A stretch of 64,000 bases of DNA, taken from the NCBI GenBank assembly GCA_022316685.1, contig JAKJHU010001521.1:1-64000 (forward strand). The letters run 5' to 3'. The stretch comes from Progne subis subis (taxonomy: Eukaryota; Chordata; Aves; Passeriformes; Hirundinidae). Position 1 is the stretch's first letter. The number at the start of each line of letters is the position of its first letter. Positions 1 through 64,000 of the stretch are shown piece after piece. The position numbers and the translations under genes were made by a program. Under the pieces are notes generated by a model. That model was not told the DNA's origin, searched no databases, and worked only from the letters and a program-made list of their open reading frames with translations.

Positions 1-300
1 TTTTTTTCCTATGGCAGGAACCATCCTTCTTTTCCAGGGACCATGGCCAAAATTAGAATTTGGCCACCCAAATTCAGTATATCCAGGGATTGCTCCCAGA
101 CAAATGCAGCCAGGACAGACAGGTCAAGCTGGCCCTGTCCTCTGGTGATTTTCTTACACTATCAGCTGAATGTTTTCAATGGCAAACACCTTGGACAGGA
201 CCCAGAGATCTCCCAAGGTGGGGTTTGGAGGCCTTGGGCACATGGCCACTATATAGGGACAAAGGGGCTCTGTGCTCTGTGGGGTGTAGACTGAGGACAG
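1..300 (+). repeat. Tail of the ~187-bp tandem repeat
   Basis: These bases match 45782-46080, the end of the ~187-bp array described at 44001-46080. The last unit runs into unique flank with a TATA-like stretch near 251. The window therefore opens inside a repeat array that probably continues to the left. Confidence 0.7.
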
Positions 301-2351
301 TGGAGGAGAGCCATGAGAGTGTTTAAAGAGTGTTTAAGAGACAGGGGATCCTTTTCACATAGTGGAAAACAGCCTGAAAAAGAAAGAATTAATGCAAGAG
401 CAGCTGGGGAGGCCCAGACTGGACACCAGGAGAAAGGAATTTCCCTCCCAGGGCAGGGCTGTGGTGCAACACGTCCCCCAGAAGGAGTCTGGAGCAGCCC
501 AAGGCTCTGTGTGCCCAGGCAGAGGCAGGCAGGATGCAGAGCTGGCAGCAAAGGAAGGGGCCAGCGAGGTGGGGCAGCCGGGGGATGACGACAGCCTGCA
601 GGGACAGAGGCACAGGGCATGGACACCATAGGACAGCCTGGGCTGGAGAGGGCACAGGGATGGGCAGCAGCTGAAAGGCCCTGACACAGCCAACTCTGCA
701 GCACTTTGGCCATGGCTGCTGGCCCTGGCACTGAGGCCAGGAGGGGACAAGTGACCCTTGCAGCCCAGGGGCCTCATTGCCTCCTTGTCCCTGCTCAGCA
801 GCCTGGCAGGGGCTGCCCCATGGTGCTGCCCTTGGCATTGCACATCCCCACATCCCAGTGCCCTGGGAAGAGCCCTGAGCAAGGAGGGAGGGAGAGGATC
901 TGCCTTGCCAGGGGCTGGGGCTCAGGCCTTGGCCCTTTGCATTCATGAAACACATCCAGGTTTGCTTAGCACTGAAAGACACCTTTTCCTTGTTTGTCAC
1001 CACCTGTCATCACTGCCTCCAGTGTTTTGCTCTAACTGGAACTTGGGGACACTTTCATGTGAATTGTGTCCCTCAGTGGGACCCATTAAAAGTTAAAGAA
1101 ACTTTGGACTTTGAATCTGATTGTGAGTTCTTGAGAAGTTTTTTAAGCACACTCTGAGGGACTGATTCTGATGTAACCAGCACCAAAGCCCCAAGAGGGT
1201 CATTAAAATCTTTGTGCTGTGTCTGTGCTGCTGAGCTGGGCGGGCTCCTGGCACAGAGGCAGCTCCTGGCAACCAAGAAGAGCTTAAAAACACATCTATC
1301 TTGATGAGCAACTCTTCTCCCAGCCCAGCAGGGCTGGGGCACTGCCTGCAGCACCCCGGGCACAGCACACAGGCACAGAGAGCTGCAATCACTCAGGGCT
1401 GGGAAGGAGCTGAGAAGAGACTGCGGGAGAATCACTCCCAGCCCTTGACACAGGAACCTCTGGCTGCAGGACACAAGGCAGCTGCAGCTCCGCAGGGATC
1501 TCCTAAAGCTGCAACATCCCAATGCCTACAGACTCTGTGAGTACATTCTCTGATTATCTCTTGTGAGAGCAGCCAGGGGTGCCCAGGGCTGTCCTGCAGA
1601 GCAGGGTCCTGCAGCCCAGGGCGCTGTGCTGGGCCAGGGACTCTGCTGCCTGCCAGGGACAGCTCTCAGCCAGCCCTGGGAGCTGCTCCCAGCACTGGAG
1701 GACAAGATCTGGGTGGAAGGAGACAGCTGGTAAGGAGTGGAACTGTTTTCCTTGTGCTGCATTGCTCAGGACTGCTCCCCGCATGACATTAAACTGCAGA
1801 ATATTTCCAAGTAGATTATGCAGGGAGCACAGCAAGGCAGAGGCTACATGAAATTAAAAATCCTGCTTTTTTAATCTTCTGCTCTGTGTTGCCTTAAGGG
1901 GAAATTGCACATAGATATTCATGTCTCAGTTCAGGTTGACAAAAACAAAACAATTTTCTCTCATATTTTAATAAACCAGGCAATGACAGCAATCAGCAGA
2001 GGGTCCCTTGCAGGCAGCACCAGTGTCACTTTTCCAGCCTCCTCAGGGTTGCTCTGAGGTTGCCATCAGAGCCTGCAGAGCCAGAGCTGCCCCTGGGCAG
2101 TGCCTGAGCTGGGAGGGCTCTGCAGGGCAGAGCTGAGCCCCCAGGGCTGGGCTGGGCTCTGGCAGCACTGGCAGGGCCCAGCCCTGGGCACAGGGAAGCA
2201 GCTGCAGGCAGGGACAGCTGCAGGCAGCAGAGCCCTGGGCAGGCAGTGTGGGGAAAGTGCCACCAAGCTGTGCTGGGATATTTTAAATCCTCTACAAACT
2301 GAACTAATTCATGATTCCTTTTTTAACAGATCTCATGTCCAGCAGGAGCAA
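301..2351 (+). other. 5' flank of OR copy 1
   Basis: No protein-coding frame is convincing. 960-1700 is shared with 23480-24320 ahead of the intact OR and with 46735-47480 ahead of copy 3, so it belongs to the OR module and could hold untranslated exons or promoter. A pyrimidine-rich tract ending in ttttttaacag stands just ahead of the start codon at 2352 and looks like a splice acceptor, the usual arrangement for an OR with its coding region in one exon. 355-600 recurs inverted at about 5700-5960. Confidence 0.6.
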
Positions 2352-3271
2352 ATGTCCAACAGCAGCTCCATCAGCCACTTCCTCCTGCTGCATTGGCAGA
2401 CACGGCAGCTGCAGCTCCTGCACTTCTGCCTCTTCCTGGGCATCTCCCTGGCTGCCCTCCTGGCCAACGGCCTCATCATCAGCGCCGTAGCCTGCGGCCA
2501 CCTCCTGCACACGCCCATGTTCTTCTTCCTGCTCAACCTGGCCCTCACCGACCTGGGCTCCATCCTCACCACTGTCCCCAAAGCCATGCACAATTCCCTC
2601 TGGGACACCAGGACATCTCCTATGCAGGATGTGCTGCACAGGTCTTTCTGATTTTCTTCTTCCTGGAATCAGAGCTTGCCCTCCTGACCATCATGAGCTA
2701 TGACCGCTACGTGTCCATCTGCAAACCCCTGCACTACGGGACCCTCCTGGGCAGCAGAGCTTGTGCCCACATGGCAGCAGCTGCCTGGGCCAGTGCCTTT
2801 CTCTATTCACTGCTGCACACAGCCAATACATTTTCCCTGCCCCTGTGCCATGGCAATGCCCTGGGCCAGTTCTTCTGTGAAATCCCACACATCCTCAAAC
2901 TCTCCTGTTCCAAGTCCTACCTCAGGGAACTTGGGCTTCTGGCTGTTGCCTGTTTAGCATTTGGTTGTTTTGTGTTCATTGTTTTCTCCTATGTGCAGAT
3001 CTTCAGGGCTGTGCTGAGGATCCCCTCTGAGCAGGGACGGCACAAAGCCTTTTCCACCTGCCTCCCTCACCTGGCTGTGGTCCCTGTTCCTCAGCACTGG
3101 CATTTTCTACCTGAAGCCCCCTCCATCTCCTCCCCATCCCTGGATCTGGCAGTGTCAGTTCTGTATGCGATGGTGCCTCCAGCCCTGAACCCCCTCATCT
3201 ACAGCCTGAGGAACCAGGAGCTCAAGGCTGCAGTGTGGAGACTGATGACTGGATGGTTTCAGAAACATTAA
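2352..3271 (+). pseudogene. Olfactory receptor family 14-like, copy 1, frame-broken
   Basis: Odorant-receptor GPCR (seven-helix, olfactory neuron membrane, Golf-coupled by family knowledge). The start is the ATG of MSNSSSISHF, an NSS glycosylation site, 22 bases after the likely splice acceptor. Landmarks in order: LHTPMFFF after TM1, SYDRYVSICKPLHY after TM3, KAFSTCLPHLAV before TM6 and [13 protein letters not shown] in TM7. Compared with the intact copy at 26703 there are gaps near 2390 and 2404 that together keep frame, one missing base near 2614 that breaks it in the first extracellular loop, an in-frame loss of three bases near 2946, and a cluster near 3081-3118 that scrambles TM6 before frame returns. 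As read, the first frame stops at 2651. Copy 3 lacks the 2614 lesion, so a sequencing error is a real alternative. Confidence 0.85.
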
Positions 3272-4845
3272 ACTGCTGGCCAATTTCTGCAAATCACTTG
3301 TAATAAAAGTAATCTTTGATACTTTCTGTTGGTTTCATTTTGAAGGTTCTTGTTCTTTGTTTTACATTTTTAATATAATTTTATGTCCACAAACAAATGT
3401 TGTTGTCTGCGCCATTTCTCATTTTGTTTCTCCAACTTCCCTGTGGTTACAGAATTAGTCAATGAAGATCTGCACTCTTGGTGGCTTGAAATGAACTCAA
3501 GGATCTCACAGCAAAGTTGTCATCAGAGATCCCCCTTTTGTTCCCTTCTCTGCAGCTGCAGCAGCAATGTCTGTGTGCAGAGCTGGGGCAGATCAGTGCT
3601 GGCACAGCAGCTGTGCCCAGGAGCAGCAGCACTTGGTGTTGCCAGTGCTGCTCCCGTGGCCCTGCCCCGCTGCCCTCCTGGCCCTGTGTTGCTGTAGGGC
3701 CTGAGTGCTCTCGGGGCCGGGCACAGTGCTGGGGGTGGCAGTGCCGGGGCTGCAGCAGGGACAGGCCATGGGCACTGCTGGGGCAGCGCTGACGCCTCAG
3801 GGCAGGGCCTGGGGCTCCAGGCTCCTTGCCCAGGCTCTCTCCAGAACACGCCCAGGCCATGCTCAGCAGAGAAAAGCCCCGTGAGCAGCCCCAGGGTGGC
3901 CGTGGGCAGGCTGGGGGCAAACAGCATGGCTGGGGCTCTGCAAGGTGCCTGGGGGAGATGGGAAGGAGCAGCAGAGCAGGGGCTGATCCATCCCCACTGC
4001 TGGACACCCCAGGGCAGCGTCCCAGAGTCCTCATGCACCTGCCAACAACATCCCCCCTCTGCAGCCCTGGCCTCTCCCCCAGCTCACACAGGTGCCGCAT
4101 CCTTGCAGGCACAGACACGGCAGCACTGGCTCAGGAGCCCCTGTGTGCACTGCCCAGAGCAGGCGTGAGCACCCCCATGGTGTTGGTGTGGGGAGATGAA
4201 CCTGAGGAGCACAAATGCCATCAGCCCCTGGGGCCAGGAAGGGCTGGGGGACAGCAGGGAAACCACTCAGGTTTGTGGTGGCCTCTGAAGTCAGCCAGAA
4301 AGTTTGTTCCCATGAGCTGTGAGTTTCCTGTGCCACTGCAGACATTGTTGCTCAGAGCCAGGGCTGCCTGGCAGCCACCCCAAACTGCCCTCAGCATTTC
4401 CTTTGCTTCACCTTGGCTTTCTTTCCTCTTCCTGCTACAAATCTCTTCCTACTGCCCACCGCTATTCCCTCCCCTGCAAACAGCCCATCCCTGGTTGCCC
4501 TTTCCTCTCTGGCCCCACTCCCCATTTCAGTTCCTGAGTTCCCAGCACCATGGGAACGTCCCTTGGAGAGCAGGATCATCCTCCAAGTGCTTCAGGAATT
4601 GTCTGCAGCCTCCTGCAGTGCCTTGCTGCTCCCTTGCCAGAGGCACCACAGGCCAGGGGGGCACATCTGGGCTGCTGTGTCTGACTGTGGGCTCCCTGTT
4701 GTGGGCAAGGAGGAGGAGCTGCAGAGGCTCTGCAGGACTGACAGGATGGGCTTTGGGGCTGTGAGGAGAAGCTGAGGGATCTGGGCTGCTGACCTTCTGG
4801 AGAGGAGGCCCAGGGCTCATCCTGCAAGTGCTGCAAGGGTGGTTT
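3272..4845 (+). other. 3' flank of OR copy 1
   Basis: AATAAA just after the stop (about 3302) could serve as the poly(A) signal. The rest is GC-rich sequence with long but family-less open frames, shared with 27633-29203 and 49058-50636 and, inverted, with 59764-60786. I see no protein of its own; the frames are not conserved between copies. Confidence 0.65.
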
Positions 4846-5165
4846 CAGAGAATCACAGAATCAGCAAGTTGGAGAACACCTTGGACATCATCAAGTCCAA
4901 CCTTGCCCTGAACTGCCTTGTCTCCCCTGAGCCTCCTCTTCTCCAGGATAAACAACCCCAGCTCCCTCAGCTGCTCCTCACAGGACTTGTGTTCCAGTCC
5001 CATCACCAGCCTTGTTGCCCTTCTCTGGACACACTCCAGCCCTCCATGTCTTCCTAAATTGGGGGCCCAGAACTGGACACAGCACTCAAGGTGCTGCCCA
5101 ACCAGTGCCGAGCACAGGGGAAGGATCACTGCCCTGCTCCTGCTGGCCACACCATTCCTGATCCA
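4846..5165 (-). mobile_element. CR1 LINE fragment
   Basis: The edge reads gaatcacagaatca, the reverse complement of the short tandem tail typical of CR1. The minus-strand translation has the CR1 reverse-transcriptase C-terminal pattern (VQRRATRLV, then LRELGLF and LEKRRLRGD). It is 5'-truncated, as most CR1 copies are. Confidence 0.85.
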
Positions 5166-5660
5166 CTGGAGTGCCAGGGGTTGGATGGGGGAAATGGTGG
5201 TGAGGGGATGGGAACAAAGTCTGATTGATTGTCAGCCATGAAGGTCTTGATTTTCCTATCACTTCAGACTGCAGTAGAAGGTGCTTGAGGTCAATATCAA
5301 TTGGACATTTATGATGTCAATCTATAAGCGGGAAAAAAAATCTTAGCAGGATAAAATAGTTCTCTCTGCTTATTTTCTATTTAGTATATTCACTTTAAAT
5401 ACACTTCTGAAATCTGTCTAATTGACCACAGAAGAATTGAAAACTTCAATTATTCCCATGGGTTTTTCTTGTATCGGTATTATGAACAAATCTTACGAGC
5501 TTTTCTCACTGAATTCCTGAGCTGTAGAGCTCAAGAAAGAAGAGGCCTCTGGAGTACTAAAGTTCATCAGCAAACTCCAAGGAGCCTGAGGATCCATCCT
5601 CATCAGAGCAGGAATGAACAGAAATGGGCACAGCTTTCTGGCTGTCCCAGCTTTGGGAGG
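5166..5660 (+). repeat. Repeat block shared with 29535-29687 and 54090-54610
   Basis: The block carries ggtcttgattt, a run of a's and an AT-rich core, followed by a part homologous to 54420-54610. Only its left part is present at 29535-29687, because the large ERV begins there; this copy shows what the site looks like without the ERV. No gene seen. Confidence 0.65.
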
Positions 5661-6560
5661 GACCCTGGGCCTGGAGCAGGAGCAGCTCCTGAGGGCCCCA
5701 AGGTCAGAGCTTTTCCCTGCACCTCTGTCCCTGCAGGCTGTCGTCACTCCCTGGCTGCCCACCTCGCTGGCCCCTTCCTTTGCTGACAGCTCTGCGTCCT
5801 GCCTGCCTCTGCCTGCTCCAGGCTCCTTCTAGGGGATGTCTTACACCACAAGCCCTGCCCTGGCAGGGAAACTCCTTTCTCCTGGTGTCCAGTCTGGCCT
5901 CCCCAGCCGCCTTGTGCCATTATTTCCTTCTCAGGCTGTTTTATACAATGAAGAAAATTCCAGCATCTGTGGAACCACCTTCTATCCCTCCCAGCTCCTC
6001 CTCTTCTCTCCTCAGTCTCCACACCACTGAGCCCATACCCACAAAGCTCTACATCCTGGTTGTGTGATGAGGCCTCCAAACCCCACCTTGGGAGATTTTT
6101 GGGTCATCTCCAAGGTCTGAGTAAATGGAAACAGTGGTCAAAGGTATGTGATCCAAAATATTGCAGTGACAGAACAAGGGCCAATATCTAACTTGAATGA
6201 GAGTGGATTGGATTTGTTAGGAGGAAATATTTACAATGAGAATGGCACAAGATTTGCAACCATTTTTTTCAGAGAAGGGGATGCACCAATCCTGGGAATG
6301 TTCCAAGAGCAGGAGCTTTGCACAACCTGACATAGTGAATACCCTTCCCCAAGGATGGAATCCCTGTTGTGTGCGTTCTCTGATGTGCTGGGTGACCTCA
6401 CAACACTTCTGGCCAGAATGTCTGCTGAGGGCCAGCCAGGCTGCTGCAGTGGCAGTGACCTCAGAGCCATCACCATGGCAGCCCTGTCCCCTGGGCCTGG
6501 CTCTCCCCTTTCCTCTGCCCCTGCCTTGTCTCTGCTGGGATGAAGTTTTGTCATTAATAT
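5661..6560. other. Inverted piece of OR 5' flank, then unrecognised DNA
   Basis: About 5700-5960 is the reverse complement of about 355-600, seen most clearly in the matching minus-strand translation (GHQEKG then LPGQG). From about 5970 to 6560 I recognise no gene, RNA or repeat. Confidence 0.5.
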
Positions 6561-6960
6561 CCTATCCCCAAGGAGCTGGGGCCAATTGCTTCCCAGTCAG
6601 GCTCCTGGAGCAGAAGTGGCTTTTCAGAGCCCAGGCAGAAATGAGCCCTGGAGCAGCAGCTCTGCAGTGGTGGCCACCAGGCCGCCTTGCCAAGGGAGGC
6701 TTCTGGCCATGGCCTGGGAGCAGCTGCTGCTGCCAAGGCGCCTTTGGTGCCTCAGGCTCTCCCTGGCACAGCTCCCAGCACAGCACTCTGCACTTGTGCC
6801 CGAGGCCTTCACTGTGCTGGGGCTGGCCTGGGGCTTTTCCTGCAGTGGGACCTGGCCTGGTCATGGCACAGGAAAGGCAGTTCCTGCTGGAGCAGGAGGC
6901 TCTGCCTGCAATGGGCTCAAACAACTCCAGCAAAGCCCTGTTTGCCAAGACCCCAGTGGG
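6561..6960 (-). repeat. Repeat block, inverted relative to 17545-17870
   Basis: This stretch is the reverse complement of 17545-17870 with scattered changes; the two give matching long frames without known family. It looks like a duplicated non-coding segment. Part of the same family (bases near 17870-17940) recurs at 58225-58310. Confidence 0.6.
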
Positions 6961-8849
6961 AAATGAAGGAGGGATGGTTGTGCTGTATTTGCGGTGAATA
7001 ATGCTGAAAGCAGCCTGACTCCTCCATCCCAAATTCAACATCCAGAGAGGGAGCTGAAGCTGTGGCAGAGCTGGCAAAATCCCTAGAGAAAGGAACAACC
7101 AAGTGACACCACTGAGAGCTTCTGCAGAGCTGCTGAGCTGGCACAGCCTGGGCACACCTGACTGACAGGGCAGCACTTCAGACTAGAAAAGCCCCGTCCC
7201 AAATTTTAACGGCAGCGTCTCCTGATATTTCCCATCTTCGGAGAGTATGGAGATTTCTCTCTGCAGTGGGGACACCCCTCAAGGTCACTGCTCCAGGCTG
7301 AGCCAAAGGGATTTACCCATGGTCATTGTTCTGGGAGAGTGCAATCAATCTCTACTTAATTACTGCTTTTGCTTTTATACAATTACTTCTAAATTGCTTC
7401 CTTTTTCAGCCTGAGTGTCCCTTGTTTAATGCAGTTGCACAGGCTCAAACTTCTCATTTCATGAGACATCTGGGATGCAAAGGCCTTGTTAAGAAGGACA
7501 AAAGCAGAGGGAAAGGATTAGAAAATACTAGGAAAAATATACCCTCCTTATAGACAAGGTTCACTAAGTCACTCCCTGCATTTCTCCATTTCAGATCCTT
7601 TCAGTCATTTACTCTGGGAGGTGCAGCTTGTTCTGGTGCTTATCATGGACTGAAAACCTCACCAATGGCACAACTCCCCAGTCCACTAGCAAAGGAATGG
7701 CCAAGTTGTCAAGTCCTCCAAACATTTGTCCTGCTTTGCTACAAGAGTCTGCAATGCTGCAGACACTGTGTGGAAAGCCAAGAGACGCTGCAGTTGATGG
7801 CACATCCTGTGACAGGAGCTGCACCTCATTGTCCAGGAAAGGTTCTTGAAAAGAGCAGACAGGATTGTGGAGAAGATTCCTGGAAAACGCAAACAGCTTT
7901 CCAGAAGTGAAATGAAAATGAAAAGAAAGAAGCCAAGATGTTTTCCTCCATTTATTTCTATGCTCCCCTTTTCCATCCTGCACTACTTCTCCATCCCATT
8001 AATTCCAAACAGATCTCACCTTTAAGACTGATGACATAGTGAGTTTTAGACACTCTGAAGTACCATGAGCTATGCACAGTTTGCCGTATCCTGTTTTTGT
8101 TGGAAAGCAATGCTGGAGACACAAGTGCAGTGCTTGGGTCAGGCATGAATCCTACAGACAGGGAATGTGCCCTGACAGTGTCTGAGCCTCAGCAGGGACA
8201 ATGCACAGCAGCGTTGCTGTGCTGGGTTCCCATGGAACCATGCCAGGAGCAGCTGCTGAGGTCTGAAGCCATGGCAGCCACCACCCTGCTCCAAAGGCCC
8301 TTGGCAGGGTGGGCTCCTGCCCTGGCTCTGTGTGCCAGGAGCCGGCAGCGCTGGGTGCAGGGAGCCCAGGGAGGGCACAGAAATGCTGGGCTGAGAAATG
8401 CTGGGGGGGACAGCGAGAGGGGCGTGTGCAGCCGGCCAGGGCACAGGAGCAGCACGCACAGGGGCACAGCCTGCAGGACAGATGGCCAAGGGCTGGGCAG
8501 GGCTGGCAGGGCCACAGGCACCCAGGCCTTTGTCCCCTGGGCTCTGGCAGCGCCTCTGGAGGCCCCACAGAAGGAACTTTCCTTTCAGGGGCTGCACTTT
8601 GGTCCTCCCTGGCCCCTCCCTGAGGAGCCTGGCAGGGGTTGCAGTTTGATGACATTTGTCCTTGCTGTCCCTCCCATCCCACTGCCCCACAAACAGCTCC
8701 GAGGCACCCGTGAGGGACAGGCCCTGCTGTGCCAGGCCTGGGCTCAGGGCTTGGCCTTTCTGCTTCCTCCAGCCAAGCCAGGCCTTGCTGAGCCCTGCAG
8801 TTCCTGCTGCTGTGCCCCAAGCTCGCTTGGCTGGTGCTGGAAAGGGACT
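6961..8849. other. No gene recognised
   Basis: 6961-8100 is mixed-composition sequence with only short frames. 8150-8849 is GC-rich and open in several frames on both strands, as expected by chance at this composition; none shows a domain, signal peptide or conserved counterpart elsewhere in the window. Confidence 0.5.
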
Positions 8850-10239
8850 TGAGGTACCTCGATCCCCTCGGGTGGCGCATGGGAGAAAACAACAAACTTC
8901 TCAGGAGGATGGAGAACAAACTTTTAACTTGCAAACTTCAGAGAATGAGATACGTGGGTAATCTTAAAGCAACATGGGATTACAGTAAATAACTTCAGAA
9001 TGCACTGACTGAGCAATCTCTAAGCAGTCCAACTTCCAGTTCTCCAGATTTTGAGTAGAGGAAGTCAGGAAAAGAGAGAGGGAGACAGAGATCCACAGTC
9101 ACCCTTGGATCCAGCACCATCTCAGCTGCTGTGAGCTCCGGGGCCGTGGGACATGTCAGTGTCGCAGACGTGTCACAGCCTCACCTGCTCTGGGTCCCTC
9201 TCACAGGTGGGGTTTTTGGGGTGCCAGGGGCTTGGCAGCCACTTTGGGACTGGACCAGAGGCTGCAGTGGCTGGGGCTGGGGCAGTGACCACCCCACCTA
9301 CACAGATCTTGCCCTGGCCCCCAAACACACACTGGAGATGTCTGGGGCCATTCATCATTTCTCTGCTCTCCAGCACTGAGGCAATGGACTCTGGCTGCAG
9401 CTCTGAGCCCGTGCCCAAGGCAGCCACCCCTGGCAATGGGGCTCCATGGAGCTGCTCTCAGGAAATCCCCCAAGAGTCAGGGGAGTGGCCCAAAACTGCC
9501 TCAGAAATGTAGGATACCTCAAAATCTCTTCAGCAATGTGGAATATCTAAAAAACTCCTCAAGAACTAGCACCCCTTCCCGTCATCATCCCCAGACTTTG
9601 GATGTCTTATTCAAGACCCCACCCCATCACCACAATCCCAACCAAATCCATCCCACCCCTGCCATCCCAAGCCCTATTTCCCCAATTTCACACCTCCCAA
9701 AACCACATCCCACCCATCCTGTCCCACCTCAGCCCTCCGGGTTTTCACCCTACTTCACCCATTCCCCTTCCAACCCCATCCCTCCCTGAGGGGCTGTGCA
9801 ATCAAGTAATTTTTTCGGTGGGATTGTGTAGTTTTAGCATGAAGTGGTTTTGAGGTGACAGATCAAACCCTCTCATCTCTTTCTGTGCCCAGAAATGGAG
9901 ACCACCACACCAGATACCCCACAAACCCCCAAATCCTCCCAAGTATCTGCCTGAGTCCCAGGTTGCCCTGAAACACTAGTAAAACATGAGGCTTTAGATG
10001 CCTTTGATGAATTTGTTGATTTTTATCCCCAGTTTTGTCTGGTTTAAAGGGATGAAGACGAATCAAAAGAATATAAGGGACCACCAAAGAAAAGGACCAC
10101 CAGCCCACTGTCCTTCCAGTGCAGATCGCTGGGAATGTAGGTCACCAATTCTCTGGCCAATGTGGGTCCTCTGAAGCAGGACTAAGTTGGAGCACTGCAC
10201 AAAGCTCTTCCCGCAGCTGAGGCACTCTTAGGCCTTCCC
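8850..10239 (-). other. 3' flank of zinc-finger gene A
   Basis: The segment is the reverse complement, in patches, of 62952-64000 downstream of zinc-finger gene C, so it travels with the gene family. In the sense of the gene it contains a remnant finger just after the stop (10150-10235), an untranslated part (9840-10130), then a G-rich region (9600-9790; C-rich on the plus strand) and a final part with GA-rich sequence near 9060-9090. No other gene seen. Confidence 0.65.
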
Positions 10240-11823
10240 TTACCGGTGTCTCTGTTGGTGTCTGTTCAAGTGAGAGCTCCTGGACAAGCTCTTCCCACAA
10301 GCGGGACATTCGTAGGGCCATTCCCTGGTTTGGATCCTCAGGTGGTGGATCAGGTGGGAGCTTATGCTGAAGCTCATCCCACATTCCCCACACTGGTAGG
10401 GCCTCTTCCCATTGTGGATCATTTGGTGGATGACCAGTTGGAGGCTCTGGTGGAAGCCCTTCCTGCATTCCGCACTCTTGTAGGGCATTTCCCCAGTGTG
10501 GATACGCTGGTGAATGATGAGGGTGGAGTTGTGCTTGAAGCCCTTCCTGCAGCTGGGGCAGGGGAAGGGCCTCTCCTTTGTGTAAATCCGCTTGTGCACA
10601 AGGAGCCTGGAGCTCCTCTGAAACCTCAGGGCACTTGTCAGGTCTCTCCCCAGAGTGGATCTTTTGGTGGATGATCAGCTGGGACCTCCGGTTGAAGCCC
10701 TTGCCACATTCCCCACACTTGTATGGCCTTTCCTCAGCATGGATATTCTGGTGGCGGATCAAGATGGAGCTCTGGCTGAAGCTCTTCCCACATTGCTCAC
10801 ACTGGTAGGGCCGTTCTCTGGTGTGGATCCTCTGGTGGCGGATCAGGTGGGAGCTCTGGCTGAAGCTCTTCCCGCATTCCCCACACTTGTAGGGCCTTTC
10901 CCCAGTGTGGATCCTCTGGTGGCAGATCAGGTTGCATCTCTGGCTGAAGCTCTTTCCACATTCCCCGCACTCGTAGGGCCTCTCCCCAGTGTGGATCATT
11001 TGGTGGATGATCAGTTTGGACCTCTGGTTGAAGCCCTTCCCGCATTCCCCACACTTGTATGTCCTTTCCTCAGCGTGAATGTTCTGGTGGCGGATCAAGT
11101 GGGAGCGCCGGCTGAAGCTCTTCCCACACTGCTCACACTGGTAGGGCCGTTCTCTGGTGTGGATCCTCTGGTGGCGGATCAGGATGGAGCTCTGGCTGAA
11201 GCCCTTCCCGCATTCCACACACTTGTAGGGCCTCTGCCTGGTGTGGATCCTCTGGTGGCAGATCAGGTGGAAGGTCTGGCTGAAGCTCATCCCACATTCC
11301 TCACACTGGTAGGGCCTCTGCCCGCTGTGGATCCTCTGGTGGCGGATCAGGTGGGATCGCTGGCTGAAGCTCTTCCCACATTGCTCACACTTGTAGGGCC
11401 CTTTTGTGCTGTGGATCCTCAGGTGGCAGATCAAGAGGGATCTCTGGCTGAAGTTCTTCCTGCATTCCCCGCACTCGTAGGGCCTCTCCCCGGTGTGGAT
11501 GCACTGGTGGGTCACAAGGGTGGAGTTGTGCTTGAAGCCCTTCCCACATTCCCCGCACCTGTAGGGCCGTTCCCCAGTTTGGATCATCTGGTTCTGGACC
11601 ACGTGGGAGCTGTGGCTGAAGCTCTGTCCATCTTCCCGGCACAGTCCAGGTCTTCCCTTCTCCAAGAACCCTGGGATGGGTTTGGAACCCCTCCTTGAGC
11701 ACGATGTCTTGGGCTTTTCCTTCCCATTGGATTCTTGTGCAGTGGAGCCACTCAAAATGGCCTCTTCCATGAGGTTCTGCCCTCGAGATTTGTCCTCCCT
11801 GGTCTCCATCCTCAGCTCCTTGC
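10142..11823 (-). CDS. C2H2 zinc-finger protein A (11 intact fingers, frameshifted end)
   Basis: Nuclear DNA-binding protein by family. The exon begins at 11823 after a polypyrimidine-cag acceptor; the first usable ATG is 11809 (METREDK). After about 65 residues of linker comes one degenerate finger without paired Cys and His, then eleven canonical fingers with TGERP-type linkers. Fingers 5-8 and 9-12 look like a duplicated four-finger block (linker order TRERP, AEER, T/SGERP). In finger 12, near 10625-10645, about eleven bases are missing, which removes the second Cys and shifts frame; as read the frame ends at 10142. Fingers 13-16 remain in the other frame and stop at 10240; finger 14 has Ser for its first Cys. 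The short 5' coding exon seen in genes B and C is absent, replaced by a truncated LTR. No KRAB, SCAN or BTB domain is visible. Confidence 0.75.
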
Positions 11824-11867
11824 CTGGGGGAGGAAGGACAAGGACAGGATGGGATTTGCCTCCGTCC

Positions 11868-12090
11868 AATCAATTTGTGGCTGCAGTCCTCCTGGAGTAA
11901 CAGGTGTGGTTTTGTAGAAGCAGGGCTCCTGTAGAACGGTATAGTTTTCTTCTGAAGGTCCAGTGGTGGTGCAGATGAGTCTGGTCTTCCTCTGGGAATC
12001 CAGTGGAAACTGGCTGCTTGTGGTGTTTAAATCTCAGATTATATCCAGGTGGGAATGCTTGGCTCCTCCCTCTGGGTGGAGCATCTGACA
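11868..12090 (-). mobile_element. Truncated LTR joined to the intron of zinc-finger gene A
   Basis: Reading the minus strand, the sequence starts TGTCAGATGC and follows the LTR at 13350-13834, including a TATA-like gatataatc near 12042, then stops mid-element and passes straight into the zinc-finger intron near 11868. It points in the same direction as gene A and could supply its promoter. Confidence 0.7.
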
Positions 12091-12270
12091 ATGGGATGAT
12101 GTAATTTTATCAGTCATGCAGTGAGAGGCCATGGCCTATTAACAGAAGATATCTCCCTGGAGGGAGAAATGGGTCATGGAAGAGATCAAGAACACTGCCC
12201 CATCTGGTTTTAACAGCTGGGCCATTAACCAAAGGTATCACCTTGGAGTTATGAGAAATGGGTCCATGGA
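12091..12270 (-). repeat. Upstream repeat of the zinc-finger module
   Basis: Matches, in gene orientation, 13170-13349, 60890-61056 and the minus strand of 58472-58640, each time directly before the same LTR or its place. Non-coding. Confidence 0.65.
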
Positions 12271-12289
12271 ACAGTTTTTACTTGGATCT

Positions 12290-12420
12290 CCAAGGGCAAC
12301 TGGGAGAACTGGGAACACACTGGAGGAAAGTGGGAGCAACTGGGAGCAACTGGGACCATGCTGGGGCAAACTGCATCATAATGGGGAATGACTGGCAGTG
12401 ACTGGGCTCATACTGGGAGT
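12290..12420. repeat. Short-unit minisatellite (actggga type)
   Basis: The motif aactgggag/actgggac recurs about every 10-12 bases. 12421-12840 beyond it has a gatagata microsatellite near 12600 and otherwise nothing recognised. Confidence 0.6.
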
Positions 12421-12840
12421 GCTGTCAAAACTTAAAGCACACAGGGTGGGGGCAACTAGGCTGATACTAGAAGCAGCCTCTTCTGGCACCAGGACCACTG
12501 AACTCCTTTCCAGTGAGATATGAACTTCAAAGGAATTCAGGGTTGTAGAAAAGTTAAGGTTTTAGCTACAGATAAGCTTTGCCTGAATTAGTTAAAGTAG
12601 ATAGATAGATAGGCTGTGCTGGAAATAATTAGGAGCCAGTGGTTAGTTGAAAGGAAATGAATCTGAAGCAGCTATCCCAGATCTAAATACCTAATTGCTT
12701 GTCATTTTTGTATTTGTTTAGCTGTGTTTATAATGAGAAACAGAAGAAACTGGTAAATAGATCTAAGAACACAGACAACTGTAAATCTTCTAACATACCA
12801 TTGAAACAGTCACGGAAACAGGAAACTGGAGTTCTAGCAG

Positions 12841-13349
12841 GTATAGATTCGAGCACTACTATACACACACACAGGTGTCTCTCAATTGGCTAAGCCACTT
12901 GTTCAGAAGGCGGGCACACATCCTTCAGGACACCCAATTGGTCAAGCGTCCATCATCATGTTGTGTGTCCTCTAAGTTTTGTGTTGTTTGTAAACAGTTT
13001 CTCAGGCTCTTGGTTCTTGTTTTTAGTCCTGTTGTTATCTCAGTAGCCTTGAGGAATTCCTGAAGCCCCTGGGCAAGGAGCCTCAAGCCCTGTCTTGCAA
13101 TGCAAGATTTAACCAAAATAAAATGTATTCTATTACCATTTGTGAACACCATTTGAGGCAGGTTGTTTATCTCTTCCATGACCCATCCCTCATATCTCTG
13201 AGTGGATCTTCCCTTAATGGGCCAGCTGTTAAAACCAAATGGGGCAGTGTTCTTGATCTCTTCCATGACCCATCCTCCCTCCAGGGAGATATCTTCTGTT
13301 AATGGGCCATTGTCTCTCACTGCATGACTGATAAATTACATCATCCCAT
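12841..13349 (+). repeat. Upstream repeat of zinc-finger module B
   Basis: Homologous in reverse to 58472-58925 and directly to 60787-61056. Contains the aaccaaaataaaatg region (13112), which may be a poly(A)-type signal of an older element. It lies head-on to the LTR at 13350 and shows no coding frame. Confidence 0.6.
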
Positions 13350-13834
13350 TGTGAGATACTTCACCCAGAGGGAGGAGCCAAGCATTCCTACTTGGATATA
13401 ATCTGAGATTTAAACATCAGAAGCAGCCTGGTTTCCACCTGGATTCCCAGAGGAAGACCAGACCCATCTACATCACCACTGGAGCTTCAGAGGAAATCTA
13501 CACCTTCTACAAGAATCATTGCTTCAAAACCATATCTGTCACTCCAGGAGGGCTGCAGCCACGATTTGATTGCACTGCCAGCAACATCCTGACTGCCTGG
13601 GTGTCAGGTTGGATTCTGAGTCTTATTTTTTGGGCTTTTTTTGGTGGTGGTGTTTTTTACTGCTGCATTTTAGTTTAATTTTCCTAGCATAGAACTGTTA
13701 TTCCTATTGCCATATCTTAGCTTGGGAGCCTGTTAATTTCAAAACTATAAATCAAAGAGAGGGGGTTTGTATTTTCTGTTTCAAGGGAGGCGCCCACCTT
13801 CCATAGCAGACCCCTGTCTTACCAGCCCAAGACG
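13350..13834 (+). mobile_element. LTR (about 485 bp) ahead of zinc-finger gene B
   Basis: Begins TGTGAGATAC and ends near cccaagac(g/a), matching 61057-61536 ahead of gene C and the truncated copy at 11868-12090. A TATA-like tataatctg lies near 13397. No internal retroviral sequence accompanies it, so it is a solo LTR or an LTR co-opted into the gene module. No clear target-site repeat was found. Confidence 0.65.
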
Positions 13835-14496
13835 GGGAGCTCGGCTCAGATATCCTGGGTGGTCCCTGGGTTGGGTTTTTTTGGGTGGGTGATGTTTGGA
13901 GAAGTAAAGAACTCCAGAGCTGGGTGGAAAATGCCCCTTGGGGGGACATTGGGGGGTCCCAGTGGCAGCTGCTGTCAGAGGCAGCCTGGAGGAGCAGAGC
14001 CCTGTGTCCCCCAGGAGCCCAGAGAGGGGGGAGCGCTGCAATTCACAGGACCCTCAACTGCTGTGATAGGGCCAGGGGGGACTCCTTGGGCCCCCTGCAA
14101 CCCAAAGCAGAGAATAAAGGGAGAATGGTCCCTGGGACCCCAACACCCCCCAGCATCCTGAAATGGAAAATGGAAAAAGGGGAGCTTTTCAGATTCCTGG
14201 GATTCCCAGCAGTCTGGAGAGGGCAGGGACTGAGTAGATGGGGAACCCCCAGTACAGGTGTGACCCCCAGCAGCTGGGACAGGGGGGAAGCCCCAAACAC
14301 CAAAGGAGAGAGACCAGAGACAGGCAACTCCACAAAGGAATTTTCAGGGCTGACCTTGGTGTTTGATAAGCTATTAGAGACTCTAGATGTCTGGTGACTT
14401 GTAGAGATGGACTTGAGCAAAAGGACATTCAAACTCAACATACTCATCCCTTGTTTTTGCACAAATCAGGATTTCTCATTCCCAAACCTTGGCTGG
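13835..14496 (+). other. 5' region of zinc-finger gene B
   Basis: Collinear with 61537-62199 before gene C. It holds purine-rich stretches and a possible splice acceptor close to the first coding ATG. Open frames here are not conserved between B and C, so I read it as untranslated or intronic. Confidence 0.55.
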
Positions 14497-15658
14497 ATGG
14501 AGGAGGAGGCTGTGAGGAAGAGGAAGATGCCCCAGGACAGCCAGGCAGGTGAGGAGGAAGTCAGTGCCCCTTTGCCCCTCTCTCCTGCTCCATCTCCCAG
14601 CCCAGCATGGCCCCTGGCTGCAGGACAACCCCGCTGCAGACACCGTCCTGCCAGGGATGCACTGGGGGAATCTCCTTCCCCTTCCCTGTGTCACGGAGGC
14701 AAATCCCATCCTGTCCTTGTCCTTCCTCCCCTAGACAAGGAGCTGAGGATGGAGACCAGGGAGGACAAATGCCTGCAGCACAACCTCAGGGAAGAGGCTG
14801 TTTTGAGCAGCTCCATAGCACAGGAAGCCAAACGGGAGAAAGAGCGCTGGAGATCTGACAGGCGGAAGGACTCCAAACCCATCCCAGGTTGCTCTGACGA
14901 AGAAGGATCAACCCTTTGCCGGGAAGGTGGACAGAGCTTCAGCCAGAACAACACCACTGTCCAGCACCAGATCATCCACACTGCGGAGCCACCCTATGCG
15001 TGTCTCAAGTGTGGGAAGAGATTTCAGACCAGCTCCAGTCTCCTCAAGCACGAGCGGATTCACACAGAGGAGAGGCCCTTCCACTGCCCTGACTGCAGGA
15101 AGGGCTTCAAGCACAACTCCCACCTCATCAGGCACCGGCACATCCACACTGGAGAGAGGCCCTACGAGTGTGGGGAATGTGGGATGAGCTTCAGCCAGAG
15201 CTCCAACCTGATCTGCCACCAGAGGATCCACAACAAGGGAATGGCCCTACGAGTGTGAGCAGTGTGGGAAGAGCTTCAGCCAGCGCTCCTACTTGATCTG
15301 CCACCAGAACATCCACACTAAGGAAAGGCCATACAAGTGTGAGGAATGTGGGAAGGGCTTCAACCAGAGGTCCCAGCTGGTCATCCACCAAATGACCCAC
15401 ACTGGGGAGAGGCCCTACGAGTGTCCCGAGTGTGGGAAGGGGTTTCAGACCAGCTCAGATCTCCTCGTGCACCAGCGGATTCACAGAGAGGAGAGGCCCT
15501 TCTGCTGCCCCGACTGTGGGAAGGGCTTCAAGCAAAACTCCCACCTCATCACCCACCGGCGCATCCACACTGGGGAGAGGCCCTACGAGTGTCCCCAGTG
15601 TGGGAAGAGCTTCACCCGGAGGTCTCACCTGAGCCAACACCAACGGAGGCACCAGTAA
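14497..15658 (+). pseudogene. C2H2 zinc-finger gene B, two exons, one frameshift
   Basis: Exon 1 is 14497-14548 (MEEEAVRKRKMPQDSQ), with a donor cag/gtgagg; the 186-base intron ends in ctcccctag at 14734; exon 2 starts at 14735 and splicing gives [11 protein letters not shown] in frame. The intron length is a multiple of three, so the frame also runs through it. After one degenerate finger come fingers 1-3 ([30 protein letters not shown]). One extra base near 15230 shifts frame at the end of finger 3 and leads to a stop at 15258; fingers 4-8 continue in the next frame to the stop at 15658. Eight fingers in all, fewer than gene A. A nuclear DNA-binding role is known for the family; the target is not readable here. 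The single extra base might be a sequencing error. Confidence 0.78.
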
Positions 15659-16110
15659 GGGAAGCCCTATGAGTGCCCCGACTTTGGGAGGAGCTTTGTG
15701 AGCTGCTCCAACTCCATCCTCCATCAGAGGAGCCACATTGAGCCATGGTGACCCATATTTCCCATGACCCATGCTGAGAAGTCACCTCTCACTTTCTCTG
15801 CACCTGGCAATGATGTTAGGTGGGACCAAAGAACATGAGGGTCTGCCCATAGTTCCAATATTTTTAGGGTCAGGAAAGGGACTCTCTCTCCACCAAGGAG
15901 AAGGGTGTCCTTTCCCAGGCAGGAGGAAATACGTAGCTGGGAAGCACCAGTCAGTGTTGTTGTAGTTTTCCCTGTATATGGTTTAGCTTATCCATTCTGT
16001 TATCAATTTTGTTTCTGTGCCTATTGGTACCTTATCTTGTTGCTGTTCTCAGTAAATAGTTCTTATCCCTGCCCACGATTTCTGTCTTTTGTTCTTTCAA
16101 TGGGAGGCTG
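15659..16110 (+). other. 3' flank of zinc-finger gene B with finger remnant
   Basis: Directly after the stop a ninth finger-like piece is legible (YECPDFGRSF, with the second Cys lost and one His kept). 15758-15850 recurs in reverse at 58330-58465. 15960-16095 resembles the 3' end of an avian LTR (agtaaatagttcttatc), but I could not find the other end. Confidence 0.5.
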
Positions 16111-16330
16111 AAGGCCAGTGAGCGCTGACATGGTTTTAGCAGGAGCACGGAATTGCAGAATCCCATTCCTAAATCCCAGCCCGTGGAAACCGAGCATCCC
16201 CGCTGGTGCCAGCCCTGGTTGCCCTGGCAGCAGCCTTGGGAGCGGGTCCCTGGCTGGGGACTGTGGGAACCTCGTCACTCTGGTGCCCAGGGACAGCACT
16301 GGAGGGAAGGGCTGCAGCTGAGTCGGGGCA

Positions 16331-16560
16331 GGTTTAGGTTGGATGTCAGGAAAACGTTTTTCCCCCAGAGGCTGCTTGGGACTGAACAGGCTCCCAGGGA
16401 AGGGTCACAGCTCCAGGGCTCTGCGAGCTCCAGCAGCGTTTGGACACCGCTGCCAGGCCCAGGCTGGGATTGTTGGGGTGTCCTGTGCAGGGCCAGGAGC
16501 TGGACTCAAGGATCCTGATGGCTCCCTCCCAACTCCACCAATTCTGTGCTTCTGGGATCC
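16331..16560 (+). mobile_element. CR1-like 3' fragment
   Basis: The order ggtttaggttggatgtcag, a middle part around the words gaacaggctcc, then gatggctccctcccaactcc follows the 3' untranslated part of CR1 in sense orientation. A weaker relative is at about 41520-41690. 16111-16330 before it is unrecognised. Confidence 0.6.
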
Positions 16561-16584
16561 CATGGCCCTGGGAATGGGACTGCA

Positions 16585-16800
16585 AATGGTTGCCATGGCA
16601 ACGGGCTCTGGCTCCAGGCCTGAGCTGGTGTCCATGGAACCACCCCTGGCATGGGATCTGCATGGAGCTGCCAAGGGACCGACCCTAGCAACAGGGGCTG
16701 GTGATGGTTGCCATGGAAACTGACCATAGCAACAGGAGCTGGTGATGGTTGCCATGGAAACTGACCATAGCAACAGGGGCTGGTGATTTTTGCCTGCTAA
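16585..16800 (+). repeat. Minisatellite (~41-bp unit) with X-box palindromes
   Basis: Units repeat 41 bases apart (16707 and 16748), with a more diverged unit at 16589. Each carries GTTGCCATGGAAAC, and the first carries the exact palindrome GTTGCCATGGCAAC, which fits the RFX-family X-box consensus. Whether any protein binds here is unknown. Confidence 0.7.
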
Positions 16801-17110
16801 GGAATCGAGTTGTCACAGTCCCTCTGAGGGGTTCCATGGGGACTTTCCAAGAGTCTCCAGGCTCTTCCAGAGCTGGAATGTCACAGGCAGAGACAGGGGC
16901 TCCATGGAGACCTCCCAGGGCTTTCTGGGGATGCTCAAGAGCCCTGTGCTCAGAGGCAGTCTCAGCCATTCCATGCTGACATCCCAGGGCACCTTGGGCT
17001 GCAAAGGCACCGATCTGTCACAGGCACTCATGGGGGCTCCACGGTGACATCCCAGGAGTCCCCAGGCTGCCAAAGAGCCAAGATGTCCCAGACACTCACA
17101 GGGGTTCCTG
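16801..17110 (+). repeat. Tandem repeat, ~65-70-bp unit
   Basis: About four diverged units each hold tgtcac(a)g followed by a ggctcca(t/c)gg(a/t)ga core; unit starts near 16814, 16878, 17020 and 17080. 17111-17544 after it has no recognised gene or repeat and becomes AT-rich from about 17380. Confidence 0.5.
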
Positions 17111-17544
17111 TCATGGGCAGAGTGGGAGCTTCAGGCAAAAGCTTTGTTTCTTCATTGGAGAAACTCCTGCTGAGTCATGAGGTGAAGAAATGACACCCAA
17201 CAGCCACCATGGATCCTCAGATCCCTCCAGGATGCCTAGACTTTTAAAAATCCATCTAAGAATGAAGACTGGGAGCAGCCGGATCCAATCCCCACATTTT
17301 ATCAAAGGTTTATGTGTAAATGATTGGAGAGGTGGAATTGAACTGCATGCAATTTGCCCCACAGGATTGACGATGCAATACCAGATATATTTATATAAAT
17401 ACAGCTACAATTGATTCTGATCAGGGTTAGACAGAAAGATTTATTCACACCACAGAGTAAATTTTAAAAAAGAGTTATTTACTCCACAGTATGGGAGTTA
17501 TAACAATTATAGAATATAGTATTCTAGGAAGCAATTTTGAAGTA

Positions 17545-18090
17545 AACAGGGCTTTGCTGGAGTTGTTTGAGCCCATTGCAGGCAGAGCCTCCTGCTCCAG
17601 CAGGAACTGCCTTTCCTGTGCCAGGACCAGGGCAGATCCCGCTGCAGGAAAAGCCCCAGGCCAGCCCCAGCACAGTGAAGGCCTCGGGCACAAGTGCAGA
17701 GTGCCGTGCTGGGAGCTGTGCCAGGGAGAGCCTGAGGCACCAAAGGCACCTTGGCAGCAGCAGCTGCTTCCAGGCCATGGCCAGAAGGCTCCCTTGGCAA
17801 GGCGGCCTGGTGGCCACCACTGCAGAGCTGCTGCTCCAGGGCTCATTTCTGCCTGGGCTCAGCCCCAGCCCACAGAGTGTGACCTCAGCCCTGACTCTGT
17901 CCCAGCCGCTGTGCCTGAGCCCTGCAAAGCCTAAAGGTCACCTGTGCCAGCCTGGCTCTGTCAGCCCCTGGGGCAGGGCAGGGAAAGGCCAGAGAAGGGG
18001 CTGGCTTTGGCTGCTGCATGTGGGCTCCAGCAGAGACAAGGAGGAGTCAAGGGAGTGGATGGAGTCCAGTGAGCAGCCCCTTCTCCCCAT
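17545..18090 (+). repeat. Repeat block shared with 6561-6960
   Basis: 17545-17870 is the inverted partner of the earlier block; 17870-17940 recurs in reverse at 58225-58310. The long frame across it lacks any known domain and is likely chance in GC-rich DNA. Confidence 0.55.
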
Positions 18091-18094
18091 GTAA

Positions 18095-18385
18095 TCCTGG
18101 AATGCTTTGCATGGGAGGAGCTCTGCAGTGGTCATCTCATCCAAACCCCTGCCATGAGCAGGGACATCTTTCACCAGATCAGGTTGTTCAGAGCCCTGTC
18201 CCAGCTGGAGTTGAATTTTTCCAGGGATAGAGCATTGACCACCTCCCTGGGAACCTGTCCTGGTGTATCACCAACCTAATCATCAAAAATTTCCTCCTTA
18301 TCTCCCCTTATCTGAACCTCCCTTCCTTTAGTTTAAAACCAGCACTCTTTGTCCTATTGTGACAGGCCCCACTAAAACCTTTGTC
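18095..18385 (-). mobile_element. CR1 LINE fragment
   Basis: Reverse-oriented CR1 3' region: tcatccaaacccctgccatg, then the stretch ending in ccagcactctttgtcctat. The 3' end lies at the left and the copy is 5'-truncated. Confidence 0.75.
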
Positions 18386-18435
18386 CGCCATTGCATTTCC
18401 AATCAACCGGGTTTCCATGGCAATTCCATGACAGC

Positions 18436-19086
18436 TGTCCTAGGGTAACTTTATGATGCTTGTATCCACAGTCTTCTCTTCTGTTTGTGTTGTATAATGA
18501 GTTTTGTGCCTTTAAGACTGGTTCTAAGAGCAAGGAGAAGCGCGGAGTTTGTTTTGAGAAAACTGCCTGACTCCTCCACATTCTTCTCTGCACCTGGTGC
18601 TCAGCGGAGGCTTGGAGAGACTGCAGGACAGAGATCTTTTTGCTTTTAGTTAGTTTCAGCTACCTAGGGCAGAGAAGTTCCCTGGTTTCTTTTTCCCTTT
18701 TTCTTGGAACTGTTTAAACCTGCTCTGGACTGAAAAAAACCCAGGGAGCACTGGGGGCTTGCACCTGCGGCCCACCGGGGCCTGGACCTCGGCATTTTCC
18801 AGCAGCGCCGGAGGGACTGGGACTGAGGAGAGACTGAGAGAGAGCCGAGCTCCACCCACGGCAAGGACTTTCTCAATTTGCCATCTCACTTCAGAACGAG
18901 AGGTTTTATTGTTTCATGTTATTCATTCTTTATACTTGTATGCACTTTGTTAAGTAAAATTGTTTTTTCCCCTTTTCTCTAAGGAAGATCTTTACTGGAC
19001 TGGTTGAAAGGAGGGGCCATTTGGGTTTTCTCCCTGGAGGGATCCCATTCAGGGGTTTTCTCCCAAATTTGCCTTAAACCAGGACA
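18436..19086 (+). mobile_element. Left LTR, largely unedited
   Basis: 651 bases, with a promoter-like gtataatgag near 18491 and normal G content. It serves as the reference for the edited right copy. Confidence 0.65.
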
Positions 19087-20604
19087 ATACCTTGTTATTG
19101 ATGCTCAAGAGAGTGGAAAAAGCTTCTCTTGATTATTAATTGCCTTTTATTTGTCCTTTATATAAATATAAAACAGTCCATAGCCATGTTACTCCTTAAA
19201 TTCCTAATGTCTCAGAATAAATTCCTTTCTCTGTTTCTATTTCCCATGCTTTTTTAATGTTGTAATACTTTTCTAGTCCCTACATTTATTTTCTTATCCA
19301 AAAATAACTCCAATGTTGTCCCTAAGACATCACTTTTTATACTGAAAGTACACAAATTAAAATAATTATCTTTATTAAGCTCAGTAATTATAATTTACAA
19401 AAAGTTTATAAAATACTAGAGTTTGTGCCAAGTATGTTTACTTTATAGTTTCTTCATCCTACCCTAGTCCTAGTTCCAACAACATGGTTTAAAAATTTAT
19501 CAATATTCACACCCAGTTTGTTAGAAGAAAAGTAGGGGTTGGGGCTTTTCAATCTCTCCTTTCCTTTTTCTCTTTTAAATCAGTTACATCAATTTTAAAA
19601 AATGCTCAGTGTCCCCTAAATACTAAAGATACCACCTATAAGTAAGCACAAAACCAAAAAATAAATCTAACCATAAAAAGTATTTCTCAAGTTATCCATA
19701 ACTGTAAAACATGTACTACAATCAAGCAATCCAAACAAATAAATCCCCTATAATAGAGCAAGCTATAACCCAAATACAAATATAGAAATACCTAGCAAAT
19801 TAATTATATTACTCTACCCCAAACACACCAAAGTAAGCACTACATACTCACAATAATAAAAGCCACCACAAACTAACTAAAACCTACCCTGCACCTCATG
19901 CTACAACCCATAACACCATTCTAAACCTTAAAAACAAAGTTCTTTAAAGACATAGTACCCATAAAAAATTAATCAAACAATAGAACTCAATTTCAAAAAC
20001 AACCTCATCAACAACTAACTAAGAACATAGCGTTAAGTAAGTGTAGCATATCTCCTACCATACACCAACTTAAAAGAAAGTAAAAAAATACAATAGACTG
20101 TTAAAAACCACCCTAAAAACACTAAGTAGGAAATCTTAGAAAAATTAAAAACAGCATCTAACAAAAAACCCTAGTTAGTTAACACCCAAAGTTCCACCAG
20201 CAGAGCAAGCCCTACCCAGTCTAAGCCCCACATACAGGAGATAAAGTCCCAGTAGAACATGTAAGAAGTTTGTTAAGAAAGACACTTTAAATCAATTCTA
20301 CTTCAACTACAGACAAACCCATCCGTGGGATTGTCTTCATTCAAGGACCAAGTTACACATAGTAAGTAATGCAAAAAGATAAAACCACACAATGTGCACT
20401 TCAAGGAGATCTGATTGTTGAGTAAGAACCATGTGTAATGATCACTGTGTACTGAATGTCACTGCCATTGTCTGTATATAGCTGTATATTGTATATTGTA
20501 TATTGTTTTTATATAGATACATGTATGTGTAGTGTATGTGTGTGCAGAGCTAGAATATATATATTAGTTTTAGTAAGTCAACAATATGGGGATAAAGAGT
20601 AAAA
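19087..20604 (+). other. G-depleted internal region of the LTR element
   Basis: From about 19600 the plus strand becomes strikingly poor in G while C remains common, as if most G had become A. Nothing resembling a primer-binding site follows the left LTR. A run of tgtatat and gtatgtg near 20470-20550 is a short AT-rich simple repeat. No gene can be read. Confidence 0.6.
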
Positions 20605-21288
20605 TATCCTAAAGTAAGCTTATGAATGCTTGTATCCCCAATTGTCTGTTCTGTTCATGCTGTATATAAAGTTCTGTGATTTAAAACTAGTTCTAAGAAC
20701 AAAGAAAAATGCAAAGTTTATTTTAAAAAAACTACCTAACTCCTACACACTCTTCTCCATGTAAGGTGTTAAACAAAAACTTAAAAAAACCTGCAAAACA
20801 AAAATATTTCTGTTTTTAGTTAGTTTCAACTAACTAAAATGGGAAAATTCACTAAACTATTCTTTTCCCTTTTTTTCTTAAAACTACTATAAACCTACAC
20901 TAAACGTAAAAAAACAAATAATAAACAAACAACAAAACCAAAAACAAAAAAACCACTAAAAGCTTACACCTGCAGCCCACTGGTGCCTGGACCTTGGCAT
21001 TTTCCAACAGCACCAGAAACACTAAAACTAATAAAGAACTTAAAAAAAAAGCCGAGCTGCATCCATAGCAAGACCTTTGTCAATTTACCATCTCACTCCA
21101 GAACAAAAAGTTTTATGGTATCATAGTATTCATTTTATATACTTATATGCACATTTATTTGTTAAATAAAATAGATTTTTCCACTTCTCTCTGGGAAAGT
21201 TCTTTACCAGACTGGCTTGGGGGGAAGGGCCATTTAAATTTGCTCCCCATTCAGAAGTTTTATCCCAAATTTACCCCAAACCAAAACA
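20605..21288 (+). mobile_element. Right LTR, heavily G-to-A changed
   Basis: Aligning 20690-20749 with 18521-18580 without gaps, 11 of 16 G are A, with only two other changes. Later stretches are equally altered, while patches such as 20970-21000 and 21210-21240 keep their G. C residues are mostly unchanged, so the effect is on one strand. Confidence 0.7.
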
Positions 21289-21800
21289 ACAGGTGACCCA
21301 GGTGTGGTGTCCCAGGGAGGGCTGCCATGGAAGCAGTGCCCAGCCCTGCCCCTTTCTGTCTGGCTGAGCTGGCCTTTGGCCCTGGCAGTGGCGTTTGCTG
21401 CTGGTTCCGCGGCGCCTGAGCAGCCAGCACGGCACAGGGCAGGTGGCCGTGGCACAAGCCCCCAGCAAGGGATCCCCTCTGGCTCTGGGCACTGACACCA
21501 GCCCTGAGCAAGGGGCCCAGGGCAGGTTTCCATGGCACACAACCATCACAGCGGCTCCAGGCCTTGGCTGCCACGGCACCAAACCAAGGAACGGGTCCCT
21601 GTGGCCGACTGCCGTGGCACCTGAGGGCATCAGCGAGTGTCAGTGCAATTGTAGCCTGGAACAGCCCCGGCACCGCTTTGTCCTCAGGGGTGCCCTGGCA
21701 GCCCAGGACAGCAACAGCTCTGCGTGCAAGTGGCCACGGAACCTGGCTGCAGAAATGGGTCCTTGGGCTGCTTTCCAAGGAACCTTGAAGGGATGAGGGA
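21289..21800 (+). repeat. Degenerate minisatellite with tgcca(t/c)gg(c/a)a cores
   Basis: Cores such as ctgccatggaagc, ttccatggcac, ctgccacggcacc and ctgccgtggcacc recur at uneven 40-70-base spacing, reminiscent of the X-box minisatellite at 16585 but more diverged. 21801-22559 beyond it has no recognised gene. Confidence 0.45.
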
Positions 21801-22559
21801 TCCAAAGGCAGCAGTGGGCTCAGTGCAGTGTCCATGGCCACAGCCCCTTGCAATGGCCCAGGGCAGGTTGGGATGATGATCCACCCTCACTCCTGGCCCA
21901 GGGCAGGGCTGCAGTGCTCTTGGTGGCACCTTGGGCTTGGCCCACACTGGAGGAGGGTGTTTGTTTTCAATAGGGAAACTCAGGAGTTTTAGATTGCTTC
22001 AACAATAAAAGGAGAAAATCCTTCTTTGGTTGTGTGCAGCCAGGTCTCCAAGGAAAGCAGGTCCCAGGTGAGTGAGAATAGACAAGCATGTAGTTTGGGA
22101 ATGTGGAGCAAGGTTGTCCACACTGGGTCACACCTCAAGGCAGCAGCTTCTCTGAGCAGGTCAGACCTCCTTGGGAGACCCTGGCTCAGTATCAACCACA
22201 GAATGCTGCAATCACCTCTTGTCTAATGAGAACAGTAATGAAATACGCACTTGAAAGTAGTAATACATATTACTTAGAAGCTCCTTGAAATATTTCTCCA
22301 TAACTGCAGCAGGAAAACTTCCAAATGAATGGCACCATGGACCAGAGGGAACTCAAGGCAGAGCCATGGTTTGTCAGGACTTGCTTGATCCTGATGAGCC
22401 CCGTGGTGGATTTGGTGTTAAAACCCTGGGAACCTCAGGGCCTGAGAGGAGATTGCACAAACCTTTCCAGGAGTGGAAGTTAGAAGAAAAACCCAAAGTG
22501 TCTCGATGCATCAGTGGGTCCCACAGAGGTCCATCCCCAACACAGGCTCCTCATGGAGT

Positions 22560-23190
22560 TCATGAAGGACAGAAATGGAGGCCAGGACTGTATAAAAACC
22601 TCTCAGAGACTCAGTGAGGGAAGGAAATTCCAAAGTAGCTTAAACACCTTGAGTATCTCAAAGTATTAATAAACCTCACTGAGTGACAATGCAAAGCTCT
22701 CAAGGGACTCATTAGAGCAGATATTGGAGGCCATGATTGCACAAAAACCTCTCAGAGACTTGGTGCCTCAAAGAAGTACTTAAATTACCCCTGAGTACCT
22801 TAAGGCATTAATGAGTCCCACGGAGTGTGGTAACTGGCTAAGAATCTCTAGGGACTAATTAAATCAGATAATTGGAGGCCATGATTGCACAAACCTCTCA
22901 GACTCAGTGTCAAAAAGAAGTTCCTTAATAAATTCTGAGCATCTTGAAGTCTTAAGGAGCCCCACTGATTTTTCTACTGTCCCAAGTTTAATTAGTCCCA
23001 AGGGACTAATTAAAGTAGTTAACTGAGGCCATGATAACAATTTTAAAAGGGAAAAAACCAAGTACCTTAAAACAACTGAATTACCTTGAAGCATTAATGA
23101 GCCCCACTGAGTGTTGTTCCTGACAAAGCCTCTCAAGGGGCTCATTAGAGCAGATAATTGGAGGCCATGATTGCACAAACCTCTCAAAGA
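22560..23190 (+). repeat. Tandem repeat, ~148-bp unit
   Basis: The word tggaggccatgattgcaca or a close variant begins at 22576, 22725, 22873, 23024 and 23159. Each unit also carries a ctcattagagcagata-like part and an aagcattaatgagccccac-like part. Non-coding. Confidence 0.75.
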
Positions 23191-23439
23191 CCCCCAGGAA
23201 AAAGCAAAAACCAAAACCCAAAGTCCTTTGATGCTCCCTCCTGGCAGCATTCAGAGCCCCCCCGGGCCATTGCTGACCAAGGCTCCCCAGGGACTCCTTC
23301 CAGCACATCCTTGAGGCCACTGGCATGTGAGGGGGATGCTGAGGGCAGCACAAGGGGCTGACAGTGCCCAGCCTTGCTGGGGCTGTTGCCAGGAGGCCCC
23401 AGGGCCTCAGGACAAGGTGTCTCCTCACAGCCCCTTGGT

Positions 23440-24330
23440 GGCACAGAGGCTGCTGTGCCCCAGGGACACCAAGACTTGGCTTCTCTTTGTCCCCACCTGT
23501 CATCACTGCCTCCAGTTCTCTGCTCTGCCTGGGGCCTGGGGACACTTTCTCTGTCCTGTCCCTCAGTGGCACCCATTCAAACTTCAAGAAACTTTGGAGA
23601 TTGGTTCTAACTTGGAATTCTTGAGAGGTTTCTTCAGCTGCCTCTCAGGGACTGATGTTTCAGGGCCTCAGCACAAAGCCCCAAGGAGGGTCATTAAAGT
23701 CCTTGTGCTGTGTCTGTGCTGCTGAGCTGGGCTGGGCTCCTGGCACAGAGGCAGCTCCTGGCAAGCCAAGAAGAGCTTCAAAAACACATCTCTCATTGTG
23801 AGCAACTCTTCTCCCAGCCCAGCAGGGCTGGGGCACTGCCTGCAGCCACCCCGGGCACAGCACACAGGCACAGAGAGCTGCAATCACTCAGGGCTGGGAA
23901 GGAGCTGAGAAGAGACTGTTGGGAGAATCACTCCCAGCCCTTGGCACAGGAACCTCTGGCTGCAGGACAAGGCAGCTGCAGCTCCTGCAGTGATCTCCTA
24001 AAGCTGCATCATCCCAATGCCTACAGACTCTGTGAGTACATTCTCTGATTATCTCTTGTGGAGAGCAGCCAGGGGTGCCCAGGGCTGTCCTGCAGAGCAG
24101 GGTCCTGCAGCCCAGGGCGCTGTGCTGGGCCAGGGACTCTGCTGCCTGCCAGGGACAGCTCTCAGCCAGCCCTGGGAGCTGCTGCACAGCACTGGGGAGA
24201 AGCTGTGGGGGGAAGGAGCCGCCCTGAGCAGGGCAGGTGCTGCTGCTGCTGAGAGGTGCTGTGTGGGGCAGGGCTGCTCCCAGCTCCAGACCAGCCTGGG
24301 CACAGCTCCGGAGGACACTTCCCAAAAGGA
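23440..24330 (+). repeat. 5' flank block of the second OR copy
   Basis: Collinear with 960-1700 and 46735-47480 but clearly more diverged than those two are from each other. After 24330 the sequence departs from the other OR blocks until just before the receptor exon. Confidence 0.7.
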
Positions 24331-24981
24331 GGTAAGCCTGGGATTGCTGTAAAGATCTGGAGCTTTCCTGAGGAGTGTTTTCAGATTCCTGCTTGGAGCA
24401 GGATGGAGAAGTTGCAGGTGGTGATAAAAGAATTTTGCTTTTTATACATTTTTCATATATGCATAGCTCTGATAACTGCTATTATATAGTTATAAATCTA
24501 TAATCCTTAATTAACTCTATTCAACTACTATTACATACTTATATCAGTGTAATCCTTGATTAACTCTAGTACATTACTCTCTCTTAGATTTTAGAACAAT
24601 AAGCAGACCTTCTAAATACATTCCAGAAATACTGTATAGTTTTACTATCAGGAAGAGAACCTACAAGAAGAACATTTGGTTTTTAACCAGAGTGTGAGCA
24701 ATCATAAAAAAAAAAAAAAAAAAAAAAGGCAAAGAAGACCTTTGAAGGCTTCTTTGGAAGAAATGGTCCTCCTCCAATGGGTTTACCCAGGGGTGTGTAA
24801 CTGGGGCAACTGAATCTCGTATTGGATGTCCCTGTTAATTATCCTAATTAATCAACATTAATAAATGGTCCAAATCAGGGACTGGGTGTGCCCCATCCCC
24901 ACTGGCACTCCTGGAAGCTTCCAATAAAGGTCTGGGTTTTACTTTTCTGTTCTAACGCTGTTACAAGGGTGGTTTTGTTGT

Positions 24982-25034
<53 letters not shown>

Positions 25035-25140
25035 CTCTTTTGACTATAGGCAACAGGAGGATGAGAGAAACAAAACAGGAATTGAAATCACAAAATCACA
25101 GAACATTCTGAGTTGAAAGGGACACACAGGATCATCAAAG
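24331..25140. other. AT-rich insert with poly-A, poly-T and an LTR-like piece
   Basis: A run of 22 A (24706-24727) and one of 50 T (24985-25034) bracket about 255 bases that contain caataaaggtctgggtttt and a U5-like end, perhaps an LTR remnant. 25085-25140 is a short minus-oriented CR1 tail (aatcacagaacattctgag). 24390-24700 is AT-rich without a gene. Confidence 0.45.
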
Positions 25141-26702
25141 GAATGTTTTAACATTTACAGGGACTCCAGAACTGTGACTTTGGGTGGTCAGTCTCTGTGC
25201 TGGGAGGCTCCTAAAGGGCCTTCAGCCACTCCTCTGCCCTGGGCAGCTCCAGCATCACCTTTGCAGGGCCCAGCAGGGCTCTCCTGAGCTGCCCTTGCCC
25301 CTGCAGACAGAGCCTGCCCCAGGCAGGGCCCTGCAGACAGGCAGGTTTCTGTAGGGCCGGGCCCAGGGCACAGAGGGTGGGATGGGCTCTGTGAGCGCTG
25401 GCAGGGACAAGGCTCCTCTCAGCAGGGAAATGTCCAGGCACAGGGAGATGCTCAGGGAAGGAGAGGGGGCTGAACAGAGCAGTGCTGGGGGCAGGAGGGC
25501 ACTGTTGGTGTGTGGGAGGTGCCGTGCACAGCTGGCTACGGGAACACTGTCCTGAGCGCCCGGCTGTCTGTGCCCTGCCCTCCCAGGCACAGCACCACAA
25601 CATCTTCTCTTGTTTCTGCCCTCCCCCTGATCTTGTCACTGTCATCCTGGTGCTCTCAGGGAGGCTCTGGCATTTGCAGCAGCTGAGTCAGGCACTGCCC
25701 TTGGGATTGCTGCCAGGCAGCTGTGTCCATGGGAATGGGGTGTCCAAGCTTGCCTGTCACCTGTGGGGCTGTGGGCAAAGCAGTGCATGGGAAAGGGGAA
25801 TGAGCTGAGCCCCTCCCTGAGATCCCATCATGGGCACACCGGGGATCTCCCTTGCTGTGTCCTTCCAAGCTCTGAGCTGCCCTCCTGGCTGCAAATATGT
25901 GCCAAGCCTCTGGGAGTTCCCTGAATGTCCCCATGGGAAGTGCAGAGATGCCAGAGCTGAGGAAATGCTGTTGGGTTTGCCAAGGGAGCCTGTGAGTGTC
26001 CTTGGCAGAAGGCGTTGCTGAGCCCTTGTCCAGAGACCTTTGGAGAGGCTGAGACATTCAGGGATCCCTCTGCTCTGGGCAGGGTCTGGTTTATCCCAGG
26101 GTGACACGGGAGTGTGATTGTGCTCTGATTGCAGCCAAAGCTGCAAACCCAGGGCAGTTGGGAACAAGCCCATCCAGCCCCTCCCCTTCCCTGAGCCCCA
26201 GGGAATCCTTTGCCTCTCCCATCTCTCAGTGGCAAACTCTGAGTGCAGCAGAGATGCTGGGGATTTCTGACCTCAGAGAATCAGGAATGAAGTGTGGGCC
26301 GGAAAACACTGGCTAAAATTGATTCCTTCCTGCTCTCCATGCCTTTTAGAAGTGGGAGTGCAGATGGGAAAAAGCCTTTCTGCATTAGGAGTGGTTCCAC
26401 TGAAAAAACCAGAAGATCCAGCCTTGTCCCTCAGCCACATGGCCACAAACCCAGGGCAGCGGGGCAGGGATGGCTCCTGGAGAGCCCCCACGCACAGGCC
26501 TGGCTGCTCCTGGCACACTCAGACAGCACAACTGGAGCTCAGGCAGGGACCTGGGTGAAGGTTTTCCCAGAGCAAGAACAAGGGTGGGTGAGTCACAGTG
26601 GGACCGTCTACAGGGAATGGCCCAGGTTTGGCTCAAAGCAGCCTCTGCTGACTTGTCATTTTCCTTTATCCATGAACAGGTCCCCATGGGCAGCCACAGC
26701 AA
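25141..26702. other. 5' flank of the intact OR; no gene recognised
   Basis: GC-rich frames on both strands have no recognisable domain. Just ahead of the receptor, ttcctttatccatgaacag ends at a probable splice acceptor; the 27 bases after it differ from the other OR copies, so this copy may use a different 5' exon. Confidence 0.45.
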
Positions 26703-27632
26703 ATGTCCAACAGCAGCTCCATCAGCCACTTCCTCCTGCTGGCATTGGCAGACACGCGGCAGCTGCAGCTCCTGCACTTCTGCCGCTTCCTGGGCATCTC
26801 CCTGGCTGCCCTCCTGGCCAACGGCCTCATCATCAGCGCCGTAGCCTGCGGCCACCTCCTGCACACGCCCATGTTCTTCTTCCTGCTCAACCTGGCCCTC
26901 ACCGACCTGGGCTCCATCCTCACCACTGTCCCCAAAGCCATGCACAATTCCCTCTGGGACACCAGGACCATCTCCTACACAGGATGTGCTGCCCAAGTCT
27001 TTCTGATTTTCCTCTTCCTTGCATCAGAGCTTGCCCTCCTGACCATCATGTGCTACGACCGCTACGTGTCCATCTGCAAACCCCTGCACTACGAGACCCT
27101 CCTGGGCAGCAGAGCTTGTGCCCACATGGCAGCAGCTGCCTGGGCCAGTGCCTTTCTCTATTCACTGCTGCACACAGCCAATACATTTTCCCTGCCCCTG
27201 TGCCATGGCAATGCCCTGGGCAAGTTCTGTGAAATCGCACACATCCTCAAACTCTCCTGTTCCAAATCCCATCTCAGGGAACTTGGGCTTCTTGCAGTAA
27301 GTGCCAGTTTAGCATTTGGTTGTTTTGTTTTCATTGTTTTCTCCTATGTGCAAATCTTCAGGACTGTGCTGAGGATCCCCTCTGAGCAGGGACGGCACAA
27401 AGCCTTTTCCACCTGCCTCCCTCACCTGGCTGTGCTCTCTCTGTTCCTCAGCACTTCCATATTTGCTCACCTGAAGCCCTCCTCCATCTCCTCCCCATCC
27501 CTGGATCTGGCCCTGTCAGTTCTGTACTCAGTGGTGCCTCCAGCCCTGAACCCCCTCATCTACAGCCTGGGGAACCAGGAGCTCAAGGCTGCAGTGTGGA
27601 GACTGATGACTGGATGGTTTCAGGAACATTAA
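26703..27632 (+). CDS. Olfactory receptor family 14-like, intact (309 aa)
   Basis: Odorant receptor GPCR, seven helices, expected in olfactory cilia and coupled to Golf by family knowledge; the ligand is unknown. The start is the ATG after the acceptor, giving an NSS glycosylation site at residue 3. Motifs: TM1 about 22-47, LHTPMFFF at 53-60, Cys95 at the start of TM3, CYDRYVSICKPLHY from 117, loop cysteines 167, 176 and 186, KAFSTCLPHL at 233-242, [11 protein letters not shown] at 279-289. The length of 309 is normal. Two oddities: one residue is missing beside loop Cys176 (GKFCEI against GQFFCEI in the other copies), and the usual Arg after NPLIYSL is Gly290. It is the only OR in the window open throughout. 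Very similar to the avian clade annotated as OR14; the exact orthologue cannot be told. Confidence 0.92.
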   Translation: MSNSSSISHFLLLALADTRQLQLLHFCRFLGISLAALLANGLIISAVACGHLLHTPMFFFLLNLALTDLGSILTTVPKAMHNSLWDTRTISYTGCAAQVFLIFLFLASELALLTIMCYDRYVSICKPLHYETLLGSRACAHMAAAAWASAFLYSLLHTANTFSLPLCHGNALGKFCEIAHILKLSCSKSHLRELGLLAVSASLAFGCFVFIVFSYVQIFRTVLRIPSEQGRHKAFSTCLPHLAVLSLFLSTSIFAHLKPSSISSPSLDLALSVLYSVVPPALNPLIYSLGNQELKAAVWRLMTGWFQEH

Positions 27633-29203
27633 AATGATGGCAAATTTCTGAAAAACACTTGGAATAAAAGTCTTGATAGACTGGTTTTGTTATGGTTTTT
27701 TTTTTTCCCTTAGATTTACATTTTTAATATTGTCCAGAAAAGTCAAGACAATCCTTGGGCCATTTATCATTTTGTTTCTTTCCACCTTCCCTGTGGCCAC
27801 AGACGGTGTCAATAAGGGGCTGCACTCTTGGTGGCTTTAAAGGAACTCAAGGATCTCGCAGCCATGCTTTCTGCAGAGATCCCCCTTTTTTTCCCTTCTC
27901 TGCAGCTGCAGCAGCAATGTCTGTGTGCAGAGCTGGGGGCAGATCAGTGCTGGCACAGCAGCTGTGCCCAGGAGCAGCAGCACTTGGTGTTGCCAGTGCT
28001 GCTCCCGTGGCCCTGCCCCGCTGCCCTCCTGGCCCTGCTGTTGCTGTAGGGCCTGAGTGCTCTCGGGGCCGGGCACAGTGCTGGGGGTGGCAGTGCTGGG
28101 GCTGCAGCAGGGACAGGCCATGGGCACTGCTGGGGCAGCGCTGATGCCTCAGGGCAGGGCCTGGGGGCTCCAGGCTCCTTGCCCAGGCTCTCTCCAGAAC
28201 ACCCCCAGGCCAATGCTCAGCAGAGAAAAGCCCCATGAGCAGCCCCAGGGTGGCCGTGGGCAGGCTGGGGGCAAACAGCATGGCTGGGGCTCTGAAAGGT
28301 GCCTGGGGGAGACGGGCAGGAGCAGCAGAGCAGGGGCTGATCCATCCCTACTGCGCTGGACACCCCAGGGCAGCGTCCCAGAGCATCCTCATGCACCTGC
28401 CAACAACATCCCCCCTCTGCAGCCCTGGCCTCTCCCCCAGCTCACACAGGTGCCGCATCCTTGCAGGCACAGACACGGCAGCACTGGCTCAGGAGCCCCT
28501 GTGTGCACTGCCCAGAGCAGGCGTGAGCACCCCCATGGTGTTGGTGTGGGGAGATGAACCTGAGGGAGCACAAATGCCATCAGCCCCTGGGGCCAGGAAG
28601 GGCTGGGGGCCAGCAGGGAAACCACTCAGGTTTGTGGTGGCCTCTGAAGTCAGCCAGAAAGTTTGTTCCCATGAGCTGTGAGTTTCCTGTGCCACTGCAG
28701 ATGTTGTTGCTCAAAGCCAGGGCTGCCTGGCAGCCACCCCTAAACTGCCCTCAGCATTTCCTTTGCTTCACCTTGGCTTTCTTTACTCTTCTTGATACAA
28801 ATTTCCTTCTACTGCCCACCTCTGTTCCCTTCTCATCCCACCCTGGTTGCCTATTCCTGTCTGACCCCACTCCCCACGTCAGTTCCTGCATTCCCGGCAC
28901 CATGGGAATGTCCCTTGAGGAGCAGGATCATCCTCCAAGTGCTTCAGGAATTGTCTGCAACCTCCTGCAGTGCCTCGTGCTGCTCCCTTGACAGAGGCAC
29001 CACAGGCCAGGGGGGCACATCTGGGCTGCTGTGTCTGGCTGTGGGGCTCCCTGTTCTGGGGAAGGAGGAGGAGCTGCAGAGGCTCTGCAGGACTGACAGG
29101 ATGGGCTTTGGGGCTGTGAGGAGAACCAGAGGCACCTGGGCTGCTGGACCTTCTGGAGAGGAGGCCCAGGGCTCATCCTGCAACTGCTGCAAGGGTGATT
29201 TCA
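27633..29203 (+). other. 3' flank of the intact OR
   Basis: AATAAA near 27664 follows the stop. The rest matches the 3' flanks of the other OR blocks (3272-4845, 49058-50636). No separate gene. Confidence 0.6.
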
Positions 29204-29535
29204 GAGAATCACAGAATCAGCCACGTTGGAAAAGACCTTGGACATCATCAAGTCCAACCTTTGCCCTGACACTGCCTTGTCTCCCCTGAGCCTCCTCTTC
29301 TCCTGGATAAACAACCCCAGCTCCCTCAGCCACTCCTCACAGGACTTGTGTTCCTGTCCCCTCACCAACCTTGTCCTTCTCTGGACACACTCCACCCCCT
29401 CCATGTCCTTCTTAAATTGAGGAACCCAGAACTCCACACAGCACTCGAGGTACTGCCCAAACAGTGCCAAGCACAGGGGAAGGATCACTGCCCTGCTCCT
29501 GCTGACCACACTGTTCCTGATCCATAGGAGTGCCA
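29204..29535 (-). mobile_element. CR1 LINE fragment
   Basis: Same insertion, at the same place in the OR module, as 4846-5165 and 50637 onward, so it entered before the module was duplicated. The minus-strand frame shows the CR1 pattern CVQRRTRLV and LRELGLF. Confidence 0.82.
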
Positions 29536-29687
29536 GGGTTGGATGAGGGAAATTGTGGGGAGGGGTGGGGACAAAGTCTGATTTATCATCAGTCATGAAG
29601 GGTCTTGATTTTCATATCAATTTAGACTGCTTTTAATGTGCTGAGGATCAATATCAATCGGACATTGTAGATATCAATCTATAAATA

Positions 29688-30531
29688 TGTACTAAATGAA
29701 AATAATTCATGGTAATTGTAATCATATCAATATTTTGAAAATATATATTTTAGAATATACTTGTAATAAAGTAGTAAAGGAAAAAGTAGATGTGATTAGC
29801 GTTACAAAGCAGATGGGCCCCTTGGCAGATGCTACATGAGAAAAATAAGATACAGGATGCAGTTTGAGATAAGCAAGAGTTTCAAAGCTGGATTGGCCAA
29901 AGCTGGGACTACTCCAAGGTAGGGAGATGGGCCCTTTACAGATGTGATGGGATACAGGATGTCTTAAGATAGAACTGGCCTTGAGATGGACAGAGTTGGG
30001 ACTATTCCAAGGTGGGGAGTTTGGGTGGTGGTTTGATCCATGAAATAATCACTTTTTGGAACAAAATGCTTAGTTATGTATATCACAAAACTCAGAGTGC
30101 ACGCACAACCAGTAAGGTTATTCATAGGATGAGTGGAAGATGATGAGCCTTCACCTGAAGAAGACCACCAAAAAGCCAAGAAGACCCCCTAACAATGAGT
30201 GGAGCATGTGCTAAGGAGTACAGTGACGTAGATTTCACAAATTAAAAATAGGAGAAGATTTGCAAGAAATATTAATGAATTTGTATTAGCATACAGTGTA
30301 TAAATCTAAGTTGGAATACTTTGTTTTGTACATGAGGTAGGGTGAGAACCCCCCCTCCATACCCAGTCGTTTTTGCTTATGCTTTATCCGAACATTACTT
30401 ATCTTTAATTAATCACTGCCAATTTTTTTGTATATGCTTGATTATAAAATGCTACTTAAAAAAAATTGCATTGCTGCTAAATTCAACTTTGTTGCTTCTT
30501 AAATTAGACATATAGAGCTTCATTTATAACA
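29688..30531 (+). mobile_element. 5' LTR of the large ERV
   Basis: Starts TGTACTAAATG and ends ataaca. A run of a's near 30458 stands where the 3' LTR has AATAAA. A frame-free region otherwise. Confidence 0.82.
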
Positions 30532-30534
30532 ATT

Positions 30535-30552
30535 TGGTGCTGAAACCTGGGA
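30535..30552 (+). promoter_or_regulatory. Primer-binding site, tRNA-Phe type
   Basis: TGGTGCTGAAACCTGGGA lies three bases after the 5' LTR. It differs at two C-to-T positions from the sequence complementary to the 3' end of tRNA-Phe. Other common retroviral primers (Pro, Lys, Trp, Leu) fit worse. Confidence 0.75.
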
Positions 30553-31007
30553 ACTCCAGCCTGGGGAAGGACGGCTAGTCTCGGGAAGGAGCTCCCCACC
30601 AGCTCTTTAAGGTGGTCCCGAGGTTAGACTTCCTTGGAGAAGGAGTTCCAATTACGATTATGCATCAGCAAAGGAAGCCAGCAATAGGAGGCACACACCA
30701 ACACTGCCATTGGAGTGCCAGCTAAGGTAAAGGCGCCTGTAAAATGTCTTGTGCACAAGAACTGCGTGGGAAAGTGGACTGTGTAAGTACCACAGGGGTT
30801 GGGCAGGCAGGCGGCTGTGTGTTTGTGTGTGTTGTAGAATATCTAAAATGGGGGCTGGTAGCCCAGACCCCTGAAGCAAGTGTGAACCTCCCAGTACCTG
30901 CGTTTTCAGCTCTCTGTGAGGAGACCAGCCGGGAAAGGAGGGAAGTGAAAGAGAGAACGAGTGCTCTGGGGCAGCCTGCCTATCACTTCGGGACCCCTCC
31001 CCAAGAT

Positions 31008-31334
31008 TGTGAAATCATACGGGGAGGGCTTCAGGTGATAGGTCACCTGGGGGGAATTCCTTTGGCCCTTGATTTTAGTGGTCCGAGGCTTGGGGGTGGG
31101 CACACCTTGTTACCTCCTGAATCCCCTGATTTGTTGTCTTGTTGTATCCTCCCTGGAGCCCTCCCCCAGTTAAAAGGTGGCGGAGAGAGATTCAAGCTCT
31201 CTGCTCTCGCTCTCTGGCCTCTCTGGCCTGAGGTTTGGACCAGCTGAGGACTTCCCGCAGCTCGGCCTGAATAAACATCTTTTAACCTGCTAAGCTGAGA
31301 GCCATCCTTTTCTGCTGCCGTCACTGTCACAACA
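31008..31334 (+). mobile_element. Possible second LTR inside the ERV leader
   Basis: Begins TGTGAAATC, has gttaaaaggtgg near 31169 as a TATA-like site, aataaac near 31270 and ends gtcacaaca. This layout resembles a solo LTR of another family nested in the leader. No target duplication was found, and it might instead be part of the leader itself. Confidence 0.4.
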
Positions 31335-31899
31335 CTATTTAGTCCAGCTGCTGCTGAGAAGCCGAGCCAGCAGGTAAAGATAACCTGCGTGCCTATCTGA
31401 ACTGGGAACAACTTGTAGCTGTGCAGATCTGAGCCAGCCAGAGGCAGGTGTCCGCCCGGTGCGAAATTCCCTGGGAGGGACTGGCAGGGAGGGTCCCCGG
31501 CCCAAGAACCCAGGGGAAGTCCTCGAGGAGAAGGGAGCGATCTGATTGCTGGGCAAGGTGAATAAGGAGGGGAGCAATTGAGTCAAGTTCAATTTCTTTG
31601 AGAAGTAAATACTTGGTAACTTTAGTACGCGACTAAGAGGGATTGCAAGGGGAAGTGGCTAGAAGGATATAGTCAGGGAAGACAGATTGGGAGAAAGATT
31701 GGAATTAGGCATGAGGCAAACAGTTGGCAAAAGACAAGATAGTGCAACAGAATAATAAGTGAGAGAATTGAAACATGAAGTGAGAGAGGGAGACCAAGAT
31801 TCTCCTGGAACCAGAGGTTTTCTTGATTTGTTGCCACCAAAAACGGAGTCCAAGCAAGAGTAACTCCTTAGACCTAGGAGCTGCGAATTATGAAGGAAA

Positions 31900-33440
31900 T
31901 TCACAAGAGCCTGGTATACCTGGGAACTGTGAGGGGGTTCTCAGAAGGGGAACATCCCTCAGGACAGTCCACTGGGGATAATGTTATGATACTGGGATGC
32001 ATGGGAATCCCAAAGAGGAAAAAGCAAGCAGAAGATGATTAACTATTGCATGTTTGAATGGACAAAGGAAATGATCTGGAAAGATAACTTATATTGGCCA
32101 AAGTCCAGATTGTTTGAAGATTGGATTTGCCAGGCTTTGAATTTTAATGTGAATTCCAAAGAACCTTTTAATCAGGAAGAAAGCAAATACACTGCTCTGT
32201 GGCTTCCCAGGGGAAAGGATGAATTTGTCACTCGGAGGCAGGGAAGAAAAGGTCATCTGTTGTATCCTTTACAAACTTGAGGGCAAGCAGCCAAAAAGGA
32301 CAGACACGAGCCCTAGGATCCATTAGATCACCTCCCAGCCCCTTATAGGCAACCTAATCAGCCCGTTCAACCCCAAGCCCCTGAGGGTCCTCCTGTAAAT
32401 GCAAACGCACCCCCTATTCAGGAGGAGCCAGTAGCACATGGAACTAGAGGGGAGGGGATGGGGAGAAGTGATGATGGGGATGGGGAAGCAAAAATGGAAG
32501 ATGAACTGTACCTGCTTAGAAAAGTTCCAATGGCAAATCCAGAACAGAGACCTATTGGTGATGTGAGTGTTCCCTGAACACAGGGGATGTTAGGGAGTTT
32601 AAGAAGGAGATGGGCAGGCTGCTAGAGGATCCTCTTGGAGTGGCAGAGAGATTAGATCAGTTCTTGGGGCTGAATACATACACCTGGGTGGAACTGCAGT
32701 CTATCTTAGGAATCTTGTTTACCATGGAAGAAAGAGAAATGATTAGACATTCAGGAAAGAGGGTTTGGGATACAGAATGTCAGGGGCCAGACCAGGGGGA
32801 TCAGAAATGGCCTATGCAAGATCCAGGCTGGAATAATCAGAATGAAAGACACAGGCAGAACATGAGTGAACTCCAGTGGATGATAATCTGAGGAATCTGG
32901 GAAGCAGTTCCCAAGGGCAGAATATAAGGAAAGCTCTAAGTGAGCACCAAGGGAAGGATGAACCCCTGGCAGACTTGGTCAGAAAGGCTAAGAAAAGCCT
33001 TGCAGTTATATTCAGGTGTAGACCCCGATACTGCAGCAGGACAGGGTCCTTTTGAAAACACAATTTGTAGTTTAGTTCTGGGGGCACATCAGGAGAAAGC
33101 TGGAAAAAGTAGAAAATTGGCAGGATAGGGGGCTTCAGGAATTGTTAAGAGAAGCACAGAAAGTGTATGTGAGAAGAGGTGAGGAGAGGCAAAAGACAAA
33201 AACACAGATTTTAATGGCAGCAGTCAAGGAAACACAGACAACCATGAATACAGAGAAGTGCTCAGGAAAGAACAAACAACAAAAAAGGCAGGTCCCACCT
33301 CTGGGGATACGAGACCCACGTGTTTTTCCTGTCACCAGAAAGGACCCTTAGAAACTTCTTGTCCTGCCTCCAGAAGCACAGGACCCACTTGTTTTATTGC
33401 CACAAAAAGGGACATCTACAAAATTCTGTAGAAAGAGGCA
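31900..33440 (+). pseudogene. gag: ERV gag remnants
   Basis: Pieces in several frames. 32035-32280 has a matrix-like pattern (DWICQALNFNVNSK). 32300-32400 is proline-rich. 32610-32880 resembles the gamma capsid (LDQFLG, then TWVELQSILGILFT and EEREMIR). 32930-33060 fits the region after the major homology motif. Near 33385-33430 a nucleocapsid zinc knuckle is legible as YCHKKGH with its outer cysteines damaged. Stops and shifts separate all pieces. Confidence 0.65.
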
Positions 33441-35960
33441 GCAAGATGAGAAAATGTTTCAAGAAGACTATGGGGGGTCAGGAGCTCTATTTAATGAGGA
33501 CTGAACACCTAGAAGAGCCCTTGATAAAACTGAAAATAAGTCCTCAAAAGGAAGAAATCACATTTTTGGTGGACACAGAAGCTACTAGGTCCACAGTAAG
33601 AAAACTACCACAGGGATGTGAACGTGTCCCAGTAATTGCGGTTAAACGAGAAGTTTTTCAGGTTCCTGTAATTAAAAATGTGCAGATTGAATCGGATAAA
33701 AAATTTAGATGGAATGATTTGGTATTAATACCAGAGGCTGATAATAATTTATTAGGAAGGAACTGAATAATAGCCTTGGGGATTAAAATAACGCCCTTTG
33801 AAGGAAAACTTAAAATCTATTCTTTAACTGAAGAAGATCATTTTGAGATTAGTGACACTGTGTGGTATACTGGTGAAGTAGGAAAATTAAACATTCAGCC
33901 CATTAGCGTTGAAATACAGAACGCAGAAATCCCCATTGGAGTAAAACAATATCCGATATCACTGGAAGGTCAGAAGGGACTGAAACCGGTAGTTGAGAAT
34001 TCAGTACATCAGGGGGTGTTGGAGTCCTGTGTGTCACCACATCATACCCCCATCCTGCCGGTAAAGAAGCCTGATGGTAGCTACCGACTAGTCCAGGATC
34101 TCAGAGCGGCAAATCAAAGAACCATTACCCGCTTTCCAGGAGTAGCTAAGCCAGATACCTCCTAATTACACTTGGTACAGTGTCGTGGATTTAAAGGATG
34201 CCTTTTGAACTTGCCCTCTGGATGAGGGCAGTAGGGATTGCCTTTGAGTAGGAGGACACAGATACAGGTAGGAGAGAACAATTCAGGTGAACGGTGCTAC
34301 CGCAAGGTTTTACAGAGGCACCCAATCTTTTTTGGGAGGGCGTTAGAAAATCTTTGGAAATCCTTTGAGTTACCCAAAGGAATTAAGTTGCGAGAGTATG
34401 TAGATGATTTGTTAGTAGCAAGAGAAAGTGAAGAGGAAACTAGACAGGGTACTATTAACCTTCTAAATTTTCTGGGAGAAAACGGACTGAAGATATCAAA
34501 GTCAAAATTGCAGTTTGTAGAGTCAGAAGTGTGGTATTTAGGTCATTGGATTAGTAAGCAAAAGAAAAAGCTAGACCCTGAAAGGTCAGGAATATTGAAC
34601 ATGGAACCCCCAAAGTCTAAAAGAGAAATAAAGCAGGTTTTGAGTCTTTGGGGTTATTGTAGGCAAGAGATAGAAGGGTTTAGTAGAAAAGTAAAATTTC
34701 TATATGGGAAATTAACTACCAATTGCTTGAAATGGACTGAAAGGGATCAGGAAAATTTGGAGCAAGTTAAAGAAGCCCTACTGCAAGCTCCAGTACTGAG
34801 CCTTCCCAATTTAGACAAGCCTTTTCAATTATTTCTTAATACAGTTGATCAGTCGGCTTATGAAGTATTGACTCAAGGGTGGGCAGGAAGCCGAACGCCA
34901 GTAGGATATTATTCCAAATTATTGGATCCAGTTAGTAAGAGCTGGCCAACATGCCTGCAAGCTCTGGTAGCCACTGCTGTGTTCGTAGAAGAAGCACAAA
35001 AAGTAACCTTTGGGGCACCACTGGAAGTGTACACCCCCATAATATCAGGGGAATCCTTGCAAAAAAAGGCTGAAAAATGGTTATCTGATAGCAGAATATT
35101 AAAATATGAGGTTATCTTGATAGCCTCCCGTGAATTTGAGCTGAGTGACAAATATACAAAGCCCCGCTCAGTTCCTTTACGGGGACCCAGGGGAAGAATT
35201 AATACATGATTAATACATGGAGGTCATAGAGTTACAAACAAAAATATGCCCAGATTTAAGAGAACAAGAATTAAAAACAGGGGGAAAATTATTTATAGAT
35301 GTATCATCCCGAGAGGTAGACGGAAGAAGGAAATCTGGGTATGCCATAATGAGTGGAGAAAAACTGGAAGTAAAAGAATCAGGTCCCCTTAGCCCGTCCT
35401 GGTCAGCACAAGCCTGTGAACTCCATACATTATTCTGTGCATTGCTGTTATTAAAGGATCGAGAAGGGACCATATACACCGACTCAAAATATGCCTTTGG
35501 GGTAGTGCATACATTTAGAAAAATTTGGAAAGAAAGGGGACTTAAAAACACTCAAAGAAAAGGAATAGTACACCAAGGATTGATAATTCAAATTCGTACG
35601 GCTTTGAAGAGCCCAAAAAAGATAGCAGTCGTTCATGTGAAAGGCCACCAGAGGGGGAGAGACATTAAAACAAGAAGAAACAATTTAGCTGATGATGAAG
35701 CTAAGAAAGCTGCCCAGAGGGAAAACAGCAATGTAATTATGACTTTTCAGGAAGCAGGAGCACAAAATCAAACACCATACTTTTCTTTAGCAGAAAGAGA
35801 AGCCATGAAAACCTAGGAGCAGCTCTCAGAGGGGACAATGGATTCTCCCTGATGAAGCCACAGTTCGAACGGCAGAAAAAGGCTAGACTCATGCTTCAAG
35901 GGTAAAAGGACCTATACCCAATAAAGACTGGAAAATTATTGTGACACCAGGAGACCTGAA
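33440..35960 (+). pseudogene. pol: ERV pol remnants (protease, RT, RNase H, integrase end)
   Basis: Protease: LVDTEA at 33566, where the usual Gly of the DTG active site is Glu. RT: VKKPDGSYRLVQDLR near 34060-34105, DLKDAF followed by a stop near 34190-34207, and the catalytic YVDD at 34397-34408. RNase H: 35217-35760, with FIDVSSRE, ACELHTLF and YTDSKYAF carrying the Asp-Glu-Asp set, and HVKGHQ near its end. After 35816 only a short stretch resembling the C-terminal end of gamma integrase is seen (HASRVKG, then WKIIVTPGDLKVK, 35900-35960). The integrase zinc domain and DDE core were not found, so a deletion is likely. Confidence 0.75.
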
Positions 35961-36051
35961 AGTAAAATGAAAAAAAAGACTTAAAATTGATTAAACCTTT
36001 TTATTGAGGTCCAAAATACAGTTTAAAGTATAACTGTAATTAATCCACCAC

Positions 36052-37380
36052 ATGGCTGAAGAGAGCATTTGGTGCCCAGAGGCTATAGCTGATATGGAAA
36101 ATCGTTTTCGGCTGTGGATTTCACATAATGCTGCAACACATTTGGTGTGCCACCCACACATTGAAAGAATAACCCAGCCCCAGGATATTCCAGATATCCT
36201 TAGTACAGAAAGGTCAGAAGCTGCCATCCCGCAGAGAGAAGTTTCCATGTTTCAGCAAGGTGGCTGCAAACACGGTCATCAGTGTGAGCGGTGTAAAGCA
36301 GTGACCATGAAGTGGCTGAGACAAAGACATTGGCACAGAACAACTGTACCTTGGGACCAAAGAGATGTAGCTTTTATGATTAATTGTATACAATGTTTTA
36401 GTAGAGTAGAGTGAGACTTTAGAATGCACAATTGGGTTTTAGCACAGATCAACATTGATAATTATATAATAGAAGATCAAGTACAAAGAGCATTAATTTA
36501 TTTAGCATATCACATGGAATGACTAGTGGCTTTGAGAACACTGCAAGAACAACAAAGGATAATAAAGGTAAGATGTGGATATAGTAGGATACCTAGAAAC
36601 AACAGAAAAAGATAAATTATCTTGCTTAACCTGTTCAGGTTAACAAACTCCTTTGATAGTTAACAATTAAAGGTTTGTGTTTTGTAATTGCAACTAACTT
36701 TAATTTACTAGAAAAATTAGGCATTCTGGATTGGCTGTTGACGGCAACTCCACTGAGTTTGGAGTCAGAAGAATGCCAGTGGGAAGGGATCAGACACTTC
36801 CTTGATCAATGGGAACAGCCTGAACAGATTGAAAATCTTTTAAGAGGCCCTCAGCAACTAACACTAACAGATTTCATTGAGGAACTACAATTCCAGAAAA
36901 AGAGACTGGGAACACCTGTTACTAAAAGAGGTCCAAGGACAAGTAACACACTGGGAGGGTACTAAGCATGGCTTAGAGTGTCGCCCAGTGGGTTTGTGTT
37001 ATTTGTGCGCTTTGCCTTAATTCAGTGGTGGAGAGTAAAAAGAGCAGAAGAAGAAAGAGACAATTGATTGTTTACTTGCTTAGATTGCAGTGTGCTGAAC
37101 AGTTCACTTTAAAAAGTGATTTTTCAGTGATTTGTTTGCAACACTCTTCGAAGATATGAAGATGGAACCTTTTATGCAGCAGTTTGATTAATAGAAAATT
37201 TAGACCAATGAGTTTTACTATATTAGCTTTTGAGCAGGTGAGAGAGGAAAGGATTCATAATATTATAGACCAGTGTATCATAATTAACAGTTGCTGTGGA
37301 GACGGAATTTGTGTGCCACGCTATAGACACATTTCTTACGTGAACTGGCATTTCGAATGTGCCTATTGGTGGAGATGAAG
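36052..37380 (+). other. Unexplained pol-env segment with short frames
   Basis: Simple gammaretroviruses have no gene here. Legible frames: 36052-36414, 120 codons with a Cys/His cluster (CKHGHQCERC) and a later CIQC; 36675-36965, 96 codons, acidic and leucine-rich; about 36973-37160, a frame with a CVICALC cluster followed by a basic KKSRRRKRQ stretch, opened by an ATG two codons before a stop; and 37184-37378, with a cysteine cluster. None matches integrase by spacing of His and Cys. They could be accessory genes or exons, captured sequence, or chance frames in decayed DNA. Confidence 0.4.
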
Positions 37381-37598
37381 ACTTAATAATTATCCCCGAC
37401 ATCAGAGCAAAAAGCAACCAACAAACAGGTTGTTAACTGAAGTAGTGAAAAAGCAAATCTTATTGTAGTTGGCACATCTCCGGAGCTTTGGTGGTTTAGA
37501 CTAAAAGAAGAAGTAGCTGACTAACGCAGAGAGAGAGAGAGAGGGAGAGGGCAGTGCTGTGAGAACTGTGAGTAATCTGTGCCATCCTTGAAACAAAC

Positions 37599-39632
37599 AT
37601 GAGGCCAAGGGTACCAGTGAGACCAAAGGCACCAGTGACTAGATCCCAGGATATAAACTTTCCTCCCAAGAATCTGACATCTTGGCCCTTGGCTGCAACC
37701 CAAAGGGCCTTGAGGACAGTAGAAAGTTGAAATTCCTGAGGATTATTTTCACTGTGTTTGTTGTGATGCCCTTGGCAACTGGCCAAAACTATGGAGCCAC
37801 TCTGGACACAGTCCATGAGAGAAGGGAACGAGCAATGCAGGAACAAACAATAATAAACAAGCAGCACAAGAGCAGGCAATGAGAGAACAATCTATGCAAA
37901 ACAAAGTCCCAATAATGCTGATCCCTGTAATAAATGCCATCACTCCATGTGGGTTGAAGACAAGATGGAATTTTGTTCATGGCACATCCACATGTTAGTG
38001 CTGCCTGCTACGATCAGCAGAATTTTTATAGAGTTGTGTTAAAAATAGAAAAAATGGATTGGGTAGGGAAAAATTTAGGATTTAATGGACCAGCTCCTTA
38101 TCCTTATAGTGGTCAAATCTGTCCCTCAATATGAAAACTTCTTTTTTGTTTTGAGAAAGATGAGAATGGGAATGATCCAAGTATAGGTATAGGAGGTATA
38201 GCACTAAGGAAAAAAAGAAGAAAACAAAAAGAAACAAAAGAAATACATAAAAGGCCATAGGGAAAGAATTAAAGGAACTGGATAAGCTGTATGAACAATT
38301 AAAACAGCAGATAGTAGCACTGGGATTTGACAACCTCAACTAAGAACCTTTTGTAGATTTGATGCAAGAAATTGCTACAGAATTAGGAGTATCCAAATGC
38401 TGGATCTGTGGGGGACTTAGAATGGCTGAAAGATGGCTGTGGGAAGGTGAGAGTCTAGCTACAGAACCATTTTTAAAATGGAATCATACTCAAATTTCCA
38501 AGACATTAGAATGACCCGAAGGATGGATTTTGAGTCATCAAGTAATTGGAACAGTCTGTATAACTTGAGAAGGAAGGAAATATAATGAAGTAGTAGGATA
38601 TACTCCTTGTATATCTACTTTGGTAGTTAATTCGGATAATAAAACTAAGACCTGACGACCAAAAAACTTTTACTGGGTATTGAGGAAAAACCAACGGAAG
38701 TGAATTGTGAGTGGAATAATCAAACTGATTTGTGCTGGTATATACTGAATTACCTCGAAAAGTGGGAGGGAACCTGTACCTTAGGAGTTATATCGACTCT
38801 CCTTCTTCATCATCCCAAGGTCTAGGAGCAATATGCTAGGAACACCACTTTATGAGACTCTAGAAAGGAATAAAAGAGATTTAAAACCCAACTTCCCTAA
38901 GGCAGGGGGAAGCCAGAAATGGGGGAGAAATGAATGGCCTGCAGAAAGAATCATAGCGTATTTATGAACCCAGCACCTTGGGCTGAAGGATGGATCTTGG
39001 GATATAGGAACCCCAATTTATCTATTGAATCTGTTGATAAGACTCCAAGCAGTAGTGGAGGTTTGTATCAAACCATACTTCTGATGCCCTAAAGTTATTG
39101 GCCAAGCAGCCATTCACAAATGTGAGCACTTGTATATCAAACCAGAATTGTCCTAGATTATCTGTTGGCTGAAGAAGGGGGAGTTTGAGGAAGATTTAAG
39201 GAATCTGAGTGCTGTGATGGAGAGAGATGATCATGGGGAAGCCATCACAAACACTTGCTGAAGAAATTAAAAGGGTGGCACATGTACCTGTTCAAAAGGG
39301 ATTCATTCTAAAAACGGATTGGTGGGATAACCTCTTTGGAGGAGCCTGGTGGAAGAATTGGGATTTATGCTGTTATGTTCTGGATTAGGATTGTTATTCT
39401 TACCATGCATGATTCCATGTCTTACTAGACTAATCCACCCAGTGATACAAGGAATGCAAATGACAGCAATGCCCATTGATCCAGAATTGGCAGCAAAAGG
39501 GAAACCAAATTCTTTGATGATATTAAAAGCTAGACCTACTCACACTCAAAAGAAAGAACCTGGAGAGATGTTGACTGAATATAAAGAGACTACTGTAGCA
39601 CAAGAGATGTCAAGCAAATTTGAGAAGGAATG
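37599..39632 (+). pseudogene. env: ERV env remnants
   Basis: A leader starts near 37599, with a hydrophobic signal-like stretch at 37738-37775 in a shifted frame. The surface subunit shows KCWICGG at about 38394-38414, the CXXC motif typical of gamma-type Env. The transmembrane subunit keeps LDYLLAEEGG (about 39149-39178), part of the immunosuppressive-type region, followed by a stop and ECC. A WWDNLFGGAWW-like stretch precedes a membrane span near 39365-39430 and a cytoplasmic tail that ends at 39632. Broken in many places. Confidence 0.7.
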
Positions 39633-39768
39633 AGAAAAAGCTTGATGCAGCACGGGAGATGTTAGAAAATTTAGAGGCTGAAATGAGAGAGCGTGGAAAC
39701 CTGGATTATTGGGAATATAGAAGAAATCGAGATTCAGTTTTAATTAAAAAGCATGAATCAATATGATT

Positions 39769-39788
39769 AAAAAGAGAAATGGGGGAAA
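39769..39788 (+). promoter_or_regulatory. Polypurine tract
   Basis: An A/G run with one T (aaaaagagaaatgggggaaa) ends directly before the TG of the 3' LTR, where plus-strand DNA synthesis would be primed. Confidence 0.75.
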
Positions 39789-39789
39789 T

Positions 39790-40634
39790 TGTAATAAATG
39801 AAAATTATTCATGCTAATTGTAACTATATTAGATATTTAGAAATATATATTTTTAGAAAATATTTGTTATAAAGTAGTAAAGGAAAAAGTAGATGTGATT
39901 AGTGTTACAAAGCAGATGGGCCCCTTGGCAGATGCTACATGAGAAAAATAAGATACAGGATGCAGTCTGAGATAACGCAAGAGTTTCAAAGCTGGATTGG
40001 CCAAAGCTGGACTACTCCAAGGTCCAGGAGATGGGGCCCTTTGCAGATGTTATGGGATACAGGATGTCTTAAGATAGAACTGGCCTTGAGATGGACAAAG
40101 CTGGGACTATTCCAAGGTAAGAGGTTTGGGTGATGGTTTGATCCATGAAATAATTACTTTTTGGAACATAATGCTTAGTTATGTATAACACAAAACTCAG
40201 AGCGCACGCACACCCAGTAAGGTTATTCCTAGGACAGCAGAGGAAGATGGATGAGCCTTCACCTGAAGAAGACCACCAAAAAGCCAAGAAGACCGCCTAC
40301 AACAACTGGAGCAGGAGCTAGTGTAGTATAGTGACGGTAGATTTTACAAATTAAAATAGGTGAGATTCACGGGAAATATTAATGAATATGTATTAGCATA
40401 CAGTATATAAATTTATGTTGGATTACTGTCTGTTAGTACGTGAGGTAGGGTGAGAACCCCCCTCCATACCCTGGTCGGTTTTGCTTATGCTTTATCTGAA
40501 CCTTAATTATCTTTAATTAATGACTGCCGAATTTTTGTATATGCTTGATTATAAAATATTACTTAAATAAAATTGCATGCTGCTAAATTCACTTCATTGC
40601 TTATTAAATTAGACATTAGAGCTTTATTTAAAAC
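39790..40634 (+). mobile_element. 3' LTR of the large ERV
   Basis: Starts TGTAATAAATG; AATAAA at about 40565. The last bases (aaaac) fall short of a clean CA and run into a pyrimidine microsatellite, so the exact end is uncertain. Confidence 0.82.
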
Positions 40635-40713
40635 CCTTCCTTCCTTCCTTAGTTCCTTCCTTCCTTCCTCTTTTCCTTCTCTCTCTCTCATTACTTTCTT
40701 TCTTTCTCAGGAG
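40635..40713 (+). repeat. Pyrimidine microsatellite (CCTT)n/(CTTT)n
   Basis: Alternating ccttcctt, ctctct and ctttcttt runs immediately after the 3' LTR. Confidence 0.85.
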
Positions 40714-42000
40714 CAGGTGCCCTTACCCTCCCAAAATCACTGCCCCTCCACCTCAGCCCTGCACAGCACCTTAAACTCAGCCTTCCCAATTTCACTGCAG
40801 CCTCACACAAGACACACTTCCACTTCCAAAATTCTAAAAGCACCAGCAGCTTTCAAAAACTGCCTCTCGCTTTCCCTCCCTCTTCCACCCTACTCCAAGA
40901 GCCCAAACCACCCCATCCCCCCATTGCAATCCCTACCCCTCCCAACTTTCCACCACCCCACACTGCAATCCCACATTACCACCGACCCACCCATCCAGGG
41001 CAGGAACTCCCCACAAAGCAGGCCTTCCACACTTCCAGCCATGTACAGGGCAAGCCGCAGCTTTTCCTCCCACTCTGTGCCAGGGCCCACCGCCCTCCCA
41101 GGGAACAAGTCCATCCCCAACATCCCAGCTCACCCTGGCCCCAAGCAGTGTCCAGCCATGGCCTGTGTCCTGGGCTGCAGGCCCTTGGCAAGAGTCTCTC
41201 CAGGCAGCAATTCCTGCTCTTCCCTGCTCTGGGGCAGCAGCTGCAAGTTGATTTGCTCCCTGGCTCTGGCCCAGCCCCAAGCCAGGGCCGGGACCTTTCC
41301 CCAGAGCTCTGCCGGCACTGGCTCGCTTCGGCCGCAGCCTCAGCAGCAGACGGAGCTCAGAGCTCCCCGGGGGCGTGCCCTCCTGCCCAGGGACAGCAGC
41401 AGGGGCAGCTGAGACTTGTGCCCCGGGGCCAGCAGGGAATGCACCCAGGGAACGGCTGGGGCTGGGCCAGGCCAGCTGCGGGCTGGAGACCAGCAAAAGC
41501 TTCTTCCACCTACAGGGGGCTTGACCCTCACCAGGCTCCCCAGGGAATGGTCACAGCTGCGAGGCTGCCGCAGCTCCAGGAGCCTTGGACAACCGCTCCC
41601 GGGAATGCCCAGGCTGCCACTCTTGGGCTGTCTGTGCAGGGCCAGGGCCTGGACTCCATGATCCCGCTGCCTCCCTCCCAGCTCAGCCCCTTCTGCAGTT
41701 CTCACCCTTGGGCTCAGCCTTTGTGTCTCCTCCAGGCGCTGGCAGAGCTCTTGGGGCCGGGGCAGGAGCGGCACAGCCCCAGCGTTCCCCTCTCTGTGAC
41801 ACCACGGTGGGGACAGCTCCAACGTTCCCTGCCTGGAGACGCTCCAAGGGAAGCGTCCAGAGCCACAGCCAGACAGCAAAACTGAGCGGGCACTGAGCAC
41901 CCCCGGCCTGGGCTGATGTGCATTGCTGTGCACACAGCTCGGGGAAGGTCCCCCTGGCCACCTCCACAGTGCCACAGGCAAGTGTCACATAGAGTTACAG
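40714..42000. other. No gene recognised; CR1-like piece at 41520-41690
   Basis: C-rich then GC-rich DNA. The long plus frame 40573-41412 has no domain and starts in the microsatellite. 41520-41690 resembles the CR1-like piece at 16380-16540 in the same orientation. Confidence 0.45.
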
Positions 42001-42030
42001 AGCTCTGCCCAGAGCTGACAGGGGAGTTAA

Positions 42031-42240
42031 TTTAAAACAAAACAAAACAGAAGCAAAAAACAACAGATACACCGCATACCAAAAAAAAAACCTCCACCCC
42101 CAATAAAAAAACAACAAAACAAAACCTAAAACTCCCCAAAAAAGTTCCCCCCAAAAACAACAAAATCCCAAAACAAAGCACAAAACCCCCAAAGAAACAA
42201 TCAAAATAACTGCAAGTAAAAAACAATCAAGAAAATGAGA
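42031..42240 (+). repeat. A/C-rich low-complexity tract
   Basis: Runs of aaaca and ccccaaa with very few G. It may be a decayed poly-A-type repeat; G-to-A change as at 20605 is another possibility, but there is no unedited copy to compare. Confidence 0.5.
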
Positions 42241-42474
42241 ATTTCCCCACAGCAGAACTGTTCCATCCCTCAGTTCTCACACCTGCATGCACACAAGACC
42301 TGGGCTGCAAATAATTAGGATTCTTTGGGGACAATTGCAGGAAAAGCAGGTTCAGGACAGGCACTAGCAGAACTGTTCTCAGCTGAGCAAAAAAAGGCCC
42401 CTTTGGCAGCTGCAGGGCCATTGGAAATGCAGACCCTCAGCCCACAGGGGAGAAACGGGCTCTGAATTCCCCTC

Positions 42475-42645
42475 CTCTGACACATAAACTGTGTGGAATG
42501 GGGCCATGGGTGACACTGTGGGATGCTGTGGAACCAAGGATCCTTGTGGTACTGCTGGGACCCATGGAACCAAGGGGCCAGTGTGACACTGTGGGGCCTC
42601 ATGGAAACAAGAGGCCATTGTGAGCCTGCAGGGCTGTAACACCCC
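42475..42645 (+). repeat. 42-bp minisatellite, first array
   Basis: About four units of the type tgtgacactgtggggcctca followed by tggaaccaaggggccat. The same unit recurs at 43620-44000 and 45235-45510, and reversed at 51250-51720. Confidence 0.7.
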
Positions 42646-42742
42646 AGAACTCTTAAATGCTGGGGGTGACCAAAGGTTTCTTTACTTGTGTTTGGTGAAC
42701 AGGAGAAACACCAACCAGATATTCTCCACATGGACAAATGCA

Positions 42743-42866
42743 AAGAATATTCTTGGTTGGAAGGGACCCACAAGTCCAACTCTTAAGTGAACGGGCCACA
42801 CAGGGATTGAACCCCCAACCTCAGTGATACTAGCACCATGCTCTAACCAACTGAGCCAGGAGGTCA
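42743..42866 (-). mobile_element. SINE with tRNA-Ile-like head and CR1-like tail
   Basis: On the minus strand it starts with gctcagttggttagagcatg, continues with a T-loop like ggttcaatccc, then passes into ttgtgggtcccttccaacc, a CR1-type 3' tail. This architecture is known for the passerine TguSINE1. The anticodon region is altered (ctagtat), so it is not a functional tRNA gene. 42885-43210 next to it is a degenerate LTR-like sequence also seen at 54655-54990. Confidence 0.78.
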
Positions 42867-43228
42867 AAATGACACAAGATTATACTGGCAAAATACAGAC
42901 AACAAAGGAACATGGTCAAAGGGTTTCATCCAACATAAAATTCTGCATAAAACTCTTATCACAGCATTAACTTCATTAACTTAGCCAATTTAATCTAAAA
43001 AACTTGAACCATCAAGATGTTAAGTTACCCAAAAATATTCCAGGAATGTAGAAGAAGTAGAGAACAAGAGAAAGAAGAGCTCTAGGAACACACACATATA
43101 GGTACCAGCTGCTCAGGTTCCAGGGTTGCTCACAGAAAAACCCCAAGAAAAGGCAGGATCCAGACCATGGGCTGACCTCAACCTCCAGCTTTTAACTCCC
43201 TGGGCCTTCATGGGCCCGCCCCTTGGGT

Positions 43229-43500
43229 GGGACTTCAGCTGGTTGTCCAATCAGAGTCAGGGTTGGCAGCAGCTGCTTATGTGTGTGTGTGTGATTGACA
43301 GCTGAGCCAGGGAGGGTTAGCACTGCCTGTTGTGTGATTGACAGCTCGGCCAATCAAGCTGCATTAGCACCATCTGCAGTGTGATTGACTGACAGCCTGG
43401 CCAATCAGAGGTGCATTAACACCATCTTCCATGTGATTGACTGAGAGCTGGCCAATCAGTGCTGGGTTAGCACAGCCCCTGCTGTGTGATTGACAGCTCT
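43229..43500 (+). repeat. ~50-bp tandem repeat with TGATTGACAG and CCAAT motifs
   Basis: TGATTGACAG occurs at 43292, 43335 and 43487, with the variant TGATTGACTGA(C/G)AG at 43382 and 43434. Between them ggccaatca(a/g) recurs three times, with tccaatcag at the start. The first motif equals the PBX-MEIS composite site and the second an NF-Y-type CCAAT box; use in vivo is unknown. Confidence 0.72.
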
Positions 43501-43619
43501 GCAGAGCCAGGGCTGGGGGCGGGGCTCTGTCCCAGCACAAACCAAGGCCTGACCCAGCCCTGACCCCACACGGGCACCGAACATCCCAAGGTGTCCCGGG
43601 ACATCGATCTCATCCAGCC

Positions 43620-44000
43620 TCTGACAGTGACCACGGTGACACTACAGAACCTCATGGAACCATGGATCACTTGTGACAATGCGGGTCCAAGGACTCCACG
43701 GTGACACTACGGAACCTCCTGGAACCAAGGGGCCATTGTGACACTGTGGGGCCTCAGGCAATCAAGGAGACCATTGTGAAACTCAGGGGCCCCAAGGAAC
43801 CAAGGGTCCGTGGTGATCTGGTGGAGCCCGTAGTGTCACGGAGGGGCCACTGTGACACAGCAAGGGCAGATGGAGCCGAGGGGCCATTGTGACACTCCAG
43901 AAGCAAAAAGGGGACATTGTGACACTCCAGGGCCTCATGGAACCAAGGAGACCATTGTGACACTATGGGGTCCCAGGAAACCAAGGGAACATGGAACAGG
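43620..44000 (+). repeat. 42-bp minisatellite, second array
   Basis: Eight or nine units built on gtgacact(g/a)(t/c)ggggcctca and (t)ggaaccaag. It ends in ggaacatggaacaggtctgg, the same junction with the ~187-bp units that is seen at 45500. Confidence 0.75.
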
Positions 44001-45234
44001 TCTGGCTGGGCCTCCTGGGTACCGCCTGACAGGTCTGCTGACCTTTGCATGTCAAGGGCTGCTTCTCATCTGTCCCTGGAGCACTGAGGCTCTGGGCTTT
44101 CCTTCCTATGGGAGAGAACTGTCCTTCTTCTCCAAGGGCCCATAGCCAAAACTGGGGTTCCTCCTCCAAATTTCCTTCTATGCAAAGATTGTTCCCAGGT
44201 GAAATCTGCCAGGAGAGACAGATCTGGCTGCCCCAGCCACCGGGCCCACCTCTCATCTGCCTTTGAGACACTGGGACCATGTGGTTTTCTTTCTTATGGG
44301 AAAAACCTCCATCTCGACCAGGTGCCCATAGCCAAAATTGGGAATCTGCCTCCACAATTCCCTATATCCATGGACAGCTCCCAGACAAAAGCTGCCAGGA
44401 CTGACAAGTCTGGCTGGCCTTGGCTTCCTGTGGGCTGGCACTCATGTGCCTTTGAAACACTGGGGCTCAGTGCTTTCCTTCCTAATGAAGAGAGCTCTTC
44501 TTCCTGTCCAGGCACCCATGGCCAGAATTGCGATTCCACCTCCAAAATGCCCGAGTCCAAGGATAGCCCCTAGATGAAAGGTGCCAGGAGAGACAGGTCT
44601 GACTGGCTTGGCCTAAGGGTTACTACTTCTCATCTTCTTCCAAATCACTTGGACTTGGTGCTTTTCTTTCCTATAGGAAAAAACATCCATCCTGACAAGG
44701 CACCATGGCCAAATTGGGATTCCACCTCCAAAACTCCATGTATCCAAGGATTGCTCCCAACTGAAAGCTGCCAGGACAGACAGGTCTGGAAGTCTGACTG
44801 CCCTTGGCCTCTTGGGGGCTGCCTCTCACCTGGTTTCAGAACACTGGGGCTCAGTGCTTTCCTTCCAATGGAAAAGAAGCATCCCTCTTGTCTACACAGA
44901 AGTGGCTGAAATTGGGATTCCACCTCCAAAACTCCCTATATATCCAAGTGTTGCTTTTAGTCAAAAGCTACCAGGACAGAGAGGTCTGGCTGGTCTAGGC
45001 CTCTGATGGCTGCCTTTCATCTGGCCCTGAAACACCGGTGTTCTGTGCTTCCCTTCCTATGGAAATGAACCATCCTTTTCCTCTGGATGTCCTCTGGATG
45101 TCCATGTCTGAAACTGGGATTCCACCTCTAAAATTCTGTATATCCAAGGGTTGCTCCCAGGCAAAATCTGGTTGGCCTTGGCCTCCGGTGACTGCCCTTG
45201 CAAAACTGAGGCTCGATTCTTTCCTTCCTATGGA
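44001..45234 (+). repeat. ~187-bp tandem repeat array
   Basis: The word gacaggtctggctgg or a variant falls at about 44030, 44221, 44407, 44596, 44782, 44982 and 45166. Each unit also carries a tttccttcctatgg part and a ccatggccaaaattggga part. Spacing close to 186 keeps long partial open frames across units, but no known protein results. Confidence 0.8.
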
Positions 45235-46080
45235 GCTCACTGTGACACTGTGGGGACCTCATGAAACCAAGGGATCCTTGCAGCACCACTGCACCCTGTG
45301 AAAACCACGGAGCTCTGGTGACAAAGCGGGGGTTCATGGACCCAAGAGACCATTATGACTCTGTGGGGCCTTATGGTGCCATGCAGACCCTTCAGGGCCT
45401 CCTGTAACCATGGGAACATTATGACACCTCAGGGCCTCATGGAATCGAGGGACCATTGGGACACTGTGGGGCCCCATGGAACCGAGGCAACATGGAACAG
45501 GTCTGGCTGGCTTGGCCTCCCAGGGGCCACCTGACAGGTCTGGCTGATCTTGGAATGTCAAGGGCTGCCTTTCATCAGCTCCTGGAGCACTGGGGCTCTG
45601 TGTTTTCCTTGCTGTGGAAAAGAACCGTCCATCTTTTCAGATGCCCATTGCCAAAATTGGTACTCTCCCTAAAAAATTTCCTGTATGCAAGAGTCTCCAG
45701 GAAAAAATCCAGCCATATCTGGCTGGCCTTGGCCTCTGGTGATCACCTCTCATTTGCCCCTGAAACAGTGGGCCTCCTTTCCTTCTTTCCTATGGCAGGG
45801 AACCATCCTTCTTTTCCAGGGACCATGGCCAAAATTAGAATTTGGCCACCCAAATTCAGTATATCCAGGGATTGCTCCCAGACAAATGCAGCCAGGACAG
45901 ACAGGTCAAGCTGGCCCTGTCCTCTGGTGATTTTCTTACACTATCAGCTGAATGTTTTCAATGGCAAACACCTTGGACAGGACCCAGAGATCTCCCAAGG
46001 TGGGGTTTGGAGGCCTTGGGCACATGGCCACTATATAGGGACAAAGGGGCTCTGTGCTCTGTGGGGTGTAGACTGAGGAC
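45235..46080 (+). repeat. Second higher-order repeat (42-bp array, then ~187-bp units)
   Basis: 45235-45510 is a 42-bp array; 45511-46080 holds about three ~187-bp units (starts near 45538, 45716, 45903). The pair repeats the order found at 43620-45234, so the two unit types form a higher-order repeat. Its last part is included in the duplication with 1-300. Confidence 0.75.
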
Positions 46081-49000
46081 AGTGGAGGAGAGCCATGAGA
46101 GTGTTTAAAGAGTGTTTAAGACAGGGGATCCTTTTCACATAGTGGAAAACAGCCTGAAAAGAAAGAATTAATGCAAGAGCAGCTGGGGAGGCCCAGACTG
46201 GACACCAGGAGAAAGGAATTTCCCTCCCAGGGCAGGGCTGTGGTGCAACACGTCCCCCAGAAGGAGTCTGGAGCAGCCCAAGGCTCTGTGTGCCCAGGCA
46301 GAGGCAGGCAGGATGCAGAGCTGCAGCAAAGGAAGGGGCCAGCGATGGGGCAGCCGGGGGATGACGACAGCCTGCAGGGACAGAGGCACAGGGCATGGAC
46401 ACCGTAGGACAGCCTGGGCTGGAGAGGGCACAGGGATGGGCAGCAGCTGAAAGGCCCTGACACAGCCAACTCCTGCAGCACTTTGGCCATGGCTGCTGGC
46501 CCTGGCACTGAGGCCAGGAGGGGACAAGTGACCCTTGCAGCCCAGGGGCCTCATTGCCTCCTTGTCCCTGCTCAGCAGCCTGGCAGGGGCTGCCCCATGG
46601 TGCTGCCCTTGGCATTGCACATCCCCACATCCCAGTGCCCGGGAAGACCCTGAGCAAGGAGGGAGGGAGAGGATCTGCTTTGGCAGGGGCTGGGGCTCAG
46701 GCCTTGGCCCTTTGCATTCATGAAACACATCCAGGTTTGCTTAGCACTGAAAGACACCTTTTCCTTGTTTGTCACCACCTGTCATCACTGCCTCCAGTGT
46801 TTTGCTCTAACTGGAACTTGGGGACACTTTCATGTGAATTGTGTCCCTCAGTGGGACCCATTAAAAGTTAAAGAAACTTTGGACTTTGAATCTGACTGTG
46901 AGTTCTTGAGAAGTTTTTTAAGCACATCTGAGGGACTGATTCTGATGTAACCAGCACCAAAGCCCCAAGAGGGTCATTAAAATCTTTGTACTGTGTCTGT
47001 GCTGCTGAGCTGGGCTGGGCTCCTGGCACAGAGGCAGCTCCTGGCAACCAAGAAGAGCTTAAAAACACATCTATCTTGATGAGCAACTCTTCTCCCAGCC
47101 CAGCAGGGCTGGGGCACTGCCTGCAGCACCCCGGGCACAGCACACAGGCACAGAGAGCTGCAATCACTCAGGGCTGGGAAGGAGCTGAGAAGAGACTGCG
47201 GGAGAATCACTCCCAGCCCTTGACACAGGAACCTCTGGCTGCAGGACACAAGGCAGCTGCAGCTCCTGCAGGATCTCCTAAAGCTGCAACATCCCAATGC
47301 CTACAGACTCTGTGAGTACATTCTCTGATTATCTCTTGTGCAGAGCAGCCAGGGGTGCCCAGGGCTGTCCTGCAGAGCAGGGTCCTGCAGCCCAGGGCGC
47401 TGTGCTGGGCCAGGGACTCTGCTGCCTGCCAGGGACAGCTCTCAGCCAGCCCTGGGAGCTGCTCCCAGCACTGGAGGACAAGATCTGGGTGGAAGGAGAC
47501 AGCTGGTAAGGAGTGGAACTGTTTTCCTTGTGCTGCATTGCTCAGGACTGCTCCCCGCATGACATTAAACTGCAGAATATTTCCAAGTAGATTATGCAGG
47601 GAGCACAGCAAGGCAGAGGCTACATGAAATTAAAAATCCTGCTTTTTTAATCTTCTGCTCTGTGTTGCCTTAAGGGGAAATTGCACATAGATATTCATGT
47701 CTCAGTTCAGGTTGACAAAAACAAAACAATTTTCTCTCATATTTTAATAAACCAGGCAATGACAGCAATCAGCAGAGGGTCCCTTGCAGGCAGCACCAGT
47801 GTCACTTTTCCAGCCTCCTCAGGGTTGCTCTGAGGTTGCCATCAGAGCCTGCAGAGCCAGAGCTGCCCCTGGGCAGTGCCTGAGCTGGGAGGGCTCTGCA
47901 GGGCACAGCTGAGCCCCCAGGGCTGGGCTGGGCTCTGGCAGCACTGGCAGGGCCCAGCCCTGGGCACAGGGAAGCAGCTGCAGGCAGGGACAGCTGCAGG
48001 CAGCAGAGCCCTGGGCAGGCAGTGTGGGGAAAGTGCCACCAAGCTGTGCTGGGATATTTTAAATCCTCTACAAACTGAACTAATTCATGATTCCTTTTTT
48101 AACAGATCTCATGTCCAGCAGGAGCAAATGTCCAACAGCAGCTCCATCAGCCACTTCCTCCTGCTGGCATTGGCAGACACGCAGCAGCTGCAGCTCCTGC
48201 ACTTCTGCCTCTTCCTGGCATCTCCCTGGCTGCCCTCCTGGCCAACGGCCTCATCATCAGCGCCGTAGCCTGCGGCCACCTCCTGCACACGCCCATGTTC
48301 TTCTTCCTGCTCAACCTGGCCCTCACCGACCTGGGCTCCATCCTCACCACTGTCCCCAAAGCCATGTACAATTCCCTCTGGGACACCAGGACCATCTCCT
48401 ATGCAGGATGTGCTGCACAGGTCTTTCTGATTTTCTTCTTCCTGGAATCAGAGCTTGCCCTCCTGACCATCATGAGCTATGACCGCTACGTGTCCATCTG
48501 CAAACCCCTGCACTACGGGACCCTCCTGGGCAGCAGAGCTTGTGCCCACATGGCAGCAGCTGCCTGGGCCAGTGCCTTTCTCTATTCACTGCTGCACACA
48601 GCCAATACATTTTCCCTGCCCCTGTGCCATGGCAATGCCCTGGGCCAGTTCTTCTGTGAAATCCCACACATCCTCAAACTCTCCTGTTCCAAGTCCTACC
48701 TCAGGGAACTTGGGCTTCTGGCTGTTAGTGCCTGTTTAGCATTTGGTTGTTTTGTGTTCATTGTTTTCTCCTATGTGCAGATCTTCAGGGCTGTGCTGAG
48801 GATCCCCTCTGAGCAGGGACGGCACAAAGCCTTTTCCACCTGCCTCCCTCACCTGGCTGTGGTCTCCCTGTTCCTCAGCACTGGCATGTTGGCTAACCTG
48901 AAGCCTCCTCCATCTCTCCCCATCCCTGGATCTGGCAGTGTCAGTTCTGTATGCGATGGTGCCTCCAGCCCTGAACCCCCTCATCTACAGCCTGAGGAAC

Positions 49001-50880
49001 CAGGAGCTCAAGGCTGCAGTGTGGAGACTGATGACTGGATGGTTTCAGAAACATTAAACTGCTGGCCAATTTCTGCAAATCACTTGTAATAAAAGTAATC
49101 TTTGATACTTTCTGTTGGTTTCATTTTGAAGGTTCTTGTTCTTTGTTTTACATTTTTAATATAATTTTATGTCCACAAACAAATGTTGTTGTCTGCGCCA
49201 TTTCTCATTTTGTTTCTCCAACTTCCCTGTGGTTACAGAATTAGTCAATGAAGATCTGCACTCTTGGTGGCTTGAAATGAACTCAAGGATCTCACAGCAA
49301 AGTTGTCATCAGAGATCCCCCTTTTGTTCCCTTCTCTGCAGCTGCAGCAGCAATGTCTGTGTGCAGAGCTGGGGCAGATCAGTGCTGGCACAGCAGCTGT
49401 GCCCAGGAGCAGCAGCACTTGGTGTTGCCAGTGCTGCTCCCGTGCCCCTGCCCCGCTGCCCTCCTGGCCCTGGTGTGCTGTAGGGCCTGAGTGCTCTCGG
49501 GGCCGGGCACAGTGCTGGGGGTGGCAGTGCCGGGGCTGCAGCAGGGACAGGCCATGGGCACTGCTGGGGCAGCGCTGACGCCTCAGGGCAGGGCCTGGGG
49601 GCTCCAGGCTCCTTGCCCAGGCTCTCTCCAGAACACGCCCAGGCCAGTGCTCAGCAGAGAAAAGCCCCGTGAGCAGCCCCAGGGTGGCCGTGGGCAGGCT
49701 GGGGGCAAACAGCATGGCTGGGGCTCTGCAAGGTCCCTGTGGGAGATGGGAAGGAGCAGCAGAGCAGGGGCTGATCCATCCCCACTGCACTGGACACCCC
49801 AGGGCAGCGTCCCAGAGCATCCTCATGCACCTGCCAACAACATCCCCCCTCTGCAGCCCTGGCCTCTCCCCCAGCTCACACAGGTGCCACATCCTTCAGG
49901 CACAGACACGGCAGCACTGGCTCAGGAGCCCCTGTGTGCACTGCCCAGAGCAGGCGTGAGCACCCCCATGGTGTTGGTGTGGGGAGATGAACCTGAGTGA
50001 CCACAAATGCCATCAGCCCCTGGGGCCAGGAAGGGCTGGGGGAGAGCAGGGAAACCACTCAGGTTTGTGGTGGCCTCTGAAGTCCAGAAAGTTTGTTCCC
50101 ATGAGCTGTGAGTTTCCTGTGCCACTGCAGACATTGTTGCTCAGAGCCAGGGCTGCCTGGCAGCCACCCCTAAACTGCCCTCAGCATTTCCTTTGCTTCA
50201 CCTTGGCTTTCTTTCCTCTTCCTGCTACAAATCTCTTCCTACTGCCCACCCTTCCCTCCCCTGCAAACAGCCCATCCCTGGTTGCCCTTTCCTCTCTGGC
50301 CCCACTCCCCATTTCAGTTCCTGAGTTCCCAGCACCATGGGAACGTCCCTTGGAGAGCAGGATCATCCTCCAAGTGCTTCAGGAATTGTCTGCAGCCTCC
50401 TGCAGTGCCTCTTGCTGCTCCCTTGCCAGAGGCACCACAGGCCAGGGGGCACATCTGGGCTGCTGTGTCTGACTGTGGAGCTCCCTGTTGTGGGCAAGGA
50501 GGAGGAGCTGCAGAGGCTCTGCAGGACTGACAGGATGGGCTTTGGGGCTGTGAGGAGAAGCTGAGGGATCTGGGCTGCTGCACCTTCTGGAGAGGAAGCC
50601 CAGGGCTCATCCTGCAAGTGCTGCAAGGGTGGTTTCAGAGAATCACAGAATCAGCAAGATTGGAGAACACCTTAGACATCATCAAGTCCAACCTTTGCCC
50701 TGATACTGCCTTGTCTCCCCTGAGCCTCCTCTTCTCCAGGATAAAAACCCCAGCTCCCTCAGCTGCTCCTCACAGGACTTGTGTTCCAGATCACCAGCCT
50801 TGTTGCCCTTCTCTGGACACACTCCAGCCCTCCATGTTCTTCTAAATTGGGCCCAGAACTGGACACAGCACTCAAGGTGT
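45782..50880 (+). repeat. Segmental duplication, copy 2 (partner 1-5085)
   Basis: Collinear with 1-5085. Here the left side is seen in full: it starts inside the ~187-bp array. 46081-48127 is the OR 5' flank (no gene) and 49058-50636 the 3' flank. Differences are mainly one- to three-base gaps. Confidence 0.9.
48128..49057 (+). pseudogene. Olfactory receptor family 14-like, copy 3, two frameshifts
   Basis: Same receptor as copy 1, with the same start context and acceptor (ttttttaacag). MSNSSSISHF opens the frame; a missing g near 48218 shifts it in TM1 (CLFLGISL in copy 1). From there to TM6 the next frame is intact, including MSYDRYVSICKPLHY, GQFFCEIPHILKLSC and KAFSTCLPHLAVVSLFLS. A missing c near 48916 shifts it again before NPLIYSL; the family stop is at 49055-49057. 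Copy 1 is whole at both these places, and this copy is whole where copy 1 is broken near 2614 and 3081, so the two together suggest a recently intact parent or reading errors. Confidence 0.85.
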
Positions 50881-51230
50881 TGCCCAACAGCATGGAGCAC
50901 AGGAGAAGAATCACTGCCCTGCTCCCACTGGCCATGTTGTTCCTGGTCCAGGCCAGGAGCCATTGGCTTTCTTGGCCACCTGGGCAACTGCTGGCTCATG
51001 TCCAGCCTGCTGTCCATCAGCACCTGCATGTCTTTTTATGCCTGCCACTGTCCAGCCACTCTATCCTCAGCCTGTTGCGCACTGCAGGGTGGTTGTGGCC
51101 AAAGTGCAGGACCGGCACTTGGACTTGTTAAACCTCACATTATTGGATTTGGTCCCGGGATCCAGCCTGTCCAGGCCCTGTGCAGAGCCTTCCTGCCCTC
51201 CAGCAGATCAACACCCCCAGCCAAATGGGT
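50637..51230 (-). mobile_element. CR1 LINE fragment, longer copy
   Basis: Same CR1 as at 4846 and 29204 but extended: the minus strand continues through the part with ctggacaggctggatcccgg and on to caagtccaagtgccggtcc. The extension beyond the other copies shows that they were shortened, or that this one recombined. Confidence 0.8.
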
Positions 51231-51720
51231 GTCACCTCGGGTCCATCAGGCCCTAGAGTGTCACAAAGTTCTCCATGATTTTCATGAGCCTCCCAGTGTC
51301 ACAATGCCCCTTTCATTGCATGGGACCCTTGGTGTCATTAAGTCCCTTGGATCCTTTGGCCCTGCAGTGTCACAATGGTGCTTTCGTCCCCAATGGCTCT
51401 GCCGTGTCACAATGGATCCTTGGTTCCATGAGGTCTGGCAGGCAGCAATGATCTCCTTGGTTCCACAGTGTCGCAATGGCCTCTTGGTCCAAGGGGCACC
51501 ATGGTGTCAAACATGTTTCCTTCATTCCAAGAGTCCCTGAGGAGCCACCCTGGCTATTTGGTTCCATTGGGCCCTGCAGTGTCAATGGCACCATCATGAC
51601 ACCAGATCCTGCTCTGTCCCAATGCCCTGCATGTTCCACTAGGCCCTGCAGTGTCACAGTGGCCTCTTGGTTCCATCAGGCCTCAGAGGAACACCATGAA
51701 TTCCTTGGCCCTGGCCTGGA
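51231..51720 (-). repeat. 42-bp minisatellite, inverted array
   Basis: Units of the type agtgtcacaatgg followed by cctcttggttccat are the reverse complement of the arrays at 42475 and 43620. About ten diverged units. Confidence 0.7.
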
Positions 51721-54089
51721 GTAGGAGAAGCTCTTGAGGGCCCCAAGGCCGGGGCTGTTGTGCTGGCCTGGGCAGATGGGATGGCAGCAGGGGCTGCAGG
51801 CTCTCAGCACCTCAGGGAGAGGGGAGCAGGGCACACAGGGAGCCTCCTTTTCCCTTGGCCAGCACCTTCCCCATGGCTGGGGCTGAGTCCTGTCTGAGCT
51901 GCAGCTGCTGCTGTGCCCTTGCGAGGGGCTGAGGCCGTGGGGCCCCTGCCCAGAGCAGCCTGCCCTGAGCAGAGCTGTGGGGCCAGGCCGGCTGGGCTGT
52001 GCTGGGGAGAGGCCCTTGGTGCTGCTGAGAGCTCAGAGCAGCTGGCAGAGCTTGGAGGGAGCTGGGCTGGGCTGAGAGAGCCTGCACAGAAACCATCAGC
52101 GTCCATCTCAGCCTTGTGAGCGTGCAGGGGCAGGACTCAGCCAGGCCTTGTGGGCCAGGGCCAGCGCCTGTGGAAGGCATTGAAAGCAGGCAAGTGGCCC
52201 AGAGAGGAGGCTGCTCTGTGCCCTTGGTGGCATGGACAGAGCGGGAACACGGCCCTGGACATTTGTCAGTGCCAGCCTCTGTCCCAGCCATTGCCAGCCT
52301 GGCTGCTTAGCCCAGGTTTGCGGGGCAGTTTGGCTGTGGCCCAGCTCCATCCTCCTGCGGGGCTCAGGGCCTGTTCCCGGCCATGGCCAGCCCTGCCCGC
52401 CTCTCTGCTGGCCCAGAGCCCGGCAGAGCCCGGGGCAGGGCTGTCTGTGCAGCCCCACAGGTGCCACGGGCTGTGCAGGAGCTGGCAGAGGCTGCCCAGC
52501 AGGGAGGCCATGGGGCACAGAGCCCAAGGCTGCTGTGGGCACCACGGCACAGGGGCCGTTCCCACCCGCAATGCTCCTGTCCTGCCCTGCGCCTGACAGG
52601 GGCTGTGGCACCATGGCTGGGCCAGCGCGGAACAAAGGGGCCACGCAGCCGCTGCCGGGGCTGACAGCAGGGCCAGGCACACACAAGGAATTGCTGGGCA
52701 TTGCCTGGGCTGGGCAGGGCTGACTGTGCCAAAGGCAGAGCTCAGCTGCCCTTGGTGGCTGCAGGGAAAGTGAAGAGCCCAAAGAGCCTCCATGGCTGTG
52801 CTGGAGACCAAGGCTGGAGGAGGGAAATGCAGGGCTGCTGTGGGATGGGGAGGGGATTGAATTCCAGCACACCTCAGTTCTCTGATGATCCCGGCATGAT
52901 TGCTGGTCCCTGTTCCAGCCTGGAGCAGAGCAGATGGTTTTGGGACAGGAGCCCTCTGGGGCTGGCAGGGACCTCAGCTTGCAAGGTGCTCTGCTCTCCC
53001 TCAGCTCCTCTCTACAGATGCCAATCCAGCTCGTCACCTCAGGGCATGAGTGGCACTGCCTGTGCATAGGCCACAACTGATGTCTGCCTGGAAAGAGGCA
53101 CAGTTTAAATACCTTTTAGTTTTCATATATACAGCAAATCTCTGTTATCTGGGTCACTTAAGTACTTTTAAAAGTGGCCAAACTTTTTGCCACCAGGAAC
53201 AGGAATTTCCTGGATCTACTGGATTCTCCTACTGATGGCAGGAGAAGAAATACTGATCTTCCCTCTACCTTTGACACCAACATTCTGTCTAACAATTCAC
53301 GGCCGTCTCCCTTCAGGTGTTTCCGCTCTCCTGTTTAAATGACCATGTCTAAGGGCTTTTCTTCATACAGAGCAGCTGGATCTATATCCTTCCTGTTACT
53401 CCCAGATTTCCTCCTGCAGCTCTTCTCTGGTCATTTCAACGTGTCTCCCTTACTAGCTTCATGCTTTGAGCATTCCAGAGTTGCCCAGTTTTCAGAAGTT
53501 TAAATAACACCTTAGTCAGTGCCATAGTTTCATTTGTTTCTTATATATCGCCTCTTCTTATGTCTTGAAAATTTTTCCTGTATGGAAATCACTTTGGGTT
53601 GTGGACATGTCAGATGTTGCTGGGATTTCACAAGGCTGAGGGAAGTGTTTTGATGTTTATTAAATTTTATCATGTTCCCATTTTTTATGTTGGTTATGAA
53701 GAGAAACCTTTCTGTGCCTCTGAGTCTCACCAGTTCCTGGTCCCTCCAAGGACACAAACCTGAGGAGTTGTGCTTCCCTCCAGTGGCTTCACTTGGACCA
53801 ACCATAGCCAGAGCAGAGCTTCCTTGTCCCAGAAAGTCCCTGGCAGTGGAGGGATGAAGGAAACAGGACAGGCTGTGGGGATCAGGTGCAGGGCAGAGCC
53901 AGGGAGAAGAATGACTTTTGCATTTGATGGAGCTGTGCCTTCCCTTGGGTTGTTGGCTGACAGTAAATGAACATCCCTCTGTGTCTTGGGCAGCTCCTTC
54001 CCTAAGGGAAGCAGGTGGGAGTTGGAGCCCAGGAGCTGAAACCTGCAGGTCCACCTGGGGTGGAGGAGCTCAGATTTGCACAAGGCTGC
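51721..54089. other. No gene recognised
   Basis: 51721-53080 is GC-rich with long chance frames on both strands and no domain. 53081-54089 has ordinary composition and no repeat I can name; it may be unique DNA. Confidence 0.45.
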
Positions 54090-54610
54090 TCTGAGTCCCA
54101 GGGCTTGGATGGGGGAAATGGTGGGGTGGGAGTAAGGACAGAGTCTGCTTGAATATCAGACATAAAGGGTCTTGATTTCATATCTATTCAAACTGCTGAG
54201 GAGATACTTAAATTCAGTGTCAGTTTGAGATTGCACATATCAAGGTATTAACAGGAAAAAAAAATACCTAACAGGACCTAAAAAACTTTTCTCACTGTCT
54301 TTTCTAAACATAATATTCGCTTTGAATACACTTCTGAAATCTGTTGAATTAACCACAAAAGATTTGAAAACTTAATTATTCCCAGAGCTTGGCCTTTTAA
54401 GTGTTCTGAATGTTACTGAGCCCTGGGGCACTGAATTCCTGAACTGAGGAGCTGAAGGCTGAACAAGCCTCTGGAGAAGTCAATCCAGCAGCAGCCTCCA
54501 AGTGTCTGAGGATGTCAGCAGCCCCCACTGAGGCCATCCCTGCAGAGACCGTGGGGGAATGGGCAGACAAGGGGAGCGTCCCCTGGGCTGGGCAAGCAGA
54601 ACTCAGAGGC
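54090..54610 (+). repeat. Repeat block shared with 5190-5600
   Basis: Follows the block at 5190-5600 from ggatgggggaaatggtg through ggtcttgattt, the a-rich run and the cctctggag part. 54655-54990 beyond it resembles 42885-43210, probably an old LTR. Confidence 0.6.
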
Positions 54611-55137
54611 ACCAGCGGTGCAGGTGGGAAATGGAGTGTGTGATGTGGCTGTGAAAGACAAAACAGACTTTACTGGCAACTTTAGAAAATCAGAGAAACT
54701 TTGGGAAAAGGTTTAATATGACATTCAACCAACAAGAAACACTTTTCAAAGCATTAACTTGTCCCATTCAACTTCACAAACTCTAAGCCTGTCAATTTTA
54801 AGTTACTCACAATTAGCAAGAGGAGGAAATTAAAAGAAGAAGACACAAAGAGAGAAGACAGATAAGACATAGAGAAGCACCCACACATCTACCAACTCCT
54901 GGATTCCAGCAGTGTTCAGATAGAATTCCAAGAGGAGGTAGGGTCAGATGTGTGTTTACCTTGTGGTCAGCCTTAATACCCCTTGGTCATCCTGGGCCCT
55001 TCCCCCAGGTGGAAAATTTGGGTCATCTAGTCACTCAGGAGCTGGGGCTGGGGGCTGCAGAGTGGGTGTGGAGCATTGCCTTTGGTGTGCTCTTGGTTTT
55101 AGTTCCGATATTCAGGTGGTTTTAGAGTCTTTTGACT

Positions 55138-55730
55138 TCTGCAAAGCTCTCGCCAGACGCAAGAAAGAGACAGAGTCTTCAGGTTCTGATTTTTCAAGGC
55201 TGCATGCTTTGTTTATTATTTCTTATCTTACAATTTTCTCAGTGCCCAACAAAGGTCTGTGCAGCTGCTCGGGCATTTGATGACTCTCCTCAGACTGGGC
55301 TGTCGCTATCTTTTATACTAATTACGACGTGTTCTTTATTTATCATTATTTGCCAATAACTTATCACTTATACTAAAAAGGTCGTCTCTACTTTGACCCA
55401 ATCTGTTTAAACTACTTTGTGCCACCATCACTGCAGAAAATGGAGTGCGGGAAGAAGAAAGAAGAAGCAGGGGACAACGCCCCAAATCCTCCATCTTGCT
55501 CCCATTCACTTCTGTACTAAAAACCCAAACCTACTCTTTTCCACCTGTGATAAGCTAAACTCCTATCTTTCACATCTTGTGGCCTGCAATCCTTCCCGCA
55601 TTGCAGGAAGCCTTTCCCATGGACTGAGATCAAAGCCAATGACCCTCTGGGCTCTGGGCCAGGGTCACCAGATCCCCTGTCCAGGTCTCTGACCCTCCAG
55701 GGCAGCCAAAGGATGCCCTGGACTCCAACA
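55138..55730 (-). mobile_element. LTR, left member of an inverted pair
   Basis: On the minus strand it starts TGTTGGAGTCCAGGGCATCC and ends near gctttgca. It is the reverse-oriented relative of 56329-56920. Confidence 0.65.
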
Positions 55731-56328
55731 GTTTGCCAGAGATTGGCAGACACTGCTGGGCTGGGATAGAGGCTCTGGGGGATTGGGGTTACAGGCAGGG
55801 CAGTGCGGGGTTTCAGGGCGGGCAAGGCTGGACCTGCCCTTCCTCCCCCACACACAAAATGTTTCCAGCCAACAATCTCCTCCAGTCTCTCACAACAGGC
55901 AATGCTGGGGTGGAATCCCAGTTGTCCATGGGCACCTGAAAAGGAAGGACATTTCCACGGGAAGGTGTAATGGTTTTTAGTAAAAAACTGGGCAGAAACA
56001 CTAATTATGTAGTGACTACACATTTGCCAAATTTTTTTTGCTACATTTAGTGTAGTGGTCTTAGGGTGTTACTCTCTTTTTGGGGAGAGGATCAGGAGAA
56101 ACAAAGCAGGCTCAAGCTTAAAAAATAAACAGTTTTAAACACACACTAAAAGAATGGAAAAGATGAGAAAAGTTGAAAACAAACCCAGAAAACCAAAATG
56201 AAACTTCAAAATGCTCTTCCCTTCCCTTACAACTGTTCACTTTCTTACAAACAACACAGAGAGACACAACCTGTGATTTTCAATCAGTTTCACCATTGAA
56301 CATATAATCTTTCATCACTTTGGGAGAG
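55731..56328. other. 598-bp spacer between inverted LTRs
   Basis: No gene. Contains a ggttttagtaaaaaac-like stretch near 55970 and an A-rich part at 56110-56200. Origin unrecognised. Confidence 0.45.
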
Positions 56329-56920
56329 TGTTGGAGTCCAGGGCATTCCTTTGGTTGCCCTGGAGGGTCAGAGACCTGGGCAGGGGGCTCTGAGACCCCA
56401 GCCCAGAGCTCAGAGAGCACTGGCTTTGATCTCAGTCCATGGGAAAAACTTCCTAAACTGAGAGAGGGTTTGCAGGCCACGGGAGTGTGAAAAATAGTAG
56501 TTTAGTTTATCACAGAGTGAAAAAATAGTAATTTTAGGTTCATAGCATTGGAGTGAATGGGGACAAGATAGAAAATCTGAGGCGTTGTCTCCTTCTTCTT
56601 CCTTCTCCTTCCCTCACTCCATTTCTGCTATGACGTTGGCACAAAGTAGTTAGTGAAGATTGGGTCAGTGTATAGATGACCTTTTTAGTAATAGTGATAG
56701 ACATTAGTAAGAAATAGTAAATAACGAACACGTAGTAATTAGTATAAAAGATTAAGGACTGCCCAGCTCGGGGGGAGACGTGAGAAGTCCATGCGCTGCA
56801 AACATCATGTTGGACTGTGAGAAATTTGTAAGATAAGAAAACAATAAACGAAAAATGCAATCTTGAAAAACTACACCTGAAGACTCCGTCTCTTCCTTCG
56901 GCTTGGCTCGGAGATGTGCA
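56329..56920 (+). mobile_element. LTR, right member of an inverted pair
   Basis: Starts TGTTGGAGTCCAGGGCATTC; has tataaaagatt near 56742 and aataaacg near 56842, followed by a U5-like part ending near atgtgca. No primer-binding site is evident after it. Confidence 0.65.
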
Positions 56921-57687
56921 GGGGGGAAAGGGACCCTGAAACCACCTGAATGTTGGGGAAGCCCCCCGACAGGAGAGGAGTCTCTCTAGAGTCTTATGGA
57001 CACATTCGCCACAAGACAAAAACAGTCCTGGGGCTCTCAATGTCACAATTCTGCAGCTGCTTGAAATTTTTGCAGATTGTGCTGTTCCACCCATTAGCAG
57101 CCTTTCCCCTGGCTACTCATAGGCCACTCAGTGTATTTGGGGTACTGTTTAAGAAAGCTTCTTCTAGTATAAAACAAGGATTCTCTGCTATCTCTAAAAC
57201 TGTCTTTATCGCAAAAGAAATAAAGACCTCCTTTTACCCCAAGAGCCGAGGGCTTCAAATCACTTCCACTCTAAATCATCTTTGTCTCAAAGGCTGAGAC
57301 CTTCTTTTACCCCAGGAGTGAGGGGCTTTAAGATTCCCACTTAAATCTCAATCATATCAATCCCCAACTTTGACTAGAACTAGCATTCCCCCAAACAACA
57401 TTAAGATGTTATAAGAAACAGTACATTTCTCCATTGTTTACAGCAGAAAAACTTGGTTAAAAATGTCCACATCCTCAATCCCTCTTCTAATAATCTTTAT
57501 CAGTTCTTTCACTCCTGCTCCACTGACTTCATGCGGCGTCTTTCCTACATCCCCTCTGTCTCTTTCTTTTCTCTCTCAGGGAAGGGTCAGGCCTTGGACT
57601 TCCATGTTGCCAGGAAAGGGTTAACTCTGCCCAGGCCTGCAGTGGCCATGTGATTTCTGCTCCAGGCAGCAGTCTCTCCATTTCAGA

Positions 57688-58180
57688 TCAGCCTGGTTTC
57701 CTCCCTCCACTCTTTCTTCTCCGTCTGGAAGACACGGGAGGAGGGGAGCGGGAGGAGAGCTCTGCCCACCCCTCGGTGACAATCGGGGCAGCCTCGGCCA
57801 AACCGGGCCCATAGTTGTTATCAGGGGAGATCCCTCCCTGCTCTGGGGTCTCTGGGGAGGTTTTTTTCAAAGTGTTGATGTTAAGCTGCAACCTCTCCTC
57901 CCCCCGGGAGCCGATGGAGTCCGGCTGGGCCTCGGGCGAGCTTCCCCCCGAAGGGGGAGGTGGGCTGTGGGGAGCAGTAGGACCCACTCGATGTTACCTG
58001 TTCAGCTGAGCAGGAGGAAAAGGGCCTGACCTGAACAAACCCAGGATTTATATGGGTACTGCCCAAAGTCGCATTCAACATTCTCAGTGGCCAAAGCAGA
58101 TGCCAATATCTCAAACCAGCTTCTGATAGCTCCTTGTCCTTTCTAAAACTATTTCTAGGGTCCTTACAGGGTAACACTTC
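57688..58180 (-). other. Possible retroviral gag-like fragment
   Basis: Two overlapping minus frames (57987-57688, proline/serine-rich; 58177-57881) lie 770 bases beyond the LTR. Composition is reminiscent of a gag linker, but no diagnostic motif is present. 56921-57687 shows nothing recognised except an a-rich aaataaag near 57220. Confidence 0.2.
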
Positions 58181-58329
58181 ACATTCCTCCTAACTAAAAA
58201 CCAAACTGTGCAACCCATGACAGTGACCTTTAGGCTTTGCAGGGCTCAGGCACAGCGGCTGTGACAGAGTCAGGGCTGAGGTCACACTCTGTGGGCTGGG
58301 GCCCCAGCCAGAAATGACCTGAGATGGGC

Positions 58330-58925
58330 TCAAATACAATGATGGGACCAAGGCCAGACCCTCATGTTCTTCAGTCCCACCTCACATCATTGCCAGGGGC
58401 AGAGAAAGGGACAGGTGACTTCTCAGCATGGGTCACAGGAACCTGGGTCACCAGAGCCCTTCCCAAAGTGGCAATGGCCCATTAACAGAAGATATCTCCC
58501 TGGAGGGAGGATGGGTCATAAGAGATCAAGAACACTGCCCATCTGGTTTTAACAGCTGGCCCATTAAGGGAAGATCCCCCTCAGAGATAAGGGTGGGTCA
58601 TGGAAGAGATAAACAACCTGCCCCAGCTGGTGTTCACAGATGGTAATAGAATACACTTTTTTGGTTACATCTTGCATTGCAAGACAGGGCTTGAGGCTCC
58701 TTGCTTAGGAGCTCTCAGGAATCCTCAAGGCTACTGAGATAACAACAGGACTAAAATAAGAACCAAGAGCATGAGAAACTGTTTAAAAAAACCAAAACTT
58801 AGAGGACACACAACATGATGATGGACGCTTGACCAATTGGGTGTCCTGAAGGATGTGTGCCTGCTCGTGAACAAGTGGCTCAGCCAATTGAGAGACACCT
58901 GTGTGTGTGGACAGTAATGCTAGAA
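58330..58925 (-). pseudogene. Zinc-finger locus remnant without a body
   Basis: On the minus strand, 58925-58472 is the upstream repeat of the zinc-finger module (compare 12841-13330), and it passes near 58470 straight into 58465-58330, which matches the 3' flank of gene B (15758-15850). The LTR, 5' region and finger exon are missing. 58225-58310 next to it belongs to the block at 17870-17940. 58926-59040 beyond is an AT-rich tatata tract. Confidence 0.55.
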
Positions 58926-59074
58926 TCTATAACTGGAGTTTAACATAAAACAAATATATATTAAATATTTATATATATATATATAATTATATATATTTAT
59001 GAAAAATATTAAACTAATTACTTCTGCTAAATCATATTGATTCTGCTATTCAGTTGCCCAGTGCATCCCCTGCA

Positions 59075-59316
59075 CTGGAGAGGCTCTGCAGGACTGACAG
59101 GATGGGCTTTGGGGCTGTGAGGAGAAGCTGAGGGACCTGGGCTGCTGGACCTTCTGGACAGGAGGCCCAGGGCCCATCCTGCAACTGCTGCAAGGGTGGT
59201 TTCAGAGAATCACAGAATCAGCAAGGTTGGAAAAGACCTTGGACATCATCAAGTCCAACCTGTGCCCTGACACTGCCTTGACTCCCTTGAGACTCCTCTT
59301 CTCCAGGATAAACAAA
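59075..59316 (+). repeat. OR 3' flank end plus CR1 tail, direct orientation
   Basis: Matches 4725-4950 (gcaggactgacaggatggg, then the CR1 edge gaatcacagaatcag at about 59206). It stops inside the CR1 and abuts an oppositely oriented copy. Confidence 0.7.
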
Positions 59317-59763
59317 CGACAGGCTGGAGACAGAGTGGCTGGAGAGCAGCCAGGCAGAAAGGGACCTGTGGGGACAGATGGACAGCAGGCTGGATAAGAG
59401 CCATCAGTGTGCACAGGTGGCCAAGAAGGCCAATGGCTCCTGGCCTGGATCAGGACCGTGTGACCAGCAGCACCAAGGCAGTGATTCTTCCTGTGCTCAG
59501 CACTTGTTGAGCAGCACCTCGAGTGCTGTGTCCAGTTCTGGGCCCCCCATCTTAGGAAGGACATGGAGGGGCTGGAGCGTGTCCAGAGAAGAACAACAAG
59601 GCTGGTGAGGGGTCTGGAACACAAGTCTTGTGAGGAGTGGCTGAGGGAGTTGGGGTTGTTCATCCTGGAGAAAGGAGGCTCCGGCAAGACAAGGCAGTGT
59701 CAGGGCAAAGGTTCGACTTGGTGATCACCTTCTCCAACCTTGCTGATTCGGTGATTCTCTGAA
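59317..59763 (+). mobile_element. CR1 LINE fragment, sense orientation
   Basis: Contains caggctggataagagccatc, agtgctgtgtccagttctggg and ggtgaggggtctggaacaca in CR1 sense order and ends near gattcggtgattctc. It belongs to the inverted OR block that follows. Confidence 0.78.
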
Positions 59764-60786
59764 AACACCCTTGCAGCAGTTGCAGGATGAGCCCTGGGCC
59801 TCCTCTCCAGAAGGTCCAGCAGCCCAGGTCCCTCAGCTTCTCCTCACAGCCCAAAGCCCATCCTGTCAGTCCTGCAGAGCCTCTGCAACTCGTCCTCCTT
59901 GCCCAGAACAGGGAGCCCCACAGCCAGACACAGCAGCCCAGATGTGCCCCCCTGGCCTGTGGTGCCTCTGGCAAGGGAGCAGCACGAGGCACTGCAGGAG
60001 GCTGCAGACAATGCCTGAAGCACTTGGAGGATGATCCTGCTCCCCAAGGGATGTTCCCATGGTGCTGGGAACTCAGGAACTGAAATGGGGAGTGGGGCCA
60101 GAGAGGAAAGGGCAACCAGTGATGGGATGGGAAAGGAACAGGGCTGGGCAATAGAAATAAATTTGCACAGGAAGAGTAAAGAAAGCCAAGGTGAAGCAAA
60201 GGAATGCTGAGGGCAGTTTGGGGATGGCTGCCCGGCAGCCCTGGTTCTGAGCAACAACATCTGCAGTGGCATAGGAAACTCACAGCTCATGGCAACAAAC
60301 TTTCTGGTGACTTCAGAGGCCACCACAAACCTGAGTGGTTTCCCTGCTGTCCCCCAGCCCTTCCTGGCCCCAGGGGCTGATGGCATTTGTGCTCACTCAG
60401 GTTCATCTCCCCACACCAACACCATGGGGGTGCTCACGCCTGCTCTGGGCAGTGCACACAGGGGCTCCTGAGCCAGTGCTGCCGTGTCTGTGCCTGCAAG
60501 GATGCGGCACCTGTGTGAGCTGGGGGAGAGGCCAGGGCTGCAGAGGGGGGATGTTGTTGGCAGGTGCATGAGGACGCTCTGGGACGCTGCCCTGAGGTGT
60601 CCAGCGCAGTGGGGATGGATCAGCCCCTGCTCTGCTGCTCCTTCCCATCTCCTCCAGGCACCTTGCAGAGCCCCAGCCATGCTGTTTGCCCCCAGCCTGC
60701 CCACGGCCACCCTGGGGCTGCTCACGGGGCTTTTCTCTGCTGAGCATTGGCCTGGGCGTGTTCTGGAGAGAGCCTGGGCAAGGAGC
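59764..60786 (-). repeat. Inverted copy of the OR 3' flank
   Basis: Reverse complement of about 3826-4845. The receptor exon itself is not present; the copy ends at 60786 where it joins the zinc-finger upstream repeat. Confidence 0.8.
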
Positions 60787-61056
60787 ATCAAGCCCTGTCT
60801 TGCAATGCAAGATGTAACCGAAAAAATGTATTCCATTATCATCTGTTAAAACCAGGAGGGCAGGTTGTTTATCTCTTCCATGACCCATTCATTCCTCATA
60901 TCTCTGAGGGGGATCTTCTCTTAATGGGGCAGCTGTTCAAACCAGATGGGGCAGTGTTCTTGATCTCTTCCATGACCCATCCTCCCTCCAGGGAGATATC
61001 TTCTGTAATGGGCCATTGAGTCTCACTGCAGGACTGATAAAATTACATCATCCCAT
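60787..61056 (+). repeat. Upstream repeat of zinc-finger module C
   Basis: Matches 13077-13349 from tcaagccctgtcttgcaatg onward. The part that lies to its left in module B has been replaced by the OR block. Confidence 0.7.
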
Positions 61057-61536
61057 TGTGAGATGCTCACCCAGAGGGAGGAGCCAAGCATTCCTACCTG
61101 ATGTAATCTGAGATTTAAAGCACCAGGACAGCCTGTTTCCACTGGATTCCCAGAGGAAGACCAGACCCATCTACATCACCACTGGACCTTCAGAGGAAAA
61201 TTACACCTTCTACAAGATCATTGCTTCAGCAAAACCACATCTGTCACTCCAGGAGGACTGCTGCCACTATTTGATTGCACTGCCAGCAACACCCTGACTA
61301 CCTGGGTGTCAGGTTGGATTCTGAGTCTTATTTTTTGGGCTTTGTTGGTGGTGGTTTTTTTTAGTACTGCATTTTTAGTTTAATTTCCTACTTAAGAACT
61401 GATATTCCTATTGCCATATCTTTGCTTGAGAGCCGTTAATTTCAAAATTATAATTCAAAGAGAGGGGTTTGTATTTTCCATTTCAAGGGAGGCTCCTGCT
61501 TTCCATAGCAGACCCCTGTCTTACCAGCCCAAGACA
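61057..61536 (+). mobile_element. LTR ahead of zinc-finger gene C
   Basis: 480 bases, TGTGAGATGC to cccaagaca, orthologous in position to 13350-13834. The TATA-like gatataatc of the other copies reads gatgtaatc here, so the core promoter may be lost. Confidence 0.65.
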
Positions 61537-62199
61537 GGGAGCTTGGCTCAGATATCCTGAGTGGTCCCTGGGTTGGGTTTTTTTTGGGTAGGGATGTTTG
61601 GAGAAGAACTCCAAAGCTGGGTGGAAAATGGCCCTTGAGGGGACATTGGGGGTCACAATGGGGCTGCTGGCAGAGGCAGCCTGGAGGAGCAGAGCCCTGT
61701 GTCCCCCAGGAGCCCAATGTAGGGAGCCCAGAGAGGGGGGAGTGCCACAATTGGCGGGACCCCAAACCTGGAGAGGGCAGGAGGGGACTCTTTGTACCCC
61801 TGCACCTCAAAGCAGGGAAATCAGGGGAGAAGGGGCCCGGGACACCAAAACCCCAGCACCCCTAAGTGGGGAGATGAAAAAGGGAGAAACATTTTGGATT
61901 ACTGTGAGTCCCAGCAGGCTGGGGAGGGCAGAGACCAATGAGATGGGGTACCCCCAGTAGAAGCGTGACCCCAGCAACTGGGACAGGAGACAACCCCAAA
62001 CACCAAAGGGGAGAGGCCAGAGATGGGGAACTCTGCAAAGGAATTTTCAGGGATCAGTCTTGGTGTTTGGGAAGTTTTTATGTACCCCAGATGTCCAGTG
62101 ACTTGTAGGATGGACCTGAGCAGAGGGACATTGAAACACAACCTGCTCATCCCTTGTTTCTCCAAAAACCAGGACTGCCCATTCCCAAACCTTGGCTGG
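61537..62199 (+). other. 5' region of zinc-finger gene C
   Basis: Collinear with 13835-14496. No conserved frame before the ATG at 62200. Confidence 0.5.
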
Positions 62200-62951
<752 letters not shown>

Positions 62952-64000
62952 GGGAAGGCCTGTGAGTGCCTCAAGTGTGGGGAAAGCTTCCTGCACGGCT
63001 CCAACTCCATCCCCCATCAGGGGACCCACATTGCAAAGACAGTGGGCTGGTGGTCCTTTAGTTCGGTGGGTACTAATATTCTTTTGGTTCATTTTCATAC
63101 CTTTAAAAACCAGCAAAATTGGGCTGAAAATCAACCAATTCATCAAAGGCATCTGAAGCCTCACTTTTTCCTTGTGTTTCAAGAGAATCTGGGATTCCAG
63201 ATGATACTTAGGAGGATTTGGGGGTATTTGGTGTCTTGTCTCCATTTCTTAACACTCAGAGAGACAAGAGCTTTGATCTGTCACCTCAAAAACACTCATT
63301 GCCACTGAAACTACTCAATCCCACCCCAAAATTACTCAATTCCTCAGCCCCTCATGTGGAATGGGGTTGGGCAAAGTGGGATACAGATCAGGAGGGTGAG
63401 GTGAGCATTGGGATGGGTGGGATGGGGATTGGGAGGAGTGGGATGGGAGAAATAGGGCTTGGGAAGGGGGTCTTAATGTCCATGAGAGCTGGGATGGGTT
63501 TGGGTGGGGATTGGGAGGGTGTGGTGAAGTCTGGAATGAGACAGCCAAAGGTTTGGGATGACGAAGGGAGGGGGAACCCATTCTTGAGTGAGTTTTTGTG
63601 TATTCCATGTTCTTGAGGGATTTTTGGTGCATCCCAGGTTTCTGAGGTGGTTTTGGGATGGTCACTGCCCATCCCCAGCCAGTGTAGCCTCTGGTCCAGC
63701 CCCAAAGTGGCTGCCAAGCCCCTGGCACCCTGAAAATCCCACCTGTGAGAGGGGTCAGAGAAGGTGAGGATGTGACACGAGTGCGACACTGACACGTCCC
63801 ACGGCCACCAGAGCTCACAGCAGCTGAGATGGTGCTGGATCCAAGGCCCTGACTTGTGGATCTCTCTCCCTTCTCCTGACTTCCTCTTCTCAAAATCTGG
63901 AAAATTGAAGTTGTAGGGTTTAGAGTTTTCTGAGTCAGTGCTTTGTGAAGTGCCTTACCATAACTCCAGGTTTAATAGAAGTTACAAGCAAAGTTAAATA
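62952..64000 (+). other. 3' flank of zinc-finger gene C, G-rich
   Basis: A finger remnant follows the stop (62965-63035). 63030-63340 and 63340-64000 match, in reverse, 10130-9840 and 9840-8960 after gene A. 63360-63545 is G-rich, with four close G runs at 63410-63427. No other gene seen. Confidence 0.6.

What the first reader, a model, noticed from the sequence alone, without database searches (positions are those of the whole stretch)
18436..21288. LTR element with dense one-strand G-to-A change, APOBEC-like
Seen: over 60 gap-free aligned bases (18521-18580 against 20690-20749) 11 of 16 G in the left LTR are A in the right LTR, with one C-to-T and one C-to-A as the only other changes. C is otherwise kept, so the process acted on one strand. 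Known: cytidine deaminases edit minus-strand retroviral cDNA and leave G-to-A on the plus strand, and such editing has been reported in bird LTR elements. Caution: the next base after edited G is mixed (GA 5, GC 3, GG 2, GT 1 in this sample), so no single enzyme signature is shown.
Basis: partly seen in the sequence, partly recalled or inferred. Interest (0 to 1): 0.85.

Follow-up and report, generated by a model that had tools for sequence, protein, structure and literature searches.

The report
Bird retrovirus edited in one LTR
An old virus-like element in what is probably a bird genome was heavily rewritten (G to A) by an APOBEC-type defence enzyme while being copied into DNA; one end was spared, which suggests when the enzyme acted, and the element was later multiplied together with neighbouring smell-receptor genes.

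Summary
Confirmed at the stated coordinates. The two LTRs (18436-19086, 20605-21288) differ by 92 G>A among 156 aligned G, against 15 C>T among 142 C. Family LTRs elsewhere in the genome set the direction: at 149 columns where 18 of them are at least 80% G, the right LTR alone is A at 82, the left alone at 2, both at 1. The interior is edited too; in all 250 of 427 G against 33 of 355 C. Editing prefers CC and TC on the minus strand and avoids AID's WRC; a separately edited second copy shows the same order. The 36 other loci first fetched are duplicates of this one insertion within an olfactory-receptor amplicon, which also has 471 empty sites. Variants arising after duplication show no G>A excess. 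Best reading: an APOBEC1-like deaminase edited minus-strand cDNA, and the unedited 5' LTR places this after plus-strand strong-stop synthesis. 3'-LTR-specific editing was reported in mouse proviruses in 2025, with at most 16 sites; this is far more extreme. Later conversion of the 5' LTR by a solo LTR remains the main rival. Species unnamed.

The parts
18431..18435 (.). target site duplication, left copy (ACAGC)
   Evidence: ACAGC before the LTR in all 30 copies compared; 5-bp duplications flank several other family LTRs, read by eye; 471 sites match flank+ACAGS+flank
18436..19086 (+). 5' LTR, unedited
   Evidence: TGTCCTAG...CCAGGACA; of 149 family-G columns 2 private A and 1 shared with the right LTR; 82-90% identical to 19 of 20 fetched family LTRs, the twentieth (L084) matching in part only
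19087..20604 (+). interior of the element, edited and truncated; its 3' part corresponds to RNase H/integrase-coding sequence of a relative
   Evidence: 19103-19315 against L091: G>A 18/36, C>T 3/33; 19627-20595 against L090: G>A 140/240, C>T 15/195; the L090 reading frame hits RNase_H and rve. 19316-19626 had no aligned relative
19098..19106 (+). remnant of primer binding site (inferred), partly deleted
   Evidence: window TTGATGCTC against relative TTGGTGCCCAATATGGGGCTC, read by eye
20588..20604 (+). polypurine-tract-like stretch before the 3' LTR (inferred from position and sequence)
   Evidence: GGGGATAAAGAGTAAAA directly upstream of the LTR
20605..21288 (+). 3' LTR, heavily edited; A-rich insertion around 20900-20955
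   Evidence: G>A 92/156, C>T 15/142 against the left LTR; right-only A at 82 of 149 family-G columns
21289..21293 (.). target site duplication, right copy (ACAGG, 4 of 5 match)
   Evidence: 29 of 30 copies; one copy lacks a base at the junction
26703..27632 (+). olfactory receptor gene of the duplicated host region
   Evidence: 7tm_4 E 2.2e-45

Best explanation
A defective, internally truncated LTR retroelement integrated once into an olfactory-receptor/zinc-finger gene region. While its cDNA was being made, a single-strand DNA cytosine deaminase of APOBEC type deaminated C in the minus strand, giving G>A on the plus strand over the interior and the 3' LTR. The 5' LTR escaped because it was templated by plus-strand strong-stop DNA copied before deamination and was made as duplex, whereas the minus strand of the 3' LTR was displaced and became single-stranded again until plus-strand synthesis finished. 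The editor was most likely an APOBEC1-like enzyme rather than AID; the genome carries two APOBEC1-like exons near an AID-like gene. Afterwards the locus was duplicated many times with its host region. Shown: one-strand change, its direction and extent, fixation in the duplicated copies with no later excess, context, presence of the deaminase exons. Inferred: the enzyme, and the timing within reverse transcription.
For: Substitution counts and direction. Same excess in the interior against unedited relatives L090 and L091. 76 of 92 G>A sites are fixed on both sides in at least 90% of 29 other copies, against 5 of 15 C>T. Rare variants arising after duplication show no G>A excess in flanks, LTRs or interior. 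Nearby ERV control symmetrical. Empty sites show that the LTR-interior-LTR unit came in as one insertion. Context order GG>GA>GC>GT at 427 sites, and the same order in a second edited copy L089 (0.71, 0.66, 0.51, 0.34; 351 sites); WRC sites edited 41/110, other sites 209/317. Edited sites of R and L086 are not significantly associated (32 shared, 53 and 15 private, 44 neither; odds 1.8, p = 0.15), as two separate editing events would give. APOBEC-family exons in the genome. Published precedent for 3'-LTR-specific editing, with this mechanism proposed, in mouse (PMC12548423).
Against: The 5' LTR could have been overwritten later by a solo LTR of the family. On 57 comparable polymorphic non-G/A columns L and R agree at 67%, no better than with several other family members, so pairing rests on the target duplication and the empty sites, not on shared subfamily variants. 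Editing is low just upstream of the polypurine-like tract (35/102 at 20212-20661), where the HIV model predicts a peak, and lower towards the end of U5; neither is explained. Predicted single-strand folding did not separate edited from kept sites. The 5' LTR of the second edited element was not reached, so 3'-LTR specificity is shown for one insertion only.
Confidence: 0.72

Rival explanations
1. Both LTRs were edited before integration, and the 5' LTR was later replaced by gene conversion from an unedited solo LTR of the same family, before the locus was duplicated.
For: The family is large (2732 matches of a 35-base LTR pattern, 0 in the control), so donors abound. L and R share no more subfamily variants than L shares with several other family LTRs; L is closest there to L081, 47/62.
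Against: Conversion would have to cover the full 651 bp and end at or near the LTR border, leaving 1 shared A at 149 columns; editing is present soon after the border (2/11 in the first 75 bp, then 9/14). Displacement of the 3' LTR minus strand explains the same border in one step.
Confidence: 0.2
2. AID, not an APOBEC1-like enzyme, edited the cDNA.
For: Four exon matches on C1112 taken to be an AID-like gene from their arrangement; their sequence was not fetched.
Against: WRC sites, the AID preference (recalled), are edited less (41/110) than other sites (209/317), and SYC, its cold spot (recalled), is edited well (96/132); the second edited copy has the same context order.
Confidence: 0.07
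3. Strand-biased mutation after integration (transcription, R-loops, local replication bias) made the A's.
For: The change lies on one strand only.
Against: Rare variants after duplication show no G>A excess in any of five regions; the neighbouring ERV is symmetrical; the change stops at the LTR end and spares the 5' LTR.
Confidence: 0.02
4. The left and right LTRs belong to two different insertions or subfamilies, one naturally A-rich.
For: Non-G>A divergence between them is 76 of 639 sites, about that between unrelated family members.
Against: Empty sites with the same flanks and target sequence show one insertion bounded by these two LTRs; family LTRs are G at 88 of the 92 sites.
Confidence: 0.03

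Closest known systems
3'-LTR-specific G>A hypermutation of endogenous MMTV (Mtv17, 21, 61, 62), PMC12548423 (J Virol 2025)
   Same: G>A unique to the 3' LTR; the authors propose editing of the displaced, again single-stranded 3' LTR minus strand
   Different: There 13, 16, 2 and 9 LTR differences on top of multiple edits shared by both LTRs, made by mouse APOBEC3; here 82 right-only against 1 shared, APOBEC1-like candidates, an old element multiplied in a gene amplicon
Ultra-edited LTR elements of zebra finch (Knisbacher and Levanon 2016; not held, known here through passages of PMC12548423, PMC6523648, PMC6497032)
   Same: Dense G>A in songbird LTR elements; Table 3 of PMC12548423 lists up to 71.5 G>A per kb for zebra finch
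   Different: No LTR-by-LTR asymmetry is described in the passages I saw; the element here has 250 G>A over roughly 1.8 kb aligned
APOBEC3 editing of HIV-1 minus-strand cDNA with two gradients (PMC4488724, passages)
   Same: Minus-strand cDNA editing that varies along the genome
   Different: Here the stretch just 5' of the polypurine-like tract is a trough, not a peak
Lizard APOBEC1 as DNA mutator and retroelement inhibitor (PMC3880073, passages)
   Same: Non-mammalian APOBEC1 as candidate editor; the paper notes an A1 homologue in zebra finch
   Different: Lizard editing was found in L1 elements, not in L2, CR1 or LTR elements

Membership tests
APOBEC-type cDNA hyperediting | Large excess of G>A over C>T on the plus strand | tested here: met
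   250/427 against 33/355
APOBEC-type cDNA hyperediting | Change confined to the element and made before spread of the locus | tested here: met
   76 of 92 sites fixed in the copies compared; no G>A excess later; GC skew near zero beyond 21289
APOBEC-type cDNA hyperediting | Dinucleotide target preference | tested here: met
   GR 179/246 against GY 71/181, p = 4e-12; same order in a second edited copy
APOBEC-type cDNA hyperediting | Enzyme acts on single-stranded DNA | tested here: inconclusive
   Predicted pairing does not separate edited from kept G; LTR asymmetry fits
AID editing | Preference for WRC (motif recalled) | tested here: not met
   41/110 WRC against 209/317 other
APOBEC1 as the editor | Gene present with zinc and catalytic motifs | tested here: met
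   Two exons on C1112 with HAE and PCxxC, read by eye; best solved relative APOBEC-1, E 2.6e-18 and 3.8e-32. Best Pfam hits are SNAD4 and APOBEC4_like, with APOBEC1 fifth and second, so the name is provisional; whole genes were not assembled
APOBEC1 as the editor | Enzyme deaminates retroelement cDNA with this context | not testable with these tools
   needs an enzyme assay
LTR retroelement with integrase | TG...CA LTRs, fixed-length target duplication, RNase H and integrase | tested here: met
   the duplication here matches 4 of 5, and the right LTR begins TA (edited TG); the pol domains were found in a relative (L090), the window has the aligned remnant
ERVL class | pol phylogeny | not tested
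   the 5-bp duplication is compatible (recalled); no tree was built
3'-LTR-specific hypermutation | G>A in the 3' LTR absent from the 5' LTR of the same insertion | tested here: met
   82 right-only, 2 left-only, 1 shared of 149; one insertion shown by empty sites; later conversion not excluded

The most novel reading that the evidence does not exclude
In this lineage the deaminase acted only late in reverse transcription, after plus-strand strong-stop synthesis and second strand transfer, with practically no early editing (1 shared against 82 3'-LTR-only sites). LTR asymmetry is then a clock for when an APOBEC1-like defence reaches the cDNA, different from mouse APOBEC3, whose edited proviruses carry multiple sites in both LTRs.
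Probability: 0.45. Interest if true: 0.72.

Novelty: new variant of a known kind. Interest (0 to 1): 0.55.

Why it matters
Hyperedited LTR elements in songbirds are known, but which enzyme does it, and when, are open in animals without APOBEC3 (absence in birds is recalled). One insertion with a clean 5' LTR and a heavily edited 3' LTR gives an internal control for direction, context and timing. It also shows that LTR-LTR divergence can be badly wrong as an age (168 differences here, of which 92 are G>A), and that editing surveys can count one insertion dozens of times when it lies in a duplicated gene region.

Tried and rejected
Secondary structure as the reason for kept G: no significant difference on either strand at three span limits. 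Shared subfamily variants as proof that L and R are a pair: uninformative. Using the best genome matches as independent relatives: rejected, because all 36 other loci cut from the first two searches (L002-L008, L010-L038) align to the host flank of the window as well; the 43 further rows of those two lists were not cut and not checked. Counting edited copies with a 51-base pattern: not completed, nor was a left-junction count. The listings showed no other report of 3'-LTR-specific editing besides PMC12548423, judged from titles and starts of abstracts only; of PMC8775094 and PMC5388530 I saw passages. Searches looked for the olfactory-receptor amplicon and gave listings only, not followed.

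Rows dropped: L084 (partial alignment) from the family alignment; L086 (itself edited) from the column counts; columns with fewer than 12 family bases or under 80% agreement; G sites that became C or T from the context counts.

Full report
What is there. The window holds an LTR element at 18436-21288, flanked by ACAGC and ACAGG. Both LTRs align end to end (651 and 684 bp). The left one is ordinary in composition; the right one and most of the interior are poor in G and rich in A. The interior is short (1518 bp): 19103-19315 aligns to the 5' interior of a relative (L091) and 19627-20595 to the 3' interior of another (L090), whose reading frame carries RNase H and integrase domains; 19316-19626 had no aligned relative. 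So this looks like a truncated copy of a larger element. In the 35-base listing about a dozen same-strand pairs of family LTRs lie 5.5-6.3 kb apart, as full-length copies would.

Is it more than chance? Yes. G>A 92 of 156 against C>T 15 of 142 between the LTRs, p = 3e-19. The control ERV in the same window is symmetrical, 15 against 13. Outside CpG the contrast stays (85/145 against 11/131).

Copies in the genome. The first two searches returned 40 and 41 matches, with 8 and 30 loci cut. Two of these loci are the window itself; the other 36 all align to the host flank of the window as well. They are duplicates of one locus, between a zinc-finger cluster (by eye from the frames) and olfactory receptor genes. 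Joining the flanks across one target copy finds 471 empty sites (237 forward, 234 reverse, up to 3 mismatches allowed, 0 in the reversed control; every place in the capped list had 0 mismatches). The element therefore came in as one unit, bounded by these two LTRs, into one member of a multiplied region. Assembly redundancy was not examined, so 471 is not a gene count.

One early event. In 29 other full copies (of the 30 loci L039-L068, cut from the best matches; two of them, L061 and L062, share only a short piece of the right flank), 76 of 92 G>A sites are fixed on both sides in at least 90% of copies, against 5 of 15 C>T. Rare variants within the duplicated copies, which arose after duplication, show G>A per G and C>T per C of 0.071/0.090, 0.090/0.105, 0.066/0.077, 0.015/0.096 and 0.069/0.074 in left flank, left LTR, interior, right LTR and right flank. 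There is no continuing G>A excess; the low rate in the right LTR (1 variant at 67 G) may mean that the susceptible G are gone. In the 11 copies displayed the right LTR comes in two main versions, differing by a 24-bp gap and the A-rich insertion, with mostly the same edited sites.

Direction and extent. A pattern found 391 family LTRs (0 in control). I fetched 20, picked by hand mostly from large contigs; none aligned to the window's host flanks, and 19 were aligned as a family. Family state is G at 88 of 92 sites where left is G and right is A. Against 18 relatives (L086 left out), 149 columns are at least 80% G: right-only A 82, left-only 2, both 1, neither 55, the rest another base. Of 121 C columns: right-only T 7, left-only 3, both 0, neither 103. 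The interior is edited as much as the 3' LTR: 140/240 against L090 and 18/36 against L091, C>T 15/195 and 3/33. Along the element in 75-bp bins: 2/11 at the start of the interior, then 9/14 and 7/10; 76-82% at 19612-19986; 5/17, 10/19, 10/26, 2/11, 3/14, 5/15 from 20212 to 20661; up to 10/10 at 20887-20961; 8/21 at 21187-21261. The trough around the polypurine-like tract is unexplained. Edited and kept G are clustered along the LTR (57 runs, 72.9 expected, p = 0.004).

Enzyme signature. By the base after the edited G: G 103/133, A 76/113, C 41/81, T 30/100; GR against GY p = 4e-12. On the minus strand this is CC >= TC > GC > AC. In the small 5' interior sample (36 G) the preference is not visible. 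WRC, AID's motif (recalled), is edited less than the rest. The second edited copy (L089, contig C594; 201/351 G>A against 28/256 C>T) has the same order. Its 3' LTR with adjoining interior (L086 against L085) has 71/191 against 10/145, and its edited sites are not significantly associated with those of R. The genome holds, by PF08210, seven matches: one on C2491 that is APOBEC2 by Pfam, four exon matches on C1112 that I take for an AID-like gene (not fetched), and two single exons 10 and 22 kb away that resemble APOBEC1 best among solved structures and carry HAE and PCxxC. Nothing here shows that they act on cDNA.

Timing. In reverse transcription both LTRs come from one minus-strand copy; edits made before plus-strand strong-stop synthesis appear in both. 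Edits made when the minus strand of the 3' LTR is displaced appear in the 3' LTR alone. PMC12548423 (passages found by search, and section 7 in full) describes this in mouse and says such differences had not been reported for other retroviruses. There the two LTRs share multiple edits and differ at 2 to 16 sites. Here 82 are 3'-only and 1 shared. If the 5' LTR was not converted later, nearly all editing of the LTR came after strong-stop synthesis.

Limits. The listing (2732 matches; 100 listed in contig order, 96 printed) showed 9 of 13 G edited in 3 strings, all from this duplicated element, 4 of 13 (with 2 C>T) in one other, and at most 2 in the rest; it is not a random sample. Of the LTR pairs visible there, two have G>A in the downstream member only (2 and 1 sites), one has a CpG G>A in the upstream member only, and one a CpG C>T in the downstream member only: too few to test 3' specificity.

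Noticed in passing
window 18431-21293 and genome contigs listed: The host region between zinc-finger and olfactory receptor genes has 471 matches of the empty insertion site in the assembly, besides 30 non-identical loci with the insertion: a very large amplicon. Haplotype redundancy was not checked.
   Followed up: partly
29683-40634: A second ERV, about 11 kb, with LTRs about 89% identical and an RNase H reading frame at 35217-35816; no G>A bias between its LTRs.
   Followed up: partly
20880-20960 and L040-L068: The 3' LTR exists in two main versions among the duplicated copies shown: one with a 24-bp gap and a longer A-rich insertion.
   Followed up: partly
L086, L089 (contig C594): A separately and heavily edited copy of the same family with a longer interior. 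L086 and L088 (contig C6) have the same 8 bases after the LTR, so they may lie in another duplicated locus.
   Followed up: partly
genome contig C1112 about 7.713-7.736 Mb (L092, L093): Two APOBEC1-like exons near an AID-like gene; the two differ clearly from each other.
   Followed up: partly
genome contig C2, 55700 and 58910; 28410986 and 28417007; contig C1, 1997908 and 2003871: Two pairs of family LTRs whose downstream member has 2 and 1 G>A in 35 bases while the upstream member has none; a third pair has one CpG G>A in the upstream member only.
   Followed up: no
20212-20661: Trough of editing around the polypurine-like tract (35/102 G), opposite to the HIV gradient.
   Followed up: no
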